A stretch of 64,000 nucleotides of DNA from Streptomyces canus (GTDB lineage: Bacteria > Actinomycetota > Actinomycetes > Streptomycetales > Streptomycetaceae), in NCBI RefSeq assembly GCF_030816965.1, contig NZ_JAUSYQ010000002.1:9910001-9974000 (forward strand), written 5' to 3'. Positions 1-64,000 of this stretch are shown one piece after another. The translations under genes were made by a program, and so were the position numbers. The notes below the pieces were generated by a model, which saw only the letters and a list, made by a program, of their open reading frames with translations, searched no databases and was not told the DNA's origin. The stretch's first letter is position 1; each line of letters starts with the position of its first letter.

Positions 1-389
1 ACTTCGGGCGGCGCGGTGGTGAGGCTCAGCCAGGTCCGAACCCGTGCCGGACCCGGCGCGTTGCGTGGGCCGGGCGGCGCGATGCCGTGCTCCGCCAGCT
101 TGCGGCGGCCCTCGTCGGTGATCCGGTCGGTCGTCCATGGCGGGTCGAGCACCGTGATCACCCGCACGTCGGCGAATCCGGCGGCCAGCAGCCGGGCCGA
201 CACGTCCGCGCGCATCTCGGCCATGGCGGGACAGCCCGCGTACGTCGGGGTGAGCCGTACGACGACGGTGCCCTCCGGCGTCACCTCGACGCCGTGCAGC
301 ACTCCGAGGTCGGCGAGCGTCAGCATCGGCAGTTCGGGATCGGGGACCTTGGCGGCGATCCGCACCGCCCGCTCCGGTGACGCCGTCAC
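1..389 (-). CDS. paaD: Phenylacetyl-CoA epoxidase subunit PaaD (partial, 3' end off window)
   Basis: PaaD is a DUF59/MIP18-type protein needed to assemble or mature the ring 1,2-phenylacetyl-CoA epoxidase (PaaABCE). The N-terminal two thirds are visible: the reading frame begins [20 protein letters not shown] and contains LGVLHGVEV, the TYAGCPAM motif with the conserved Cys of DUF59 proteins, and a DPPWTTD stretch, all typical of PaaD. The cysteine-rich zinc-binding tail and the stop codon lie beyond the left edge. The GTG start overlaps the paaC stop by four bases (GTGA); a second in-frame GTG lies one codon earlier. The gene is last of the visible operon, and paaE (the reductase) would be expected next, outside the window. 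Confidence 0.9.
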   Translation of the reverse strand, partial: MTASPERAVRIAAKVPDPELPMLTLADLGVLHGVEVTPEGTVVVRLTPTYAGCPAMAEMRADVSARLLAAGFADVRVITVLDPPWTTDRITDEGRRKLAEHGIAPPGPRNAPGPARVRTWLSLTTAPPE

Positions 390-1252
390 CACGACGCGTC
401 CGGGTGGGCACGGGCGACGCTCTGCAGTTCGGCGAGCAGGGGTGCCAGATGCGGGGTGTGCTGTCCGTTCCTGCCGGAGCCGGGGACCGGGGACGCGGGT
501 GTGTCGAGCGCGGACACGTCGGCGGACCGGTTCAGCCCGGCATCGGCCAGCACATGGAAGAGCTCGAGCCGGGTCCGCGCGGCGACGGCGGCCGGATCGG
601 CGCCGAGGCGGGCGGCCGTACGGTCCGACAGCAACTCGTCCAGCCAGGGGGCGAGGGCCTCCAGCGCAGCCTGCATACGTGCGGCGGACTCGTCGGTGCC
701 ATCGCCGAGCCGGACCGTCCACTCCGCGGCCCAACGGTGGTGATAGGCCAGCTCCTTGACGCTCTTCGCGGCGATCGCGGCCAGCACCGGGTCGGGTGCG
801 GTGGCGAGCGCCTCGCACACGGCCAGTCGCCAGACGGACAGCACCAGCAGGCGGGCGACGGTGAACGCGAAGTCGCCGCCCGGCAGTTCGGTGAGGCGTA
901 TGTTGCGGAAGTCCACAGGGGCGCGGAAGTAGGCGTACGCGTCCTCGCCACGGCCCGTGCCGTCGGCCCGACCCGCCCTGGCGTACAGCAGACGCGCCTG
1001 GCCGAGGAGGTCGAGTCCGATGTTGGCCAGCGCCAGCTCCTCCTCCAACTCCGGGGCGCGGGTGCACCATTCGGCCAGCCGTTGTGCGGACACCAGGGCG
1101 TCGTCGCCGAGCGCCAGACAGCAGGCGGCCAGGTCTTCCGCGTCGACTCCGTCCGGCACCGTCTGGTCGATCCCGTGCAGGGGGTCGGTGAACCCGGTGC
1201 CGAATGCCCACCGCGCGCCGTCGCCGTCGACGTACAGGTCCTCGTCGGTCAT
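386..1252 (-). CDS. paaC: Phenylacetyl-CoA epoxidase structural subunit PaaC
   Basis: PaaC is the ferritin-like, iron-free partner of PaaA in the di-iron monooxygenase that epoxidises the ring of phenylacetyl-CoA. The 288-residue protein starts MTDEDLYVDGDGARWAFGTG and has the family landmarks LALGDDALVSAQRLAEW, NIGLDLLGQARLLYARAG and SVKELAYHHRWAAEW. Length is close to the usual 250-290. A GAGGAG ribosome-binding site lies about six bases before the ATG. The frame stays open further upstream through paaB, but that extension is a low-complexity shadow. It is transcribed with paaB upstream (29-base gap) and paaD downstream (4-base overlap). Confidence 0.95.
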   Translation of the reverse strand: MTDEDLYVDGDGARWAFGTGFTDPLHGIDQTVPDGVDAEDLAACCLALGDDALVSAQRLAEWCTRAPELEEELALANIGLDLLGQARLLYARAGRADGTGRGEDAYAYFRAPVDFRNIRLTELPGGDFAFTVARLLVLSVWRLAVCEALATAPDPVLAAIAAKSVKELAYHHRWAAEWTVRLGDGTDESAARMQAALEALAPWLDELLSDRTAARLGADPAAVAARTRLELFHVLADAGLNRSADVSALDTPASPVPGSGRNGQHTPHLAPLLAELQSVARAHPDASW

Positions 1253-1281
1253 GCGCTGCTCCTCAAAGTTCCGGGGGGTCC

Positions 1282-1578
1282 CTAGATGTGGGGGACGTCG
1301 TCGGGGATGTCGTAGAAGGTGGGGTGCCGGTAGACCTTGTCGCCGCTGGGCGCGAAGAAGGGATCCTTCTCGTCGGGCGCGGAGGCGGCGATGGTGTCCG
1401 AGCGCACGGCCCAGATGCTCACTCCCTCGTTGCGCCGGGTGTAGAGATCGCGGGCGTGCAGCAGGGCCATGTCGTCGTCGGCGGCGCGCAGGGAGCCGAC
1501 GTGGACGTGGTTGAGCCCGCGCTTGCCGCGCACGAACACCTCGTACAGCGGCCAGTCGGCCTTGCTCGTCGGGCTCAT
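1282..1578 (-). CDS. paaB: Phenylacetyl-CoA epoxidase subunit PaaB
   Basis: PaaB is a small bridging subunit of the phenylacetyl-CoA epoxidase complex. The 98-residue product carries the family core [20 protein letters not shown], then [18 protein letters not shown] and a C-terminal [18 protein letters not shown], and its length matches PaaB proteins (about 95). Its ATG overlaps the paaA stop codon in an ATGA junction, which implies translational coupling with the catalytic subunit. Confidence 0.95.
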
Positions 1579-2570
1579 GCCGTCGCTCCTTGCCGTGACC
1601 GGGCGGTGCGCTTGGCGGCGTGCGCGGTGGCGGCCCGCCGGACCCAGGCGCCCTCCTCGTGCGCGGCCCGGCGGCGGGCGATCCGCTCGGTGTTGCACGG
1701 TCCGGCACCGGAGACGACCCGCTTCAGCTCGTCCCAGTCGGGGGTGGAGAAGTCGTGGTGGCCGCGCTCCTCGTTCCACCGCAGGCCCGGGTCGGGCAGG
1801 GTGACGCCCAGCTTCGCCGCCTGCGGGACGGTCATGTCGACGAAGCGCTGCCGCAGGACGTCGTTGGAGTGCCGCTTGATCCTCCAGGCCATGGAACGCG
1901 CCGAGTTGGGGGAGTCGTCGTCGGGCGGTCCGAACATCATCAGGGACGGCCACCACCAGCGGTCGACGGCGTCCTGCACCATGGCGCGCTGCTCGTCGGT
2001 GCCGCTCATCATGGTCAACAGCAGTTCGTAGCCCTGCCGTTGGTGGAAGGACTCTTCCTTGCACACGCGGACCATGGCGCGTCCGTACGGTCCGTACGAG
2101 GTGCGGCACAGCGGGACCTGGTTGCAGATGGCGGCCCCGTCCACGAACCAGCCGATGACTCCGACGTCGGCGAAGGTGCGGGTGGGGTAGTTGAAGATCG
2201 AGGAGTACTTCTGGCTGCCGTCGATCAACCGCTCCGTCAGGTCGGTGCGGTCGGCGCCGAGGGTCTCCGCCGCCGAGTAGAGGTAGAGCCCGTGCCCCGC
2301 CTCGTCCTGCACCTTGGCGAAGAGGATCGCCTTGCGGCGCAGCGAAGGCGCCCGGGTGATCCACTCGCCCTCCGGCTGCATGCCGATGACCTCGGAGTGG
2401 GCGTGCTGGGCGATCTGCCTGACCAGCGTGGCCCGGTAGGCGTCGGGCATCCAGTCGCGGGGCTCGATGCGCTGGTCACGGGCGACCGTGTCCTCGAACG
2501 CGGACATGTTCATGGAGGCAGGTGTTTCATGGACGGGTGTCGCTCGCATCGGTGTCTCCGTCTCTTGCAC
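1575..2570 (-). CDS. paaA: Phenylacetyl-CoA epoxidase catalytic subunit PaaA
   Basis: This is the di-iron catalytic subunit that inserts one oxygen atom into the aromatic ring of phenylacetyl-CoA. The 331-residue protein contains [19 protein letters not shown], the helix [14 protein letters not shown] and the ligand motif [18 protein letters not shown], plus [15 protein letters not shown], all hallmarks of PaaA. The GTG start is chosen because AAAGGAG lies five bases upstream. In-frame ATGs occur 7, 18 and 20 codons later but lack a comparable ribosome-binding site. It sits 28 bases downstream of paaG and overlaps paaB by four bases. Confidence 0.94.
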
Positions 2571-2598
2571 GGGTGCTCCTTTCAAGGGGGACGGGCAG

Positions 2599-3435
2599 TC
2601 AGCGGCCACGGAAGACCGGGCCTCGCCGTTCGAGGAAGGCGGTGACGGCCTCGCGGTGGTCATGGGTGGTGCCGAGCCGCCGCTGGACGACGGACTCGCG
2701 CTCCAGCGCCGCCGGCAGGGCCGTGGTGGCCGCCGACCGCAGCAGCGCCTTCGTCTCCCGGTGCGCGGCGGTGGGCCCGGCGGCCAGCGCGCGGGCCAGG
2801 GCCGCGCCCTCGGCGGCGGCCGAGCCGTCCGCCACGACGCGGTGCACCAGCCCCCACTGCTCGGCGTCCCACGCGGAGAAGGCGTCGCCGAGCAGCATGA
2901 GGCCGGCGGTGCGGGAGGGGCCCAGCTGCCGGGCCAGGGCTCGGGCCACGCCCGAGTCCGAGGCGAGCGCGACACCGCCGAACGCGGTGGCGAAGCGGGC
3001 GCCCTCGGCCGCCACACGTACGTCGGCGCAGAGCGCGAGGCCCAGTCCGGCGCCGACACAGGAGCCCTCGACCGCGACGACGAGCGGGATCGCCAGTGCG
3101 TGCAGCTCCTTGACCAGCGGGTTGTAGTGGTCGGGGATGTTGGCGAAGGCGGTGGCGGGAGAGGTCTTCAGCAGGTGGGCGTGCTCCTTGAGGTCCTGGC
3201 CGACGCAGAAGTGCCGGCCGCGAGCGGTGATCAGGGCCGCCCGCACCTCGCGCCGGGCGTCCGTGGTCAGCCGCCGGGCGGCCATGAGGAGGGCGCCGCG
3301 CAGGTGTGCGTCGAGCGCGTTGCCACTTGCGCGTCCGCGCAGTTCGATCACGGCCACGGAGTCGGTGACCTCGTACGACACACCGTGCGACGCGGGGCCC
3401 TCGCTCACTGTGGGCGGTCTTTCGCTCACTGCCAT
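2599..3435 (-). CDS. paaG: 1,2-epoxyphenylacetyl-CoA isomerase PaaG
   Basis: PaaG converts ring-1,2-epoxyphenylacetyl-CoA into oxepin-CoA and later shifts a double bond in the beta-oxidation-like part of the pathway. The 278-residue crotonase-fold protein lacks both hydratase glutamates: the usual GGGxE region reads [11 protein letters not shown], and the usual PE position reads TAFGGVAL. It keeps the aspartate of PaaG enzymes in LASDSG, equivalent to the catalytic Asp of the E. coli enzyme's PDCG motif. The C-terminus [19 protein letters not shown] is also PaaG-like. The start overlaps the end of paaH by ten bases. The residue pattern argues against a simple enoyl-CoA hydratase. Confidence 0.88.
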
Positions 3436-4292
3436 CGGTAGAACCCCTGACCGGTCTTGCGGCCCAGCTCACCGCGGGCGACCTTCTCCCGCAGCAGCCG
3501 CGGTGGTGCGAACCGTTCGCCGAGCATCGTGTGCAGGTGCTCCGCGATGGCGAGGCGTACGTCGAGTCCCACCACGTCCGTCAGCCGCAGCGGGCCCATC
3601 GGGTGCCGGTAGCCGAGGCGCATGGCCGTATCCACGGCCTCGGGGTCGGCGACGCCTTCCTCTACCATGCGGATCGCCTCGAGACCGAGGGCGAGGCCCA
3701 GGCGACTGCTGGCGAACCCGGGCGAGTCCTTGACGACGACGTCCTGTTTGCCCAGGGCGTGGGTCCAGTGGACCGCAGCCGCCCGGGTTGCTTCGGTCGT
3801 ATCGGGGGCCAGGACCAGTTCGACGAGGGCGGACACGGGCACGGGGTTGAAGAAATGCATCCCCAGGAACCGCCCGGGGCTCCGCAGAACCGCCGCGAGT
3901 TCGGTGACGGACAGGGCGCTGGTGTTGCTGGCCAGCACGCAATCGTCGTGCACGACATCCTCGGCGGCGGCGAGCAACTCGGCCTTCAGAGCCGCGTCTT
4001 CCGGGACGGCCTCGACAACCAGGTCGGCGTCGTGCGGCAGTTCGACGACCGAGGAGACGACGGTGACACGGTCCGGCACTCCGAGGGTCTGCGGGCCGGC
4101 GAGCGTCCCGCGCTCGGCCGCCTGCCGAAGCCCCTTGGTGACCCTCTCCATTGCCGCGGCCGCCGCGGACTTGTCGCGCTCCACCACGACCACGCGCGAC
4201 CCGGCGGCCGCGAAGGACTGGGCGATACCGGCGCCCATGCGACCACCGCCGACGACCCCCACCACGGGGGGTGGTGCTGGTGCCGAGGTCAT
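3426..4292 (-). CDS. paaH: 3-hydroxyadipyl-CoA dehydrogenase PaaH
   Basis: This NAD-dependent 3-hydroxyacyl-CoA dehydrogenase oxidises 3-hydroxyadipyl-CoA to 3-oxoadipyl-CoA. The 288-residue single-domain protein opens with a Rossmann motif, VVGVVGGGRMGAGIAQSF, followed by DLVVEAVPED, SNTSALSVTEL, and the catalytic-histidine motif GMHFFNPVPVSALVE. The C-terminal dimerisation domain has GYRHPMGPLRLTDVVGLD and ends [12 protein letters not shown]. Length equals the standard 285-290 residues. Its ATG overlaps the paaF stop (ATGA), so it is coupled to the hydratase upstream. Confidence 0.93.
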   Translation of the reverse strand: MTSAPAPPPVVGVVGGGRMGAGIAQSFAAAGSRVVVVERDKSAAAAAMERVTKGLRQAAERGTLAGPQTLGVPDRVTVVSSVVELPHDADLVVEAVPEDAALKAELLAAAEDVVHDDCVLASNTSALSVTELAAVLRSPGRFLGMHFFNPVPVSALVELVLAPDTTEATRAAAVHWTHALGKQDVVVKDSPGFASSRLGLALGLEAIRMVEEGVADPEAVDTAMRLGYRHPMGPLRLTDVVGLDVRLAIAEHLHTMLGERFAPPRLLREKVARGELGRKTGQGFYRWQ

Positions 4293-5035
4293 GCCCGGCC
4301 TCCCTTCTTCTCCAGGAAGCGCGTCATGCGCTGCTGTTTGTCCGGGCTCTCGAAGAGCACCGCCTGGGCGAGGTCGTCGGCCACGGGATGAGCCCCCGAG
4401 GCGTCGGTGACGAGCTTCGTGAGCCGCAGGGCGAGCGCCGAGGAGCGGGCCATCCGGTCGAGCAGCGCGTGCGCCTCGGCGACCAGTCGGCCGGTCGGTA
4501 CGACGTCCATGACCAGCCCGCACGCGAGAGCCGCGGCGGCGTCGAGGGTGCGTCCGGCGAGCAGCACCTGCTTGGCCACCGACTCGCCCACCAGTTCGCG
4601 CAGCCGCCAGCACGCACCGGCGGCGGCGAGGATGCCGAGGCCCGGTTCGGGGTTGCCGAAGACCGCGTCCGTCCCGGCGATCCTGAGATCGCAGGCGTAC
4701 GCCAACTCGGCACCGCCGCCCAGCGCCCAGCCGGGCACGGCGGCCACGGTGGGCAGGGGCAGCCTGCGTACCCGCTCGAACAGACGGCTGTTGATCCCCT
4801 CCAGCGCTTCGTCCCGGCCGCGCCGCCGCAGTTCGCCGATGTCGGCTCCGCCGGCGAAGACCCCGTCGTGCCCGGTGAGCAGGAGGAGTCTCGGGGTGCG
4901 CTCCAACTCCTCGCACACGCGGTGCAGTTCGGCGATCATGCGGCTGTTGATGGCATTGCGGGCGGCGGGCCGGCGTAGGGTGACGACCACCCGGTCCGTG
5001 TGCTCCTCGACCGACAGAGTCTCGCGCGTGTTCAT
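4289..5035 (-). CDS. paaF: 2,3-dehydroadipyl-CoA hydratase PaaF
   Basis: PaaF is the enoyl-CoA hydratase that hydrates 2,3-dehydroadipyl-CoA in the lower phenylacetate pathway. In contrast to the neighbouring paaG product, this 248-residue crotonase keeps both catalytic glutamates, one in GWALGGGAELAYACD and one in VFGNPEPGLG. The oxyanion-hole segment GVFAGGADIGEL is present too. Paralogous enoyl-CoA hydratases with other substrates cannot be excluded from sequence alone, but the operon position between the thiolase and paaH supports the assignment. Both ends overlap neighbours by four bases. Confidence 0.87.
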   Translation of the reverse strand: MNTRETLSVEEHTDRVVVTLRRPAARNAINSRMIAELHRVCEELERTPRLLLLTGHDGVFAGGADIGELRRRGRDEALEGINSRLFERVRRLPLPTVAAVPGWALGGGAELAYACDLRIAGTDAVFGNPEPGLGILAAAGACWRLRELVGESVAKQVLLAGRTLDAAAALACGLVMDVVPTGRLVAEAHALLDRMARSSALALRLTKLVTDASGAHPVADDLAQAVLFESPDKQQRMTRFLEKKGGRA

Positions 5036-6213
5036 ACGCGCTCCACCAGCATGGCCACGCCCTGTCCGACGCCGACGCAGAGGGTCGCCAGGCCTCGTCG
5101 GCCGCCCTCCCGTTCCAGTCGGCCCAGCAGGGTGAGCAGGATGCGGGCGCCGGAGCAGCCCAGGGGGTGGCCGAGGGCGATGGCCCCGCCGTCGGCGTTG
5201 ACGCGGTCCGGGTCGAGCTTCAGCCGGTGCATGACCGCGAGGGCCTGGGCGGCGAAGGCCTCGTTGAGTTCGATCGCGTCGAGGTCCTCTGCCGTCCAGC
5301 CCGCCCTCTTCAGGGCCCTGGCGGTGGCCGGCACCGGGCCGAGCCCCATCAGGTGGGGCTCGACCCCCGCCGAGGCAGCCGTGACGACCCGGGCCCGGGG
5401 AGTCAGCCCGTGGCGCTCCACCGCCGCCGCGCTCGCCACCACCAGGGCCGCAGCCCCGTCGGACAGCGGCGAGGAGTTGCCCGCGGTGACGATGCCGCCC
5501 GGGCGGAAGACGGTGCGCAGGCTGCTCAGCTTCTCCAATGTGGTGGTCGGGCGCGGCCCTTCGTCCTCGGTCACCTCACCGTCCGCCACCGGCACCGGGA
5601 CGATCTCCGCCGCGAAGCGGCCCGCCGTGCGCGCGGCCACCGCCCGACGGTGACTGCGCAGCGCGAAGGCGTCCGCCTCCAGGCGGCTGATGCCGTCCAG
5701 GGCGGCGACCTCCTCCGCGGTCTCGCCCATCGACAAGGTCGTCGTCGCGGGGAAGCGCGGGTTGGTGAAGCGCCAGCCGAGCGAGGAGTCGTGGACGTCG
5801 CCGGGCCGGGCCCAGGGTGTGCCCGGCTTGGCCATCACCCACGGCGCGCGGGTCATCGACTCGACCCCGCCGGCCACGACCACGTGGGCCTCGCCCGCCC
5901 GTATCGACTGTGCGGCGGACGCGACGGCGGTAAGCCCCGAGGCGCACAGCCGGTTGACCGTGTATCCGGGGACGGTGTGCGGAAGTCCGGCCAGCAGTAC
6001 GGCCATCCGCGCGACGTCACGGTTGTCCTCGCCGGCCTGGTTCGCGGCGCCGAGGATCACCTCGTCCACGGAGCCGGCCGGGGCCCCGGCACGTCGCACG
6101 GCCTCGCCGAGGACGAGCGCGGCCAGGTCGTCGGGGCGTACGGAGGCCAGGGCCCCGCCGTAACGGCCCTGCGGGGTACGGGCCCCGTCGATCAGGTAGA
6201 CCTCATCGGACAT
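5032..6213 (-). CDS. paaJ: 3-oxoadipyl-CoA / 3-oxo-5,6-dehydrosuberyl-CoA thiolase PaaJ
   Basis: This thiolase releases acetyl-CoA and succinyl-CoA at the end of phenylacetate breakdown. The 393-residue protein has the full thiolase set: acyl-enzyme Cys90 in VNRLCASGLTAV, GGVESMTRAPWVM, the substrate loop NEAFAAQ, the catalytic histidine in GGAIALGHPLGCSGAR, and the second cysteine in TLCVGVGQG. Paralogues such as PcaF catalyse the same reaction, so the name rests on its place in the paa operon. A GAGGAG ribosome-binding site lies within the end of paaN, which it overlaps by 11 bases. Confidence 0.88.
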   Translation of the reverse strand: MSDEVYLIDGARTPQGRYGGALASVRPDDLAALVLGEAVRRAGAPAGSVDEVILGAANQAGEDNRDVARMAVLLAGLPHTVPGYTVNRLCASGLTAVASAAQSIRAGEAHVVVAGGVESMTRAPWVMAKPGTPWARPGDVHDSSLGWRFTNPRFPATTTLSMGETAEEVAALDGISRLEADAFALRSHRRAVAARTAGRFAAEIVPVPVADGEVTEDEGPRPTTTLEKLSSLRTVFRPGGIVTAGNSSPLSDGAAALVVASAAAVERHGLTPRARVVTAASAGVEPHLMGLGPVPATARALKRAGWTAEDLDAIELNEAFAAQALAVMHRLKLDPDRVNADGGAIALGHPLGCSGARILLTLLGRLEREGGRRGLATLCVGVGQGVAMLVERV

Positions 6214-7909
6214 CGGTGGGCTCCTCGTGCTCCTGGTCGGGTGCGTGACGGCGGGACTGGAGGACGGTGAAGCGGCCGGTGACGAACGCCGGGTCGGTCA
6301 GGGTCGCGTTCGCCGCGGGGTTGGCCGACGTGCCGTGGAAGTCGCTGAAGGCGGCGGACTGGTTGGGGAAGACTTCGCCGGTCAGGTTCTCCGACAGGTG
6401 CACCCCCGCTTCCAGAGCCGTCGCGCGCGCCGCCGCCAGGACGTCCTCGCCGGTCGCGTAGGCGCAGGCGGTGAGCGCACCGTGGCGCCGTACGGTGTCG
6501 TGCAGGACGCGCAGGGCGTGCCCGGTGTCGTCGGTGGCGATGACGAAGGAGACCGGCCCGAACCATTCGCTCGTATACGTCTTCTCGTCGGCCTCGGCGT
6601 CGAGCCGGGCCACCAGCGGGGTGCGGACCACGGCGTCCGGGTGGTCGGGGTGCGTCACGGCCCGCGAGTGATGGGCGGTACGGCCCAGGGCTTCCGCCTC
6701 CTCCAGACGCGAGAGGACTCCGCCGTTCACGATCGCGCCGAGGGTGGCGACGGCGCGGACCGGATCGCGGAGGAGGTCGTCCAGCGCGGAGCCCAGATCG
6801 GCGGCGAACTCGTCGGCCGTACGCGGCCCTTGGTCGGTGGGGAACCCGTCGCGCGGCACCAGGATGTTCTGCGGGGTGGTGCACATCTGCCCGCTGTAGA
6901 GCGACAACGCGAACGCGAGATTGCGCAGCAGCCCGGCGTAGTCGTCCGTGGAGTCCACGACGACGGTGTTGAGTCCCGCCTTCTCCGTGTGCACGACGGC
7001 CTGGCGGGCGTTGGTCTCCAGCCAGTCGCCGAACTCGCTGGAACCGGTGAAGTCCACGATCCGCACGTCGGGGTGGGTGGCCAGGGCGGGAGCGGTGCGC
7101 TCCTCGGGCCGCGAGGCGGCCAGCAGCACCACGTCCGGGTCGAAGCCGGCCTCCGCCAGCACCTCACGAGCGATCCGCACGGTGATCGCCAGCGGCAGCA
7201 CGGCCCGCCTGTGCGGCTTGACGATCACCGGGTTGCCGGTGACCAGGCTCGCGAAGAAGCCCGGGTAGCCGTTCCAGGTGGGAAAGGTGTTGCAGGCGAC
7301 GAGCACGGCCACGCCCCGGCCGACCGGGGTGTAGGTCTTGTCCATGACGATCGGACCGCCGCGCCGCCGGGGCTTGCTCCAGCGCGCCGTGGCCGGATGA
7401 CGCCGCTGCGCCTCCCAGGCGTACGCCACCGCTTCGAGGCCGCGGTCCTGGGCATGCGGGCCACCCGCCTGGAAGGCCATCACGAAGGGCTGGCCGGTGG
7501 TGTGCTGGACGGCGTGCGCGATCTCGAAGCTCGCCGCGTTGAGGCGGGCCAGGATCTCAGCCGCCACGCCGGCCCGGGCGTCGGGGCTCGCCGAACGCCA
7601 CGCCGGGGCCGCGGACTTGGCCGTCGCCACGGCGGCCTCGGGTGCCAGATGCGGGTAGCTGATGCCGAGGGGGAAGCCGTACGGCGACACCTCCGTGGCG
7701 GGGACGGTGCCGGTGGTGGGGTGCCCGTCGAGCGGGAACGGACGGTCGAGGAGGGCACGGAAGGCCGCCTCGCCCGACTCCGGCGCTCCGGCCCCGTACA
7801 CCGAGGCGCTGGGTATTTCCGGATAGGGCGTCCAGTAGCCGCGGTCGGTGGTGCGGGCCACGGCCTGTTCGAGCAGGTCCGCGTGGCGGGCGTAGAAGGG
7901 TGATGACAT
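6203..7909 (-). CDS. paaN: PaaN, aldehyde dehydrogenase-type ring-opening enzyme
   Basis: PaaN proteins are aldehyde dehydrogenases thought to oxidise the open-chain aldehyde formed after oxepin-CoA hydrolysis, the role of the ALDH half of E. coli PaaZ. The 568-residue protein has no C-terminal MaoC hydratase domain. Active-site features are intact: Lys231 in NPVIVKPH, the DFTGSS motif near 286-291, Glu309 in HTEKAG, nucleophile Cys343 in SGQMCTTPQN, and EWFGPVSF. It is the first gene of the visible operon, with the ribosome-binding site CTGGAG and a TetR-type operator immediately upstream. Because the hydratase half is absent, oxepin-CoA hydrolysis must be done by another protein. Confidence 0.9.
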   Translation of the reverse strand: MSSPFYARHADLLEQAVARTTDRGYWTPYPEIPSASVYGAGAPESGEAAFRALLDRPFPLDGHPTTGTVPATEVSPYGFPLGISYPHLAPEAAVATAKSAAPAWRSASPDARAGVAAEILARLNAASFEIAHAVQHTTGQPFVMAFQAGGPHAQDRGLEAVAYAWEAQRRHPATARWSKPRRRGGPIVMDKTYTPVGRGVAVLVACNTFPTWNGYPGFFASLVTGNPVIVKPHRRAVLPLAITVRIAREVLAEAGFDPDVVLLAASRPEERTAPALATHPDVRIVDFTGSSEFGDWLETNARQAVVHTEKAGLNTVVVDSTDDYAGLLRNLAFALSLYSGQMCTTPQNILVPRDGFPTDQGPRTADEFAADLGSALDDLLRDPVRAVATLGAIVNGGVLSRLEEAEALGRTAHHSRAVTHPDHPDAVVRTPLVARLDAEADEKTYTSEWFGPVSFVIATDDTGHALRVLHDTVRRHGALTACAYATGEDVLAAARATALEAGVHLSENLTGEVFPNQSAAFSDFHGTSANPAANATLTDPAFVTGRFTVLQSRRHAPDQEHEEPTDVR

Positions 7910-7920
7910 GAAAGCTCCAG

Positions 7921-7938
7921 GCCGAACGTTCGGTCGGT
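7921..7938. promoter_or_regulatory. PaaR/TetR-type operator in front of the paa operon
   Basis: On the minus strand the site reads ACCGACCG-AA-CGTTCGGC, an imperfect inverted repeat of ACCGACCG around a two-base spacer with two mismatches in the right arm. It lies 12 bases upstream of the paaN start codon, in the only sizeable gap (77 bases) between the E2 gene and paaN. TetR-family PaaR repressors bind sites of this general kind and are released by phenylacetyl-CoA. No paaR gene lies in the window, so the regulator must be encoded elsewhere. Confidence 0.6.
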
Positions 7939-7986
7939 AGGTGGGTGGAGTGCGCCCGACGTAAGGGCAGTGAAGAAGAGGGTCGG

Positions 7987-9297
7987 TCAGATGTCGGCGA
8001 GCAGGACTGCCGGGCGTTCCACGCAGTCGGCCACGAAGCGCAGGAAACCGCCGGCGGTGCCGCCGTCACAGACCCGGTGGTCGAAGCTGAACGACAGCTG
8101 TGTCACCTTGCGGACGGTCAACTCACCGTCCACCACCCAGGGTTTGTCGACGATGCGGCCCACACCGAGGAGAGCCGCCTCCGGGTGGTTGATGATGGGT
8201 GTGGAGCCGTCGACGCCGAACACGCCGTAGTTGTTGAGGGTGAAGGTGCCCCCCGTCAGCCGGTCGGGCGGGAGGCTGCCGGTCCGGGCCAGCTCCGTCA
8301 ACCGGGTGAGTTCTGCCGCCAGTTGGACTGTCGTGAGCCGGTGGGCGTCGCGGACGACGGGCACGACGAGGCCGCGGTCGGTCTGGGCGGCGAAGCCCAG
8401 GTGCACCTCGTCGAAGCGCACGATCTCCCGGCGCTCGGTGTCGACGGTCGAGTTGAGCTCGGGGTAGCGGCGCAGACCGGCCACACAGATACGGGCGAGC
8501 AGCGCCAGCAGCCCGACCCGGCGGCCCGGTTCGGCGGCTTCCATCGCCTTTTTGGCCTGGAGCAGGCCGGTGGCGTCCACATCGACCCAGGTGGTGGCGT
8601 CGGGGATCTCGGTCCGGCTGCGCGTGAGCTTGTCCGCGACGGCTTTGCGGATGCCGCGCAGGGGGATGCGGACCGGGCCGTCGGAGGTCGGCTCCGGGGC
8701 GGGTTCGGTCGAGGCGGGTGCCTGTCGGGCGACGGCCTGTTCCACGTCCCGCCGCAGGACGACCCCGGCCGGACCGGAAGGCGCCAGCACGGCGAGGTCG
8801 ATGCCGTGGTTCCGGGCCAGCCGCCGGACGAGGGGCGAGATGACGCGGGGCGCATGCGTCTCCATGACCGGCACGGGTGCGGGCGTCTCCGGTGCGGCGG
8901 CCGTACGTCGGCGACGACGGCGCGGTGCCGGTTCGTGCCCGGTGCCGTAGCCGATCAGGACGTTGCCGGAACCGGCCTGTTCCTCCTCGCGGTACCGTTC
9001 GGCGGCGGTGTCCGGGACGGCCGGTTCCGGCGCTGCGGGTGCCGCCGCTCCCACCGTGATCAGCGGTTCGCCCACCCCCAGCGGCGTTCCCGCCTCCACG
9101 TGCAGTCGCAGCACCGTGCCCGCGTACGGCACCGGCACCTCGACCGCGGCCTTGGCGGTCTCCACCTCGACCACGATCTGGTCGATCGTCACGGTGTCAC
9201 CGACGGCGACCTTCCACTCGACGATCTCGGCGTCGGTCAGTCCTTCGCCGAGGTCGGGCAGCCGGAACACCTGCTCGTCCAGTGTCGCGGTGGTCAT
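7987..9297 (-). CDS. bkdC: 2-oxoacid dehydrogenase E2, dihydrolipoyl acyltransferase
   Basis: E2 is the core of a 2-oxoacid dehydrogenase complex and passes the acyl group from E1 via lipoamide to CoA. The 436-residue protein has an N-terminal lipoyl domain with lipoyl lysine Lys49 in VETAKAAVEV, a linker rich in Ala, Pro and Arg, a peripheral subunit-binding domain near residues 150-190 (ISPLVRRLARNHGIDL), and a catalytic domain ending with the SFDHRVCDGG active-site motif. The lipoyl motif has Ala in place of the more usual Asp. The start overlaps the E1 beta stop by four bases. A branched-chain complex is the standard label; phenylpyruvate is suggested as substrate by context. Confidence 0.9.
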   Translation of the reverse strand: MTTATLDEQVFRLPDLGEGLTDAEIVEWKVAVGDTVTIDQIVVEVETAKAAVEVPVPYAGTVLRLHVEAGTPLGVGEPLITVGAAAPAAPEPAVPDTAAERYREEEQAGSGNVLIGYGTGHEPAPRRRRRRTAAAPETPAPVPVMETHAPRVISPLVRRLARNHGIDLAVLAPSGPAGVVLRRDVEQAVARQAPASTEPAPEPTSDGPVRIPLRGIRKAVADKLTRSRTEIPDATTWVDVDATGLLQAKKAMEAAEPGRRVGLLALLARICVAGLRRYPELNSTVDTERREIVRFDEVHLGFAAQTDRGLVVPVVRDAHRLTTVQLAAELTRLTELARTGSLPPDRLTGGTFTLNNYGVFGVDGSTPIINHPEAALLGVGRIVDKPWVVDGELTVRKVTQLSFSFDHRVCDGGTAGGFLRFVADCVERPAVLLADI

Positions 9298-10313
9298 GCG
9301 ACCGCTCCCTTCACCAGGTGCCGGGTGTCGGGCTCGTCGGCGAACTGCAGGCGGTCAACGGCGTCGAGGACGCGGTCGACGCCGGGCAGGTGCGCGTGCT
9401 CCAGCTTCGGCGGCGGATAGGGGATGTCGAATCCGGCCACCCGCAGTACGGGAGCCGCGAGCGAATGGAAGCAGCGCTCCTGCACGCGCGCGGCGATCTC
9501 GGCGCCCACCCCCGCGAAGCCCTGGGCCTCCTGCACGACTACGCAGCGCCCGGTCCTGCGGACCGACTCCGTGACCGTCTCGTCGTCGAAGGGCACCAGG
9601 GTCCGCAGGTCCACCACCTCCAGCTCGATCCCGTCCGCTGCGGCGGCCTCCGCGGCGGCCAGGGCGACCGGGACCGAGGGGCCGTAGGCGACGACGGTGG
9701 CGTCACGCCCCGCCCGCCGGATCGCCGCCCGCCCGAACGGCAGCGCGCCGCGAGTCTCAAGGTCGGTGTCCTCGCGCGACCAGTACAGCTTCTTCGGCTC
9801 CAGGAACACCACCGGGTCGGGGTCCGCCACCGCGTCCCGCAGCAGCCAGTACGCGTCCTCTGCCGTGGCAGGGGTCACGACCTTGAGGCCGGGGGTGTGC
9901 GCGTAGTAGGCCTCGCTGGAGTCGCAGTGGTGCTCGACTCCGCCGATCCCGCCCGCGTAGGGGATACGGATCACCAACGGCAGGCCCATCCGTCCGCGGG
10001 TGCGGTTGCGCGTCTTGGCGACGTGCGAGGCGATCTGCTCGAACGCCGGGTACGCGAACGCGTCGAACTGCATCTCCACCACGGGCCGGAAGCCGCCCAT
10101 CGCCATGCCGACCGCCAGCCCGACGATGCCGGCCTCCGCGAGCGGGGTGTCGAAGCAGCGCTGCTCGCCGAAGTCGCGGGTCAGCCCGTCGGTGATGCGG
10201 AACACCCCGCCGAGCGGACCGACGTCCTCGCCGAAGACGAGGACCCGTTCGTCCTCGCGCAGCGCGTCACGCAGGGCGGTGTTGAGCGCCTGCGCCATCG
10301 TGACCTTGGCCAT
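9294..10313 (-). CDS. bkdB: 2-oxoacid dehydrogenase E1 beta subunit
   Basis: This is the beta subunit of the thiamine diphosphate-dependent E1 that decarboxylates branched-chain or aryl 2-oxoacids. The 339-residue protein starts MAKVTMAQALNTALRDAL and contains FGEDVGPLGGVFRITDGL, DTPLAEAGIVGLAVGMA, GLKVVTPATAEDAYWLL and QEAQGFAGVGAEIAA, matching the family in order and length. The open frame runs further upstream inside the alpha gene, but the chosen ATG lies five bases after the alpha stop. No E3 gene is present; E3 is commonly shared with other complexes. Confidence 0.92.
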   Translation of the reverse strand: MAKVTMAQALNTALRDALREDERVLVFGEDVGPLGGVFRITDGLTRDFGEQRCFDTPLAEAGIVGLAVGMAMGGFRPVVEMQFDAFAYPAFEQIASHVAKTRNRTRGRMGLPLVIRIPYAGGIGGVEHHCDSSEAYYAHTPGLKVVTPATAEDAYWLLRDAVADPDPVVFLEPKKLYWSREDTDLETRGALPFGRAAIRRAGRDATVVAYGPSVPVALAAAEAAAADGIELEVVDLRTLVPFDDETVTESVRRTGRCVVVQEAQGFAGVGAEIAARVQERCFHSLAAPVLRVAGFDIPYPPPKLEHAHLPGVDRVLDAVDRLQFADEPDTRHLVKGAVA

Positions 10314-10318
10314 GGTCG

Positions 10319-11440
10319 TCAGTCCTCCTGTGCCTGGGTGGTGTCGGCGAGTTCTGCCGCCATCTGGGCGCGCTGTTCGCGCAGTTGGGGGGTCGGCTCG
10401 GCGTAGACGTGGTCGAACAGCTCCAGCGGGTCGAGCACGGAGTCCGCGTTCATGCCGGCGCGCACTCGCGCGGCAAGCTCCTCGGCCTCCTCCCGCAGCT
10501 CCGCCACGTCCTCGTCGGTGAGCGCGCCGCGCGAGCGCAGGTACGTCTCCAGCCGGTCGACGGGGTCGGCGGCCCGCCACTGCTCGACCTCGTCGTCCTC
10601 CCGGTAGCGGGTGGCGTCGTCGGCGTTGGTGTGCGCGTCCATGCGGTACGTGTGCGCCTCGACCAGGACGGGGCCGTGGCCTGCCCGGGCATGCTCCACG
10701 GACGCGGTCAGCACCGCCAGCACCGCGACCAGGTCGTTGCCGTCGACCTGCTCGGAGCGCACCCCGTAGCCGATGCCCTTGTACGCCAGGGCGGGCGCCG
10801 CGGTCTGCCGGGCCAGCGGCACCGAGATCGCGTACTTGTTGTTCTGCACGAAGAAGACGACCGGGGCGCGGAAGACGGCGGCGAAGTTCAGCGCCTCGTG
10901 GAAGTCACCCTCGCTGGTCGCCCCGTCCCCCACGAGCGCCATCGCCACGCCGTCCTCGCCCTTGCGGCGCAGGGACTCGGCCATGCCGGTCGCGTGCAGC
11001 ACCTGGGTGGCCAGCGGGGTGCACTGGGGGGCGGTACGGGTGGCCGCGGGGTCGTAGCCGCAGTGCCAGTCGCCGCGCAGCAGCGTGAGCACCTCCGCGG
11101 GGTCGATGCCGCGGGTCACCAGGGCGACGGAGTCGCGGTAGGTCGGGAACAGCCAGTCGTCGGGGCGCAGGGCGAGTACGGCGCCGATCTGGCACGCCTC
11201 CTGGCCACGGCTGGACGGGTAGACCGCGAGGCGGCCCTGCTTGGTGAGGGCGGTCGCCTGGGTGTCGAACCGGCGGCCCAGGACCATCCGCCGCCACGCC
11301 TCGAGCAGGGCCTCGACGGGAGGCTCGGTGTAGTCGGCCGGTGGCCTGGCGACCGGTGTGCCGTCCTCGGCCACGAACCGCACCGGCGTCAGGGACGGCA
11401 GGAGGCCCTGGACCGTCTGGCGGAGGCTCTTCACGGACAT
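10319..11440 (-). CDS. bkdA: 2-oxoacid dehydrogenase E1 alpha subunit
   Basis: The alpha subunit of E1 binds thiamine diphosphate. The 373-residue protein (from MSVKSLRQTVQGLLP) contains RLAVYPSSRGQEACQIGA and the TPP-binding motif that begins GDGATSEGDFHEALNF and closes with FFVQNN. It also has YRMDAHTNADDATRY, the phosphorylation-loop region of branched-chain-type E1 alpha. No clear Shine-Dalgarno sequence precedes this ATG; an earlier in-frame ATG would add 22 residues but reads into the promoter. It is the first gene of the E1-E1-E2 operon and is divergent from the AsnC regulator. Confidence 0.91.
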   Translation of the reverse strand: MSVKSLRQTVQGLLPSLTPVRFVAEDGTPVARPPADYTEPPVEALLEAWRRMVLGRRFDTQATALTKQGRLAVYPSSRGQEACQIGAVLALRPDDWLFPTYRDSVALVTRGIDPAEVLTLLRGDWHCGYDPAATRTAPQCTPLATQVLHATGMAESLRRKGEDGVAMALVGDGATSEGDFHEALNFAAVFRAPVVFFVQNNKYAISVPLARQTAAPALAYKGIGYGVRSEQVDGNDLVAVLAVLTASVEHARAGHGPVLVEAHTYRMDAHTNADDATRYREDDEVEQWRAADPVDRLETYLRSRGALTDEDVAELREEAEELAARVRAGMNADSVLDPLELFDHVYAEPTPQLREQRAQMAAELADTTQAQED

Positions 11441-11463
11441 GGAGGGCGCTCGCTTTCTCTGGA

Positions 11464-11474
11464 CACTTGACAGG
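11464..11474. promoter_or_regulatory. Motif CACTTGACAGG shared by the bkd and aminotransferase promoters
   Basis: This 11-mer lies 24 bases upstream of the E1 alpha start. An identical copy lies upstream of the aminotransferase gene about 3.4 kb away. On the plus strand it also holds a TTGACA -35-like box, spaced 17-18 bases from a GAATAT-like -10, which would suit the divergent AsnC gene. It may be a shared operator for the AsnC/Lrp protein or a promoter element; the sequence alone does not decide between them. Confidence 0.4.
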
Positions 11475-11510
11475 AGAATGGTGGCCACTGGTGAATATGT
11501 GTTCAATAGC

Positions 11511-11537
11511 TCGGCAGGATCGGCGATGAACTGCCGA
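11511..11537. promoter_or_regulatory. Inverted repeat in the bkd/asnC divergent promoter
   Basis: TCGGCAG and CTGCCGA form a perfect 7-bp inverted repeat with a 13-base spacer, 23 bases before the regulator's GTG start. GTTC and GAAC extend the symmetry partly on the outside. Lrp-family regulators usually bind inverted repeats in their own divergent control region, so this is a candidate autoregulatory site. Confidence 0.4.
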
Positions 11538-11560
11538 ACACGATGGTCTGGGAGGACAAA

Positions 11561-12061
11561 GTGTCCGAGGAAAACTCACTGCCGGGGGCAGTGGCCGGAC
11601 GAACTGCCGTCCCGCTCGACGACATCGACCGGCAGATCCTGAGCCGGCTCCTCGAGGACGGCCGGATCTCGGTCCGCGCCCTCGCAGAGCAGGTGCACAT
11701 CTCCCGGGCCAACGCCTACACCCGCATCGGCCGGCTCGTGGCCGAGGACGTCATCACGGGCTTCACCGCGCAGCTCAATGCCCAGCGGGCGGGCCTGGGC
11801 ACGAGCGCCTACGTCATGCTGGGAATCGAGCAGAACGCCTGGCGGGACATCTCGCGGGAACTGCGCGAGATCCCCTACGTGGAGCATGTCGCCCTCGTCA
11901 CCGGCGACTTCGACGTCCTGGTGCTTGTCCGTGCCCCGGACAATCTCGTGCTGCGCCAGGTGGTGCTGGAGAAGATCCAGGGGATCCCCGGAGTGCGCTC
12001 CACCCGCACCTGGCTCGTCTTCGACGAGGTGCGGGGGCGCGGCGCCACCTGGACGCACTGA
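11561..12061 (+). CDS. bkdR: Lrp/AsnC family regulator (BkdR-like)
   Basis: The protein is a leucine-responsive family regulator: an N-terminal winged helix-turn-helix (LDDIDRQILSRLLEDGRI, then LAEQVHISRANAYTRIGRL) followed by an alpha-beta ligand-binding RAM domain (YVMLGIEQNAWRDIS, HVALVTGDFDVLVLV). A GTG start gives 166 residues and is favoured because GGGAGG lies five bases before it; an ATG six codons earlier overlaps that ribosome-binding site. It is divergent from the E1 alpha gene. By analogy with BkdR proteins it probably responds to an amino acid and controls the 2-oxoacid dehydrogenase operon. Confidence 0.9.
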   Translation: MSEENSLPGAVAGRTAVPLDDIDRQILSRLLEDGRISVRALAEQVHISRANAYTRIGRLVAEDVITGFTAQLNAQRAGLGTSAYVMLGIEQNAWRDISRELREIPYVEHVALVTGDFDVLVLVRAPDNLVLRQVVLEKIQGIPGVRSTRTWLVFDEVRGRGATWTH

Positions 12062-12073
12062 GGACCTGCGCGG

Positions 12074-13765
12074 TCATACGTCGGCCAGCGCGGCGTCGAC
12101 CTCGAGCCGGGTCGGTGCCGGGACGGGAGCCGACGGCGGGGCGTGCCGCCGGGAGCGCACCACGCGGAACCGGCCGGTGACGAAGTTGACGCCGGAACCC
12201 GGCAGTTCGGCGAGGGCCGAGGACGGATCGGCGGGCAGGTCGTCCAGGTTCTCCACCAGATGCACCCCGGCGTCCAGTGCGGCAGTCCCGGCCGCCGCCA
12301 GCACCAGCGGGTCGGTGGAGTGCACCGAGGCGTACAGCGCTCCGTGCCGCGCCACGGTACGGCGCAGGAGCGCGAGGCTGTGCGAGGTCGAGTCGGTGCC
12401 CACCAAAAAAGAGACGAGCCCGGGCCACTCGCGTGTGTAGACGCGTTCGTCGGACGCACGCAGCCGCACCAGCAGCGGGCTGCGCAGGTCGGCGTACGGG
12501 TGGTCGGGATGGGCCACGGAGCCGGAGGCGTGCAGGACCGGGCCGTACCGTGCGGCATCCGTCAGGGCGCCGCGTACCTCGTCGGCGGTGATCGCGCCCA
12601 ACACCCTTGCCGCGCGGGACGGATGGCCGAGCAGCCGGTCGACGGCGTCGCCGAGGTCGGCCCCGAGGTCCCGCAGCGTCTTGTGCCCCTCGTCGGTGGT
12701 GAAACCCCGCTCCGGAACCAGGATGTTCTGCGGCGTGGTGCGCACCGTCCCGTTGCACCGGCACGAGGCGAGGGCGAGGCCGCGGACCAGGCCCCGGTAG
12801 TCGTCGGTCGAGTCCACGACCACGGTGTTCAGTCCGGTCCGGTTGGCGAACACGGTCGCCTGGCGGGCGTGTTGCTCCAGCCAGTCGGCGAAACGCGCGG
12901 GGCCCGTGTAGTCGACGATGCGCACCGCCGGGTCCGTGGCCAGACGCCGGTGCACCTGCCGTTCGGGTTCCGCCACCGCCAGGCTCACGAGGTCGGGGGA
13001 GTGACCGGCCTCCGCCAGCACCTGCCGGGCGACCCGCACCGTGATCGCCAGCGGCAGTACGGAGCGCGGGTGCGGAGCCACGACGACCGGGTTGCCGGTC
13101 ACCAGGCTGGCGAACAGACCCGGATATCCGTTCCAGAGCGGGAAGTCGGGACAGCCCACGAGCAGCGACACCCCGCGGGGCACCAGAGTGCAGGTGCCCT
13201 GCAACGGTTGCCCGCCCCGTTCGGTGCTCTGCCAGTGCAGGTCGGCCGGGACGCGTTCCGATTCGGCGAAGGCCTGGGCCACCGCCTCCAGGGCACGGTC
13301 CTGAGCGCGTGGCCCGGCGGCGCGCAAGGCTCCCTGGAGGGGCTGGCCGGTGGTGTGATGCACCGCGAGGGCCAGTTCGTGGCTGCGGGTGTTGAGCCGG
13401 CGCAGGATCTCCACGGCGAGTCCGGCGCGCTGGTACGGTTCGGCGGCCCGCCAGCCGGCCGCCGCGCGCCCGGCCGCCGCGACCAGCTCCGCGGGATCAC
13501 AGCGCAGGTAGTCGATGGGCGGGGCGAGGCCGTACGGGGACGACTCCGTGCGCACACGGCCGAGCTCGCCGGGCTGCCCCAGTTCGAACGGCCGCCCCAG
13601 CAGTGAGCGGAACACCTTCCCCGCGGTGCGGGTCGACCTCATACCCGCGTCGGCCGCGTCCTGGCCGGTCGCCTCGGTGAAGGGGCGACGGCACTCACCG
13701 GCGGCGATCGCGCGAACGACGCTCTGCAGCAGCTCGCGATGGCGCTCGTAGGGACCGGGGCGCAT
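12074..13765 (-). CDS. PaaN-like pseudoenzyme (ALDH fold without catalytic residues)
   Basis: This 563-residue protein aligns along its length with the PaaN encoded upstream of the thiolase gene: WNGYPGLFASLVTGNPVVV, GLNTVVVDSTDDYRGL, TTPQNILVPERGF and NFVTGRFRVVRSRRHAP are all shared. Yet every catalytic position is changed. The nucleophile Cys343 of PaaN corresponds to Arg342, the cofactor lysine (Lys231) to Ala230, the TGSS serine to Pro289, the base Glu309 to Asn308, and EWFGP reads EWPGL. About 16 residues before the C-terminus are also missing. The frame is intact, so it is probably expressed, perhaps as a regulatory or scaffolding partner. It lies five bases after the aminotransferase gene and converges on bkdR. 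Confidence 0.85.
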   Translation of the reverse strand: MRPGPYERHRELLQSVVRAIAAGECRRPFTEATGQDAADAGMRSTRTAGKVFRSLLGRPFELGQPGELGRVRTESSPYGLAPPIDYLRCDPAELVAAAGRAAAGWRAAEPYQRAGLAVEILRRLNTRSHELALAVHHTTGQPLQGALRAAGPRAQDRALEAVAQAFAESERVPADLHWQSTERGGQPLQGTCTLVPRGVSLLVGCPDFPLWNGYPGLFASLVTGNPVVVAPHPRSVLPLAITVRVARQVLAEAGHSPDLVSLAVAEPERQVHRRLATDPAVRIVDYTGPARFADWLEQHARQATVFANRTGLNTVVVDSTDDYRGLVRGLALASCRCNGTVRTTPQNILVPERGFTTDEGHKTLRDLGADLGDAVDRLLGHPSRAARVLGAITADEVRGALTDAARYGPVLHASGSVAHPDHPYADLRSPLLVRLRASDERVYTREWPGLVSFLVGTDSTSHSLALLRRTVARHGALYASVHSTDPLVLAAAGTAALDAGVHLVENLDDLPADPSSALAELPGSGVNFVTGRFRVVRSRRHAPPSAPVPAPTRLEVDAALADV

Positions 13766-13770
13766 CGCCG

Positions 13771-14817
13771 TCAGCCCTGCCGGCTCGCCGCGAGCGCGAG
13801 GAAGGCGTCGTTCTCCTCCGGCAGCCCGATCGTCACCCGGACGCCCTCGCCGGGGAACGGGCGCACCACGACCTTCCCGTCCGCGCAGTGCCCGGCGAAG
13901 GGAGTGCTGTCCTCGCCGAGCGGCAGCCAGACGAAGTTGGAGCGGGAGTCGGGCACGTCGTGGCCCAGTGCCCGCAACCGCCCGGTGACACGGTCGCGTT
14001 CGGCGACCGTGAGGGCGGCCCGCCGGGTGACCTCCGCGCCCTCACCGAGGGCGGCCACGGCGGCCCGCTGGGCGAGCGCGCTGACACTGAACGGCACCTG
14101 CGTGCGGCGCACATGCGCCGCGATCCCGGGCGGCGCGACGCAGTAGCCGACCCGCAGCCCAGCCAGGCCGTACGCCTTCGAGAAGGTCCGCAACACCGCC
14201 ACGTTGGGCCGGTCACCCAGGAGGGCGAGCCCGTCGGGGACCAGGGCGGGATCGGCGTATTCCCGGTACGCCTCGTCGACGACGATCAGCACATCCCGCG
14301 GCACCCGGTCCGCGAAGTCGGTCAGGGCCCGCGCCCCGACCGCCGTGGAGGTCGGGTTGTTGGGGTTGCACACGAAGACCAGCCGGGTCCGGGCGGTGAT
14401 CGCCGCGGCCATGGCGTCGAGGTCGAGGGTGTGCTCACGCAGCGGCACCCGCACCGCCGTACCGCCTGCCACGGAGGTGAGGATCGGGTACGCCTCGAAC
14501 GAGCGCCAGCCGAAGACGACCTCGTCACCGGGCCCCACGACGGTGTGCAGCAACTGCCCGCACACCTCGGAGGAACCGGCACCCACCGCGATCCGGTCCG
14601 GCTCGACCCCGTGGTGCGCCGCCAGAGCCTCGATCAGCGAGGCGGCGTGCAGATCGGGGTACCGCGAAACGCCGCCGGCGGCCTCGGCGAGGGCTTCGGC
14701 CACCCCCGGCAGCAACCCGTACGGGGATTCGTTGCTGGCCAGCACGACGGCGCCGGGCAGTTTGCGGCCCGGGACGTAGGCGGGCAGCTGGGACAGGGAC
14801 GCACGGACACGCACCAT
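13771..14817 (-). CDS. HisC-like aminotransferase, probably aromatic amino acid aminotransferase
   Basis: This is a class I/II PLP-dependent aminotransferase of the histidinol-phosphate/aromatic group. The 348-residue protein has LASNESPYGLLPGV, the PLP-binding VFVCNPNNPTSTAV, DEAYREYADP, and Lys214 as Schiff-base lysine in RTFSKAYGLAGLRVGY, with a C-terminal RSNFVWLPL. HisC-type enzymes lacking his neighbours are often phenylalanine aminotransferases. The paa and 2-oxoacid dehydrogenase genes nearby make phenylalanine to phenylpyruvate the likely reaction. It is the first gene of a two-gene unit with the PaaN-like gene. Confidence 0.85.
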   Translation of the reverse strand: MVRVRASLSQLPAYVPGRKLPGAVVLASNESPYGLLPGVAEALAEAAGGVSRYPDLHAASLIEALAAHHGVEPDRIAVGAGSSEVCGQLLHTVVGPGDEVVFGWRSFEAYPILTSVAGGTAVRVPLREHTLDLDAMAAAITARTRLVFVCNPNNPTSTAVGARALTDFADRVPRDVLIVVDEAYREYADPALVPDGLALLGDRPNVAVLRTFSKAYGLAGLRVGYCVAPPGIAAHVRRTQVPFSVSALAQRAAVAALGEGAEVTRRAALTVAERDRVTGRLRALGHDVPDSRSNFVWLPLGEDSTPFAGHCADGKVVVRPFPGEGVRVTIGLPEENDAFLALAASRQG

Positions 14818-15161
14818 GCTGGTCTCGCTTCTGCAGCGCTGGGACCCGAGGCCTGGCCGTCGGGCACTTGACAGGGCACAGCGTGAAGAGCGGACGACAA
14901 GCGCTCAACTGTTTGGGAAATTCGGCTACGAATCGCCGGAAACCAGGGTGCTGATCGGCAAACCGTCTTCCGGCCGGCCCTGCCGGACCTTTGCCACGAG
15001 ACGGACGGCACGCCCTTCGCCGTACCCCCGAGCCCCTCCTTGATCACGGGACGGACACAGCGGGCCATCGAGGCCCCCGCCGCGGTCAGGAGACCAGCAG
15101 GCTGCTCGCCGTCCGAACCACGCGACGTCCGCGGCCCGCCCCCTTCCGATCGAGGGAGACC
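14818..15161. other. Intergenic region with a second CACTTGACAGG copy
   Basis: No gene is seen in this 344-base gap between the divergent aminotransferase and lipoprotein genes. The 11-mer CACTTGACAGG recurs at 14865-14875, 48 bases upstream of the aminotransferase start and in the same orientation as in front of the 2-oxoacid dehydrogenase operon. The rest is probably promoter sequence for both genes. Confidence 0.5.
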
Positions 15162-15821
15162 ATGCACAGCACCCACACCCGCTTCCGCCACGCAGTCCTG
15201 ACGGCGGGCGCGACGGCCCTCGCGCTGCTCGCGACCGGCTGCTGGTACGCGTCCACGGGCGCGCGGACCGGCGGCTGCCGCGACGTGGGCGACTGGTCGG
15301 GACGGGAACAGGCGGCCTGGCTGCGGACCGCGGTCGCCTTCCACGGGACGACCGACGGGGCAGACCCGTCGTACGCACAGGCATCGGTCGTCGTCCGCGG
15401 ACCGCGTACGGGCGATGTCCGGGTGCTGTGCCGACCGCTCGCCGTCCAGGTCGAGTTCTGGACCTTCACGGCCACGACGACGAGGCCGGAGATGTCGTTC
15501 GTCATGCGCTACGGACTGTCCGCGGACGGCGGCAGAACCCGAACCGTCGCTTTCCCGGCCGGTCTTCCCACCGGACAGGACGGCACCTGCGTCCGGGTCC
15601 TTGTCGCGGCCTACGCGGGCACACCTCTGGCCGGCGGAGAACTGCCTGAGCTGACAGCGGACTTGGCCACGGCCGGGGACGTGGACGTGCGGTTCGGGAC
15701 GGCACGGATCGGTGTGCACCGGCTGCTCCCGGCACAGGGTCCCGCGCAGTGCCACGCGGGCCGGTCGACGCCGAGACCGTCACCCACCGCGTCGACCGGC
15801 TGGGACATCTACCATCCGTGA
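15162..15821 (+). CDS. Secreted lipoprotein of unknown function
   Basis: I do not recognise the family. The 219-residue product begins MHSTHTRFRHAVLTAGATAL and has a lipobox, LLATGC, with the modified cysteine at about residue 27, so it should be anchored to the outer face of the membrane. The mature part has several cysteines (GGCRDVGDW, VLCRPLAV, GTCVRVLV) and a Ser/Thr/Pro-rich C-terminus. The GAGGGAG ribosome-binding site before the ATG supports this start over an open extension upstream. It stands alone between a divergent aminotransferase and a broken LysR gene. Confidence 0.75.
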   Translation: MHSTHTRFRHAVLTAGATALALLATGCWYASTGARTGGCRDVGDWSGREQAAWLRTAVAFHGTTDGADPSYAQASVVVRGPRTGDVRVLCRPLAVQVEFWTFTATTTRPEMSFVMRYGLSADGGRTRTVAFPAGLPTGQDGTCVRVLVAAYAGTPLAGGELPELTADLATAGDVDVRFGTARIGVHRLLPAQGPAQCHAGRSTPRPSPTASTGWDIYHP

Positions 15822-15927
15822 CGCGGTCAGTTCTGTCCGTCGGCCGCGGCCGGGATGGCTGGGACCTTGCTGGTTTCCCACGGCATCGGTTGGTCGTGAC
15901 TGTCTTTGTTCTCACCCGCCAGGTGTA

Positions 15928-16874
15928 TTGATCACGAGCGAACCTCAGAGGTCGGGCTGGTTCGGAACGCCCCTCATCCTGCTGAGCAGCCCGGATCCGG
16001 CCATCGACGCCAATCTCGCCATCGCGCTGGATGCTCTGCCGGCCGAGAACAGCGTGACCCGGGCTGCCGCACGTCTGCACACCTCGCCCGCCGCCATGAG
16101 CCGCACCCTGGCCCGGCTGCGCCGCATCCTCCAGGACCCCCTCCTGGTCCGGGCCGGACGGGCCATGGTCCCCACCCCACGCGCTCAGGCCCTGCGTGAG
16201 GAAGCCGCCGCCGTGGTGCGCAGCCTTGGAGCTCTGCTCAGCGCTGGCGCGAGCGTCGACCCGGCCGGCCTCCGCAGCACCTTCACCCTCCAAGCCGCCG
16301 ACCTGGTCGGCGCGGCGCCGGCCCCTGGACTGCTGCAACTGGCCCAGCAGGAGGTGCGGGGGGTCTCCTTCCGGGTCCGGGCCGAAGAACTGGAGGCCGG
16401 TCCCGCACTGCGCGACGGCCGAATCGACCTGGAGGTCGGATCCATCGACCACGTGGACCCGGAAACCCAGGTCGAAGAACTGGTCAGCCTCCGCATGGTG
16501 GCGGCCGTACGGCCCGGTCATCCGCTCACCGAAGGGCCGCTGCCCCCGGTCCGGCTCGCCGCACCCCACACGTCGCGGTCAGCCGGCGCGGCCGGTTCAC
16601 CGGCCCCCTCGACACCGCCCTTGGCGAGCAGAACCTCCAGCGGCGGGTCAGCGTGGTCCTTCCCAGCCATCTGGCCGCGATGACCCTCGCAGCCCGCAGC
16701 GATATGGTCTGCCTCGTACCGGCCGCGCACTGGCTCCGCAGAGCCGTCCGCCGAGTTCTCTGCGCGCCGACGGTCGAGTGTGACCCGCAGGCAACTTACC
16801 GACGAGCAGCGGAAGGTGATTCAGCGCTACCTGTCCGCTGGTGCGGAATGTCCGTCGCGTGCGTCGCTGGCTGA
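15928..16874 (+). pseudogene. LysR-family regulator, frameshifted
   Basis: The first two thirds read as a LysR regulator: NLAIALDALPAENSVTRAAA, RLHTSPAAMSRTLARLRRIL, DPLLVRAGRAMVPTPRAQAL, then a substrate-binding domain to AAVRPGHPLTEGPLPP. Around base 16566 the matching sequence moves to another frame (HVAVSRRGRFTGPLDTALG, then RVSVVLPSHLAAMTLAARSD), after which the family pattern fades. A standard start codon is also missing; TTG is the nearest candidate. It is most likely a decayed gene, although one sequencing error could cause the main shift. Confidence 0.7.
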
Positions 16875-17070
16875 GCGATCCGAGGTGGCCGTACGCGTCG
16901 AGGGGGTTGACCGCGGTGAGTGGCATCGTTAACTTTCGACAGGTCCGCCACTTGGACAGTGTTCACGATATCGAACGACGTTGGTGTCCTGTCGAACCTT
17001 TGAGTGGTGGCTGGGCGAAATCAACAGCGCCTCCCGTCGAAAACGGCAAGTGTGTAGCCATTCCTGATGG

Positions 17071-17084
17071 TGGGAGCGCTCCCA
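17071..17084. promoter_or_regulatory. CebR-type operator TGGGAGCGCTCCCA
   Basis: This is a perfect 14-bp palindrome identical to the consensus CebR box of Streptomyces (LacI-family repressor released by cello-oligosaccharides). It lies 20 bases before the xylanase GTG start, between likely promoter sequence and the GAGGAGG ribosome-binding site, so binding would block transcription. The same box occurs twice more, beside the endoglucanase and LacI genes near 54.7 and 56.0 kb. Confidence 0.85.
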
Positions 17085-17103
17085 TCATCCTTGAGGAGGA
17101 AAC

Positions 17104-18414
17104 GTGACGCAGAGCCGCAATAAGCCTTTGAGCGGGGAGAAAAGTTCGACGAGCCGCAGGACCGTCCTGGCGACATTAGGGGCCCTGCCTGTTCTCACCG
17201 CCGCGACGTCGGTGACGAGAGCCTCTGATGCGGGGGCCGTGACGGCTGCCGCTACGGCGGTCATCGACCCGTCGGCAACGCGGCAGACGATCCGCGGCTT
17301 CGGCGGCATGAGCCACGCAGCCTGGATCGGCGAACTCACAGCGGCCCAGCGGGACACGGCGTTCGGGACCGGAGACGGGAGGCTCGGGTTCTCCGTGCTG
17401 AGGATCCCGGTCCCCGAGGACCGGGGGGCCTGGAACCGCGATCTGGCGACGGCGAAGCGCGCGGTCGAGCTCGGCGCCATCGTCATCGCCTCGCCATGGA
17501 ATCCGCCCGCTTCCATGGTCGAGACCTTCGTCCACGGCAGCCAGACCAACGCGCGACGCCTCAGGTACGACATGTACGGCGCCTACGCCCAGCACCTGAA
17601 CGACTTCACCACGTACCTGCGGAACAACGGAGTGAATCTGTACGGCATATCTGTGCAGAACGAGCCCGATTACGCGCAGGACTGGACGTGGTGGACGCCC
17701 ACCGAAATGGTTCGCTTCCTTCGGGAGAACGCCGGCTCCATCGGGACCAGGGTCATCGCGCCCGAGTCCTTCCAGTACCTGAAGAACATGTCGGACCCGA
17801 TTCTCAACGACTCGGCGGCACTCGCCAACGTGGACATCATCGGGGCGCACCTTTACGGCACGCCGTTCGCGAACTTCCCTTACCCGCTCTTCAAGCAGAA
17901 GGGCGCGGGTAAAGAACTCTGGATGACGGAGGTCTACTACCCCAACAGCACGGATTCGGCGGACCTCTGGCCCCAGGCACTCGACGTGGGGGAGCACATC
18001 CACCGTGCCATGGTGGACGCCGAGTTCCAGGCCTACATCTGGTGGTACATCCGGCGCAGCTACGGCCCCATGCGCGAGGACGGCAAGATCAGCAAGCGTG
18101 GCGCCACCATGGCGCACTTCGCCAGGTTCGTCCGACCCGGGTATGTGCGGGTCGAGGCGACGGCGAAGCCGGCAACGGATGTCTACGTCTCGGCGTACCG
18201 GGGCGGCGGCTCCACGGTCGTTGTCGCCGTCAACAAGGGGGCTGCCGCGGTGAGTCAGCAGTTCACCCTGGCGAACAGCGCCGGGCCCAGTGTCTCGTCC
18301 TGGTTGACCGACGCGAGCAGGAATGTCGCGTCCCAGGGGACGACCGCCGTATCGAACGGCTCCTTCACCGTCACGCTCCCCGCTCGAAGCATGATGACGT
18401 TCGTGATCCGCTGA
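17104..18414 (+). CDS. Secreted GH30 (subfamily 8-like) glucuronoxylanase
   Basis: This enzyme should cut glucuronoxylan outside the cell. The 436-residue protein has a twin-arginine-type signal (STSRRTVLATLGALPVLTAA) and then a GH30 catalytic region starting QTIRGFGGMSHAAW. Acid/base Glu187 is in GISVQNEPDY, nucleophile Glu276 in ELWMTEVYYP, and WWYIRRSYGPM carries the arginine pair typical of glucuronic-acid-recognising GH30_8 enzymes. A beta-rich C-terminal half (VSAYRGGGSTVVVAVNK onward) forms the usual side domain; there is no separate carbohydrate-binding module. The GTG start follows GAGGAGG by four bases, with a CebR box just upstream, so cello-oligosaccharides rather than xylose may induce it. 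Confidence 0.9.
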   Translation: MTQSRNKPLSGEKSSTSRRTVLATLGALPVLTAATSVTRASDAGAVTAAATAVIDPSATRQTIRGFGGMSHAAWIGELTAAQRDTAFGTGDGRLGFSVLRIPVPEDRGAWNRDLATAKRAVELGAIVIASPWNPPASMVETFVHGSQTNARRLRYDMYGAYAQHLNDFTTYLRNNGVNLYGISVQNEPDYAQDWTWWTPTEMVRFLRENAGSIGTRVIAPESFQYLKNMSDPILNDSAALANVDIIGAHLYGTPFANFPYPLFKQKGAGKELWMTEVYYPNSTDSADLWPQALDVGEHIHRAMVDAEFQAYIWWYIRRSYGPMREDGKISKRGATMAHFARFVRPGYVRVEATAKPATDVYVSAYRGGGSTVVVAVNKGAAAVSQQFTLANSAGPSVSSWLTDASRNVASQGTTAVSNGSFTVTLPARSMMTFVIR

Positions 18415-18691
18415 ACCCGGACTCCCGGCGGGAAGCACCCACCCCATCACCGACGTGGCGAAGGCCATGGGCATGATTCCGGGGACTTCTGCCGTCCCGT
18501 TCGAGTAGGCCTGGCTCGACGACGCTCTGTGGGCCTGCTGCTCGACATTGGCGACGAGCCCGTTCCAGACGTTGACCGTGCCACCGGGCCGTCATCGGCG
18601 CGCCGATCTCCCTCATGGGCTCTCCGCTCGCCGACTCCGGCACCGCGGTCGCCCGACCGCCGCCGGGTCCCTCTACCCAGGGTGTGCTGTC

Positions 18692-19387
18692 TCACCAGGC
18701 CACCGCTCCATGACGGTCACGGAAGGTTCCCGTCGGTCCGTCCGCCCCGATGGTGGCGAGTTCGACGATCGCATCGGTCCCTTCGGTCACCGTCTGCGGG
18801 CCGCTGTGCCCGTTGAAGTCGGTCGCTGTGTAGCCCGGGTCGGCCGCGTTCACCTTCACGTCCGCCCAGGCCTTCGCGTACTGCGTGGTCAGCATGGTCA
18901 CCGCAGCCTTCGAGGCCGTGTAGAGCGGCGCTACGGGCCTTGACTCGACGCGCGCGGGGTCGTGGGTTGCCGCGAACGACCCCATGCCGCTGGACACATT
19001 GACGATGACCGGGTTCGCGGACTTGCGCAGCAGGGGCAGAAACGCGTGCGTCACCCGGACGATCCCCACCACATTGACCTCGAACACCGCGTCGGCGTGA
19101 GCGGCCGTGAGCCGGTCGGCGGGGATGTGTGGTTCGTGAACTCCTGCGTTGTTGATGAGGACGTCGATGCCCCCCTCGCGAGCCGCGACGTCGGCGGCGG
19201 CCGCGGCCACCGACGCGTCGTCGGTCACGTCGATCTGGACGAAGCGGGCACCGAGCGCGTCGGCTGCCGCCTGGCCGCGCCCTGGATCGCGAGCACCGAT
19301 GATGACGGTGTGGCCGGTGTCGATCAATCGGCGGGCGGTCTCGTACCCGAGGGACTTGTTGGCTCCTGTGATGAACGTTGTTGTCAT
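18692..19387 (-). CDS. Short-chain dehydrogenase/reductase
   Basis: This 231-residue SDR has the nucleotide motif TFITGANKSLGYETARRL near the N-terminus, the structural NNAG in VLINNAGVHEP, the active-site serine in IVNVSSGMGS, and catalytic Tyr-x-x-x-Lys in LYTASKAAV. The substrate is unknown. The ATG beginning MTTTFITGANKSLG is preferred over a longer upstream frame. It is divergent from an MmyB-type regulator with a 102-base gap, a common actinobacterial arrangement in which the regulator controls the reductase. Confidence 0.85.
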   Translation of the reverse strand: MTTTFITGANKSLGYETARRLIDTGHTVIIGARDPGRGQAAADALGARFVQIDVTDDASVAAAAADVAAREGGIDVLINNAGVHEPHIPADRLTAAHADAVFEVNVVGIVRVTHAFLPLLRKSANPVIVNVSSGMGSFAATHDPARVESRPVAPLYTASKAAVTMLTTQYAKAWADVKVNAADPGYTATDFNGHSGPQTVTEGTDAIVELATIGADGPTGTFRDRHGAVAW

Positions 19388-19489
19388 GCAGGCACTCTCG
19401 GCCCGTGCCGAGAGGACAACCAGTGCCCTCTGCGACGGTAGGACTGCCAGTACCAGGCACAACTGCTGTCCGCAGGACACAATGGCCGG

Positions 19490-20356
19490 GTGGACGAGAC
19501 CCTTGGCACGGCGTTGCGCCGCTGGCGCGACCGGCTTTCGCCCGTCGACGTCGGGCGGACGTCCCGGCCAGGACGACGTGCGGCGGGCCTGCGGCGCGAA
19601 GAACTGGCCGACCTCGCAGGACTGTCGGTCGACTATGTGGTCCGGCTGGAGCAGGGACGCGCCACCAGCCCTTCGGCGCAGGTCGTCGCGAGCCTGGCCA
19701 GGGCACTGCAGCTACAGCCGATGGAACGCGACCACGCCTACCGGCTGGCCGGCCTCCTGCCTCCCCAGGAGGGAACGATCTCCACGCATGTGCCGGCGGG
19801 CGTCCAACGGATGCTGGCTCGCCTGGGGGAGTTTCCGGTGGGCGTGTTCAGTGCCGACTGGACCTTGCTGTCCTGCACTCCAGCATGGGCGGTGCTGCTG
19901 GGCGACCCCAGCGCACGGACACGCGCCGAGCGGAACCTGGTGCGGGCGGTCTTCGCCGTGGGATCCAGAGGGCTCGCGTCCTGGCCCGTGCTCCAGGGCG
20001 GCGACACCCTGAACTCCGCCCTCGTCGCCGATCTGCGCACGGCTCTCGTCAACTACCCCCGCGACCGTGGACTGGCCGACCTGGTTGAGGAACTGCGCTC
20101 CACCAGTGCGGAGTTCACCCGGCTGTGGGACGAGGGTGCGGTCGGCCCGCACGTCTCGGCCCGCAAGACCATCGTGCACCCCCAGGTCGGCGAGGTGACG
20201 TGCGACTGCGACGTGCTCACCGTCCCGGGCTGCGACGTCCGCCTCGTCGTCTACACGGTGGCCGCGGGTTCCGCCGACGCGGAGAAGCTGGACTTCCTGC
20301 GGGTCACGAACGGTGTCAGCGCCGACGGGTCCTCGCCGCGGGCTCCACATCGCTGA
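19490..20356 (+). CDS. XRE-family regulator with MmyB-like ligand-binding domain
   Basis: The 288-residue protein starts at GTG (DETLGTALRRWRDRLSPVDV). The N-terminal helix-turn-helix is GLRREELADLAGLSVDYVVR, followed by the LEQGRA motif and LARALQLQPMERDHAYRLAG. From about residue 100 the MmyB-like PAS-type domain follows (PVGVFSADWTLLSCTPAWAV, then NYPRDRGLADLVEELRSTS and GCDVRLVVYTVAAGS). The latter domain binds fatty acid in one solved family member; the ligand here is unknown. It faces the SDR gene across a short divergent promoter and is probably its regulator. Confidence 0.88.
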   Translation: MDETLGTALRRWRDRLSPVDVGRTSRPGRRAAGLRREELADLAGLSVDYVVRLEQGRATSPSAQVVASLARALQLQPMERDHAYRLAGLLPPQEGTISTHVPAGVQRMLARLGEFPVGVFSADWTLLSCTPAWAVLLGDPSARTRAERNLVRAVFAVGSRGLASWPVLQGGDTLNSALVADLRTALVNYPRDRGLADLVEELRSTSAEFTRLWDEGAVGPHVSARKTIVHPQVGEVTCDCDVLTVPGCDVRLVVYTVAAGSADAEKLDFLRVTNGVSADGSSPRAPHR

Positions 20357-20425
20357 GTCATGACTGGGTGCCGTCCATGGCCACCCGGTTGGTTTCCGGG
20401 GGAGTTGTGCGTGGCCGAGGTCGGG

Positions 20426-21072
20426 TCATCGGGTCGGCCACAGCCGCACCGTGGCGTCGAGACCGCCCGTGGCCAGGGTCCTGCCGTCCGGGCTGAAGGC
20501 CACCGCGTTGCCGTGCCGTGCCGTCGCGGCCTCCGGTGGCCAGGGTCCTGCCGTCCGGGGCGAACGCGAGGTCCAGGGTTGGCCGGGGGTGAGGCAGGGC
20601 GATGCTGGTGCGATCGGCGATGTTCCCCAGGGACGTGGCGAACGTGCCGGTCATGGCCGGCGTCCTGCCGACCGGGCCGAAGGCCGCCTTCGTCAGGTCT
20701 TCGACCTGGTCGGGCCAGGGGGTGGTCGCGGTGCCCTCGGCAACGTCCCACAGCCGTAGCGTGCTGTGGGTGCCCTGGACCACGGACAGCCCGGCGGCCG
20801 GCGTGTTTCCGTCCGGGCTGAATGCCAGGCTGCCGGCGTGGCCGTGGGGGGAGAGGGAACACGGTCTTGCGGCGCTCGGTGGCGCTGTTGGCTCTCGATT
20901 CGATCACCGCGACCGGTTACGGCCGCGCCGGTGGCAGCGAGCGCGGCGAGCAGCAGCGTGCGGCGCCGCACCGCGGCGGGGGGCTTCACCGGCGGCCGAC
21001 CGGGTTGCGGTCGTGTTCCGACGGCCGAGCCGTGGCGGGAGTGTCGACCTCAGCGGTCTCGACGGAGCCCAT
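20426..21072 (-). pseudogene. WD40 beta-propeller protein, frameshifted and truncated
   Basis: WD40 blades are clear but sit in three frames: LAFSPDGNTPAAG followed by STLRLWDVAEGTATTPW, then LDLAFAPDGRTLATGGRDGT, then VAFSPDGRTLATGG and ATVRLWPTR before the stop. The start at ATG has an ideal GGAGGT ribosome-binding site, but the frame ends after 28 codons. The next frame supplies a membrane segment (RRRTLLLAALAATGAAVTG) and a third supplies the first blade. Only about three blades remain of the usual seven, so both frameshifts and deletion are involved. Confidence 0.75.
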
Positions 21073-21118
21073 CGGCGTACCTCCGGTCTTGGAGCAGTCT
21101 TCGAGGAAGGGAGCAGTA

Positions 21119-22090
21119 CTAACCGGAGTGGTGGACAAATGCGGCAGCGGCGTCGGCGCAGCCCCAGGCCAGCGTGACTCCGGCGCCTCCGTGGCCGTAG
21201 TTGTGCACCAGCCGTCGTATCCGGCCGGGCGGGCGGGGGTCGGTCTCCAGGCGGACGCCGCTGTCCCGCCAGGGGCGTAGGCCGACCCGGTGGCCGAGGA
21301 CGGGGGCGCCCTCCAGCTCCGGCAGCAGCTCGGTGCAGCGGCGCAGAATCGCCGCGGCGGTGGCCGGGGACGGCGTGGTGTCCCACTCGTTCAGCTCGAA
21401 GGTGCCGCCGAGGACGACGTCCCTGCTGCGGGGGTGGACGTAGGTGTGGCCGTCGGCGTTGTCCTCGTCGCGCACGGAGGTGTGCAGCCCCGGGTTGGCG
21501 ACGAGGACCAACTGCCCTCGCGCCGGCCGTACTTCGGTGTCGCCGGACAGGGCGCGGGCTGCCAGGCCGGAAGCGTTCACCACCACGGGAGCCCATACGC
21601 CCGCCTGTTCGAGGGCGTCGATACGACGACGGATCAGTGTGCCGCCCGTTGCGTCGAAGGTCTGCTGGAGCCAGGGCAGGTAGTGGGACATCTCCACGGT
21701 CGGAACGGTGAACTCCCAGCCGCCGGTGAACGGAGCCCGCACCTCGTCCTCGCGCAGGGTGTGCAGGTCGGGGAGGGCCGAGGCCCACCAGGGAACGTCC
21801 TGGCGCTCGCCGCGCAGCAGCATGCGGGTGGGGCGCATGACCACGCCGGGCACCCCGTTCGCGGCCTGGCGAGCGAACTCGTCATAGGTGCGGGTGGCCC
21901 AGTCCAGCACGCGCGTCTCGAACCGTGTACGGGTCGGGTACCAGACGGCCGCGGCGACCGAGGACGTCGTCGTGGCCGATGGCTCGGCCGCGACCAGGGC
22001 CACGCGGGCACCGTTCTGCTGCAGTCGCAGCGCGGTGGTGAGCCCGATGACCCCGGCTCCGACAACGACCGCGTCGAACTTGTAGCCCAT
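21119..22090 (-). CDS. D-amino-acid oxidase
   Basis: This FAD enzyme should oxidise D-amino acids to 2-oxoacids, ammonia and peroxide. The 323-residue protein (from MGYKFDAVVVGAGVIGLTTA) has the N-terminal dinucleotide-binding motif GAGVIG, AAVWYPTRTRFE, VVNASGLAARALSGD, RPARGQLVLV and the C-terminal DAO signature HNYGHGGAGVTLAWGCA. Length fits bacterial DAAO (about 320). AGGGAG precedes the ATG. A divergent LysR gene 108 bases away is the likely regulator. No peroxisome-type tail or signal peptide is present, so it is cytoplasmic. Confidence 0.9.
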   Translation of the reverse strand: MGYKFDAVVVGAGVIGLTTALRLQQNGARVALVAAEPSATTTSSVAAAVWYPTRTRFETRVLDWATRTYDEFARQAANGVPGVVMRPTRMLLRGERQDVPWWASALPDLHTLREDEVRAPFTGGWEFTVPTVEMSHYLPWLQQTFDATGGTLIRRRIDALEQAGVWAPVVVNASGLAARALSGDTEVRPARGQLVLVANPGLHTSVRDEDNADGHTYVHPRSRDVVLGGTFELNEWDTTPSPATAAAILRRCTELLPELEGAPVLGHRVGLRPWRDSGVRLETDPRPPGRIRRLVHNYGHGGAGVTLAWGCADAAAAFVHHSG

Positions 22091-22175
22091 GGCTCTCCCT
22101 TGATCGCCGAACCGTGTGCGTCCCACTGTCGGCGGGCAGTTGCAGACCTGTCCAAGACCAGTCATGTCCAACGCC

Positions 22176-22190
22176 ATAAGACCTGCTTAT
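22176..22190. promoter_or_regulatory. LysR-type operator (T-N11-A palindrome)
   Basis: ATAAG-ACCTG-CTTAT is a perfect 5-bp inverted repeat with a T-N11-A core, the classical LysR recognition pattern. It lies in the divergent gap between the oxidase and LysR genes, only nine bases before the regulator's ATG, so it probably serves autoregulation and may also set oxidase expression. Confidence 0.55.
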
Positions 22191-22198
22191 AGTTGAGG

Positions 22199-23083
22199 AT
22201 GGACCTGCGGCGGCTGCGGTATTTCCTCGTGCTGGCCGAGGAGTTGAACTTCACGAGGGCCGCGCACCGACTGCACATCGCCCAGCCCGCTCTGAGCCAG
22301 CAGATCAAAGCATTGGAACGGGACATTGGCGCACCGCTGCTCGAACGCAACAGCCGGGGCTGTCGGCTGACCGCCGTCGGTGAGGTTGTGGCCCGCGAAA
22401 CCGGCGAACTGCTGGCCCACGTGGCCGCGTCGCAGGAACGGATCCGTGCGGCCGTCGGCGGACAGCGGCGGCAACTGCGCCTGGCCCTGACCCGCTCCGC
22501 TCGCGGTGGCCCGGTCGACGCACTCCTCACGGAGTTCCGGGCCCGCCATCCGGACGTGGATCTCGTCGTACGCACCGGGTGGACCTCGCACAACATCACC
22601 GAGCTGCTGGCCGGGAGGCTGGACGCCGCCTTCGTACGGCCGCCGCTGGACGGCGAGGGTCTGGAGTGCCGGCACATCGCCCGCGAGGAACTCCTTGTGG
22701 CCGTCCCCGCGGAGCATCCCCTCGCCCGCGAACGAAGGATCACCCGCGGGCAGATCGCCGCAGAACCCGTGATCCTCTGGCCGCGCGAGAACGCCCCTGG
22801 AATGCACGACGTGATCTCCCGGCAGCTGTGGCCCGACGGCGGGCCGCGCATCGTGCGGGAAGAGCCCGACGACGAGCAGCTTCTCCTCAGCGTGGCCGCG
22901 GGCGTCGGCATCGCGCCGGTGCCCGAGGGGCGCGCCCGCGCGCTGCGCATACCCGGAGTGCGGCTCAAGCACGTGACCGCACCCATGCCCACCGTGGAAC
23001 TCGCCCTGGCCCACCGGCCGGCAGGCGCCGCACCGGCGCTGCAAGGACTCCTCGGCCTGGTCGGCACCCTGCTCGACGAATGA
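22199..23083 (+). CDS. LysR-family transcriptional regulator
   Basis: The 294-residue protein has the N-terminal winged helix typical of the family: MDLRRLRYFLVLAEELNFTR, AAHRLHIAQPALSQQIKALE, RDIGAPLLERNSRG. The periplasmic-binding-like effector domain runs from about residue 90 (LRLALTRSARGGPVDALL) to the end. ATG is used in preference to the TTG two codons earlier, and no strong Shine-Dalgarno is seen. Divergence from the D-amino-acid oxidase gene suggests it senses a D-amino acid or its oxoacid. Confidence 0.9.
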   Translation: MDLRRLRYFLVLAEELNFTRAAHRLHIAQPALSQQIKALERDIGAPLLERNSRGCRLTAVGEVVARETGELLAHVAASQERIRAAVGGQRRQLRLALTRSARGGPVDALLTEFRARHPDVDLVVRTGWTSHNITELLAGRLDAAFVRPPLDGEGLECRHIAREELLVAVPAEHPLARERRITRGQIAAEPVILWPRENAPGMHDVISRQLWPDGGPRIVREEPDDEQLLLSVAAGVGIAPVPEGRARALRIPGVRLKHVTAPMPTVELALAHRPAGAAPALQGLLGLVGTLLDE

Positions 23084-23134
23084 GCCCAGGCCGGTCATGG
23101 GAGTGGGGGCAGCGAGAGCGTCGCGGCCGCTGCT

Positions 23135-23500
23135 GTCATCGACGTTCCCTGGATCCTTCAGGTCGCCGAGGCGGCCGGGGCAGGAGATCCAGCCCCGATG
23201 ACTACGGCGTTCCCCTCTCGGCGGTCGCCCGCCACCGCGCCGAGCTGCTCGGGCAACCCGTCTACGAAGGTCCCTACGCCGAAGCCGCAGCCCTGGTGCA
23301 CGCGCTGGGCCGGTGCCGCCGGCTGGAGCGTTCCAATGGCCGTCGCCGCCGCGTCGGGTGTCATGTACCTGGAAGCCGCTGGAATGCCCGTCAAGCCCGC
23401 CCGCGAGGATGCCGTCGCCCTGAAGGACCTGCTCCTCGACCCTGCCTGCACTGCCGGGAAGATCGCCGCTTTGCTGCGGACCTGGCCCACCGCCACCTGA
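23135..23500 (+). pseudogene. Fic-family toxin component, remnant with two compensating frameshifts
   Basis: The pieces match the small Fic-type toxin component found in many Streptomyces: IDVPWILQVAEAAGAGDP in one frame, YGVPLSAVARHRAELLGQPV and YAEAAALVHALGRCRRLERS in a second, then VAAASGVMYLEAAGMPVKPA to LLRTWPT back in the first. The outer frame stays open throughout, so an apparent loss near base 23198 is undone by a gain near 23335, leaving about 46 scrambled codons. No start codon is evident upstream and no antitoxin gene is next to it. Confidence 0.6.
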
Positions 23501-23599
23501 CGCCCCGGACCCGGCGCTGATTCGCCGGCAGCAGCACCGCTCGCGCAGGGACAAGCCCTCCTGTGATCCGTTCCCTGCTTCAGGGAGACGTCACAATGA

Positions 23600-23638
23600 C
23601 CTTGCCCCGGTCACGGAAACGCTGTGACCGGGGCAAGG
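23600..23638. terminator. Bidirectional hairpin terminator
   Basis: CCTTGCCCCGGTCAC and GTGACCGGGGCAAGG form a perfect 15-bp stem around a 9-base loop. It sits 30 bases after the infA stop codon (minus strand) and about 100 bases after the Fic remnant (plus strand). There is no long U tract, which is common for Streptomyces terminators. Confidence 0.85.
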
Positions 23639-23668
23639 ATCAGCTGTCGCGGAGGATGCCGATCGCCG

Positions 23669-23893
23669 CTAGTTCCGGTACCGGAACACGATCCGTCCGC
23701 GCGTCAGGTCGTACGGCGGGAGCTCCACCAGCACCCGGTCTTCCAGCATGATCTTGATGTAGTTCTTGCGGATCTTCCCGCTGATGTGCGCGAGCACCTG
23801 GTGGCCGTTCTCGAGTTCCACGGTGAACATGGCGCTGCGCAGGCACTCGACGACCTTGCCCTCGACCTCGATGACGTTCTTGTTCTTCGTCAT
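23669..23893 (-). CDS. infA: Translation initiation factor IF-1 (extra copy)
   Basis: IF-1 binds the 30S ribosomal A site during initiation. The 74-residue S1-like OB-fold protein carries the family core: [60 protein letters not shown] and the end RIVFRYRN. It is not in the ribosomal-protein/rpoA setting where the housekeeping infA normally lies, so this is probably an additional copy. The ATG overlaps the acetyltransferase stop by four bases, tying its translation to that gene and hence to the leader-peptide region upstream. A strong hairpin terminator follows. Confidence 0.93.
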
Positions 23894-24681
23894 CGCGCCA
23901 GCTCCAGGTTGCTGCTCATCGGCCGGGCGCCGATGCCCCCGAACAGCGCCGAGGCCGCGTGGTTGGACTCCTGGACCTCGGTCCAGGCCGCGGCGACACC
24001 GGAGCGGTGCATCGTCCCCAGTGCGTGGGCCAGCAGCGCCCGCGCGATGCCACGGCGCTGCTCGTCGGACCGGACCGCGACCAGCCCGATGCGTGGTCGC
24101 TTGACCGTCACCACCCGGATCAGACCCAGGTAGCGGTCGGCCACCGCGGCCACCGCGTACTTCGACGGGTCCACGATGGTGTCGCCTTCGAGCCGGGGGA
24201 TCACCTCCGCAGGCATGGACTGCCACCCGACGGTCGCCTCGACTTCGTCACGGATCGCGCGGTCCACCGCCCGCAGCAGACGCTCGTCCGCCTGACCGGC
24301 GGGCACGATCGTCACGCCCGCAGGCGGCATGGCTGCTTCAAGCCCTGTGACCCGCGGGTCGGTCGGCACGACGTACTCCCACTCTCGGCGCCGGATCGTG
24401 AAACCGGCCCGCCGCCAGCCGGCCGTCAGCTCGACATCGGCTTCGTCGACCACCGTGTACAGCGGTGCCGGCAGTTCAGCCAGCATCACCTCGGCGAGCC
24501 GGTCGAAGATCACGTCGTGCCAGGCGTCGATGCTGACGAACAAGCGTCCGTCGGGCCGGTGTTGCGCATGCCCGCGACCGACCACGAGGTCGTCATCCAG
24601 CGCATGCCATTGCCTGTCCGCGACGCGCGTGATCATCAGCGCGTTCTCGCTCAGGCCAGATGTGAAAGGTTGTGTGTTCAT
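23890..24681 (-). CDS. GNAT-family N-acetyltransferase
   Basis: The 263-residue protein has a C-terminal GNAT fold: [20 protein letters not shown], then [20 protein letters not shown] with the acetyl-CoA motif RRGIA, and [20 protein letters not shown] with the conserved Asn of motif B. The N-terminal half (residues 1-130) is a second, degenerate GNAT-like region. The substrate is unknown; an antibiotic or ribosomal target is possible given coupling to infA. The ATG is preceded by GGAGGGAG at a six-base spacing. That Shine-Dalgarno is complementary to a segment inside an upstream leader ORF, so expression is probably controlled by translation of the leader. Confidence 0.85.
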
Positions 24682-24695
24682 CGGAGTCTCCCTCC

Positions 24696-24721
24696 AGGAG
24701 TGCCTCGATCTAGGCGCTCCT
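24696..24721 (-). promoter_or_regulatory. Leader hairpin before the acetyltransferase ribosome-binding site
   Basis: In the mRNA, AGGAGCGCCT pairs with AGGCACTCCT (one mismatch) around a 6-base loop, ending directly at the acetyltransferase Shine-Dalgarno GGAGGGAG (24688-24695). That Shine-Dalgarno can alternatively pair over seven bases with CTCCCTC inside the leader ORF (24760-24766). Competing pairings of this kind are the hallmark of translational attenuation. Confidence 0.6.
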
Positions 24722-24735
24722 GGCGACACCGAACG

Positions 24736-24789
24736 TCAGCCGCCGGACCGTGACGGGTTGAGGGAGCACCCATGGGTAACTGTGTTCAC
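24736..24789 (-). CDS. 17-codon leader peptide of the acetyltransferase-infA operon
   Basis: The GTG start is preceded at five bases by GGAGGTGA, a full complement to the 16S rRNA 3' end and the strongest ribosome-binding site in this part of the window. The peptide reads V-NTVTHGCSLNPSRSGG and stops 54 bases before the acetyltransferase ATG. Codons 9 to 11 contain CTCCCTC, which can pair with the acetyltransferase Shine-Dalgarno. A ribosome paused here would free that site. Such leader ORFs control many antibiotic-inducible resistance genes in actinomycetes; the inducer cannot be read from sequence. Confidence 0.65.
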   Translation of the reverse strand: MNTVTHGCSLNPSRSGG

Positions 24790-24815
24790 GGGTCTCACCT
24801 CCATACGACGACTTC

Positions 24816-24833
24816 ACGGTCCATCAGGACCGT
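24816..24833. promoter_or_regulatory. Inverted repeat upstream of the leader ORF
   Basis: ACGGTCC-ATCA-GGACCGT is a perfect 7-bp inverted repeat with a 4-base spacer, 14 bases upstream of the leader ORF's ribosome-binding site. It could be a repressor site over the promoter or the first hairpin of the leader RNA. Confidence 0.45.
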
Positions 24834-24893
24834 AACAGCGGGGCGCCGCCGTACTCCAACCCTTTTCTGTCGGCGAGCTGGATGGGTTCGTCA

Positions 24894-25050
24894 GGGTGTT
24901 CCGCCAGGGGATCGCTGACCGGGACACGCCGTGCGCTCGTAGCGGCGGTGGAGTCTGCGGCAGAAGCCGGCATGCCGGAGTGGGATCAGGACCTGACTGT
25001 CATGGACCTTGGTGCCCGACAATCCGACGGACAGGGACAGACGCCGTGGC
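24894..25050 (-). mobile_element. IS5-type transposase relic
   Basis: Two conserved parts of IS5-family (DDE) transposases are joined with the middle missing: GLSGTKVHDSQVLIPL, which resembles the SGANxHDSQxLxPL stretch after the second catalytic Asp, and then GFCRRLHRRYERTA, which resembles the terminal CRRLHRRYERKAEHF segment. No terminal inverted repeats are seen. The fragment lies between the acetyltransferase leader and an FMN-binding protein gene, in a stretch with several other gene relics. Confidence 0.65.
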
Positions 25051-25141
25051 GCGGCGGGAGGCGACGGCGGTGAACGCTGGGCCAGGGGGCTTAGGTCCAA
25101 GGTCGGATTCCAATGGACTCCGGCGAGAAGAGAATGAACGG

Positions 25142-25579
25142 GTGACCTCTCCTGCGTTCGATGTGGACACCTTTCTCAGCCAGCCGCTCACCGCGCGCAT
25201 CGCGACCTCTGGCCCGGCGGTGCGACCCGTGTGGTTTCTGTGGGAGGACGGAGCATTTTGGGTCCTTACGGGGCCGTGGGCCAGGCTCTTCGATCAGGTC
25301 AGGTCAAACCCCGGGGTCGCCCTCGTGGTCGACGTCTGTGACATCGAAACAGGCCTTGTCCAGCAGGTGATTGCTCGTGGTGATGCCGAGCTCGTGCCCT
25401 TCGACGCAGCGCGAGGCCGGCGCAAGCTCATCCGTTACCTCGGCGAGGACGAGTCCCGCTGGGACACACGCTTCGTTCACTACCTGTACGACGACCCCGC
25501 GGAGAGGGGCACGACGTGGTTGCGGCTGGTTCCTGACTCCCTCACCGCACAGGATCTGAGCTATTCCGTCACCGCGTGA
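25142..25579 (+). CDS. Pyridoxamine 5'-phosphate oxidase-like FMN-binding protein
   Basis: The 145-residue protein has the split-barrel fold pattern of the PPOX/F420-dependent reductase superfamily: DVDTFLSQPLTARIATSGPA, RPVWFLWEDGAFWVLTGPW, VALVVDVCDIETGLVQQVIA, then RGDAELV. The GTG start is a guess based on where similarity begins; only a weak GAGAAGAG lies upstream, and a three-codon ATG-AAC-GGG-TGA frame overlaps it. Cofactor (FMN, F420 or heme) and substrate are unknown. It appears monocistronic. Confidence 0.75.
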   Translation: MTSPAFDVDTFLSQPLTARIATSGPAVRPVWFLWEDGAFWVLTGPWARLFDQVRSNPGVALVVDVCDIETGLVQQVIARGDAELVPFDAARGRRKLIRYLGEDESRWDTRFVHYLYDDPAERGTTWLRLVPDSLTAQDLSYSVTA

Positions 25580-25607
25580 GCGAGGCCGCCGTCGCCACCC
25601 GGCAGTC

Positions 25608-25905
25608 TTGGTGAGGCCGCTGAACCTCGCCCTTGGATGGACGCGCCGCGACCGCAAGATGCCCTTCGCCCGCATCGCCAACCAGGCGCTCCGGCAAACC
25701 CTGCCCCGCGCCGTCTGCACCGGCATGGGTACCGCATTCATCCTCGCCGCACTGGCCGTCCTCGGCGGCGACGCCCTGACCGACTTCGCCCTCGCCCTCC
25801 TCATCGGCCTCGCAGTGGCGCCTACTCCTCGATGTTCACCGTCACACCGCTGGCCGTCGACGTCACAAGCGCCGCACTGAGCGAGCTGCCGCTTCTGTCG
25901 CGTGG
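25608..25905 (+). pseudogene. C-terminal fragment of a SecD/SecF-type export protein
   Basis: The translation matches the last transmembrane part of SecF-family proteins: KMPFARIANQALRQTLPRAV, CTGMGTAFILAALAVLGGDA, LTDFALALLIGLAV, then in the next frame TYSSMFTVTPLAVDV. The frame shifts at about base 25820, and the first three quarters of the gene are absent. It is a relic, not a functional secF, and no secD lies beside it. Confidence 0.65.
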
Positions 25906-25910
25906 GTCGG

Positions 25911-26609
25911 TCAGGCGGCGGGCTCCAACCGGACACAGCACCGGCCGGGGCTGGGCGACAGACGGGCCGCGTACCCGCTCTCGCCCAGTCCGTGAAGGAC
26001 ACCGCGCAGCAGATGGAGGTTCATGCCGCAGACCGTCTGCGTGTATTCACGGGCCAGGGAGTGGAAGGGACAGTTGCCGAGCACGATGGCGCCTTCTTCG
26101 TGCTGCGGCTCGAACCCGTACCGCTCCAGCAGGTCGAAAAGACTTCCGCTGTCCGGCCCGCCCAACAAGGTGCCGAGCTCTTCGGCCCTGCGGTGCAGCA
26201 CATCCTGCACCGGCGCACCCGTCGCCGCGGATTCCTCCACGGACTGTGCCAGCAGCCGCCCGGCGAGTTCGTAGCGCCGGTCCGGCAGGCTGACCGCGAT
26301 CTGTTTCGCCGAACGCCGGTAGAGCTTGGCGGGCCGGCCCGCCCCCGGACCGGCCCGCCCGCTGCGCCGCTCGTAGACCACGTCGAGCAGGGACTCATCG
26401 GCCAGACGGTCAAGGTGGAACGCTGCGGTCTGCCGCGCCAGACCGAGTGCGGCGGCCGCTTCGTCCCGGCCGACCGGGCCGGGCTGGCGCACCACATGGT
26501 CGTACAGCCTCCTGCGCGTCGGCTCGTCCAGAGCGGCGATGGCGGAGACATCGGCGTCGCGTACTTCCTTCGGGTCGTCCACGAACACCAGTGTAAAACC
26601 AACAGTCAT
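25911..26609 (-). CDS. ArsR/SufR-like regulator with C-terminal cysteine cluster
   Basis: The 232-residue protein has an ArsR-type winged helix (SAIAALDEPTRRRLYDHVVR, then EAAAALGLARQTAAFHLDRL, then RRSGRAGPGAGRPAKLYRR) and a C-terminal domain of the SufR/DeoR-like kind. Four cysteines are placed as GNCPFH, TVCGMN and GRCCVRL, a spacing of C-x13-C-x29-CC, which could bind an Fe-S cluster or metal. It is divergent from a DoxX-like gene. No Shine-Dalgarno precedes the ATG, and an in-frame GTG eight codons later is an alternative start. A palindrome overlaps the start and may be its operator. Confidence 0.8.
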   Translation of the reverse strand: MTVGFTLVFVDDPKEVRDADVSAIAALDEPTRRRLYDHVVRQPGPVGRDEAAAALGLARQTAAFHLDRLADESLLDVVYERRSGRAGPGAGRPAKLYRRSAKQIAVSLPDRRYELAGRLLAQSVEESAATGAPVQDVLHRRAEELGTLLGGPDSGSLFDLLERYGFEPQHEEGAIVLGNCPFHSLAREYTQTVCGMNLHLLRGVLHGLGESGYAARLSPSPGRCCVRLEPAA

Positions 26610-26614
26610 TGACT
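26604..26614. promoter_or_regulatory. AGTCA-T-TGACT palindrome over the regulator start
   Basis: This perfect 5-bp inverted repeat with one central base overlaps the start codon of the ArsR/SufR-like gene and lies 57 bases before the DoxX-like gene. It is a candidate operator for autoregulation of the divergent pair. Confidence 0.4.
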
Positions 26615-26670
26615 AAAGAAGGGGACGGCGCTTCTATAGGTAATGAGAGTTGTCGATAGAAGGAGTCGTC

Positions 26671-27108
26671 ATGACCTCCGCAACCGCAAGAGCCACGTCC
26701 CCCGCCGCCTCGCGGCGTGCGCTGCTGGCCGATCCCGGCTATCAGGCGTTCGTGATCCTGCGCACCGCTTTCACGGTGGCGCCGATCCTGTTCGGGCTGG
26801 ACAAGTTCGCCAACCTGCTCGTGGACTGGCCCGCCTACCTCGCGCCCTGGATCAACGACCTCGTTCCCGGCAGCGCCCAGGCAGCCATGTACGCCGTGGG
26901 CGTGATCGAAGTCGTCGCCGGTATCGCCGTGGGCCTTGCGCCTCGCTTCGGTGCCTGGCTGGTGGCCGGCTGGCTGGTCGGCATCATCGTCAACCTCCTG
27001 ACCATCCCCGACCACTACGACATCGCCCTGCGCGACTTCGGCCTTCTGCTCGCCGCCGTCGCACTCGCCCGCCTGGCCGAGCGCTACCACGGCAAGCGGC
27101 AGCACTGA
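26671..27108 (+). CDS. DoxX-like integral membrane protein
   Basis: The 145-residue protein has four predicted membrane segments: FVILRTAFTVAPILFGLDKF, AAMYAVGVIEVVAGIAVGLA, FGAWLVAGWLVGIIVNLLTI and FGLLLAAVALARLAERY. The LDKFANLL motif after the first helix is typical of DoxX/DUF417-like proteins. AAGGAG lies six bases before the ATG. Its biochemical role is unknown; relatives are linked to thiosulfate, thiol or redox stress. Pairing with a divergent regulator carrying a cysteine cluster fits a redox-responsive unit. Confidence 0.8.
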   Translation: MTSATARATSPAASRRALLADPGYQAFVILRTAFTVAPILFGLDKFANLLVDWPAYLAPWINDLVPGSAQAAMYAVGVIEVVAGIAVGLAPRFGAWLVAGWLVGIIVNLLTIPDHYDIALRDFGLLLAAVALARLAERYHGKRQH

Positions 27109-27287
27109 ACCGGCGCGACCCACGCCGAATTGCGCGCTGAGAGTGAGCGCTCCTGTGGGCGTGGGCTTGCGTGTAAGGATTTTGATCCCCGCTGACGCCC
27201 GTCCCGCCCTCTGCGGGAGCGGACGGGAACATTCGCCACCGCGTTCGGGCGGCGTGGGCGGTACCAGTCCGGCCGTTCGGCCGCGCG

Positions 27288-27968
27288 TCACCTTGAGATG
27301 CGGGCTTCGATGCCGTCGAGCAGGAAGTCCAGGCCGATCCGGAAGGTGTGGTCGGCGTCCAGGTGGGCGGCGTCGCGCACGACCGTGGCCAGCGCGGGGA
27401 ACCGGCCGGTGGCGAAGGTCCGTTCCAGATAGGGCCCGAGCGAGGCCTGCCAGCGCTTCTCGTCCATTCCGGTGGCCCGCTCGGCACGCCGTCCGGCGAT
27501 CTCCCGCCGCACCGCGCCGATCACGTACGCGTCGACCGCGCCAACCACCGGCATGATGTCGTCAAGGCCGAAGCCGTCCAGTGCGGCCACGACGGTCTCG
27601 CCCCTGGCCAGCGCGTGCGGTCCGAGCTGCGGTCGTCCACCGAGCAGGTCCGCGAGCCATTCGTGCTGGTGAGCGGCCTGTCGGGTGGTTTCGGCAAGAG
27701 ACCGCAGCACCTCCCGCCAGTCGTCTCCCAGCGGCTGGATCTCGGCATAGGCCGCATCGACCATCAGGTCGAGCAGCTCCTCCTTGCCGGCGATATAGCT
27801 GTACAGCCGCATCGGCCCGACGCCCAGAGCGGTGGCGACCTTGCGTAGTGACACCGCCTCGAGGCCGTCCGCGTCGGCCAACTGGATCGCCGCTCGCACG
27901 ATCCGCTCCCGGCTCAGTGGGGCCGGGGCGGGTCGATTCGGTGGCTCTGGCCTCTCCCACACCAACAT
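27288..27968 (-). CDS. TetR-family regulator (TetR_C domain)
   Basis: The 226-residue protein has an N-terminal helix-turn-helix, LSRERIVRAAIQLADADGLE then SLRKVATALGVGPMRLYSYI, and the lead-in PAPLSRERIV of the TetR class D-like subgroup. The C-terminal half (LGDDWREVLRSLAETTRQAA to FRIGLDFLLDGIEARI) matches the TetR_C ligand-binding domain of tetracycline-repressor relatives. It is divergent from a TetX-like FAD monooxygenase with palindromic operators between them, so it very probably represses that gene and itself. Confidence 0.9.
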   Translation of the reverse strand: MLVWERPEPPNRPAPAPLSRERIVRAAIQLADADGLEAVSLRKVATALGVGPMRLYSYIAGKEELLDLMVDAAYAEIQPLGDDWREVLRSLAETTRQAAHQHEWLADLLGGRPQLGPHALARGETVVAALDGFGLDDIMPVVGAVDAYVIGAVRREIAGRRAERATGMDEKRWQASLGPYLERTFATGRFPALATVVRDAAHLDADHTFRIGLDFLLDGIEARISR

Positions 27969-27993
27969 ACCGCTGACGATACATTGCCTCGGG

Positions 27994-28025
27994 CGATACA
28001 GTGTATCGATCCGTACAGCGTATCG
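27994..28025. promoter_or_regulatory. TetR operator pair between regulator and monooxygenase
   Basis: CGATACA-G-TGTATCG (27994-28008) is a perfect 7-bp inverted repeat. A second, imperfect copy, CGTACA-G-CGTATCG, follows at 28012-28025, and a half site CGATACA occurs further left at 27977-27983. The pair lies just before the monooxygenase ribosome-binding site GAGGAGG. Confidence 0.75.
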
Positions 28026-28036
28026 AGGAGGTAACC

Positions 28037-29146
28037 ATGACCATCGCCATCGTCGGAGCCGGCCTCGGCGGCCTGGCTCTCGCCCGGGTCCTGCACGTGA
28101 ACGGCATCGGCTCCGTCGTGTACGAACGTGAACCGTCGCGCGGGGCGCGCGGTCAGGGCGGCATGCTCGACATCCACTCCGGTCAGCGGGCGCTGCGCGA
28201 GGCCGGTCTGATCGACCGGTTCTACGCGATTGCCCGTGGTGAAGGTCAGGACATGCGTCTTCTCGAGCCGGATGGCACCCTGTTGCTCCAGGAGGACACA
28301 CCCGACGACGCCCCGCTGGATCGACCCGAGGTCGACCGCGCCGATCTGCGCGACCTGCTGCTGGATTCCCTCCCCGAAGGCGTGGTGCGCTGGGGGCACG
28401 CGTTCGCATCCACCGACAAGGGCCTGTTGCGCTTCGCTGACGGCAGCAGTGCGACGTATGACCTGCTGGTCGGCGCGGACGGTGCGCAGTCCCGGGTCCG
28501 CGCGCTGCTCACCGACGCTCGCCCGGCGCACATCGGCCAGAACGTCGTCGAGATCGGCATTCCCGACATCGACCGCACGCATCCCGACCTCGCGGCGATG
28601 GTCGGGCGCGGCAACTACTGGGTGCTCGGCAACGGAATATCCCTGGGGGCGCAGCGCAACGGCGACGGCCGTGTTCGTATCGGCCTCAGCTTCTACAACA
28701 CCGCCGAGGACTGGTTCACCACCAGCGGCATCCCCTTTGACGACCCGGCCGCCGCCAGGGCGCGGCTGATCGATCTGCTGCCTGGCTGGGACTCACGGGT
28801 CACCGCGCTGATCGCGGCCTGCGACGACACGGTCGTGCCGCGGTCGATCAGCGCTCTCCCGGTGGGCCTGACGTGGCCGTCGACGCCAGACGTCACGCTT
28901 GTCGGAGATGCCGCGCACCTGATGCCACCGGTGGGAGAGGGCGCCAACATGGCGCTGCTCGACGGCGCCCTGCTCGGTCTCGCGCTGGCCGCGCACCCGG
29001 ACGACTTTCACACCGCCGTCGAAGCATACGAACGCGAGATGTTCGAACGCACCAGCGCCGCCGCCAGGATGTCCGCGGACATCCAGGAATTGCTGACGTC
29101 GCCCGATGCCGCCCAGAAAATGCTCGCGTTCTTCCAACCTGGCTGA
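28037..29146 (+). CDS. TetX-like FAD-dependent monooxygenase
   Basis: The 369-residue flavoprotein has the FAD motif MTIAIVGAGLGGLALARVL, the DG motif VGADGAQSRVRALL, and the second FAD motif VTLVGDAAHLMPPVGEGANM, in the order of class A flavin monooxygenases. RGQGGMLDIHSGQRALREAG after the first motif is a stretch shared with TetX-type tetracycline-modifying enzymes. No hydroxylation substrate can be assigned; an antibiotic or aromatic compound is likely. GAGGAGG lies six bases before the ATG. The divergent TetR gene and operators point to drug-inducible expression. Confidence 0.85.
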   Translation: MTIAIVGAGLGGLALARVLHVNGIGSVVYEREPSRGARGQGGMLDIHSGQRALREAGLIDRFYAIARGEGQDMRLLEPDGTLLLQEDTPDDAPLDRPEVDRADLRDLLLDSLPEGVVRWGHAFASTDKGLLRFADGSSATYDLLVGADGAQSRVRALLTDARPAHIGQNVVEIGIPDIDRTHPDLAAMVGRGNYWVLGNGISLGAQRNGDGRVRIGLSFYNTAEDWFTTSGIPFDDPAAARARLIDLLPGWDSRVTALIAACDDTVVPRSISALPVGLTWPSTPDVTLVGDAAHLMPPVGEGANMALLDGALLGLALAAHPDDFHTAVEAYEREMFERTSAAARMSADIQELLTSPDAAQKMLAFFQPG

Positions 29147-29272
29147 AGGCAACCACGACTGTGCCGCACCCGCTCCTGCCTTACGCGCGCGGGCTGCTCC
29201 TGCCACTGTGAAATCTGCAGCGGTGATGGCAGGCAGCGTGCAGTCGCCAGTTCACCCACCAGGAGCGAGAGA

Positions 29273-30364
29273 TCAGTACTCCAGTTCGGGTCGGAGAGGG
29301 CCGCCGACCGCGTGGAGGTGGCGGAGCACCTGGGCGTAGGAATTGAAGAGCCCGGTCTCGTGGTAGGCGATGCCCTGCCGGGCGCAGAAGGAGCGTACGA
29401 GTTTCTGGGCATGGCGCAGTCCGGGCCGCGGCATGGACGGGAACAGGTGGTGCTCGATCTGGTAGTTCAGTCCGCCGAGCGCGAAGTCGGTGAGCCGGTG
29501 GCCGCGGATGTTGCGTGAGGTGAGTACCTGCCGACGCAGGAAGTCGATCCTGTCGTCCTTGCCGAAGATGGCCATGCCCTTGTGGTTGGGAGCGAAGGAG
29601 CAGCCCATGTACAGCCCGAACAGTCCCTGGTGAACGAGGAGGAAGACCACGGCCTGGACGGGGGACAGGACCAGGAACAGGGCGGCGAGGTAGCCGGCGA
29701 CGTGCGCCGTCAGCAGTCCCGCCTCGGTCAGTTTGGCCTTCCGTGAGTGCGCGTTGCCGGTGCGGTCGAGGAGTGCCTGTACGCCGGCGACGTGCAGGGC
29801 GAGTCCTTCCAGGAGCAGCATCGGGAAGAACAGCCAGGCCTGGTGGCGGGCCAGCCAGGCGTACGCCCCGCTGCGGACGCGGGCGTGGTCCTCGGTGAAG
29901 GCGATCGGGCCGTCGGCGATGTCGGGGTCGCGGTCGACGTGGTTGGGGTGGGCGTGGTGCCGGTTGTGCTTGGAGATCCACCAGCCGTAGCTGAGCCCGA
30001 TCAGCAGGTCGGCGTGCACGCGGCCCAGCAGGTTGTTGACGCGCTTGGAGGCGGCGATCTGGTGGTGTCCGGCGTCGTGCCCGATGAACCCGGTCTGGGT
30101 GAACATCACCGCGAGGAAGGCGGCGGTCACGAGCTGCCACCACGACTGCCCGATCAGGGCGAACGCCGTCCATCCGGCGGCCAGCAGAAGCAGGTTCGCG
30201 CCGACCTTGACGGAGTAGTAGCCCGGCCGCCGCCTCAGCAGCCCGCTCTGCTTCACCTCGCGGGACAGCGCGGCGTAATCGCTGCCCCGGCCGCTGGGCG
30301 AGTGTTCCGTCGTCCCTGCGCGGTCCGCCGGCTCGGTGCCCCGGTTGACGGTGTCAGTGGTCAC
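29273..30364 (-). CDS. Membrane fatty acid desaturase
   Basis: This is a membrane di-iron acyl-lipid or acyl-CoA desaturase. The 363-residue protein has the three histidine boxes HDAGHH (96-101), HNRHH (133-137) and QIEHH (about residue 310). Hydrophobic stretches lie at 55-90 and between the second and third boxes (MLLLEGLALHVAGVQALL, HVAGYLAALFLVLSPVQAVV). The Gln in the third box is typical of front-end or delta-5/6-like desaturases, and there is no cytochrome b5 domain. A cold-shock protein remnant lies 127 bases upstream, so a link with cold adaptation of membranes is possible but unproven. Confidence 0.9.
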   Translation of the reverse strand: MTTDTVNRGTEPADRAGTTEHSPSGRGSDYAALSREVKQSGLLRRRPGYYSVKVGANLLLLAAGWTAFALIGQSWWQLVTAAFLAVMFTQTGFIGHDAGHHQIAASKRVNNLLGRVHADLLIGLSYGWWISKHNRHHAHPNHVDRDPDIADGPIAFTEDHARVRSGAYAWLARHQAWLFFPMLLLEGLALHVAGVQALLDRTGNAHSRKAKLTEAGLLTAHVAGYLAALFLVLSPVQAVVFLLVHQGLFGLYMGCSFAPNHKGMAIFGKDDRIDFLRRQVLTSRNIRGHRLTDFALGGLNYQIEHHLFPSMPRPGLRHAQKLVRSFCARQGIAYHETGLFNSYAQVLRHLHAVGGPLRPELEY

Positions 30365-30491
30365 GGTTTTCCTTTCGAACGCGTGGGGGCCGTCGCCGTC
30401 GGCGCGGGGGCAGGGCGCCGGGGCGGGAGAAGCCTGTACGGCAGCAGCGCGAGGCAGGCCCGCGGCACGGGCTGCCTCGGAATCGGGGCCC

Positions 30492-30557
30492 TCAGAACGC
30501 GCGAAACCGATCGGCCTGCATGCCCTTCGGGCCCTGGCCGCCGGTGAACCACTTCAC
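30492..30557 (-). pseudogene. Cold-shock protein with its centre deleted
   Basis: The short frame reads TVKWF at its start, like the GTVKWF opening of CspA proteins, and runs directly into GGQGPKGMQADRFRAF, which resembles their QGQKGPQAD tail. The roughly 45 central residues, with both RNA-binding motifs (KGFGFI and VFVH), are missing. GAAGGA precedes the GTG, so the 21-residue peptide may still be translated. It lies 127 bases upstream of the desaturase gene on the same strand. Confidence 0.55.
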
Positions 30558-30790
30558 GGTTCCTTCTTCAACTACAACCACCCGCTACAACGTCCCTGGC
30601 GCCCGGCAAGTTCCCGGTCGGGCGGGGGAGGGGGTTGGCGACGCCCCGACACGTCGGCTCGGGGACCCGCAGGGGAGTACGGTTGCGGTACCGAGTGCAC
30701 TTCGTACGCCGTCATCCGTTGCGGCGTCGCCCTCGGGGAACGGCATAGGCCGGAGTACATCGCATCCGGCCGGAAGAGAGCCGCACCCGT

Positions 30791-31984
30791 ATGAGTCTGA
30801 TGAGCCTCGGAGTACTCGCCTCCTCCCGCAAGGAGAACGAGTTCCGCCTGCCCTTGCACCCTGCCCACCTCGACCGGATCGCCCCGGACATACGCGAGAG
30901 AATCTTCCTCGAACAGGGCTACGGCGAGCGGTTCGGCGTCCCCGACGATGCGTTGCGACCGCTCGTGGCCGGCCTGCGCTCCCGCGAGCGACTCGTCGCC
31001 GAGAGCGACATCGTGCTGCTGCCCAAGCCGACGCATGACGACATCTCCGCGCTGCGCGAGGGTCAGGTGCTGTGGGGATGGCCGCACTGCGTGCAGGACG
31101 AGAAGATGACCCAGCTCGGCATCGACCGACGGCTGACCCTGATCGCCTGGGAGGCCATGAACCACTGGACCTCCACGGGCGCCTTCAGCGTCCATGTGTT
31201 CCACAAGAACAACGAGCTCGCCGGCTACTGCTCGGTGCTGCACGCCCTCCAGCTCGGCGGGCTGACCGGACACTACGGCCGCCGTCTGCGTGCGGTGGTC
31301 ATCAGCTTCGGCGCCACGGCGCGCGGAGCGGTCACGGGACTGGGCGCCATGGGGGTCACCGACGTCACGGTGCTCACCCAGCGCGCCGCCGCGGCGGTGG
31401 CCTCGCCGATGCCCTCGGTCGTGATGGCCCACTTCGAGGAGCAGGAGGACGATCCGTCGCGCCTGCGGGCGGTCACCGCGGCCGGTTCCAAGCCGCTGGC
31501 GGAGTATCTGGCGGGGTTCGACATCATCGTCAACTGCGTCCTGCAGGACACCGACGCACCGCTCACCTTCGTCACCGACGAGGAACTCGCCCTGTTCCGG
31601 CCGGGCACCTTCTTCGTCGACGTCGCCTGCGACGAGGGCATGGGCTTCACCTTCGCCCGTCCGACCACCTTCGGCGAGCCCATGCACGAAGTGGGTCCGG
31701 GCTGCCACTACTACGCGGTGGATCACAGCCCGTCCCACCTGTGGAACTCCGCCACCTGGGAGATCAGCGAGGCGCTCCTGCCCTACCTGCGCAAGGTCAT
31801 GAGCGGCCCCACGGCATGGGACAGCGACGTCACGATCACCAAGGCCATCGAGATGCGTGACGGCGTCGTCCAGAACCCGAAGATCCTCTCCTTCCAGCAC
31901 CGGGCGGCCGCCTACCCCCACCTCCCCGAGACCTCGGTCCTGGCTTCCATTGCGGCGACGGTCTCCTCCACCCGGCCGACCTGA
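30791..31984 (+). CDS. N5-(carboxyethyl)ornithine synthase-like / alanine dehydrogenase-family protein
   Basis: The 397-residue protein belongs to the alanine dehydrogenase/pyridine nucleotide transhydrogenase superfamily: SLGVLASSRKENEFRLPLHP at the N-terminus, IVLLPKPTHDDI, the dinucleotide-binding region RLRAVVISFGATARGAVTGL, and WNSATWEISEALLPYLR. It resembles N5-(carboxyethyl)ornithine synthases, which join pyruvate to the side-chain amine of ornithine or lysine with NADPH. Alanine dehydrogenase itself is less likely. Two ATGs four codons apart start the frame. It seems to be transcribed alone, with a hairpin terminator about 80 bases downstream. Confidence 0.8.
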   Translation: MSLMSLGVLASSRKENEFRLPLHPAHLDRIAPDIRERIFLEQGYGERFGVPDDALRPLVAGLRSRERLVAESDIVLLPKPTHDDISALREGQVLWGWPHCVQDEKMTQLGIDRRLTLIAWEAMNHWTSTGAFSVHVFHKNNELAGYCSVLHALQLGGLTGHYGRRLRAVVISFGATARGAVTGLGAMGVTDVTVLTQRAAAAVASPMPSVVMAHFEEQEDDPSRLRAVTAAGSKPLAEYLAGFDIIVNCVLQDTDAPLTFVTDEELALFRPGTFFVDVACDEGMGFTFARPTTFGEPMHEVGPGCHYYAVDHSPSHLWNSATWEISEALLPYLRKVMSGPTAWDSDVTITKAIEMRDGVVQNPKILSFQHRAAAYPHLPETSVLASIAATVSSTRPT

Positions 31985-32360
31985 CACGGCACCTGGTTCG
32001 ACAGCGCCGACATCCAACTGCCCCCGTACGGCCGTCCGCGTCGAGGGAGGCCCCTTCAGCCGGCGCCCTACCCGCGCACCTCTGTAGGGCGCGCGGAGGT
32101 CGCCGACCCAGTGGGTCACCGCTTCCGTCCGGGCGACGGCGACCTCGTCGCGGGGCCGGCCGCCCCGCGTGCAGGGCCGCCGGTTCCGGTGCCTCCTGGC
32201 CGCGCGACACGCTCCGCTCTCGTCGAGTAGTCGCCGTCGCAGGAGCGGGGCGGCCGCAGTGACGGGCTCGACGCAGGCGACGACAGGAAGAACCCACGGC
32301 TGGTCACCCGATCGTTCCCCCGCTGCTGCCCCTGTCGGCCAGGGTCCGTTCCGCGGGCTG
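31985..32360. other. Intergenic region between convergent genes
   Basis: I see no gene in this 376-base stretch between the ornithine synthase-like gene and the DUF3592 gene, apart from a hairpin near its start. Base composition is like the coding DNA around it, and short open frames in it lack ribosome-binding sites and family features. Confidence 0.6.
32063..32092. terminator. Hairpin terminator
   Basis: GCGCCCTAC and GTAGGGCGC form a perfect 9-bp stem around a 12-base loop, about 80 bases after the synthase-like gene. No U tract follows. Confidence 0.6.
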
Positions 32361-33215
32361 TCACAGCAGGATCGCGCCGGTCACGACGGCCGCTGTTCCG
32401 GCGATCAGCAGGATGATGATCGTGCCCACGGCCCTCTCATTGGCACGGCGGTCGGCCGCGAGGTCGGGGGTGTAGACGGCTGGGTCGGAGGGGGCGTAGT
32501 GGATGGTGAGCCGGCGGCCGAGGGAGTGGCGCGGGTCGGGGATGCCGTCCCGGGACAGGACGGTGACCTCGGTGCCCTCGGCGGTGGTGAAGGTGACGAC
32601 GGGGGCGTGGTTGATGATCTCGTCGCCCTCCCCGTCGGTGTGGACGTCCCTGGTGACGGCCACGACACGCGCCGGGACGGCGATGGCATCGGCCAGCAGG
32701 GCGTCGCGGGCGCGGGCCGTACGGATGTCGGGGCTGCGTGCCGCGAGGGCCGTGACCAGGGTGCCGAAGCCGAGCAGTGCCCACGGGTAGCCCCACAGCA
32801 CGGTCGCGTGGATCACCAGCCCGATGAGGAGCAGGACCACCATGCAGAACGGGCCGTACCGGCCGTTCTTGTCCTCCGGACCGTGCAGCACGACGCGGAA
32901 CCGGTGCGGCTGCCCGCGCGGGTGGCGCACCTCCACCTCACGGCCCACCCAGGCCTCCTCGACCGAGTCGCCGTGCTTGCCGACGTTGGACAGGGCGAAC
33001 TCCTGCCCGGTGTCCGGATCTCGGAACGCGACCGTCACCGGTATCCCGGGCCGTTTGGAGGCGCCGTGCTCCGGCTGCCCCACCTCCACGATCCGCCCCT
33101 TCACCCAGACCGCTCGCTGGGCCGGGGTCAGCCCGACCAGGGCAAGCCCGTAGCCGAGCAGTGCCAGGCCTGTGGGCAGCACCCACCACAGTCTCAGTAC
33201 GTCGTCCACGCTCAT
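32361..33215 (-). CDS. DUF3592-type membrane protein
   Basis: The 284-residue protein has an N-terminal membrane helix (WWVLPTGLALLGYGLALVGL), a first soluble beta-rich DUF3592 segment (GRIVEVGQPEHG to RHPRGQPHRFRVVL), a central pair of helices (MVVLLLIGLVIHATVLWGYP, ALLGFGTLVTALAA), a second DUF3592 segment (AVPARVVAVTRDVHTDGEGD to LTIHYAPSDPAVYTPD), and a final helix (AVGTIIILLIAGTAAVVTG). Each soluble unit keeps the xV-x-V-x-DP-x-hydrophobic pattern of the family. Function is unknown. It is the last gene of a four-gene operon whose other members are small and uncharacterised. Confidence 0.75.
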   Translation of the reverse strand: MSVDDVLRLWWVLPTGLALLGYGLALVGLTPAQRAVWVKGRIVEVGQPEHGASKRPGIPVTVAFRDPDTGQEFALSNVGKHGDSVEEAWVGREVEVRHPRGQPHRFRVVLHGPEDKNGRYGPFCMVVLLLIGLVIHATVLWGYPWALLGFGTLVTALAARSPDIRTARARDALLADAIAVPARVVAVTRDVHTDGEGDEIINHAPVVTFTTAEGTEVTVLSRDGIPDPRHSLGRRLTIHYAPSDPAVYTPDLAADRRANERAVGTIIILLIAGTAAVVTGAILL

Positions 33216-33262
33216 CCAAGTCGCGCCCCCTCCATGGAAATTGGCCCGTTTCGCTCGGGCGC

Positions 33263-33730
33263 TCAGAAATCGATGCGGAACAGGTGGTCGGACGGGTCGA
33301 CCACGGCCGGCAGCCGCAGGCCCACACGGAGGGCGGGGGGCTTGGATCGCTTGCAGGTCGCCTCGAACGTCGGGCACCCCGGCCCGCTGATCCGCAGGCC
33401 GACGGTGACACCGGCCTGTTCTCCGTCGTCCCAGTAGGTCAGTTCGGTGACTTCCGCCGTCGCCGCCACCCCGACGGTGTCGAGCCGCCGGTTGTACTCC
33501 CTCTCGTTGTCGGTGCTGGCCCACAGGACGACGCCGAGGGGAGCACAGAGCACGGTGCACAGGACGCCCGCGAGCAGGAGACCGGCGGCGGAGCCGGTAA
33601 AGCCTGCGACGATCAGCAGGACCGGTCCGGACATGCACAGCCCCGCGGCCAGGGAGTACAGGAACAGCGCTCCACACGGACCGATCCTCGACGCCTGCGT
33701 CGGCTCACGGCCGCTCGCGTCGTCCGCCAT
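33263..33730 (-). CDS. Small membrane protein of unknown function
   Basis: I do not recognise a family beyond a weak resemblance to the DUF3592 segments of the next gene. The 155-residue product has two hydrophobic helices (CGALFLYSLAAGLCMSGPVL, LLLAGVLCTVLCAPLGVVLW) and then a beta-rich soluble tail (GVAATAEVTELTYWDDGEQA to RLPAVVDPSDHLFRIDF). The start is uncertain: ATG (used here) has no Shine-Dalgarno, and a GTG eight codons upstream would overlap the preceding gene by ten bases. It is probably a membrane-anchored partner of the neighbouring proteins. Confidence 0.6.
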   Translation of the reverse strand: MADDASGREPTQASRIGPCGALFLYSLAAGLCMSGPVLLIVAGFTGSAAGLLLAGVLCTVLCAPLGVVLWASTDNEREYNRRLDTVGVAATAEVTELTYWDDGEQAGVTVGLRISGPGCPTFEATCKRSKPPALRVGLRLPAVVDPSDHLFRIDF

Positions 33731-33744
33731 CTCAAAGGCGCCGT

Positions 33745-34029
33745 TCAAAGACACCGCCTCTCGGCCACGCTCCGCGCCAGCAGGTCCGCCATGGCGTGCA
33801 GGCCGGGAAACCGGTCCGCGTCGTACGGCATGGCGTGATGCCTGCCGGATCTCACGGTGATCGTCAGCCTGCGGAACCGCCCGGACCTGAACTCCAGCCG
33901 CGGCTCCTCCCGGAGGTGGTAGCGGGCGGCGTCGACGTAGCCGAACACCTCCAACACCCGGCCGTCGAAAGACAGCAGCACGGAGTCGGAGGTCGGTGCC
34001 TCGTACGGTTCGTACGGCGTCGGGGTCAC
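33745..34029 (-). CDS. Small soluble protein of unknown function
   Basis: The 94-residue product has no family I recognise. It is soluble and alternates hydrophobic beta-like stretches (SVLLSFDGRVLEVFGYVDA, FRRLTITVRSGRHHAMPYDA), with a helix at the C-terminus (LHAMADLLARSVAERRCL). The pattern resembles a small PH-like or beta-barrel domain. Its ATG overlaps the stop of the upstream gene by four bases, so it belongs to the same operon. Confidence 0.6.
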   Translation of the reverse strand: MTPTPYEPYEAPTSDSVLLSFDGRVLEVFGYVDAARYHLREEPRLEFRSGRFRRLTITVRSGRHHAMPYDADRFPGLHAMADLLARSVAERRCL

Positions 34030-34448
34030 GGAGCCACGCCGTCCCCGGCGTACAGGTAGCCACCGGGCCGGTCGGGGTCGGCGATCAGCAGTACCTGGTC
34101 GCCGACCCGGGGAATCCGCAGCTTCGAGACGATGGTCTGGAGGGCGACCTGGTCGGCCGCCCCGGACGGCTGGAGGACCAGGTCGACGACCGGGTCGAAG
34201 TTGACCAGCTTGCCGGTGTCGCCGATCGACACGACCACGGCCTGGGTGGTCGGCGCCCCCGCGGCCAGCAACTGCTGTACGCCGAGGCCCGAGGTGTACG
34301 CGCCCATCGACTGCTGGACCCGGGCGAAGTCGTCCGCGCCGAGGAACGCGCGCGTGGCGCGGCCGTAGAAGCCCTTGCCGCCCGCCACCTGGGCGGCGAT
34401 CTCGGAGGCCCGCTCCTCGCGGCTCTTGCGCTTTCCGAAGATTCCCAT
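34026..34448 (-). CDS. Conserved small protein of unknown function
   Basis: The 140-residue product begins MGIFGKRKSREERASEIAAQ, a basic helical start, followed by FYGRATRAFLGADDFARVQQ and a beta-rich second half (AVVVSIGDTGKLVNFDPVVD to VGDQVLLIADPDRPGGYLYA). The latter resembles short beta-barrel domains seen in actinobacterial proteins of unknown role. AAGGGGAG precedes the ATG. It is the first gene of the four-gene minus-strand operon, and 161 bases separate it from the divergent CHAT operon, so the two units might share a control region. Confidence 0.6.
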   Translation of the reverse strand: MGIFGKRKSREERASEIAAQVAGGKGFYGRATRAFLGADDFARVQQSMGAYTSGLGVQQLLAAGAPTTQAVVVSIGDTGKLVNFDPVVDLVLQPSGAADQVALQTIVSKLRIPRVGDQVLLIADPDRPGGYLYAGDGVAP

Positions 34449-34609
34449 GGTGGTCTCCCCTTCTCGTGGCCGGGTCACGCGGTGGGTCGTTCCGGTCACG
34501 GTTGGCTGTTCGCCGTCGCTCCTGCCTGACGAGACGGACGCTAGGCGGCCGGCAACTCCTACCGATCCCAGGTTCGTTCGTCTGTTTGAGGTCGGCGTAC
34601 GCTCCTCAC

Positions 34610-35992
34610 ATGCCGCCCCCGAGCCAGCCGACCGGCGTGCGCCGACCGCGCGCCCAGGTCATCGACCACGCCTGGCGTGGCCTCGGTCCGGGGCTCGAAT
34701 CGCTGAGCGGCCCCGGCGGGGCACCGTTGACCCGGACGGTCAAACTGATCGTGCTGCCGCTGGTCGTCCGGCCCGCGCTGCGCCCCGAACTCGCCGTGGA
34801 CTTCCTCGGACCGGCCGAGGCCGCCTGCCTGGACGGGCTGATCCGTGGGTCCGGTGCGCGTCTCGTGGCGACGGCACAGTGGTTCACGCTGCTCAAAAAG
34901 ACCCGCCGGGCACTGGGCATCGTGGCGGGCAACCCCCAGGACCTGTACTTTCAGCGCTGCTTCGAACTCGCCACCGAGCACGGAGCGCCCTCGACCGACG
35001 TGGATGCGACGGACAGGGCCAGGGCCGTCGTCGAGGACGTGGCGGACACGACCGACGGTCGCACGGTGGAAGCGCTGAAGGGCTATCTGTCCGACGCCGC
35101 TCGGCGCACCCGGCTCGACGGAGAGCTCGCCACCGCCTGGGAGAGCCGCCTGTCGGGCCCGGCCCCGAGCACCGACGCGAGCGCGGCGGTCGACCTGGCG
35201 GCCGCGGCCCTGGACGCCTGCGGCACGCTGAGCCGGGCGGGAGAGGCACCGGAGTACGCGGCCCTGATCGAGGCCGGACACGGAGAGCTGTTCGGCCGGG
35301 CTCTGTGGGCGCACACGGGCGGAGTCTGGGGCCGGGGCGACCTGCCGGCACCACTGGGACTGACCGCGCACCAGGTGCCACCGCGTCCGCAGGTCGGCCG
35401 CGGCGCCTCCACGGCCACGCTTCCCGCCCCGCTGGACCGCACACTCTTCGAACGGCTCTTCGTCGTCCTGCAGTCGTCGGCCCGGCGGGAGGAACTGCCG
35501 ACGGTGCCGGAACTGGTCGGCCGGGAGGCCGGCCGCAGCTGCGCCCCGCTCGGTCTGCACGACGAGAGCCTGCGCGTCGCCGTGGTCCTCGGCGGCCGAC
35601 TCGCCGTGGGCCTCGATCCGCTGGGCACCGGGGAACCCGTGCTGGGCCGGACCGCGGCACACCGAGCCGTCAACAGCCGCTGGCGCCGGGAGGCCTCGGT
35701 CCTGCGTGCCCGCAGAATGACCGTCTCCCCCCGCCCCGATCCGGACGGCGGCGTCCTGGACGCCCTCGCCCAGGACCTTCGTACCCCGTGGACCGCCTAC
35801 ATGCGGCGGCTGTGGGTGCGGCTGCACGGGCGGGACGTCCGCGACGCGCCCCTGGAGGACCTCGCGGCGGCCTGGGCGGTGCTCGACGGCGTCGCCCGCT
35901 CGGTGATGATGGACCACCGCGCCAAGGTCAGGTCGGCGCTGCGCGCCCTGTCAAAGGCCCCCACGCGGGCGGCCGAGCCGAGGAGCGCGTGA
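34610..35992 (+). CDS. Uncharacterised first protein of the CHAT operon
   Basis: I do not recognise this 460-residue protein. It is mostly alpha-helical, with no signal peptide, membrane segment or metal motif. Recognisable stretches are TVKLIVLPLVVRPALRPELA near residue 45, FTLLKKTRRALGIVAGNPQD near residue 90, and a C-terminal LGRTAAHRAVNSRWRREASV. The ATG (MPPPSQPTGVRRP) has no Shine-Dalgarno, so the mRNA may be leaderless; the frame is also open upstream. Its stop overlaps the next start by one base. Position beside a TPR-CHAT protease suggests a sensor, substrate or effector of that protease. Confidence 0.65.
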   Translation: MPPPSQPTGVRRPRAQVIDHAWRGLGPGLESLSGPGGAPLTRTVKLIVLPLVVRPALRPELAVDFLGPAEAACLDGLIRGSGARLVATAQWFTLLKKTRRALGIVAGNPQDLYFQRCFELATEHGAPSTDVDATDRARAVVEDVADTTDGRTVEALKGYLSDAARRTRLDGELATAWESRLSGPAPSTDASAAVDLAAAALDACGTLSRAGEAPEYAALIEAGHGELFGRALWAHTGGVWGRGDLPAPLGLTAHQVPPRPQVGRGASTATLPAPLDRTLFERLFVVLQSSARREELPTVPELVGREAGRSCAPLGLHDESLRVAVVLGGRLAVGLDPLGTGEPVLGRTAAHRAVNSRWRREASVLRARRMTVSPRPDPDGGVLDALAQDLRTPWTAYMRRLWVRLHGRDVRDAPLEDLAAAWAVLDGVARSVMMDHRAKVRSALRALSKAPTRAAEPRSA

Positions 35993-37332
35993 TGGCGCGG
36001 GCCCACGTCGATGTCGCGCGGCGCGAGGACGGCACGATTCGGATCGACGCCGACCCGGGCGCCGGTTCCGCGGCCCAGGACGACGAGCCCGCCGGATCCG
36101 CCGTTCACGACGAGGCCGCCGGGGGCCCCGACTTCACCCGGGCCGTCCTCGAGGTCGCGGGTGCCGTGCTGACCTGGCCCGTTCTCGGCGCCCCCGGCCC
36201 GCCGTACGCGGAGGTCAACGACAGGGGACGGGCCCAGCAGTGGCTGTGGGCTCTCTACGGCGAGCGCGTCGCCACCGCCGTCCACGACCGTACGGCGGCG
36301 GAGCCGCACGGCGTGCGGGTGGCGGCGGATCCGACCGATCTCGCCGGCAGCGCGGCCCGGCTCGCCCTCGGGCACTGGGCGGCCAGGTGGTGGCCGGCGT
36401 CGTACGCGGACGGGATCCCGGCCCTCGAACAGGACGTCCTCGGACTGGAGTTGGCCGCGCTCACCCACCGGTGTCAGCAGCTCTTCGACGACGACGGCGA
36501 CCAGCCCGACGACTGCACTGCCGAACTGATCGAGGAGCACCGGGACGCCCTCGACCCGCTCATCCAGTGGTGGCGCGCGGCTCCCCAGTCGGCGGACACG
36601 GCACGCCACCTGGAGAGCGTCCTGCGCCTCGTCGACCACGCGGCGGACACCATCGGGCTGGACGGACCGGCCCTGCGCCACCTCCGATCGTCCCTGGACC
36701 AGCGCCGTCCGGCAGGTGTACCGGTCGACCCCGGCTCCTTGTTCGCACGGCACGGGGGCGGCTACGCCCTCGCGGCGGGCGAAACGCTCGTCGCGGGCGG
36801 CCGGGTGATCGCGCGGGGCCCGGGCACCAACGACTGGCGCCGCTACCCGCCCGGCTTCGTCGACGCGGCCGAGGACGCGGTCTCCTGGACCGCCCGCGCG
36901 CTCGGCGCGCGACGCCGGATCGAGGTCGAGGTCGTCGCCCACACCGCCGCACCCTCAGCCGGTGGATCGCTCGTCGCGGAGGTCCACGTGAACGGTGGCG
37001 GCCCCAACCGGGTGCCGCTCACCAGGACGGACGACAGGTGGACCGGCCGGGCGGACCTGGAGCCGGGCCTCCTCGGCGGGACCGCGCCGCCGCACATCGA
37101 GGTCGGTGTCCTGCTGCCCGGCTTCGATCCGGGCCCCTTCGAACCCGGCTGGGACCCGGCCTCCGGCGAAGACCGGGGCCGCGTCGCCCGGGACGCGATC
37201 CGTGCCCTGGCCCGGCGGCGACTGGACGCCGCGGCGGAGCACCTGACGTACGACACGTCGCCGTACGCCGTCTCCTGGGGACCGTTCCTCGCCGAGACCG
37301 TCGCCGCCGGCCCTAGCGGTGAGGACTACTGA
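35992..37332 (+). CDS. Uncharacterised second protein of the CHAT operon
   Basis: The 446-residue protein has no family I can name with confidence. The first 50 residues are acidic and disordered. A helical region follows (TRAVLEVAGAVLTWPVLGAP, AQQWLWALYGERVATAVHD, LALGHWAARWWPASYADGIP), then a beta-rich C-terminal domain (RRIEVEVVAHTAAPSAGG to HIEVGVLLPGFDPGPFEP). The ATG is coupled to the upstream stop (TGATG) with GAGGAG before it, and the CHAT gene starts three bases after its stop. Helical proteins beside caspase-like proteases occur in the CATRA class of actinobacterial conflict systems; whether this one belongs there needs a profile search. Confidence 0.65.
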   Translation: MARAHVDVARREDGTIRIDADPGAGSAAQDDEPAGSAVHDEAAGGPDFTRAVLEVAGAVLTWPVLGAPGPPYAEVNDRGRAQQWLWALYGERVATAVHDRTAAEPHGVRVAADPTDLAGSAARLALGHWAARWWPASYADGIPALEQDVLGLELAALTHRCQQLFDDDGDQPDDCTAELIEEHRDALDPLIQWWRAAPQSADTARHLESVLRLVDHAADTIGLDGPALRHLRSSLDQRRPAGVPVDPGSLFARHGGGYALAAGETLVAGGRVIARGPGTNDWRRYPPGFVDAAEDAVSWTARALGARRRIEVEVVAHTAAPSAGGSLVAEVHVNGGGPNRVPLTRTDDRWTGRADLEPGLLGGTAPPHIEVGVLLPGFDPGPFEPGWDPASGEDRGRVARDAIRALARRRLDAAAEHLTYDTSPYAVSWGPFLAETVAAGPSGEDY

Positions 37333-37335
37333 CGG

Positions 37336-40300
37336 ATGCCGGAAACAAGCCGGGAAGACGGCGAACACGAACAGAACGCGGCGGTGACGCAGCTGTACGG
37401 GGAGCCGTTCGACAGCGGTCTGGCCCTGGCCGAGCAGCACCGGCTGACGGCCGATCTCACGGCCGCGTGCGCCGTCTACGAGCAACTGTTGACCCTCGCC
37501 GAGTCCCTCGAGGACTCACCCGACGTGCAATTCCTGCGGGCGCATCTGCTGGCGAACATCGCGAGTGTCCGGCTCACCGCCACGGACCTGGTCGCGGCGC
37601 GGGACGCCGTCGAACGGTCCCGTGCCCTGCTCGACGGCATCGCCTCGGCGCCGATGGGACCGCGTGGCCGTCAACTGTGGCTGGAGATGATGCTGAGGAC
37701 GCTGCTCGCCGAGGCCGACCTATTGCGCAGGACCGGGCGCCTGGACGAGGCGCTGGCCTGCCTCGACGAGGCGGCGCTCAGACTGCCCGGGTTCGACGAC
37801 CCCGAGGGACTGCGCACAGCCGAACTCGGTCTGAACCGGGTACACCTGCTGATCGAGCGGAGCGAGTGGGGAGCGGCCGAGGAGCAGGCCTCGGCCCTGC
37901 TGTCCACCACGCCGGCGACCGCGGTGGAGACCATCCCGCGCCTGCTGATCGCCCTCGGCCTGATCTGCGCCTCGACCGGGCGGTTCGACTCGGCCGAGGA
38001 TTACTTCGCCCGCGCGGAGGACGCTCTGCGGGCGATGGGGGACACCGGTGAGCTGCAGTCGCTTCTCGCGCACCGGGCGTACACGGCGATGCACCGGGGC
38101 GACTTCGACCTTGCGGAGCGGCTGTTCGCCGAGGCCTCCGCGTTCTTCGAGCGGCACCGCCGGTACGGGGATCTGGCCGTCTGTGAACAGTCGCGGGCCT
38201 TTCTCGCCGGTCAGCGTGGTGACAGCACAGGCGCGGACGACCTGACGGCGGCGAGTCTGGCCCGGTTCGAACAACTCGGCGCCTCGGTCGCCGCCGCCGA
38301 CACCATGCTGCTGGGCGCCCAACACGCCTACGACCGCGGCGACATCCCGGAGATGAAGCGGCTGGCCCAGGAAGCCCGGGACGTGTACCAGGCGCGGGAG
38401 ATCCACGAGCGGTGCGCACAGGTCGACCTCATGCTCGCGCGAACGCTCGAGGACAACCTGAACCGGACGGACCACGGCGATCACGAACGCAAGTCCGTCG
38501 ACAGCGCGCTTTCCCTCGCCCTGCCCGCCGCGCTGGCCCTGGAGGCGGCGCGCTACGGCTTCGCCACCGCCCATGCCCGCAGTCAGTGGCTGGAACTCGC
38601 CGACGACGCCATGCGGTTGGTCTTCCGTCTCGCCGTACGCCGACAGGATCAGGGGCTGCTCTTCGAACTGGTGGAACACCGTTGCGCGGGCGCCTCCCTG
38701 GCACTGGACCGCACGCCGTCGACGCCGCCGACCTCGCCTGCCGGGGCCGCGGGAGAGGCCGGAGGGACCGGAGAGAGCGTCTCGGTCTTCCCGAGTGCGG
38801 CGATGAAGGTGTACGGGCAGGTCGACGGCCCGCCGACGCTCGGGGGAGTCGCGGCGGACGCCGCCGCCTCCGCCGGCCTGCGCGTCGCGCCGCCGCCGAA
38901 GGTGCGGATGTCGCAGGAGTCCGGCCGGGTCGCGCTCCAGGAGTACATCGCGGCGGCCGAGTTCCGCTATCACCGACGGATCGTGGACGAGGAGGAGGTG
39001 CCGTTCTGGATCACCGACGACCTGACGAGCCGCCCGGTCGTCCAGGTCCGGCTGGCCGACGCCGGCGACCTCTTCATGACCTGGACGTGGGCCGGCGGGG
39101 CCCGGGGGTTCGGAACCGGCCGCGGACCGGCCGACGAGGTCGACCGGGCGGTGCGTGCGCTGGCCGCCGCGCTGCCGGGGCCGGGCGCGGCAGCGGAGGG
39201 GATGCGGCACGCGTTCGCGTCGGGTGCGATGACCGATCCCCACGACGAGCACGTACTCGCGCGGGAGTTGACCGAGGCGATGTGGCCGGAGGGACTGACC
39301 GCGCAGATACGGCAGGTGTCGGCGCGCGCGGGCCGTCCACTGGTGCGGATCCAGCCGTCTCCCCGGGTCGCCCAGGTCCCTTGGGAGCTGCTCGCCGTCG
39401 AGGCGGAGAGCGACGTACGGCTGATCGATCTGGCGGACGTCGTGACCACCGCGCCGACGTCCCTGCGTCGGCCGGATCCGGCGGGGCGTCCGGCCCCGGA
39501 CGCAGAGGCGGCTCCGGATGCCGGTGGCGGTGCACGCCCCCGCCCCGTCGCAGCCCCCGACACCGATATCGACACGGTCGTTCTCGTCCTCGACCCGCGG
39601 ATCCCCGGATTCCGGGCCGACTCCCCGCTCGGCTCGGTCCTTGGACCGCCCGGCTCGGACCCGGAGTTGCTCGCGTTCGTCCAAAGCCGCCTCGACGCGG
39701 GCGCCGTCGTGCCGTCCGTCGCCGCCCCGGCCGAGGCCTTCCGCCGTACCGATCTGGACCGGGACTGGCTGAGCGGTGCGCTCCGGAAGGGGGCACGCCG
39801 ACTCATGTACGTCGGGCACGTGAGCGGCGCGCCGGTCGAGGGCGGCCAGAGCGAGGACGGCACGCTCCATCTGTGCTGCGGTCCGGGTACCGCCGGCCTG
39901 GCCGAGGCGGTCCGCACCCATCGCCCCCTGTCCGCCAAGGACCTCCTGCTGGGCACCCTTCCTCTGCGTGCCGACGGGGAGCCGGGTGCGCGGATCTGGC
40001 CCGCACCGCCGCGGGTCGCTCTCATCGGCTGCGAGAGCGGCGGCGATCTCCGGTTCGCCGAGTCGTTCGGCCTGGCCACGGCGATGCTCCACAACGGCGC
40101 AGAGTTGGTGACGGCCACCCGCTGGGTGCTGCCGACGAGCTTCGCGTTCCACCGCCTGGCCGGCCTGCCCGAGTCCGTTCGCCCGCTGTCCGCGGCGGTC
40201 GTCGCCGTCGACACCGCCCATGAGGACCAGGACCCCGTGGCCCGGCTCGGCCGTTGGCAGCGTGAGCAACTGGACCACTGGCGGTCCGACGGCCGGATCG

Positions 40301-40347
40301 AGCACTCGCCCCTGCTGTGGGCGGCTATGACCTGCATCGTCGTGTGA
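37336..40347 (+). CDS. TPR-repeat protein with C-terminal CHAT (caspase-like) protease domain
   Basis: The 1003-residue cytoplasmic protein has an N-terminal helical repeat region (about residues 15-430) of TPR type, for example LTADLTAACAVYEQLLTLAE, LLRRTGRLDEALACLDEAAL and AEDYFARAEDALRAMGDTGE. A linker follows (430-640), then a CHAT clan CD peptidase domain to the end. The catalytic dyad is visible: His828 in LMYVGHVSGAP and Cys899 in VALIGCESGGDLRFAES, with the fold's VPWELLAVE near residue 680 and GAELVTATRW following the Cys. CHAT proteases act as triggered effectors in several bacterial defence and death systems. The TPR part is the likely sensor or partner-binding region. Confidence 0.9.
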   Translation: MPETSREDGEHEQNAAVTQLYGEPFDSGLALAEQHRLTADLTAACAVYEQLLTLAESLEDSPDVQFLRAHLLANIASVRLTATDLVAARDAVERSRALLDGIASAPMGPRGRQLWLEMMLRTLLAEADLLRRTGRLDEALACLDEAALRLPGFDDPEGLRTAELGLNRVHLLIERSEWGAAEEQASALLSTTPATAVETIPRLLIALGLICASTGRFDSAEDYFARAEDALRAMGDTGELQSLLAHRAYTAMHRGDFDLAERLFAEASAFFERHRRYGDLAVCEQSRAFLAGQRGDSTGADDLTAASLARFEQLGASVAAADTMLLGAQHAYDRGDIPEMKRLAQEARDVYQAREIHERCAQVDLMLARTLEDNLNRTDHGDHERKSVDSALSLALPAALALEAARYGFATAHARSQWLELADDAMRLVFRLAVRRQDQGLLFELVEHRCAGASLALDRTPSTPPTSPAGAAGEAGGTGESVSVFPSAAMKVYGQVDGPPTLGGVAADAAASAGLRVAPPPKVRMSQESGRVALQEYIAAAEFRYHRRIVDEEEVPFWITDDLTSRPVVQVRLADAGDLFMTWTWAGGARGFGTGRGPADEVDRAVRALAAALPGPGAAAEGMRHAFASGAMTDPHDEHVLARELTEAMWPEGLTAQIRQVSARAGRPLVRIQPSPRVAQVPWELLAVEAESDVRLIDLADVVTTAPTSLRRPDPAGRPAPDAEAAPDAGGGARPRPVAAPDTDIDTVVLVLDPRIPGFRADSPLGSVLGPPGSDPELLAFVQSRLDAGAVVPSVAAPAEAFRRTDLDRDWLSGALRKGARRLMYVGHVSGAPVEGGQSEDGTLHLCCGPGTAGLAEAVRTHRPLSAKDLLLGTLPLRADGEPGARIWPAPPRVALIGCESGGDLRFAESFGLATAMLHNGAELVTATRWVLPTSFAFHRLAGLPESVRPLSAAVVAVDTAHEDQDPVARLGRWQREQLDHWRSDGRIEHSPLLWAAMTCIVV

Positions 40348-40698
40348 GTCGCACGGTTCCTGAGTGAGCGGACGAGTGGCGGGCGCCGGTGGTGTGCGCG
40401 TTGGTGGGGGCCCAGCCGACCCAGCCCCCGGCGAGTCGGCACAGTGGCCGGTCGCCGACTTGACGGCCGGCGGCCGTTGGTGCCCGCAGGCCCGGTTCAC
40501 CTCGGGTCGCTGCGGATGCCGCCTGTTCGACGATCCGTCCGATGGCGGTCATGCGGCCGCGAGCACGTCGATCTCGCTCTCACCGAGACCCGCCGCGACC
40601 GCCGTCGGCGCCGCATCAAGTGAGGGCGCCCGCGTAGGAGCCGGCCCCGGTGGCGGCTGCCGGCCACACCTGGTTGGTGTCGACCTGGTGTGCCCAGG
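40348..40698. other. Intergenic region between convergent genes
   Basis: This 351-base gap between the CHAT gene and the GntR gene holds no gene I can support. A minus-strand fragment ending GLGESEIDVLAAA before a stop at about 40554 resembles a protein C-terminus but has no start and no identifiable family. No clear terminator hairpin is visible. Confidence 0.5.
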
Positions 40699-41400
40699 TC
40701 AGTCGGCGATCGCTCGTGTCGGGTCGTCGGTCAGGCTGCTGGCCAGCCACTGCTCCACGGCCGTGATGTGGACGGTCGCCGCGGCAGTGGCGAGCAGGGC
40801 GTCGCGCGACTGGAGCGCGCTGAGGATCTGCTCGTGGTCGTCGTGGGCGTTGTTGAGGGCGTGATCGGCCTGGCTGCCGCGGACGATGCGGACCCGCTGG
40901 GTGCGGGTGGAGAGCACCTGCAGCAGCATCGACAGCACGGGGTTGCCGACGGCTTCGACGATCCTGAGGTGGAAGGCGATGTCGTGGGCGACGAATTCCT
41001 CGACGGTGGTGACGGTCCGGCACCGGTCGAGGATGTTGCGCAGTTCCTGGAGGTCCTTCTGCTTCAGCAGCGCGGCGGCCAGCCCTGTCGCCTGCGGTTC
41101 GAGCAGGCGGCGTACCTGGAGCAGTTGCAGAGCCGTGTGGCCCTGGGAGACGTCGGCGGCGAAGGAGAGGCTTTCCAGCAGGAGGTGGGGCTCCAGGCTG
41201 GAGACGTAGGTGCCGTCGCCCTGCCGGGTGATCAGGATCCGCATGGCGGTCAGCGCCCGGACGGCTTCGCGCAGGGAGTTCCGGGACAGTCCGAGCTGTC
41301 CTGCCAGGTCCTCCTCCTTGGGCAGTCGGGAGCCGGGTGCGAGTTCGCCCGCGACGATCATCGCCTTGATCTTGTCGATCGCCTCGTCCGTGAGTGCCAC
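40699..41400 (-). CDS. FadR-subfamily GntR regulator of the fucose cluster
   Basis: The 233-residue protein has an N-terminal winged helix, AIDKIKAMIVAGELAPGSRL then LGLSRNSLREAVRALTAMRI and RQGDGTYVSS. A C-terminal FCD ligand-binding domain follows, with the metal/ligand residues in FVAHDIAFHLRIVEAVGNPV, HDDHEQILSALQ and TAAATVHI. It is the last gene of the transporter operon. Five copies of the palindrome ATACATC-C-GATGTAT in the control regions of the fucose genes are very probably its targets. By pathway logic the inducer should be L-fucose or an acid intermediate such as L-fuconate. Confidence 0.88.
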   Translation of the reverse strand: MALTDEAIDKIKAMIVAGELAPGSRLPKEEDLAGQLGLSRNSLREAVRALTAMRILITRQGDGTYVSSLEPHLLLESLSFAADVSQGHTALQLLQVRRLLEPQATGLAAALLKQKDLQELRNILDRCRTVTTVEEFVAHDIAFHLRIVEAVGNPVLSMLLQVLSTRTQRVRIVRGSQADHALNNAHDDHEQILSALQSRDALLATAAATVHITAVEQWLASSLTDDPTRAIAD

Positions 41401-41488
41401 GAGGGTGCCTCTCTGAGTGGGGGGAGTGCCGGCCGGCGGCCCCGCCGGGTGTGCCCCGGGGCGGGCGGAGCCGCCGACCCGCGCGTGG

Positions 41489-42532
41489 CTATTCCTGCTT
41501 CTCGCCGGATGCGAACCGGGAGATGATCAGGGCGACGATGATGATGGCGCCGTTGAGGAACTGGTTCCACAGCGGCGGTACGCCCGCCAACGTCATGACG
41601 TTCACGACCAGTTGGAGGGTCAGCACACCAGTGAGCGCGCCGAACACGGAGCCCTTGCCGCCGTTGAGGCTGACGCCGCCGATGACGGTCGCGGCGAAGA
41701 CCTGGAAGATCCAGCCGCTGCCCTGGGTGGCGGAGATGGAGCCGTAGTGGCCGCTGTAGAGGATGCCGGCGAACGCGGCGAGGACGCTGCCGGCGATGAG
41801 GACGATCCACACGATGCGGTCGACCCGGATACCCGCGGTGCGAGCGGCCTCCGAGTTCCCGCCGATGGCGTACAGCGCCCGGCCGTGCCGCAGCCAGGCC
41901 AGGGCGCTGCCGCCGATGGCGAAGAGCAGCCCGCACACCCAGATGGCGGCGGGCATGCCCAGCCAGGACGCCTTGCCCAGGTAGGTGAAGGAGGAAGGCA
42001 GCTCGACGATGGACTGGCCTTCGGAGAGGGCGACCTGCAGCCCGCGGAGCATGGTCAGGGCGCCGAGGGTGACGATGAAGCCGTTGAGGCGCAGCTTGAG
42101 GATGAGGAAGCCGTTGACGGCGCCGATGAGGGCGCCGACCAGCAGACAGAGCGGGACCGCCGTCCACTCCGGGAGGAGACCGAGTCCGTTGAACCGTCCG
42201 CCGCTGGTCGGCAGGACGAGCCACACGGCGATGACAGGGGCCACGCCGATGGTGGACTCCAGGGACAGGTCCATCCGTCCGCTGATCAGGATGAAGGTCG
42301 TGGCGAGGACCAGCAGACTGAGCTCGGTGGACTGCTGGAGCACACCGATGAGGTTGTCGGAGGTGAGGAAGGCCGGCGAGACGATGAACCCGATCAGGCC
42401 CAGGACGAGGATCGCCGGGACCAGGGACAGCTCACGGAAGCGCCCGAGGTCGACCCGGCGGCGCGTGGCGTCCGCGGTGGCCGGCTCGGCCGGGCTCACT
42501 GCGGGCTCGGTGAGATCTGTGGTGGCGGACAT
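41489..42532 (-). CDS. Ribose-type sugar ABC transporter permease
   Basis: The 347-residue membrane protein is an RbsC-family permease. It has about eight to ten hydrophobic helices, including LVPAILVLGLIGFIVSPAFL, LSLLVLATTFILISGRMDLS, IVTLGALTMLRGLQVALSEG and IVWIVLIAGSVLAAFAGILY. The family motifs SGRMDLSLES and AIGGNSEAARTAGIRVDR (the EAA-like coupling loop) are present. It follows the ATPase gene by two bases. Given the adjacent catabolic genes, it probably imports L-fucose released by the secreted fucosidase. Confidence 0.92.
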   Translation of the reverse strand: MSATTDLTEPAVSPAEPATADATRRRVDLGRFRELSLVPAILVLGLIGFIVSPAFLTSDNLIGVLQQSTELSLLVLATTFILISGRMDLSLESTIGVAPVIAVWLVLPTSGGRFNGLGLLPEWTAVPLCLLVGALIGAVNGFLILKLRLNGFIVTLGALTMLRGLQVALSEGQSIVELPSSFTYLGKASWLGMPAAIWVCGLLFAIGGSALAWLRHGRALYAIGGNSEAARTAGIRVDRIVWIVLIAGSVLAAFAGILYSGHYGSISATQGSGWIFQVFAATVIGGVSLNGGKGSVFGALTGVLTLQLVVNVMTLAGVPPLWNQFLNGAIIIVALIISRFASGEKQE

Positions 42533-42534
42533 GA

Positions 42535-44148
42535 CTACCTTCCGTGCTCGTCTGCGCCGGATGAGGCGGGTACGGCGGATTCGGGGAACGTGGTGGCGGA
42601 GGTCGCCTCGCCGGAGACCCCTTCGACGGCGGCGACGAGGTCCTCGTCCTTCCAGCCGTGGTCGAACTCGGCGACCACGCGTCCGTGGAACATGACGACG
42701 ACCCGGTCGCAGACCTTCAGGTCGTCCAGTTCGTCGGAGACGATCAGCGCGGCCTTGCCGTCGTCCGCGACCTGCCGGATGCGGCCCAGGAGGAACTCCT
42801 TGGACTTGACGTCCACGCCGTTGGTGGGGCGGATGGCCACCAGCACGTGAGGGTCGGTGGCCAGGGCGCGGGCGACGACGACCTTCTGCTGGTTGCCGCC
42901 GGAGAGGGCGGAGACCGGGGTGGCGGCTCCCGGCGTCTTGATGTCGAGGTCCCGGATCATGCGTCCGGCGAAGGCCTTGGTACGGGCGGGCAGCACGGTG
43001 CCGAACGGGCCGAGCTGGGCGGTGACGGTCAGTGTCGCGTTCTCCGCCACGCTGCGGTTGTTCACCAGCCCCTGGAGGTGGCGGTCCTCGGGGACCAGGC
43101 CGACTCCGGCAGCGAGCGCGGAGGGCACGCTGCCGGTGCGTACAGTCCTGGCGCCGACCGTGATGCGTCCGTCCTTGGCGCGGTGCAGACCGGCGATGGC
43201 CTCACCCACCTGCACATTGCCGCTCGCCGTGGCGCCGGCCAGCCCGACGACCTCGCCGGAGCCGACCGAGAGGGAGATGTCCTCGCAGACACCGGGCAGT
43301 GTCAGGCCGTCGATCGCCAGGAGTTGCGCGGAGTCGGACGGCGGGGCGGGACGCTCGCCGGCGGTGGCGGTGATCTTGGAGGCCGACTCGCCGGTCATGG
43401 CCTCCACCAGCGCCTGGTGAGCGAGTTCGGCGACGGGGGCGGTGAGGATGTGGCCCGCATCGCGGTAGACCGTGACCGTGGTGCAGAGGTCGTAGACCTC
43501 TTGCAGGTGGTGGGAGATGAACAGGAAGGCGACACCCTGGCGCTGGAGGTCGCGGAGCTTTTCGAAGAGCCGGTCGATACCGCGGGCGTCGAGCTTGGCG
43601 GTCGGCTCGTCGAGGATGATGAAGCGCGCACCGAAGGACAGGGCCCGTGCGATCTCCACGAACTGCCGCTGTTCGACGGTGAGGTCCTTGGCCCGCGCGG
43701 CGGGGTTGACGGCCACGCCGTACTCCGCGAGCAACTCCTCGGCTCGTCGGCGCAGTTGCCTCCAGCGGATGGGCTGCACCGCCCCGGCGCTCTGCCGGTT
43801 CAGGAAGAGGTTCTCGGCGACGGTGAGGTCACCGATGACGGTGGAGCGCTGATACACACAGGCGACCCGGGAGCGCCAGGCGTCGATGTCACCGAAGGCG
43901 GGCGCCGGCTCGCCGGAGAAGCGCAGGGTTCCGGTGTCGGGCTGCTGGAGGCCGGTGAGGAGGGACACGAGCGTCGACTTGCCGGCGCCGTTGCGTCCGA
44001 CGAGGGCGTGCGACTCGCCCGGGGCGACGGTGATACGAGCGTTGCGCAGTGCGACGGTCGCGCCGAATCGTTTGCTGACGCCGGTCGCCTCGGCCACCGG
44101 GGCCGGGGTGCCGAGGCCGGTCGGCGGGGTGGTCGCGGTGTCCGCCAT
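42535..44148 (-). CDS. Ribose-type sugar ABC transporter ATPase (double domain)
   Basis: The 537-residue RbsA-type protein has two nucleotide-binding domains. The first has a perfect Walker A (GRNGAGKST), Q-loop (CVYQRST), a divergent signature (LTVEQRQFVEIARAL) and Walker B (FIILDEPTAKLD), then H-loop ISHH. The second keeps the signature LSGGNQQKVVVARAL but has degenerate Walker A (GATASGN) and Walker B (VLVAIRPTNGVDV), as is usual in this family. Regulatory or structural asymmetry of the two sites is therefore expected. The gene lies between the binding-protein and permease genes of the fucose operon. Confidence 0.92.
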   Translation of the reverse strand: MADTATTPPTGLGTPAPVAEATGVSKRFGATVALRNARITVAPGESHALVGRNGAGKSTLVSLLTGLQQPDTGTLRFSGEPAPAFGDIDAWRSRVACVYQRSTVIGDLTVAENLFLNRQSAGAVQPIRWRQLRRRAEELLAEYGVAVNPAARAKDLTVEQRQFVEIARALSFGARFIILDEPTAKLDARGIDRLFEKLRDLQRQGVAFLFISHHLQEVYDLCTTVTVYRDAGHILTAPVAELAHQALVEAMTGESASKITATAGERPAPPSDSAQLLAIDGLTLPGVCEDISLSVGSGEVVGLAGATASGNVQVGEAIAGLHRAKDGRITVGARTVRTGSVPSALAAGVGLVPEDRHLQGLVNNRSVAENATLTVTAQLGPFGTVLPARTKAFAGRMIRDLDIKTPGAATPVSALSGGNQQKVVVARALATDPHVLVAIRPTNGVDVKSKEFLLGRIRQVADDGKAALIVSDELDDLKVCDRVVVMFHGRVVAEFDHGWKDEDLVAAVEGVSGEATSATTFPESAVPASSGADEHGR

Positions 44149-44281
44149 GGTGGATACCGTCCTTCGTGTACGGAGGCTGGGGCCGAGGGGCGTGGGTGTG
44201 CACCCGGGGCGGGGTGCGGCGGGCCGCGCGTCGGGGACGGGGGTCTCCGTTCCCGACGCGGTGGGCGGTCGCTGTCGGTCG

Positions 44282-45331
44282 TCAGCCGACGTTGTTGCCC
44301 CACAGCGACTTGTCGTCGACGGTGTCCTTGGTGACCAGGGGCGCGGGCAGCTGGTCCTCCAGGCCGTTGGGCAGCTTGATGATGGTGGAGTCGTGGTCGG
44401 TCTTGCCCGGCCTGAAGGTCTTGCCCTCGGCTGCGGCCTTGGCGTAGTACAGCGCGTACTTGGCGTAGAGGTCGGCGGGCTGGGAGATGGTGGCGTCGAT
44501 CTGGCCCTTGCGGATGGCGTCGAACTCCTGCGGGATGCCGTCGTTGGAGACGATGCTGATGTGACCCTTCTGCCCGGCGGGCTTGAGCAGGCCCTTCTGC
44601 TCCAGCAGGGCCAGGGTCGGCTGCAGGAAGACGCCGCCGGCCTGCATGTAGATGCCGTTCAGGTCCGGGTGCTGGGCGAGCAGGCTCTGCAGCTTGGCGG
44701 AGGCCACGTCGCCCTTCCAGTCGGTGGGCAGCTCGAACACCTGGATCTTCGGGAACTTCGTCTTCATGCACTCCGCGAAGGCCTCGGAGCGGTCGCGTCC
44801 GTTGATCGAGTCCAGCGCGCCCTGGAACTCGGCGACCTTGCCCGTGCCGCCCAGCTGCTTGCCGAGGAACTCGCAGGCCTTGGTGCCGTAGGCCCGGTTG
44901 TCGGCCCGGACCACCATGTACACGTCGCCCTTGTCGGGTCTGGTGTCGACGCTGACCACCGGGATCTTCTTCGACGCGAGGGTGTCGAGGGTGGAGGCGA
45001 TGGCGCCGGTGTCCTGCGGGGCCATGACGACGGCCTTGGCGCCGGTGTTCTGGAACACCTGCACGTTGGCGACCAGCTTGGTGACGTCGTTCTGCGAGTT
45101 GCTGATCGGCAGGGCCTTGATGCCGTCGGTCTTGATGTCCTTGTCGATGTACTGCGCGTAGGAGTTCCAGAAGTCGGAGTCCGAGCGCGGCAGGTCGATG
45201 CCGATGGCGGGCTTGTCTCCGGCCGAGGCGACCGAACCGGTGCTCTCGCGGTTGCACGCGGTGGCGAGGGCCAGTACCGCGAGGACGGTGGTGGCGGCTG
45301 CAGCGGTGGAGCGGGTGCGAGTGAGCTTCAT
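44282..45331 (-). CDS. Sugar-binding lipoprotein of the fucose ABC transporter
   Basis: This is the substrate-binding component of the ribose-type transporter. The 349-residue protein has a lipoprotein signal ending LALATAC at about residue 26, then the periplasmic binding protein type 1 fold: IGIDLPRSDSDFWNSYAQYI, KAVVMAPQDTGAIASTLDTL, KIPVVSVDTRPDKGDVYMVV, HPDLNGIYMQAGGVFLQPTL and SIVSNDGIPQEFDAIRKGQI. AAGGAGAG precedes the ATG. As the first gene of the transporter-regulator operon, it is preceded by an operator site for the GntR protein about 230 bases upstream. Confidence 0.92.
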   Translation of the reverse strand: MKLTRTRSTAAAATTVLAVLALATACNRESTGSVASAGDKPAIGIDLPRSDSDFWNSYAQYIDKDIKTDGIKALPISNSQNDVTKLVANVQVFQNTGAKAVVMAPQDTGAIASTLDTLASKKIPVVSVDTRPDKGDVYMVVRADNRAYGTKACEFLGKQLGGTGKVAEFQGALDSINGRDRSEAFAECMKTKFPKIQVFELPTDWKGDVASAKLQSLLAQHPDLNGIYMQAGGVFLQPTLALLEQKGLLKPAGQKGHISIVSNDGIPQEFDAIRKGQIDATISQPADLYAKYALYYAKAAAEGKTFRPGKTDHDSTIIKLPNGLEDQLPAPLVTKDTVDDKSLWGNNVG

Positions 45332-45562
45332 GGCCGTGTTCTCTCCTTAGCCAGGGCACAGGGCCGCAGGACGAGGTGGGAGGGGACGAACCTGCCTGCG
45401 GGGGAGGGCGAGGTCGCGCCGGATGGGAGGTGCCGATCCGGAGCGGAAGCGCGCGGATCATGCCCGGCAGGGTCGGAGGTGAGGGTGAGTCGGGGGACCG
45501 AGGATGCGGAGGTGAAGCGGCGCACGGGTGCGAGCCGAACGGTCGCATGGGGCGATGCGACT

Positions 45563-45577
45563 ATTCCTCCGATGTAT
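45563..45577. promoter_or_regulatory. Fucose GntR operator, site 1 (transporter side)
   Basis: ATTCCTC-C-GATGTAT matches the inferred 15-bp palindrome ATACATC-C-GATGTAT with a perfect right half and 5 of 7 bases in the left half. It is 231 bases upstream of the binding-protein start. Confidence 0.6.
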
Positions 45578-46001
45578 CTCGGGACGTCGAGGACGTTACG
45601 ACGACGTTGCCGAGGTTGACAAGAGTTCGCCGCCAGAGATTTGCGGGACGTGGCGTCCTGGTTCGAGAAGGTGGCCTCCCGGCGTCGGGAGGTTGCGCTG
45701 ACGCCTGGGTGACCTGCGCGTACGTGGCCTCTGCGCGGGACGGGGCGATGCGCTGCCGTAACTCACAATTCGGCAACGAGGCAGCCTGGGCCGGTGGGAC
45801 GAGGCAGGCGGGGGCGTCTCATGGGAGGCCGTGTCACCCGTAGGGGCCGGTGACATGCCCGCTCACCATGGTCCACCAGGGGCGGAGCCCCTCTGGCTCC
45901 TCTGTGGATTCATCGGATGGCGTGTTGTGTGTCGACCTCGTGGCCATGCGTGAGCATGGGAGATCTGCCCGCGTGAGCGCTTGACCAGCCAAGCCGAGGA
46001 A

Positions 46002-46016
46002 ATACATCCGAGGAAT
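46002..46016. promoter_or_regulatory. Fucose GntR operator, site 2
   Basis: ATACATC-C-GAGGAAT has a perfect left half and 5 of 7 bases in the right half. It lies 170 bases before the FAH-family gene, 59 bases from site 3 centre to centre, which would allow cooperative binding across about six helical turns. Confidence 0.65.
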
Positions 46017-46060
46017 TCTTGTCAGGTGCGGATCTCTGCATCTATGGTCACTGTGCCGCC

Positions 46061-46075
46061 ATACATCCGATGACT
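46061..46075. promoter_or_regulatory. Fucose GntR operator, site 3
   Basis: ATACATC-C-GATGACT has a perfect left half and 5 of 7 bases in the right half. It is 111 bases before the start of the catabolic operon. Confidence 0.7.
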
Positions 46076-46186
46076 GTCGATGTGGATTCGTGAGAGCCGG
46101 AACGGTCCGGTCCATCGCACGCAGGCGGCTCCGGCTCTACGGCCGAACCCCTCAGACGAATCCCGCAGGGCAAGGGAGCTTCCCCA

Positions 46187-47038
46187 GTGAAACTGCTACG
46201 AGTCGGCGCCCCCGGTGAGGAGCGGCCCGCCGTCCGCACCGACGACGGCCGGCTGCTGGATCTGTCCTCCGTGACTCCGGACATCGACGGCGTTTTCCTC
46301 GCCTCCGGGGGAGTCGACCGGGCCCGTGCGGCCGTTGCGGCCGGAGAACTGCCCGAGCTCGAACAGGACGGCCTGCGGGTGGGCGCGCCCGTCACGCGCC
46401 CCGGCAAGGTCATCTGCGTCGGGCTGAACTACCGCGACCACGCCGCCGAGACCGGTGCGGCGATCCCGGCGCGCCCGGTGGTCTTCATGAAGGACCCGGG
46501 CACGGTCGTCGGCCCGTACGACGAGGTCCTGATCCCCCGCGGCTCGGTCAAGACCGACTGGGAGGTCGAGCTGGCGGTCGTCATCGGCCGGCGGGCCCGC
46601 TACCTCGACGGCCCTGAGGACGCGCGGGCCGTGATCGCGGGCTATGCGATCAGCCATGACGTCTCGGAGCGGGAGTTCCAGCTGGAGTACTCGCCGCAGT
46701 GGGACCTGGGCAAGTCCTGCGAGACCTTCAACCCGCTCGGCCCGTGGCTGGTGACCGCCGACGAGGCCGGCGACCCGCAGAACCTCGGCCTGCACCTGAG
46801 CGTCAACGGCGTGAAGCGGCAGAACGGCCACACCAGCGACATGATCTTCGCTGTCGACCACATCGTGTCGTACCTGAGCCAGTACATGGTCCTGGAGCCC
46901 GGCGACGTGATCAACACCGGTACGCCCGCGGGCGTGGCCCTCGGTCTCCCCGGCACCCCCTTCCTGCGCCCCGGCGACACCGTCGAGCTCTCCGTCGACG
47001 GCCTCGGCAGCCAGCGCCAGACCTTCGCCCAAGCGTGA
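46187..47038 (+). CDS. FAH-family hydrolase, probably 2,4-diketo-3-deoxy-L-fuconate hydrolase
   Basis: Enzymes of this family cleave carbon-carbon bonds of beta-diketo acids. In oxidative fucose breakdown this step yields pyruvate and L-lactate. The 283-residue protein has an N-terminal domain ([20 protein letters not shown]) and a FAH domain with [17 protein letters not shown], the metal-binding segment [34 protein letters not shown], and the C-terminal [12 protein letters not shown]. The GTG start follows AAGGGAG at eight bases. It is first in a tightly joined operon with the fuconate dehydratase. Confidence 0.87.
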
Positions 47039-47052
47039 AAGGCAGCACCCCC

Positions 47053-48390
47053 GTGACTGCGACACCTGTACGGCTCACCGCCGTCGACACCTACGACGTC
47101 CGCTTCCCCACCTCCCGGGAACTGGACGGCTCCGACGCGATGAACCCGGATCCCGACTACTCCGCCGCCTACGTGGTGCTGCGCACCGACGCCGGCGACG
47201 GACACGAAGGCCATGGCTTCACCTTCACCATCGGACGCGGCAACGACGTCCAGGTCGCCGCGATCGAGGCGCTGCGGCCCCATCTCATGGGCCGTGACGT
47301 CCAGGAGCTGTGCGCCGACCCGGGCTCACTCAGCCGCGACCTGATCGGCGACAGCCAACTGCGCTGGCTCGGCCCCGAGAAGGGCGTGATGCACATGGCG
47401 ATCGGCGCGGTCGTCAACGCCGTGTGGGACCTGGCCGCCAAGCGGGAGGGCAAGCCGCTGTGGAAGCTGCTCGCCGACGCCCCCCCGGAGTGGCTGGTCT
47501 CCCAGGTCGACTTCCGCTACATCGCCGACGCCCTCACCCCCGAGGACGCGCTCACCCTCCTGCGCGAGGGCCGCACCGGGCTCGCCGAGCGTGAGGCGGT
47601 CCTGCGGGAGCGCGGTTACCCGGGCTACACCACCTCACCGGGCTGGCTCGGCTACTCCGACGACAAGCTCACCCGGCTGGCCAAGCAGGCTGTCGCGGAC
47701 GGCTTCACCCAGATCAAGCTCAAGGTCGGCGCCGACGTCGACGACGACATCCGGCGCCTGCGCACCGCCCGTGCCGCCGTCGGCGACGACATCCGCATCG
47801 CCATCGACGCCAATCAGCGGTGGAACGTGGACGAGGCGATCGAGTGGACCAGGGCGCTCGCCGAATTCGACCCGTACTGGATCGAGGAGCCCACCAGCCC
47901 CGACGACATCCTCGGTCACGCGACGATTCGCAAGGCCGTCGCCCCCGTGAAGGTCGCGACCGGCGAGCACGTGCAGAACCGCATCGTCTTCAAGCAGCTC
48001 CTCCAGGCCGGCGCCCTCGACGTCGTCCAGATCGACGCGGCCCGCGTCGGCGGCGTCAACGAGAACCTCGCCATCCTGCTGCTCGCCGCGAAGTTCGGGG
48101 TGCCGGTGTGCCCACACGCCGGCGGAGTGGGCCTGTGCGAGCTGGTGCAGCACCTGTCGATGTTCGACTACCTGGCGTTGTCCGGCACCACCGAGAACCG
48201 CGTGATCGAGTACGTCGACCATCTCCACCAGCACTTCACCGTGCCCGTGGTCATCCGCGACGGCCACTACACCGCGCCGCTCGCGCCGGGCTTCTCGGCC
48301 ACCATGCACGAGGAGTCCATCGCCGAGTTCCGCTATCCGGACGGCGCGTTCTGGGTGGCCGACCGCGCCGCTGAGGAGGAGGCGGCATGA
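47053..48390 (+). CDS. L-fuconate dehydratase (enolase superfamily)
   Basis: This enzyme dehydrates L-fuconate to 2-keto-3-deoxy-L-fuconate. The 445-residue protein has the lid domain ([40 protein letters not shown]) and the barrel residues of the mandelate racemase subgroup: base lysine in [11 protein letters not shown], metal ligands in [20 protein letters not shown] and [10 protein letters not shown], and catalytic histidine in [20 protein letters not shown]. The length and [15 protein letters not shown] near the end fit fuconate dehydratases. A GTG 18 bases earlier overlaps the hydrolase stop and is an alternative start; the one used has GAAAGG about ten bases upstream. Confidence 0.92.
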
Positions 48391-49145
48391 CCGCTCTGTC
48401 AGGGCTCAGGGCCGTCGTCACCGGAGGCGCGTCCGGCATCGGGCTCGCCACGGCCCGCGCACTGGCGGCGCAGGGCGCGGCGGTGGCCGTGCTCGACCTC
48501 GATCCGGACGGTGCCGGCGCACCGCTGCTCGGTTTCAAGGCCGACGTCAGCGACGACGCCTCCGTGCGTGCGGCCGTGGACGCGGCGGCGACCCGGCTCG
48601 GCGGCGTCGACATCCTCGTCAACAACGCGGGCATCGGGGCAGCGGGCACTGTCGAGGACAACACCGACGAACAGTGGCACCGGGTCCTGGACGTCAACGT
48701 CCTCGGCATCGTCCGCACCACCCGCGCCGCCCTGCCCCACCTGCGCCGCTCCGCGCACGCGTCCGTCGTCAACACCTGCTCCATCGCGGCCACCGCGGGA
48801 CTGCCGCAGCGTGCCCTGTACTCCGCCAGCAAGGGCGCCGTACTGTCGCTCACCCTGGCGATGGCTGCCGACCACGTCCGTGAGGGCATCCGGGTCAACT
48901 GCGTGAATCCCGGCACCGCCGACACCCCCTGGGTGTCCCGGCTGCTGGACGCCGCCGAGGACCCGGAGGCCGAGCGCGCCGCCCTCAACGCCCGCCAGCC
49001 GATGGGCCGTCTGGTGACCGCCGAGGAAGTGGCGGCCACCATCGTCTACCTGGCGAGTCCGGGCGCGGCGTCCGTCACCGGCACCGCGCTCGCAGTGGAC
49101 GGCGGCATGCAGGGACTGCGGCTGCGCCCGGTGGACCGACCGTGA
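48387..49145 (+). CDS. SDR, probably 2-keto-3-deoxy-L-fuconate dehydrogenase
   Basis: The 252-residue short-chain dehydrogenase has the NAD motif [20 protein letters not shown], an acidic residue after the second strand ([10 protein letters not shown]) that favours NAD over [13 protein letters not shown], catalytic Ser in [11 protein letters not shown] and [10 protein letters not shown]. It ends with [14 protein letters not shown]. The ATG overlaps the dehydratase stop in ATGA. Position right after fuconate dehydratase suggests it oxidises 2-keto-3-deoxy-L-fuconate to the 2,4-diketo acid cleaved by the FAH enzyme; L-fucose dehydrogenase is the alternative. Confidence 0.85.
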
Positions 49146-50227
49146 GGACCACCGCGCTGGGCGGCACCGCCGTACCGGTCTCGGAACTGGCGCTGGGCTG
49201 TGCCGCCCTCGGCAACCTCTTCCACCCGGTCACCGACGAGGCCGCCCACGCCACGGTGGACGCGGCCTGGAACGCCGGAATCCGCACCTTCGACACCGCA
49301 CCCCACTACGGTCTCGGCCTGTCGGAACGGCGGCTCGGCGCCGCACTGCGGGACCGCCCCCGCGACACCTACACCCTCTCCACCAAGGTGGGCCGGCTCC
49401 TTGTGCCGCACCCGGGGGGCGGGGCGGGCGACGACCTCGCGCACGGCTTCGCCGTCCCGGCCACCCACCGCCGGGTCTGGGACTTCAGCGCCGACGGGGT
49501 ACTGCGTTCCCTGGAGGCAAGCCTGGAACGTCTCGGCGTCGACCGCGTCGACGTGGTCCTGTTGCACGACCCGGACGACCACGCCGAGCAGGCCTTGCGC
49601 GAGGCGTACCCGGCGCTGGAGCGGCTGCGCGCCGAAGGTGTGATCGCAGCGATCGGCGTCGGGATGAACCAGTCCGCGCTGCCCGCCCGGTTCGTGCGCG
49701 AGACCGACATCGACGTGGTGATGCTGGCCGGCCGCTACACCCTCCTGGAACAGGACGGGCTCTCCGAAATGCTCCCGGAGGCGGCCGCCCGCGGCCGGAG
49801 CGTGGTCATCGGCGGGGTGTTCAACTCCGGGCTGCTGACGGCCCCCGGGCCTGGCGCCAGGTACGACTACGCCCCCGCGCCCCAGCCGGTCCTCGACCGC
49901 GCGATGCGCCTCCTCGCGGTCTGCGAACGCCACGGCGTGCCGCTGCGGGCCGCCGCGCTGCGCTTCCCGTTCGGCCATCCCGCGGTCGCGAGCGTCCTGA
50001 CCGGAGCGCGGTCCCCGCTCGAGGTCCGCGACACGGTCGAACAGCTGCGGCGCCCGATCCCGGACGCCCTGTGGGACGAACTGCGCGCCGAAGGCCTGCT
50101 GGACCCGGGCGTCCCCGTCCCCGCCGCCACACCGGCAGGGGGAGCCGCCGCCGAAGGAGCCCTCATGAAGGTCGCCCTGCGTGTAGCCAGCCGATATACA
50201 TCCCATGTGTGTCACTCGCCGCTTTGA
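49142..50227 (+). CDS. Aldo/keto reductase, probably L-fucose dehydrogenase
   Basis: The 361-residue protein is an aldo/keto reductase: VSELALGCAALGNLF at the N-terminus, catalytic Asp and Tyr in IRTFDTAPHYGLGLSERRLG, Lys in YTLSTKVGRLL, then VDVVLLHDPDD and the cofactor loop ASVLTGARSPLEVRDTVEQL. D-threo-aldose/L-fucose dehydrogenases share this architecture, and the gene supplies the missing first step of the pathway. It overlaps the SDR stop in GTGA. The last 20 or so residues, after GALMKVALR, look like an added tail and overlap one of the GntR operators. No lactonase gene is present. Confidence 0.85.
   Translation: MRTTALGGTAVPVSELALGCAALGNLFHPVTDEAAHATVDAAWNAGIRTFDTAPHYGLGLSERRLGAALRDRPRDTYTLSTKVGRLLVPHPGGGAGDDLAHGFAVPATHRRVWDFSADGVLRSLEASLERLGVDRVDVVLLHDPDDHAEQALREAYPALERLRAEGVIAAIGVGMNQSALPARFVRETDIDVVMLAGRYTLLEQDGLSEMLPEAAARGRSVVIGGVFNSGLLTAPGPGARYDYAPAPQPVLDRAMRLLAVCERHGVPLRAAALRFPFGHPAVASVLTGARSPLEVRDTVEQLRRPIPDALWDELRAEGLLDPGVPVPAATPAGGAAAEGALMKVALRVASRYTSHVCHSPL
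50196..50210. promoter_or_regulatory. Fucose GntR operator, site 4
   Basis: ATACATC-C-CATGTGT has a perfect left half and 5 of 7 bases in the right half. It is inside the last codons of the aldo/keto reductase gene and upstream of the fucosidase. Confidence 0.6.
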
Positions 50228-50302
50228 GGAGAGGCTTCTTGAGCTGGGGCTTTTCGAATTGTGTGTCATCGCTCTAGACACGGAGTGTGGACGTGCCTGT
50301 TA

Positions 50303-50317
50303 ATACATCCGATGTCC
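50303..50317. promoter_or_regulatory. Fucose GntR operator, site 5
   Basis: ATACATC-C-GATGTCC has a perfect left half and 5 of 7 bases in the right half. It is 45 bases before the fucosidase start, so binding would cover its promoter. Confidence 0.7.
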
Positions 50318-50362
50318 CTGAGGCACGTCCCCTGTGTACCTTCCCCCTCCAGGAGCCGCACG

Positions 50363-52162
50363 ATGTCCTCCGTTCCCCTCAGCAGGCGCTCCCTCATCAA
50401 GGCGGCCGCCCTCGCCGGCGGTACCGTGGCGTTCGGTCTGCCGCAGGCCCTGTGGCCCGCCACCGCCGAGGCCTACTCGGTCTCGTCGAAGATGGACTGG
50501 TGGTACCAGGCCCGGTTCGGGATGTTCATCCACTTCGGGTCCTACTCGCGCCTCGCCCACGGCGAGTGGGCCTTCGCCACCGACTCGCCCAACTGGACCA
50601 AGGACACCTACCAGGAGCAGGTGAGCAGGGGGTTCAACCCGTCCGGCTTCAACGCCAACACCATCGCCGACCTGGCCAAGAACGCAGGCATGAAGTACCT
50701 CGTGATCACCTCCAAGCACCATGAGGGCTACGCGATGTGGGACTCCGACGTCCCCGGCTTCACCGACACCACCGGCACCAAGCTGTACAACCTGCGGGAC
50801 TACAGCGGCTTCCAACGCGACCTGCTGAGCGAGCTGAAGACCGCGTGCGAGAGCCGGGGCATCAAGTTCGGGCTCTACTACTCGATCCTCGACTGGAACC
50901 ACCCCTCCCAGACCGTCGACAGGCAGCACAGCTTCTCCACCATGTCGTCGCTGACCGCCCGTGCGGCCTACATCAACGACATGAAGGCGCAGCTGCAGGA
51001 ACTGCTGAACCGCTACGACCCGGCCCTTCTGTGGTTCGACGGCGACTGGTGCGGCAACCCCGCCACGCCCACACTCCCGGACTGGTGGACCCAGGCCGAC
51101 GGCGTGGACCTGTACAACTGGCTGATGGCTCGCAAGCCCAACCTCGTCGTCAACGAGCGCGTCAAGCGGGACCACAACCTGGGCGACTACGCGGTCGCGG
51201 AGTTCGGCATCCCCGCCGCGCCGCTGGACCGGCCGTGGGAGGCCTGCGCCACCATGAACGACGCCTGGGGCTACAACCAGTGGAAGGAGAGCCAGTACCG
51301 TTCGGTCCAGACCATCGTCCAGGAGATGGTCACCGTCGTCTCGAGGGACGGCAACTACCTCCTCAACATCGGCCCCAAGGGCGATGGCACCGTGACCGCC
51401 GGTTCGGTGACCGTTCTGAACGGCATGGCCTCGTGGACGGCCACCTACGGCGACAGCATCCAGGGCACCAGCGGCAGCCCCTTCGCCACCGAGCCGTCCT
51501 GGGGCAGGATCACCAAGAAGAACGGCAAGCTCTTCGCCCACGTCTTCAACTGGCCCACGGGCGGCATCCTGCAGATCCCGGAGGTGTACAACACGATCAA
51601 CCGCGTCTACCTGATGAACAACCCCGGCGCCAACCTCAACCACTGGGTCAGCGGCGGGCAGATCAACATCCAGGTGCCGGCCAATGCGCCCGACGCGAAC
51701 GACTCCGTCGTCTGCGTCGAGGTAAACGGCATGCCGGCCGTCCTCGCGGGCGGCGTCTACCGGCTCCTCTGCGCCCGTAGCGGCAAGGCTCTCGACAACT
51801 ACAACACCACCGCCGAAGGCAACCAGGTCATCCAGTGGGCCCCCAACGGCGGCACCCCCCAGCAGTGGACGATCACCGACCTGGGCCACGGCTACTACAA
51901 GCTGCTCTGTGTCCGCAGCGGTAAGGCCCTCGACGACAACAACAGCACCGGCGACGGCGCGGGAATGGTGCAGAGGACCGACAACGGCAGCTACCAGCAG
52001 CAGTGGGCCATCACCTCCCTGGGCGGCGGCGGGTACCGGCTCATCAACCGCCACAGCGGAAAGGCACTGGACAACGGCAACACCGACGCGGACAGCCAGG
52101 TCATCCAGTGGACCCCCAACGGCGGCGCCCCGCAGCGGTGGAACATGACCAAGGTCGGCTGA
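50363..52162 (+). CDS. Secreted GH29 alpha-L-fucosidase with ricin-type CBM13
   Basis: This enzyme releases L-fucose from glycans outside the cell. The 599-residue protein has a twin-arginine-type signal (SRRSLIKAAALAGGTVAFGL), a GH29 domain with WWYQARFGMFIHFGSYS, YLVITSKHHEGYAMWDS and nucleophile Asp226 in LLWFDGDW, then a beta domain. It ends with a C-terminal ricin-type trefoil of three repeats (each with a SGKALD motif and a Q-x-W-type end such as QQWTI or QRWNM). AGGAG lies seven bases before the ATG. Operators 4 and 5 place it under the same control as the uptake and catabolic genes. Confidence 0.93.
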   Translation: MSSVPLSRRSLIKAAALAGGTVAFGLPQALWPATAEAYSVSSKMDWWYQARFGMFIHFGSYSRLAHGEWAFATDSPNWTKDTYQEQVSRGFNPSGFNANTIADLAKNAGMKYLVITSKHHEGYAMWDSDVPGFTDTTGTKLYNLRDYSGFQRDLLSELKTACESRGIKFGLYYSILDWNHPSQTVDRQHSFSTMSSLTARAAYINDMKAQLQELLNRYDPALLWFDGDWCGNPATPTLPDWWTQADGVDLYNWLMARKPNLVVNERVKRDHNLGDYAVAEFGIPAAPLDRPWEACATMNDAWGYNQWKESQYRSVQTIVQEMVTVVSRDGNYLLNIGPKGDGTVTAGSVTVLNGMASWTATYGDSIQGTSGSPFATEPSWGRITKKNGKLFAHVFNWPTGGILQIPEVYNTINRVYLMNNPGANLNHWVSGGQINIQVPANAPDANDSVVCVEVNGMPAVLAGGVYRLLCARSGKALDNYNTTAEGNQVIQWAPNGGTPQQWTITDLGHGYYKLLCVRSGKALDDNNSTGDGAGMVQRTDNGSYQQQWAITSLGGGGYRLINRHSGKALDNGNTDADSQVIQWTPNGGAPQRWNMTKVG

Positions 52163-52226
52163 GCCGCTCCGAAGTGGCGCGCCCCGGGCCCGTCACGCGG
52201 CGGAAGCAGTGACTTGCGCAGACCTC

Positions 52227-52262
52227 CGTGCTCCCACCCGAAAGTCCTTGGGTGGGAGCACG
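52227..52262. terminator. Hairpin terminator after the fucosidase
   Basis: CGTGCTCCCACCC and GGGTGGGAGCACG form a perfect 13-bp stem with a 10-base loop, 65 bases after the fucosidase stop. A short run of T follows. It closes the fucose cluster. Confidence 0.85.
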
Positions 52263-52353
52263 TTGGTCGTCACAGAAACCGAAAGCTCGGCGGCAACCTT
52301 TTCGCCTCCCGCGGCCACTGAGTGGTGCAACACCGACACGCTCTTCCGAACGG

Positions 52354-53319
52354 ATGAACATGCAAGAGACACGCCAGGCCGCGCGGCAGCGCAGGCGCAG
52401 ACGCCGGCTGATGGTGGGCAGCACCGCGGGGCTGGTCGTCACGGGTCTTCTCGTCTGCCTGGCCCTGACGATGCGACCGAGCAGCGAGGACGATGCCGGG
52501 CGGGCCGCGGCCACGGCCGTCGCGGACTCCCAGGAGACGCGAACGCCGTTGTCGCCGGCCGATACGAAGGCCCCCACGCCGTCCCCTTCCGCGGTCTCCG
52601 CGTCCCCCTCGGCCAAGGCCAAGAAGCCGAAGGCCTCCGCGTCCCCGTCGGCGAGGAAGCGGTCATCGGCCTCCCCGCGGAAGGCGCCCGCCGCTTCGTC
52701 CCTGGCCGGACGGATCCGGGGCAAGGTCACCTACCCCGGAGTCGCCACCGTCTACAAGGCCGGGGTCGGGGACGGTGCCTGCTCGTACGGCCCGAGCAGC
52801 GACATGATGATCGCGGCGATGAACACCACCGACTACGAGACCTCCAAGGCCTGCGGCGCATACGTGTTCGTCCGCGCGGCGAACGGCGCCTCCGTCACGG
52901 TCCGGATCACCAACGAATGCCCCCTGCCCTGCGCGCCGGGGCAACTAGACCTCAGCGAACAGGCCTTCGCCGAACTGGCCCCCGTCTCGACCGGCCGACT
53001 CGCCGTCACCTGGAGCCTGGTGAGCCCCGGCTCGGTGGGCACGATCTCGATCCGCTACAAGATCGGATCCAACCCCTACTGGTGCGGCGTGCAGGCCATC
53101 GGCCACCGCAACCCGCTCGCCCGCCTGGAGGTCCGCACCGGCGGCGGCTGGCGCCCACTGGCCCGCACCGACTACAACTACTTCCTCTCGCCCGATGGCA
53201 GCGGGTGTGGCAAGGCGATCAGACTCACCGACATCTACGGAGAGCAACTGACCGTCAACGGCATCGCCTTGCGGCCGGACGTCGTGCAGTCGACGGGGGT
53301 CCAGTTCGCCCGGCACTGA
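52354..53319 (+). CDS. Secreted or membrane-anchored expansin-like protein
   Basis: Bacterial expansins loosen cellulose networks without hydrolysis. The 321-residue protein has one N-terminal membrane or signal helix (LMVGSTAGLVVTGLLVCLAL), a Ser/Pro/Lys-rich linker to about residue 120, a double-psi beta-barrel domain (GKVTYPGVATVYKAGVGDGA to ITNECPLPCAPGQLDLSEQA, including the conserved Asp), and a C-terminal beta domain (SIRYKIGSNPYWCGVQAIGH to the end) in the CBM63 position. The start is uncertain: no clear Shine-Dalgarno precedes either ATG (a second lies two codons later). It converges on the GH12 gene. Confidence 0.8.
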   Translation: MNMQETRQAARQRRRRRRLMVGSTAGLVVTGLLVCLALTMRPSSEDDAGRAAATAVADSQETRTPLSPADTKAPTPSPSAVSASPSAKAKKPKASASPSARKRSSASPRKAPAASSLAGRIRGKVTYPGVATVYKAGVGDGACSYGPSSDMMIAAMNTTDYETSKACGAYVFVRAANGASVTVRITNECPLPCAPGQLDLSEQAFAELAPVSTGRLAVTWSLVSPGSVGTISIRYKIGSNPYWCGVQAIGHRNPLARLEVRTGGGWRPLARTDYNYFLSPDGSGCGKAIRLTDIYGEQLTVNGIALRPDVVQSTGVQFARH

Positions 53320-53374
53320 GCCCCGCCCAGGGCGATACGAACCAGCGGCGGACGCGGGCCTGATCCGAGCCGAC

Positions 53375-53405
53375 GCACCGGCCGCGGTCCGCCCGCGGCC
53401 GGTGC
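53375..53405. terminator. Bidirectional hairpin terminator
   Basis: GCACCGGCCGCGG and CCGCGGCCGGTGC form a perfect 13-bp stem around a 5-base loop, between the convergent expansin and endoglucanase genes. Confidence 0.85.
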
Positions 53406-53515
53406 TTGAGGCCGAACCGTGCGGGCGCACCACAGCCGCCCGGTCAGGAAAGAACTGCTTCCCCGTCGAGTCGGCGCGCGTCGGCCTCGCCGTCACCAAC
53501 CAGGACGGGTGTGTG

Positions 53516-54646
53516 TCACACGGTGGCGCAGGAAGTGCCGTTCAGGCTGAAGGCGGAGGGCTTGGCGAAGGTACCGCTGGAGGTGCCCTGAAACCCGAAG
53601 GTCGCCTGACCGCCGGCCGCCAGCTCGCTGTTGTGGCTCACGTTGCTCGCCGTGACCGCTCCTGACGACCCGGAGAGGTTCGCGTTCCAGGCGCTGGTGA
53701 TCTGCTGCCCGGAGGGGAGGGTGAACGCGAGCTTCCAGCCGCTGACGGGGGAGGCACCGGTGTTGGTGATGGTGACGTCGGTGGTGAAGCCGCCCTGCCA
53801 GGCGTTCGCCCCGTACGCCACCTTGCAGGCCGTGGAGCCTCCCGGTGTGCCTGGGTCGCCGGAGGAGCCCTTGTTGACGGTGGAGGAGAACGAGGTCACG
53901 GCGAGGCCGGTGCCGTTCTGCCAGGGTTCGAAGCCCGCCTGAACACTCGTCAGGTACCAGCTGTTCTGCGCGAGTCCCCGGGAGACGGCCTGTCGGGCGA
54001 AGTCCATGACGTCGAAGTTCCAGCTGGTGATCGCCGACGGTGCGACGAAGGACAGTACGTCGTTCGAGCCGTTGTTGCCGGACCACACCTGCCAGTTGCG
54101 CCCTCCCACGTTGGCGTTGCCGACCGGGGAACCGATGGGCTGGACTGATCCGACCCTGTTGAACCAGATCATGATCTCGGTCCGGTTCACGCCGTCGGTG
54201 CGGGGGGTGGGGTCGAGCCAGATGTCGTACGCGGCGTCGTACACCGCGTCGTTGACGTAGTTGAAGGAGATGCTCGAGGGCGCGGTGGAGATGGTGTTGA
54301 GCTGGGCGGGGAGGCTGGTGCCGGGAGAGCAATTGGTGTAGTGGCAGCCGTTGTAGAGGGACGGGTAGGACTTCGGGGCGCCGTTCGTCGGAACGGATCC
54401 GTCGGCCTGGGTGATCCTGAATCCCGAGTCGGTCGCGGTGACGCACTGGGTGGCGCTGGTGCCCCAGCGGTTGTTCTGGACCACGTAGCGACCCTGGATG
54501 GTCGTCGTACCGAAGGGTTGGCAGATCGTGGTGTCGGCCTGCGCGACGGGGGCGGTGGTCAGCAGCGCGGCGAGTGAGACGAGCGAGGTGAGCAGCGCGC
54601 CGAGCAGGCCACGCGCGCGGCGGGCATGGAGCCGTGAAGGACGCAT
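53516..54646 (-). CDS. Secreted GH12 endoglucanase with CBM2
   Basis: This enzyme cleaves beta-1,4-glucan chains. The 376-residue protein (from MRPSRLHARRARGLLGALLT) has a signal peptide ending at AQA near residue 37, a GH12 jelly-roll with nucleophile Glu157 in DGVNRTEIMIWFNR and acid/base Glu240 in VQAGFEPWQNGTGL, a Gly/Pro/Ser linker (GSSGDPGTPGGST), and a C-terminal family 2 cellulose-binding module (CKVAYGANAWQGGFTTDVTI to GTSCATV) with its disulfide-forming end cysteines. GAAGAGGA precedes the ATG. A perfect CebR box lies 58 bases upstream of the start. Confidence 0.93.
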   Translation of the reverse strand: MRPSRLHARRARGLLGALLTSLVSLAALLTTAPVAQADTTICQPFGTTTIQGRYVVQNNRWGTSATQCVTATDSGFRITQADGSVPTNGAPKSYPSLYNGCHYTNCSPGTSLPAQLNTISTAPSSISFNYVNDAVYDAAYDIWLDPTPRTDGVNRTEIMIWFNRVGSVQPIGSPVGNANVGGRNWQVWSGNNGSNDVLSFVAPSAITSWNFDVMDFARQAVSRGLAQNSWYLTSVQAGFEPWQNGTGLAVTSFSSTVNKGSSGDPGTPGGSTACKVAYGANAWQGGFTTDVTITNTGASPVSGWKLAFTLPSGQQITSAWNANLSGSSGAVTASNVSHNSELAAGGQATFGFQGTSSGTFAKPSAFSLNGTSCATV

Positions 54647-54704
54647 GCGGATCCTCTTCAGGGTGGGGGAGAGGTAACCGGGACGTGCTCCCACTCCTAG
54701 CGAA

Positions 54705-54718
54705 TGGGAGCGCTCCCA
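54705..54718. promoter_or_regulatory. CebR-type operator TGGGAGCGCTCCCA
   Basis: This perfect CebR palindrome lies upstream of the endoglucanase. It is the second of three such boxes in the window, and the gene for a CebR-like repressor begins about 1.2 kb away. Confidence 0.9.
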
Positions 54719-54868
54719 ATTCTGGGCTCGCCAGGACTGTAGGGAGTGTTCAGGTCCATGACAAGGCTGTCGACAGGAACACGTTGAACCGATTTGGGAG
54801 CCTCAGGTCAGACAGGGGGAGACGCGGAATGCGGCTCTCGGGCTCTCCTCGGCGGTGGTGCGGGCGCG

Positions 54869-55891
54869 TCAGGTCGACTCGCGGACCACCAACTCCGTAC
54901 GGAGGATGACATGACGCCAGGCCACGGCGCCCTCTTCCATTTCCTCGAGAAGCAGCCGGATCATGACCCGCCCGACCTCTTCGATCGGCTGACGCACCGT
55001 GGTCAGGGGTGGTTCGGTCCGCTGGGCCAGCGGAAAGTCGTCGAACCCGATCACGGAGACATCCTCGGGCACCCGGCGTCCGGCCGCGCGCAGGGCCTCC
55101 AGGGCTCCCGCGGCCGTGGTGTCCGACGCGGCGAGGACACCGTCGATGTCCGGATGCCGTTCGAGGAGCTCGGCCATGGCGAGGCGCCCGCTCTCCGCCG
55201 TGAAGTCGCTCTCGGCGACGCGGGTCCGGTCGGCCTTCAGGCCCGCCAGCGCCAGGGCCTCTTCGTAGCCGCGCAGCCGGCACTGGGCGGCGTGCAGGTC
55301 GAGCGGCCCGGTGATGGTGGCGATGACCCTGCGGCCCCGCTGCACAAGGTGGGAGACGGCGCTGCGCGCACCGCCGACGTTGTCCATGTCGACGTAACTG
55401 ACGTACTCGTCGCCGGAGCGGCGCCCCAGCAGCACCGTCGGCAGCCGGGCCTCGGCGAGCATGTCCGGCAGCGGATCACCGGCATGCACGGACATCAGCA
55501 GGACGCCGTCGACCCGGCCGCCGCGCGCGTACTCGAGGAAGCGCTGCCGTTCGGCGTCCGAGCGGACCAGAGTCAGCAGCAGTTGCATTCCGGTGTCGGT
55601 CAGGGCGTCCCCGAGCGAGGTGACGATCTCGGAGAAGAAGGGCTCCGCGAACTGCCGCCAGTCCGGCTCCGTCATGACCAGGGCGACGGCGTCGGCCCCC
55701 CGCCCGGCCAGGGAGCGGGCCGCGAGATTGGGCACATACCCGAGTTCGTCGATGGCTCGCTGCACGGCCCGACGTGTCGACTCCTTCACGCCCGCGGCGT
55801 TGTTGATGACGCGGGAGACCGTGCCTCGTCCCACCCGTGCGTGGGCGGCCACCTCCTCCAGCGTCGGTGCCCCCGGGCGTCGCCTGCCCAT
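54869..55891 (-). CDS. cebR: LacI-family repressor, CebR-like
   Basis: The 340-residue protein has the LacI helix-turn-helix and hinge, TLEEVAAHARVGRGTVSRVI, NNAAGVKESTRRAVQRAIDE, LGYVPNLAARSLAG. A periplasmic-binding-type effector domain follows (AVALVMTEPDWRQFAEPFFS, VDGVLLMSVHAGDPLP, DIDGVLAASDTTAAGALEAL, VPEDVSVIGFDDFPLAQRTE). Recognition-helix sequence and boxes on both sides fit CebR, the cello-oligosaccharide sensor. Three targets in the window (xylanase, endoglucanase and a ruined sugar-binding gene) would form its local regulon. It lies 222 bases upstream of the endoglucanase on the same strand. Confidence 0.88.
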   Translation of the reverse strand: MGRRRPGAPTLEEVAAHARVGRGTVSRVINNAAGVKESTRRAVQRAIDELGYVPNLAARSLAGRGADAVALVMTEPDWRQFAEPFFSEIVTSLGDALTDTGMQLLLTLVRSDAERQRFLEYARGGRVDGVLLMSVHAGDPLPDMLAEARLPTVLLGRRSGDEYVSYVDMDNVGGARSAVSHLVQRGRRVIATITGPLDLHAAQCRLRGYEEALALAGLKADRTRVAESDFTAESGRLAMAELLERHPDIDGVLAASDTTAAGALEALRAAGRRVPEDVSVIGFDDFPLAQRTEPPLTTVRQPIEEVGRVMIRLLLEEMEEGAVAWRHVILRTELVVREST

Positions 55892-55993
55892 GCCACCTCC
55901 CCCAAGAGATCACCGATCTTACCGGCCGGAGGAGATCGCGCACTTGACTTCACCAGGGGTGTGGATACAGAAGGCCGTCCTGCCGCCCACGCT

Positions 55994-56007
55994 TGGGAGC
56001 GCTCCCG
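55994..56007. promoter_or_regulatory. CebR-type operator, one mismatch
   Basis: TGGGAGCGCTCCCG differs from the consensus box at the last base. It lies between the divergent LacI gene (103 bases away) and the remains of a sugar-binding protein gene, so it once controlled a transport operon and may still control the regulator. Confidence 0.8.
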
Positions 56008-56052
56008 AAGTGACTGAGTCAATGGGGTCGACAACGGAACCGCCCGCCCCTC

Positions 56053-56262
56053 AACGGGCTGCTCCAGTCGGCGACGGTTCCCGAGCCGCTGTCCGAGCAG
56101 GGATGGCAGAAGATCGACGAGTTCAACCGCGCCTTCGCCGGCAAGCCCGCCAGCGGCTACGTCGCTCCGGTGCACATCGCGACAGCCGACAACAGCGGCG
56201 GCAAATCCGCCTGGGACCCCAGCGGGTACCGCGAGGCCTACCGGAAGCTCTGGGGGAAGTGA
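56053..56262 (+). pseudogene. C-terminal relic of a ribose-type sugar-binding protein
   Basis: The last 69 codons of a periplasmic sugar-binding protein remain: PEPLSEQGWQKIDEFNRAFA, GKPASGYVAPVHIATADNS and WDPSGYREAYRKLWGK before the stop. The frame is open for only 13 further codons upstream. The N-terminal four fifths, including the lipoprotein signal, are gone. A CebR box lies about 45 bases upstream, so a deletion seems to have joined the old promoter to the gene's tail. Confidence 0.75.
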
Positions 56263-56401
56263 CCCGAGCGACCTGGGCCACAGTCACCCTGAGCCACACC
56301 CCAGGCTGTCCCTCCTGCTTTCCCCGGCGGGAGGGGCAGCGCCTCACCACCTCCCGCCCTCGTCCGCTCGTCTCCATCCTGGAGTTCGCCCGTGCACCTG
56401 T

Positions 56402-56580
56402 TGGACCGAGTTGGACCAGCGGGCGGTGGACACCGCACGCGTCCTGGCCGCCGACGCCGTACAGAAGGTCGGCACGGCCATCCCGGTACGGCGATGAGCC
56501 TGGCGCCCGCCGCCTGCACCCTCTTCCAGAAGGTGATGCGGCACGACCCGGCCGACCCCGGCCGGGTCGGCCGCGTTCGG
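56402..56580 (+). pseudogene. N-terminal relic of transketolase
   Basis: WTELDQRAVDTARVLAADAV then QKVG matches the start of actinobacterial transketolases. After a single-base loss the match continues in the next frame as GTAMSLAPAACTLFQKVMRH and DPADPGRVGR. The remaining 600 or so residues are absent. The piece lies 140 bases after the sugar-binding relic and just before a transaldolase relic. Confidence 0.75.
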
Positions 56581-56618
56581 CTCCGCCGACGGATCAACGC
56601 CGCCCAACGGCCTGGACG

Positions 56619-56700
56619 GATCTGGAATGGCCGCACGCCGACAAGCAGCGTCCGTTGTGGTCCTCGGGCGGACGTCAAGGACCCGGCCTGCCCAGACAGG
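56619..56700 (+). pseudogene. Internal relic of transaldolase
   Basis: ADKQRPLWSS followed after a frameshift by VKDPACPD matches the RPLWASTGVKDPAY stretch of transaldolase, which contains conserved substrate-binding residues. Nothing else of the gene is recognisable. In Streptomyces tkt and tal are adjacent in this order, so both relics probably come from one deleted operon. Confidence 0.65.
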
Positions 56701-56875
56701 GCGGCGGCGCCTCCAGTCGACCGGGCCGGTCGGCACGGCCTCGGTACGAGCGTCCTGGTCGGTCGGCGCAGGCCGGAGTCCGCCCGGAAGCCGCTGGGCC
56801 ACTACCTGGACGGGCTGTTCTGCCGTACGTGAGCGAGCGCGCCGTACCGCCGCCGGGTCCGGTCGAGCCGTCGTC

Positions 56876-57604
56876 CTACGGCGTGCCCGGTGCTGTGCCG
56901 GCCAGGTAGACGGTGTTGGCCGAGGTGCCGCCCTGAAGGGGGTTGTCGAAGTCGACGACATGGGCTGCCGACTGTGCGAAGACCTCCCTGAGCGCGGAGG
57001 TGAACTCCTCGTCGGGCGGGTCGTTCGACCACAGGGCGAACACCCCGCCGGGGTGGAGGTGTTCGGCGAGGGCGCGCAGCCCGACAGGCTGATAGAGCGC
57101 GGCGTGCCGGGGATGGAGCACATGGCGCGGTGAGTGGTCGACGTCCAGCAGGATGGCGTGGAAGCGGCGGCCCGGCTCCTTGGGATCCAGACCGCCGGAG
57201 TCGGCGGCCAGCGCGAAGAAGTCGCCGTGCACCAGGCGGCAGCGGGCGTCCGACGTCAGTCGGGCCCCGAGGGGCACCAGGTGCCGCTGGTGCCAGTCGA
57301 TGACTTCTGCGAGCGCGTCGATCACGGTCAGCGAGCGCACCCGGGGGTCGTCCAGCGCCGCCTGGGCGGTGTAGCCGAGCCCGAGTCCGCCGACGGCGAC
57401 GTCCAGTTCGGTGTCCGGCAGCTGCGCCAGTGCGAGTTCCGTGAGCGCGATCTCGCCGGTGGTGAAGAGGCTGGACATCAGGAACTCGTCGCCGAGTTTC
57501 ACCTCGTACACGTCGTCTCCCGAGACCGGGTGACGGCGCCGGCGCAGACTGATCTCGCCGATCGGTGTCGGTTGCCAGTCGATCTCCTCGAAGCGCAGAC
57601 TCAT
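56876..57604 (-). CDS. Spermidine synthase-like SAM-dependent methyltransferase
   Basis: The 242-residue protein has the Rossmann fold of the spermidine synthase/methyltransferase superfamily: VYEVKLGDEFLMSSLFTTGE, the glycine-rich motif LDVAVGGLGLGYTAQAAL, an acidic residue in LTVIDALAEVIDWH, then CRLVHGDFFALAAD and HAILLDVDHSPRHVLHPRHA. The aspartates typical of true spermidine synthases are not clearly placed, so a different small-molecule substrate is likely. The gene stands alone, 81 bases after the RNase J gene on the same strand; an operon with it is possible. Confidence 0.8.
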   Translation of the reverse strand: MSLRFEEIDWQPTPIGEISLRRRRHPVSGDDVYEVKLGDEFLMSSLFTTGEIALTELALAQLPDTELDVAVGGLGLGYTAQAALDDPRVRSLTVIDALAEVIDWHQRHLVPLGARLTSDARCRLVHGDFFALAADSGGLDPKEPGRRFHAILLDVDHSPRHVLHPRHAALYQPVGLRALAEHLHPGGVFALWSNDPPDEEFTSALREVFAQSAAHVVDFDNPLQGGTSANTVYLAGTAPGTP

Positions 57605-57685
57605 CCGCTCACCCTTCTGACGTTCGTTCGTGGATGCATGAGTGGCGAAGCAGGCGTGGGAGCGGGGAGTCGGGCGGCGGCTGTC

Positions 57686-59371
57686 TCAGGCGTCGATGAC
57701 GACCGGGATGATCAGCGGCCTGCGACGGTGGGCGCGGAACGCCCAGTTGCCCACGGCGCGGGCGATGAGCTGTTCGAGCTGGTGGGCGTCGCCGACGCCT
57801 TCCTGAGCGGCGGTGGCCAGGGTCTTCTCGATGACGGGGATCACCGGCTCGAAGGTGCTCTCGTCGTGGACGAAACCGCGGGCCAGGAAGTCGGGGGCCT
57901 CGGCCAGCGCGCCGGTGTCGGCGTCGACGAGAGCCACGACCGTGATGACGCCCTCCTGAGCAAGCGTGACCCGGTCCTTGAGGGACGCTTCGGTGGCGCC
58001 GCCGACTTCCATGCCGTCCACGTAGACGTTGCCCGCGGGCACCTTGCCGACGATGGAGGCGCGCCCGTCGACGAGGTCGACGACGACACCGTCCTCGGCG
58101 ATCACCACTCGCTCGGGATCGACGCCGGTACGGATTGCGAGGTCGGCGTTGGCCCGCAGGTGACGGAACTCGCCATGAACGGGCATGACGTTGCGGGGCC
58201 GGACGATGTTGTAGCAGTAGACGAGTTCCCCGGCGCTGGCGTGGCCGGAGACATGCACCTTGGCGTTGCCCTTGTGCACGACGTTGGCGCCCCACCGGGT
58301 CAGGCCGTTGATCACCCGGTAGATGGCGTTCTCGTTGCCGGGGATGAGGGAGCTGGCGAGCAGGACGGTGTCGCCCTTGCCGATACGGATCGCGTGGTCG
58401 CGGTTGGCCATCCGCGACAGGGCGGCCATCGGCTCACCCTGGGACCCCGTGCACACCAGGGTGATCCGATGGTCCGGCAGCTTCTCCAGTTCCTTGGCGT
58501 TCACGACCAGACCGGACGGGACCTTGAGATAGCCGAGATCGCGGGCGATGCCCATGTTCCGGACCATCGAACGGCCCACGAAGGCCACCTTGCGACCGTG
58601 CTGGTGGGCGGCGTCCAGGACCTGCTGGATGCGGTGCACATGGCTGGCGAAGCTGGAGACGATGACCCGCCGCGGGGCGGTCCTCAGGACCTGCTCGATC
58701 GCGGGGTTCAGTTCACGTTCGGAGGTGGTGAAGCCGGGGACCTCCGCGTTGGTGGAGTCCGTGAGGAACAGGTCCACGCCCTCCTCGCCGAGGCGGGCGA
58801 AGGCGCGCAGGTCGGTGATGCGGTCGTCCAGGGGGAACTGGTCCATCTTGAAGTCACCGGTGTGCAGCACCAGGCCGGCCCGGGTCCGCAGGGCCACGGC
58901 GAGGCCGTCCGGGATGGAGTGGTTGACGGCCACGAACTCGCAGTCGAAGGGACCGAAGCCGCGCCGGTCGCCCTCCCGCACGCGCACCGCGCGGGGGCGG
59001 ATGCCGTGCTCCTTGAGCTTGGCCTCCAGGAAGGCAAGGGTGAGCTTCGAGCCGACGACCGGGATGTCCCTCCGTTCGCGCAGCAGATACGGCACGCCCC
59101 CGATGTGGTCCTCGTGGCCGTGGGTGAGCACGACGGCCACGATGTCGTCGAGGCGATCCCGGATCGAGGTGAAATCGGGCAGGATCACATCCACGCCCGG
59201 CTGGTTCTCCTCCGGGAACAGCACCCCGCAGTCGACGATCAGCAGCTTGCCGGCATGCTCGAAGACGGTCATGTTCCGGCCGATTTCGCCCAGACCGCCC
59301 AGGGCGGTCACCCTCAGTCCGCCGTCGGGCAGTGGCGGGGCGGCTTTGAGTTCTGGGTGCGGATGGCTCAT
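57686..59371 (-). CDS. rnj: Ribonuclease J
   Basis: RNase J is a zinc-dependent endo- and 5'-exoribonuclease for mRNA decay and rRNA maturation. The 561-residue protein has the metallo-beta-lactamase motif THGHEDHIGG (residues 83-92), GDFKMDQFPLD, the beta-CASP domain with TDSTNAEVPGFTTSERELN, SFASHVHRIQQVLDAA and GHASAGELVYCYNI, and a C-terminal domain from about residue 450. In Streptomyces the housekeeping RNase J gene is normally next to dapA, which is not seen here, so this may be a second copy. Its neighbours, a methyltransferase and an HxlR regulator, give no functional hint. Confidence 0.93.
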   Translation of the reverse strand: MSHPHPELKAAPPLPDGGLRVTALGGLGEIGRNMTVFEHAGKLLIVDCGVLFPEENQPGVDVILPDFTSIRDRLDDIVAVVLTHGHEDHIGGVPYLLRERRDIPVVGSKLTLAFLEAKLKEHGIRPRAVRVREGDRRGFGPFDCEFVAVNHSIPDGLAVALRTRAGLVLHTGDFKMDQFPLDDRITDLRAFARLGEEGVDLFLTDSTNAEVPGFTTSERELNPAIEQVLRTAPRRVIVSSFASHVHRIQQVLDAAHQHGRKVAFVGRSMVRNMGIARDLGYLKVPSGLVVNAKELEKLPDHRITLVCTGSQGEPMAALSRMANRDHAIRIGKGDTVLLASSLIPGNENAIYRVINGLTRWGANVVHKGNAKVHVSGHASAGELVYCYNIVRPRNVMPVHGEFRHLRANADLAIRTGVDPERVVIAEDGVVVDLVDGRASIVGKVPAGNVYVDGMEVGGATEASLKDRVTLAQEGVITVVALVDADTGALAEAPDFLARGFVHDESTFEPVIPVIEKTLATAAQEGVGDAHQLEQLIARAVGNWAFRAHRRRPLIIPVVIDA

Positions 59372-59643
59372 ACCCTCACGTTACCGGAGGGTCTCCCGGG
59401 GTGATCCACTGCCTGGCCCAAGGCGCTGAGGCGGATGCCGCTGGGCGACCCTCGTCATAACCGTGATTGCCGTTGTCGCCACCGACAATCTGGCCCTCGC
59501 CGTCGTAGTGGGCTCCATCACTGCGGGCCCCCGCACCCGGCGGGCGTTTCCACGGCTGGCGCATCGTCGCCTGCAGCGCCCTCGCGATGGCGACGCCCAT
59601 ACCCCGCCGGACCACGAGCGTCCCGGTCCTGCCCGTGCACCCG

Positions 59644-60024
59644 TCAGACGTCGAAGCGGCGGCGGGCGGCCTCGATGTGACCGAGGTACTGGTGGGTCCA
59701 GCCGCACATGCCGTCGACCGTGGCTCGCAGGGCTTGTCCCGGCTCGGTCAGGGTGTACTCGACCCGCGGCGGCACGGTGGGGTGCACCTTCCGCTCGACC
59801 AGGCCGTAGCGCTCCAGCATGCGTAGGTTCTGGGTGAGCATCTTGTGGCTGATGCCCTCGACCTCGTTGCGCAACTCGCTGAAGCGCAGGGTGCGCTCTC
59901 CGAGAGCCTCGATGATCAGGAACGCCCACTTGTTGGCGACGTCCGAGAAGATCTCTCGCGCCAGAGAGTCCGCGCGCCTCAGGTCCGCGTCTTCGGGCGA
60001 GCCCGTGAACTGCTTGGTCACCAT
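59644..60024 (-). CDS. HxlR-family regulator
   Basis: The 126-residue protein has the HxlR winged helix: SDVANKWAFLIIEALGERTL, RFSELRNEVEGISHKMLTQN, LRMLERYGLVERKVHPTVPP and RVEYTLTEPGQALRATVDGM. The SHKMLTQNLRMLE recognition helix is diagnostic. It is divergent from the RidA gene with 142 bases between them and probably regulates it. HxlR proteins often respond to reactive carbonyl or electrophile compounds; the usual N-terminal sensing cysteine is absent here. Confidence 0.9.
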   Translation of the reverse strand: MVTKQFTGSPEDADLRRADSLAREIFSDVANKWAFLIIEALGERTLRFSELRNEVEGISHKMLTQNLRMLERYGLVERKVHPTVPPRVEYTLTEPGQALRATVDGMCGWTHQYLGHIEAARRRFDV

Positions 60025-60166
60025 CAGGTTCCCCAGTCACTGAAAAGTGCGTTCTTCCAGGTCAATGGACACTCTCCTACAGTTCCCGAGTAACCACAAG
60101 AGAGCGCGTGCCTCTCGGTTCCGCAGGAGCGAACCCGCGGGCTCTCATGGCAAGGAGGCAGGCAGC

Positions 60167-60568
60167 ATGACCACCGTCGACGTCTTCAATCACCACGTGC
60201 CGGCCGAGAGCGACTTCGGATACTCGCAGGCGATCAGGTCCGATGACCTGATCCACGTCTCCGGACAGCTCTCGCTCGACGAAGCGGGCAATTTCCTCCA
60301 TGCGGACGACTTCGCCGCCCAGCTCAAGCAGACCTACGCCAACTTCGACAGGATCCTGAACCACTACGGCGCCACCCGGAACCAGATCGTCTCGCAGACC
60401 CTGTACGTGGTGAACCTGCAGCAGAACGCCCGGGCGGTCTCGGAAGGCAACCTGAGGTACTTCGGCGACCACCGCCCGGTCAGCACAGTCCTCGGCGTCT
60501 GTGAACTGACCTTCCCCGGCCAGGTCGTCGAGACCAGCTTCATCATCGACACCAAGCTGACCGCCTGA
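60167..60568 (+). CDS. RidA/YjgF-family protein
   Basis: RidA proteins hydrolyse reactive enamine/imine intermediates from PLP enzymes. The 133-residue product has FGYSQAIRSDDLIHVSGQLS at the N-terminus, QLKQTYANFDRILNHYGATR, and TVLGVCELTFPGQVVETSFI. True RidA has a key arginine in the R-P-S-R-x-x-V region. Here the segment is GDHRPVSTVLGV, so activity may differ. AAGGAGG lies eight bases before the ATG; the frame is open further upstream without support. The divergent HxlR gene is its likely regulator. Confidence 0.85.
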   Translation: MTTVDVFNHHVPAESDFGYSQAIRSDDLIHVSGQLSLDEAGNFLHADDFAAQLKQTYANFDRILNHYGATRNQIVSQTLYVVNLQQNARAVSEGNLRYFGDHRPVSTVLGVCELTFPGQVVETSFIIDTKLTA

Positions 60569-60676
60569 GCCCGGTCCCGTCCGGTCCGGCAGGAGGCGAA
60601 CAGCGACGGTGTCCAGGGCGGCGGGGCCCTGGGTACCGTCGGAGCCCCGGCACCCGCGGCTCGAACCGCACGGGCC

Positions 60677-63523
60677 TCACCCGCCGAAGGAAGGCCTCGG
60701 CGTGAGCCCCGCCATCAGGCCTGCCAGAGCCGCGCGCGAGGAGACTCCCGTCTTGCGGTAGACCCGGGAGATGTGGGTCTCGACCGTGCGGCGGCTCAGG
60801 CAGAGTTGTTCGGCGATCGCCGGGCTGGTCAGGCCGTCGGCGACGAGGTCGGCGATCTCCCTTTCGCGGACGGTCAGTTGGGCGAGCCGGCGCGTGGGCC
60901 CGTCGTCGGCGGCGACCACCGCCGGGCCGACCGCCTCGGCAAGCCCGGCCAGCATTCCGCAGCCACTGGCCGCGGCGAGCCGCCGCCCGCGGTGCCAGGC
61001 CGCCTGCCCGCGCCGCGCACCGCGCGGGTCCGCCGCCAGCAGAGGGGCGCCGAAGAGCAGGGAGAACGCCTCCCAGAACACCGCTCCGCTGCGTGCGCTC
61101 TCCTCGGCCGCCGCCTGGAAAAGGTCCGCCGCCGCGCCGTCGTCACCGAGACCGAGTCGTAGGTGCGCGGCGCTGCGCATGGCCGAGGCACGCTGTACGG
61201 GCAGATCGAGCCTCTCGGCCTCTGTGCGGGCTCGCTCGGCCCAGTCCTTCGCCGCGTCCAGGTCACCCATGGTGACGGCGGCGGTCACCAGGACCTCCAG
61301 GAACAACGGGCGCATGGAGGGCTGCATCCGCCGCAGGCCGGGGCCGCCGGCACGCAGTACCGCCTCCCGGGCGCGGGCCGGGTCGCCGGCGGTGAGCGCC
61401 GCGTAGCCGAGCACGCACCAGGCGATGGTCGCCCACCAGTTGACGCCCCCACCCGCCGCGGCCACGGCTTCCTCCGCGGTGGCCAGTGGCCGCGGATCGC
61501 CGGGTGGGCAGGCGTCCGCCAGGGCGTGGGCTCTGGTCGCCAGGACGAAGGCGAGCAGTTCGTCGCTGCCGATGCCGCGGGCGATGTCCTCGGCCTCTTC
61601 GGACAGCTCCACCGCCGACGCGAGCCGGCAGGTCTGGATGCGCACATGGGTCTTGCACAGCAGCAGGTGGGGCAGGAGGTAGAGCTGGCCGGTGCGGCGG
61701 GCTATGGCCAGGCCGCGGTCGGCGTGCCGCTCGGCGTCGGTGAAGCGCTCCAGGAACGCCTCCGCCCAGGCCAGCCGGACCAGCGGCTCGCACAGGTCGG
61801 TCAGATCGCCGTCCGGCAGCGAGTCCACGAGGGCCGCCGCCCGGCGGGTGAAGTCCTCCGCCGCGGCCGTCTCCCCCTCGTACGCCTCTCCCAGCGCCGC
61901 GACGCTCAGCGCACCCGCCACCCCCGTCTCGTCCCCGAGACGGCGGGCCACCTCCAGGGTGTGTGCCACCTCGGAGCGCACCGCCGGGTAGGAGGTGTCG
62001 TGCGGGGCCGAGGAGCCCAACTCCAGGCCCAGGGCCACCTGATCGGCGAGCGACGGCGCGGGATCAGTGCGGTGCAGTTCGCGGCGCAGCAGGGCGGCCG
62101 CCTCCGCGTAACGGCCCAAATGGCGCTCCATGACGGCGCACAGCACAACAGCGGACGCCCGCGACCCCGTCCCGTCGTCCGGGTCGGGCAGGGCGATCAC
62201 CTGGTGCAACAGGTCTCGGCTCTCCCGGAGCCGGCCGCCGACGCCCAGCGCCCGGGCCCGCCGCAGCATCAACTCGCGCCGTCTGCTCGCGTGTTCCGGC
62301 GTGTGTGGAAGGTGCCGCAGCACCACCTCCAGCCAGTGCGCGCTGCTCGCGGGCGCCGTGTGCGCGGCCTGCTCGGCGGCCTCGTCCAGCACGGCAGCCG
62401 CCCGTGGATCCCAGCCGGACAGCGACTGCTCGGCGTGGTGCGCCCGCTCGGCCAGCGGGGCGCCGGTCCGGGCGAGTTCGGCGCCGACGAGCCGGTGGGT
62501 CTGCGTGCGCAGCCAAGGATCGGTGCCGTCGCGGACGAGGCTGCGCAGCACGGGGTGGCGCAGTGCGAGCCGCCCGTGCGGTCCGGTGCGCAGCAGGTCG
62601 CGCCTGGTCAGTACGGCGAGGTCCGCGGCCAGTTGTCCCGGCTCGTGGCCGGTCACCGGGCCGAGCAGCGCGGGTGTGGCGTGATCGCCCAGCGCGGCCA
62701 CCACTTGGACGAGTCGGCCCTGCGACGGCGTGAGCGGGGTCAGCTCGTCCAGCAGCAGCGCCCCGAGGCCGGTCGTGGACAGTCGGCTCACCGACGCGCC
62801 CTCGCGGTGCGCCTGGAGCAGGGTCAGCAGGTACAGCGGGTTGCCCTCGCTCGCCGTGAAGAGCCGGACGGCCTCGTCGCGGGCCAGGTGGGGGGTGAGC
62901 AGCTCGACGCCTTCCCGCTCGTCGAGCGGGCCCAGGACCGTCCGCCGTACTGTGCCGGCGTCGATGCCGCGGGTGAGGGTCGCGGTGAGCGATGCGGGGC
63001 TCTGCCGGTCGCGGCGGGCCAGGACCAGCAGGACACGGGCGCGCACGGGGTGGCGTACGAGATGGTCGAGGAGTTCCAGCGACGCGGCGTCCGCCCAGTG
63101 CATGTCGTCCAGGACCACGACCAGCGCAGACCCCGCGGCATGCGTCAACAGGGCGGCGGTGGCCCGGTGCAGGTGGAAGCGGTCGGTGCGGCGAGGAGCA
63201 CCGCTGAGCACCGGGGCGACCTCGGCGGCCCCCGGGAAGGACTCCACGGCCTGCGGATCGAGGTCGCAGAAGGCGTCGGTGAACGGCTGGAAGGGGATGT
63301 GGCGTTCGTACTCCGTCGCCCGGCCGCGCAGTACCGCCGCCCCGCGCCGCGTCGCGCCCAGGCACAGCTCATGGACCAGCCGGCTCTTGCCGATGCCCGC
63401 CTCACCGCTGATGTCCAGCACCGCCGGGCGGCCGGGCACGTCCCCCACCACATCGGCCAGCAGCCGCTCCACCCGCGCGAGTTCAGCCTCTCTGCCGACC
63501 AGCGGTGTCCGTTGCGTCGTCAT
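60677..63523 (-). CDS. LAL-type LuxR-family regulator with AAA/NACHT-like ATPase
   Basis: This is a large ATP-binding LuxR-family (LAL) regulator of 948 residues. The N-terminal STAND-type ATPase has Walker A GEAGIGKSRL (Lys46), a Walker B-like VVVLDDMHWADAASLE, and an arginine-rich sensor region. The centre (about 330-870) is a helical TPR-like repeat array. The last 65 residues are a LuxR-type helix-turn-helix, LTVREREIADLVADGLTSPA then LSRRTVETHISRVYRKTG. LAL proteins often control pathway clusters for secondary metabolites or sugars. The target is unknown, but direct repeats lie about 170 bases upstream of its start. Confidence 0.93.
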   Translation of the reverse strand: MTTQRTPLVGREAELARVERLLADVVGDVPGRPAVLDISGEAGIGKSRLVHELCLGATRRGAAVLRGRATEYERHIPFQPFTDAFCDLDPQAVESFPGAAEVAPVLSGAPRRTDRFHLHRATAALLTHAAGSALVVVLDDMHWADAASLELLDHLVRHPVRARVLLVLARRDRQSPASLTATLTRGIDAGTVRRTVLGPLDEREGVELLTPHLARDEAVRLFTASEGNPLYLLTLLQAHREGASVSRLSTTGLGALLLDELTPLTPSQGRLVQVVAALGDHATPALLGPVTGHEPGQLAADLAVLTRRDLLRTGPHGRLALRHPVLRSLVRDGTDPWLRTQTHRLVGAELARTGAPLAERAHHAEQSLSGWDPRAAAVLDEAAEQAAHTAPASSAHWLEVVLRHLPHTPEHASRRRELMLRRARALGVGGRLRESRDLLHQVIALPDPDDGTGSRASAVVLCAVMERHLGRYAEAAALLRRELHRTDPAPSLADQVALGLELGSSAPHDTSYPAVRSEVAHTLEVARRLGDETGVAGALSVAALGEAYEGETAAAEDFTRRAAALVDSLPDGDLTDLCEPLVRLAWAEAFLERFTDAERHADRGLAIARRTGQLYLLPHLLLCKTHVRIQTCRLASAVELSEEAEDIARGIGSDELLAFVLATRAHALADACPPGDPRPLATAEEAVAAAGGGVNWWATIAWCVLGYAALTAGDPARAREAVLRAGGPGLRRMQPSMRPLFLEVLVTAAVTMGDLDAAKDWAERARTEAERLDLPVQRASAMRSAAHLRLGLGDDGAAADLFQAAAEESARSGAVFWEAFSLLFGAPLLAADPRGARRGQAAWHRGRRLAAASGCGMLAGLAEAVGPAVVAADDGPTRRLAQLTVREREIADLVADGLTSPAIAEQLCLSRRTVETHISRVYRKTGVSSRAALAGLMAGLTPRPSFGG

Positions 63524-63693
63524 GCCTCAAGCCCCCCACGGCAGTTGTGCCCCCGCACATCCTGTCGTACGCCAGTGACAACCTGCGGGTTCGTGTCCGC
63601 GATCTCACACCGCGTCGACGCCGGGCGCCGGACCATGAGCGTCGAGCAGCGGCACGGCGAGGTCTCGTCCGGCGGGGACGAGCGGATGCGGAA

Positions 63694-63716
63694 ACTACGT
63701 AACCGGACTACGTAAC
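63694..63716. repeat. Tandem ACTACGTAAC repeats
   Basis: Two identical 10-mers, ACTACGTAAC, are separated by three bases (13-base period). Each holds the palindrome TACGTA. They are between the LAL gene and the divergent membrane protein gene, so they are a candidate binding site for a regulator of either. Confidence 0.5.
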
Positions 63717-63816
63717 AGCACGATCGCCCCGGCCCGACACTCGCGGAAAGATCAAGTCCGTGGGAGCCGCGGCTATTGCCGCACCAGGAAGGTTCCGCGG
63801 ATTCGGGGGAGGACGG

Positions 63817-64000
63817 ATGTTGATCGTCGGCATCGTGGCAGGCATGGCCCTGCTGGCTGTCCTGATCGTCGTATGGGTGATCCGGCGGTCGGACGGCCGC
63901 TACCGGTTCCGGCCGTCGTTCGAGGCGGCCTGCGAGGTCACGGTCGGCGGCCGCACACTCGTGGCGTACTCCGGGCACCGCAAGGTGATCCGGCTCGCGG
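63817..64000 (+). CDS. Small membrane-anchored protein (partial, 5' part only)
   Basis: The visible 61 codons encode an N-terminal membrane helix (MLIVGIVAGMALLAVLIVVW) and the start of a soluble domain (YRFRPSFEAACEVTVGGRTL, then VAYSGHRKVIRLA). GGGGGAGG lies four bases before the ATG, which supports this start. The stop is beyond the right edge. No family can be named from this part. It is divergent from the LAL regulator and could be its target. Confidence 0.65.
   Translation, partial: MLIVGIVAGMALLAVLIVVWVIRRSDGRYRFRPSFEAACEVTVGGRTLVAYSGHRKVIRLA

Follow-up and report, generated by a model that had tools for sequence, protein, structure and literature searches.

We found that the genes for a GNAT acetyltransferase and a second initiation factor IF-1 in Streptomyces canus are preceded by a short leader, apparently a member of an undescribed family which, in many actinomycetes, stands before enzyme genes of five kinds. 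We favour, with a probability of roughly 0.6, the reading that this leader is a ribosome-mediated attenuator responding to ribosomes arrested at the start codon of a small leader ORF. It probably switches the downstream genes on when ribosomes stick. Attenuators of this kind are known; the family, its targets and a branch with near-cognate start codons appear to be new. The locus lies on the minus strand of a window of 64,000 nucleotides, which is the whole stretch of DNA that we analysed (Table 1).

Table 1. Features of the leader and its operon (positions in the window), followed by two plasmid loci (positions in the named locus).
Feature	Position	Strand	Remark
Leader -10-like element TACGGT	24829..24834	-	TAnnnT conserved across copies
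Segment 0, GGACCGTGA	24814..24822	-	near the predicted 5' end of the transcript; partner is segment 2b
Leader Shine-Dalgarno, GGAGGTGA	24802-24795	-	nearly invariant in the alignment of GNAT leaders
Segment 1, GGAGGTGAGACCC	GGAGGTGA and the bases down to 24790	-	partner is segment 2
Leader ORF, GTG to TGA, 17 sense codons, peptide VNTVTHGCSLNPSRSGG	24789-24736	-	in-frame stop conserved
Segment 2, GGGTGCTCC	24763..24771	-	alternative partners: segment 1 or segment 3
CTCCCTC inside the leader ORF	24766-24760	-	
Segment 2b, TCACGGTCC	24745..24753	-	late leader codons; partner is segment 0; same as inverted repeat I2
Second hairpin (P2), outer helix, 5' arm CGGTGTC	24725..24731	-	covariation
P2 inner hairpin, CCAGGAGCGCC/GGCACTCCTGG	24723-24694	-	covariation
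Segment 3, GGAGCGCC	24720-24713	-	5' arm of P2; pairs with segment 4
Segment 4, GGCACTCCTGG	24704-24694	-	inner 3' arm of P2
Shine-Dalgarno of the GNAT gene, GGAGGGAG	24695-24688	-	enclosed between the inner and outer helices of P2
P2 outer helix, 3' arm GACTCCG	24682..24688	-	ends directly before the GNAT ATG
GNAT gene, 263 aa	23890..24681	-	predicted tandem-GNAT fold
infA, second IF-1 gene	23669..23893	-	ATGA overlap with the GNAT gene
Shortened GNAT-related protein, L299	2501-3317		Tsukamurella plasmid
Shortened GNAT-related protein, L301	2501-3241		S. viridifaciens plasmid

Sequence comparison indicates that the leader RNA can form mutually exclusive helices, one of which (P2) encloses the Shine-Dalgarno (SD) sequence of the downstream gene. 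A first structure, P1, combines helices 0:2b and 1:2 and hides the SD of the leader, P2 combines helix 3:4 and an outer helix, and helix 2:3 competes as the alternative to both. With no ribosome on the leader, or with freely running ribosomes, P2 would form and the GNAT-IF-1 operon would be poorly translated. A ribosome held at the start or second codon would cover segment 1 and stop just short of segment 2, and the freed segment 2 could then capture segment 3 during transcription, so that P2 would fail and the gene would be translated. The leader would report arrest at initiation or at the first peptide bond, not one nascent peptide. IF-1 would be co-induced in the GNAT branch, and the leader would serve enzymes that modify small molecules. 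The original prediction, a translational attenuator, agrees with this mechanism in having a translated leader ORF and exclusive helices, one of them locking the downstream SD; it differs in the pairing that it invoked, between CTCCCTC in the leader ORF and the SD of the GNAT gene.

The 17-codon leader ORF and its own SD lie where they had been placed, and exactly 54 bases separate the leader stop from the ATG of the GNAT gene, as had been stated. The hairpin that was said to end at the SD of this gene is also present, and the two have two bases in common. In the minimum free energy structure of the window leader this SD sits between the two helices of P2. Folded alone as a single sequence, the window leader is weakly unusual (z of -1.72). 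The bases around the leader start (24781-24799) and the GNAT start (24673-24691) are 74% identical over 19 bases at a spacing of 108, which possibly reflects an old duplication of the initiation region. Downstream of the IF-1 gene, a LysR-type regulator is encoded on the plus strand (22193-23080).

The GNAT protein was modelled with a mean pLDDT of 82.6, and tandem GNAT structures top the Foldseek and VIA-align lists for this model, while Pfam recognises the C-terminal domain alone. Judging by the model, the protein is likely to comprise two GNAT-like domains in one chain, a shared fold that says nothing on its substrate. The second protein of the operon matches the IF-1 profile TIGR00008 with 111 bits (cut-off 61) and is 68% identical to the one further IF-1 of the genome. 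We analysed the best 80 of 116 GNAT relatives from named genomes (63-92% identical). All 80 have the leader SD and an ORF of the same layout upstream, so the leader is kept in front of these homologues, where its absence had been named as grounds for giving the prediction up. They also all have an IF-1 gene directly behind the GNAT gene on the same strand (median distance of -1 base), and the operon that had been proposed is thus no local accident. In the genus sample, the GNAT gene is present in 70 of 392 genomes. Among the genomes with the lowest-scoring GNAT matches, a match to the leader model abutted the GNAT start, by coordinates, in 30 of 30.

Some loci encode shortened GNAT-related proteins (152 or 110 aa) between the leader and infA (L299, L301 and L155). 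At these loci the acetyltransferase is reduced, and yet both the leader and IF-1 have been retained. We dropped the idea that the plasmid copies consist of the N-terminal GNAT domain alone, as their translations show shortened proteins. One genome carries a third GNAT copy in two pieces (G325 C1:8289935-8290722), with a stop codon noted inside one of them; its start is still abutted by a leader match.

The family was delimited with covariance models. A first model, built from 77 GNAT leaders, had matches in 107 of 394 Actinomycetes genomes (E 1e-3). A wider one, built from 55 leaders of several gene classes, had matches in 124 of the 394 genomes and 43 of 137 genera (E 1e-4). In the phylum sample, the wider model matched 17 of 396 genomes, all labelled as the same genus or the same class. 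With the leader of one rifampin monooxygenase (rox) gene as the query, matches at E 1e-3 were obtained in 169 of 199 Streptomyces genomes, some of them near the threshold, and in 44 plasmid records; nine of the ten best plasmid matches had no annotation under the leader.

We examined the downstream gene in 210 copies, a subset of the model matches. Of these copies, 81 (80 loci and the window) came in through the GNAT search, and those from named genomes (L031-L110) may include species that are also in the other genome set. Every downstream gene fell into one of five families, whose names rest on representatives: GNAT (89), alpha/beta hydrolase (55), PrmC-related (32), rifampin monooxygenase (24) and patatin-like (10). 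Four representatives scored above the cut-offs of known profiles: 838 bits with NF033145 rif_monoox (cut-off 800), 430 with TIGR03704 for the PrmC-related methyltransferase (cut-off 249), 41.6 with Patatin (cut-off 27.7) and 35.1 with Hydrolase_4 for one alpha/beta hydrolase (cut-off 27). Another alpha/beta hydrolase matched no Pfam family and resembled the esterase 4ao6 (3e-20). Three leaders are found in the S. canus genome, one each upstream of GNAT-IF-1, of rox and of a PrmC-related gene. A fourth match (L224, 20 bits, E 0.66) was dropped, with no downstream family found.

Rfam 15 gave no family at the gathering score in the window region, where three sub-threshold matches were at chance level, and it gave tRNAs only in six other leader loci. 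Two tRNA genes lie upstream of one alpha/beta hydrolase leader (L152 2833-3101). The open-access literature yielded no description of the leader, nor of a rox, GNAT-IF-1 or PrmC leader, an absence that is no proof of novelty.

The leader ORF shows the marks of a translated gene. Directly ahead of segment 3, 201 of 207 copies have a stop in the frame of the ORF, against 5 and 20 copies with one in frames 1 and 2. In this test the frame was taken from the codon after the SD, and the stop had to end no more than 25 bases ahead of the first base of segment 3 and no more than 2 bases past it; two copies without a recognised segment 3 were left out, as were two more beforehand. The frame and the stop position are preserved through compensating indels. 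This conservation of the frame suggests that the ORF, mostly of 16 to 20 codons, is translated. In most classes the ORF starts with ATG or GTG. The PrmC-related class has a near-cognate start in 27 of 27 copies (ATT 13, ATC 12, GTT 1, GTC 1), and some alpha/beta hydrolase leaders (9 of 50) start with ATC, ATT or GTT. The PrmC-related leader of the S. canus genome (L142 2576-2720, G000:C2:789575-789719) and its relatives L277, L283 and L238 have a near-cognate start with the frame kept to the stop.

The peptide itself is conserved at its N-terminus: among 162 copies, position 2 is Asn in 129, position 3 is Ala in 117, position 4 is Val in 106, and position 5 is Ser or Thr in 127. Conservation of residues 2 to 5 (Asn-Ala-Val-Ser/Thr) is what one would expect if a drug caused arrest at a fixed inner codon through a specific peptide motif, as in ermC. 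Yet the rest of the peptide varies by class (WVLP, HGCS, MGAP) and is read in three frames. The frame in which the ORF reads segment 2 differs between copies (111, 42 and 9 of the 162 for the three frames), and therefore it is the base sequence that is conserved there, not the peptide. Moreover, in our folding model a ribosome with codon 3 or a later one in its P site masks segment 2. We thus regard drug-dependent arrest on the nascent peptide as quite improbable.

Of the 210 copies, 206 have a TAnnnT hexamer about 30 bases before the leader SD, within a 32-base stretch that ends 18 bases short of it; among windows further upstream, 5 of 552 have one. Such a position suggests that the transcript starts near segment 0. 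A consensus scan of the window leader found no sigma-70-type promoter. A near-perfect palindrome (TTACGGTCCTGATGGACCGTGA, 24814-24836) covers the -10 region and the 5' end in the window. This palindrome, together with the very high conservation of segments 1 and 2 at the base level, would suit an RNA that binds a protein or a metabolite, or a DNA operator, with the ORF being incidental. We consider this explanation extremely improbable: the frame and stop are kept through compensating indels, no Rfam family was matched at threshold, and the palindrome is not seen in the GNAT relatives inspected, most of which lack its left half (it is partly kept in a few, e.g., L039).

Helix statistics were obtained from 100 leaders aligned to the wider covariance model. 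Helices 0:2b, 3:4, P2 outer and 1:2 are part of this model, and the alignment therefore leans towards them. With this in mind, 85.7% of the cells are paired in helix 0:2b, where all eight pairs have changed on both sides (48 such cells); 78.1% in helix 3:4, the inner helix of P2 (27 compensatory cells); and 68.1% in the outer helix of P2 (26 compensatory cells), where slid controls gave 36-63%. For each of these three helices, 0 of 500 shuffles matched. Helix 1:2 is paired in 94.4% of the cells and has no compensatory change. Helix 2:3 is not in the alignment model. It is paired in 97.0% of the cells (36-66% in slid controls), has three compensatory cells and does not stand out from column shuffles (94 of 500). 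Since compensatory cells are so few, conservation and complementarity speak for helix 2:3 more than covariation does. The GNAT-class alignment gave 89.5% of paired cells and nine compensatory cells for helix 3:4, and 91.9% and none for helix 2:3. In an unfitted MAFFT alignment, the whole structure is paired in 80.2% of the cells, against 44-51% when slid.

The pairing of CTCCCTC with the SD of the GNAT gene is not conserved: it is found in 49.6% of the cells (100 sequences), within the range of slid controls (40-67%). The conserved partners of the segment that contains CTCCCTC are instead GGAGCGCC in the 5' arm of P2 (97.0%) or the SD region of the leader itself (94.4%). The rejected pairing is also far weaker in duplex energy, with a mean of -8.8 kcal/mol against -18.6 kcal/mol for helix 2:3 (117 of 141 copies; the other 24 were dropped because the segment anchors were not found). 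When arms were swapped between classes, the own partner was better than that of the other class in 78 (P2 outer), 65 (0:2b) and 75 (2:3) of 117 copies. We did not retain arm-swapping as a test of covariation: it is too noisy in GC-rich RNA and separates true from swapped partners weakly.

We then placed a ribosome on the leader in the folding model, with an assumed footprint of 15 bases on either side. The first paired base of segment 2 lies 15 to 22 bases into the ORF, mostly 20-21 (18-22 in 161 of 162 copies), which is just outside this footprint when the ribosome sits on the start codon. In nascent RNA, cut after segment 3 (155 copies), the pairing values of helices 1:2 and 2:3 were 0.77 and 0.07 without ribosome, 0.06 and 0.69 with a ribosome at codon 1, 0.08 and 0.64 at codon 2, and 0.36 and 0.07 at codon 3; helix 2:3 was at zero with the ribosome at codons 4, 6 and 9. 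Folded as nascent RNA, the leader thus shows the exchange of helices that a translational attenuator calls for; folded at full length and at equilibrium, it does not open the downstream SD. Its mean unpaired value changed from 0.43 to 0.42 with a ribosome at the start codon (162 copies), access rising by more than 0.1 in 11 copies and falling in 12. The inner helix of P2 is dominant at equilibrium both without ribosome (0.75) and with a ribosome at the start (0.68). As P2 wins regardless, the outcome would have to be settled while the RNA is being made or with some help, unless the mechanism is a different one. Pairing in P2 was poorer in the patatin and PrmC classes.

A choice between helices 2:3 and 1:2 that is clear in nascent RNA only would also suit a transcription attenuator in which P2 is the terminator and 2:3 the antiterminator, as for the ABCF genes are5sc and lmrC. 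Transcription attenuation driven by the start codon of a uORF has been reported in Streptomyces (PMC12421871). Against this mechanism, the 3' arm of P2 takes in the SD and reaches the start codon, an extent that a terminator would not require. A scan found zero terminator-like sites in window positions 24600-24950, U-tract-free and Rho-dependent termination being outside its reach, and the longest T run after P2 (20 bases around the downstream start) is of at most three bases in 160 of 162 copies and of four in the other two. These two results favour translational control, and we hold transcription attenuation to be rather unlikely.

Ribosomes at the end of the leader offer a further possibility. 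Of 162 copies folded at equilibrium with a ribosome at the leader stop, 53 gained more than 0.1 in access to the downstream SD and 18 showed a fall. This gain keeps alive an explanation in which a ribosome pausing at the stop occupies the 5' side of P2 and thereby exposes the SD, so that slow release, or plain translation of the leader, is the ON signal. The leader stop is well placed for this, at most 25 bases before segment 3 in the 201 copies mentioned above, and one target class is related to PrmC (TIGR03704), a protein that modifies release factors. However, the mean rise in access is small (from 0.43 to 0.47), and the complementarity of segment 2 to both segments 1 and 3 would be left unexplained. 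A sensor of termination or coupling is, in our opinion, unlikely, and we retain arrest at the leader start codon as the preferred trigger.

The proposed attenuator resembles known systems in part. Attenuators of the ermC type have a leader ORF, a 1:2, 2:3 and 3:4 logic and a hairpin over the downstream SD, all of which have counterparts here. Unlike in ermC, conservation of the peptide ends after residue 5, segment 2 would be freed by arrest at codon 1 or 2, an extra helix at the 5' end (0:2b) closes the first hairpin, and one leader is common to five unrelated target families. The uORFs of the Streptomyces ABCF genes are5sc, tiaA and lmrC are described in PMC12421871 as transcription attenuators with terminators, in which lincosamide, streptogramin A and pleuromutilin drugs stall ribosomes at the start codon. 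This start-codon stalling is the nearest precedent for the trigger that we propose. The same paper gives very short leaders (MLV, MVGDDDISG). Our family shares with them the actinomycete hosts, the short uORF and the mutually exclusive RNA conformations. In contrast to what is described there, no terminator was seen here, most leaders run to 16-20 codons, the downstream SD lies inside P2, and the target genes encode small-molecule enzymes plus IF-1 or a PrmC-like protein. The riboregulation of whiB7/wblC, as cited in PMC12421871, likewise involves an actinomycete uORF that responds to ribosome inhibition, but it controls the transcription of a regulator.

A wider reading, possible but in our view somewhat doubtful, is that of an actinomycete-wide alarm. 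What the leader would sense is not a nascent peptide but ribosomes frozen at initiation, on the start codon or at formation of the first peptide bond. It would drive unrelated enzymes that modify drugs or metabolites: the tandem GNAT, the rifampin-type monooxygenase, and the alpha/beta and patatin-like hydrolases. One branch would add a spare IF-1. Another, the PrmC-related one with near-cognate leader starts (AUU, AUC, GUU and GUC), would report on initiation fidelity, and initiation and termination factors would provide feedback. If this is right, one unannotated RNA element ties at least five enzyme families, in 43 sampled genera, to the state of the initiating ribosome. Inducers for otherwise silent modifying enzymes of soil actinomycetes could then be predicted, and the recurrent GNAT-IF-1 operon would gain a function. 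The PrmC-related branch would be a rare case of conserved use of near-cognate starts (all 27 counted), making control by initiation fidelity directly testable.

The rifampin monooxygenase branch is odd for a sensor of ribosomes, because the target of rifampin is RNA polymerase. If the wider reading holds, leader-bearing rifampin monooxygenases may be responding to arrested ribosomes. They could do so within a general alarm, or because rifamycins are not their natural substrates, or not the only ones. The 19-mer that we take to be the rifampicin-associated element (RAE) had at least five mismatches everywhere in the upstream regions of 23 of 23 leader-bearing rox genes, and seven in the window. 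With no match to this 19-mer, the RAE is probably not what controls these genes, which seem to be under another control. In PMC10719064 and PMC12802891, the RAE is a 19-bp palindrome at rifampicin-response genes including rox, proposed as a transcription-factor site; our leader is likewise found upstream of actinomycete rifampin monooxygenase genes. The rox copy of the S. canus genome (L141 1381-2841, G000:C2 near 9752838, 838 bits with NF033145) lacks a match to the 19-mer and has the same leader.
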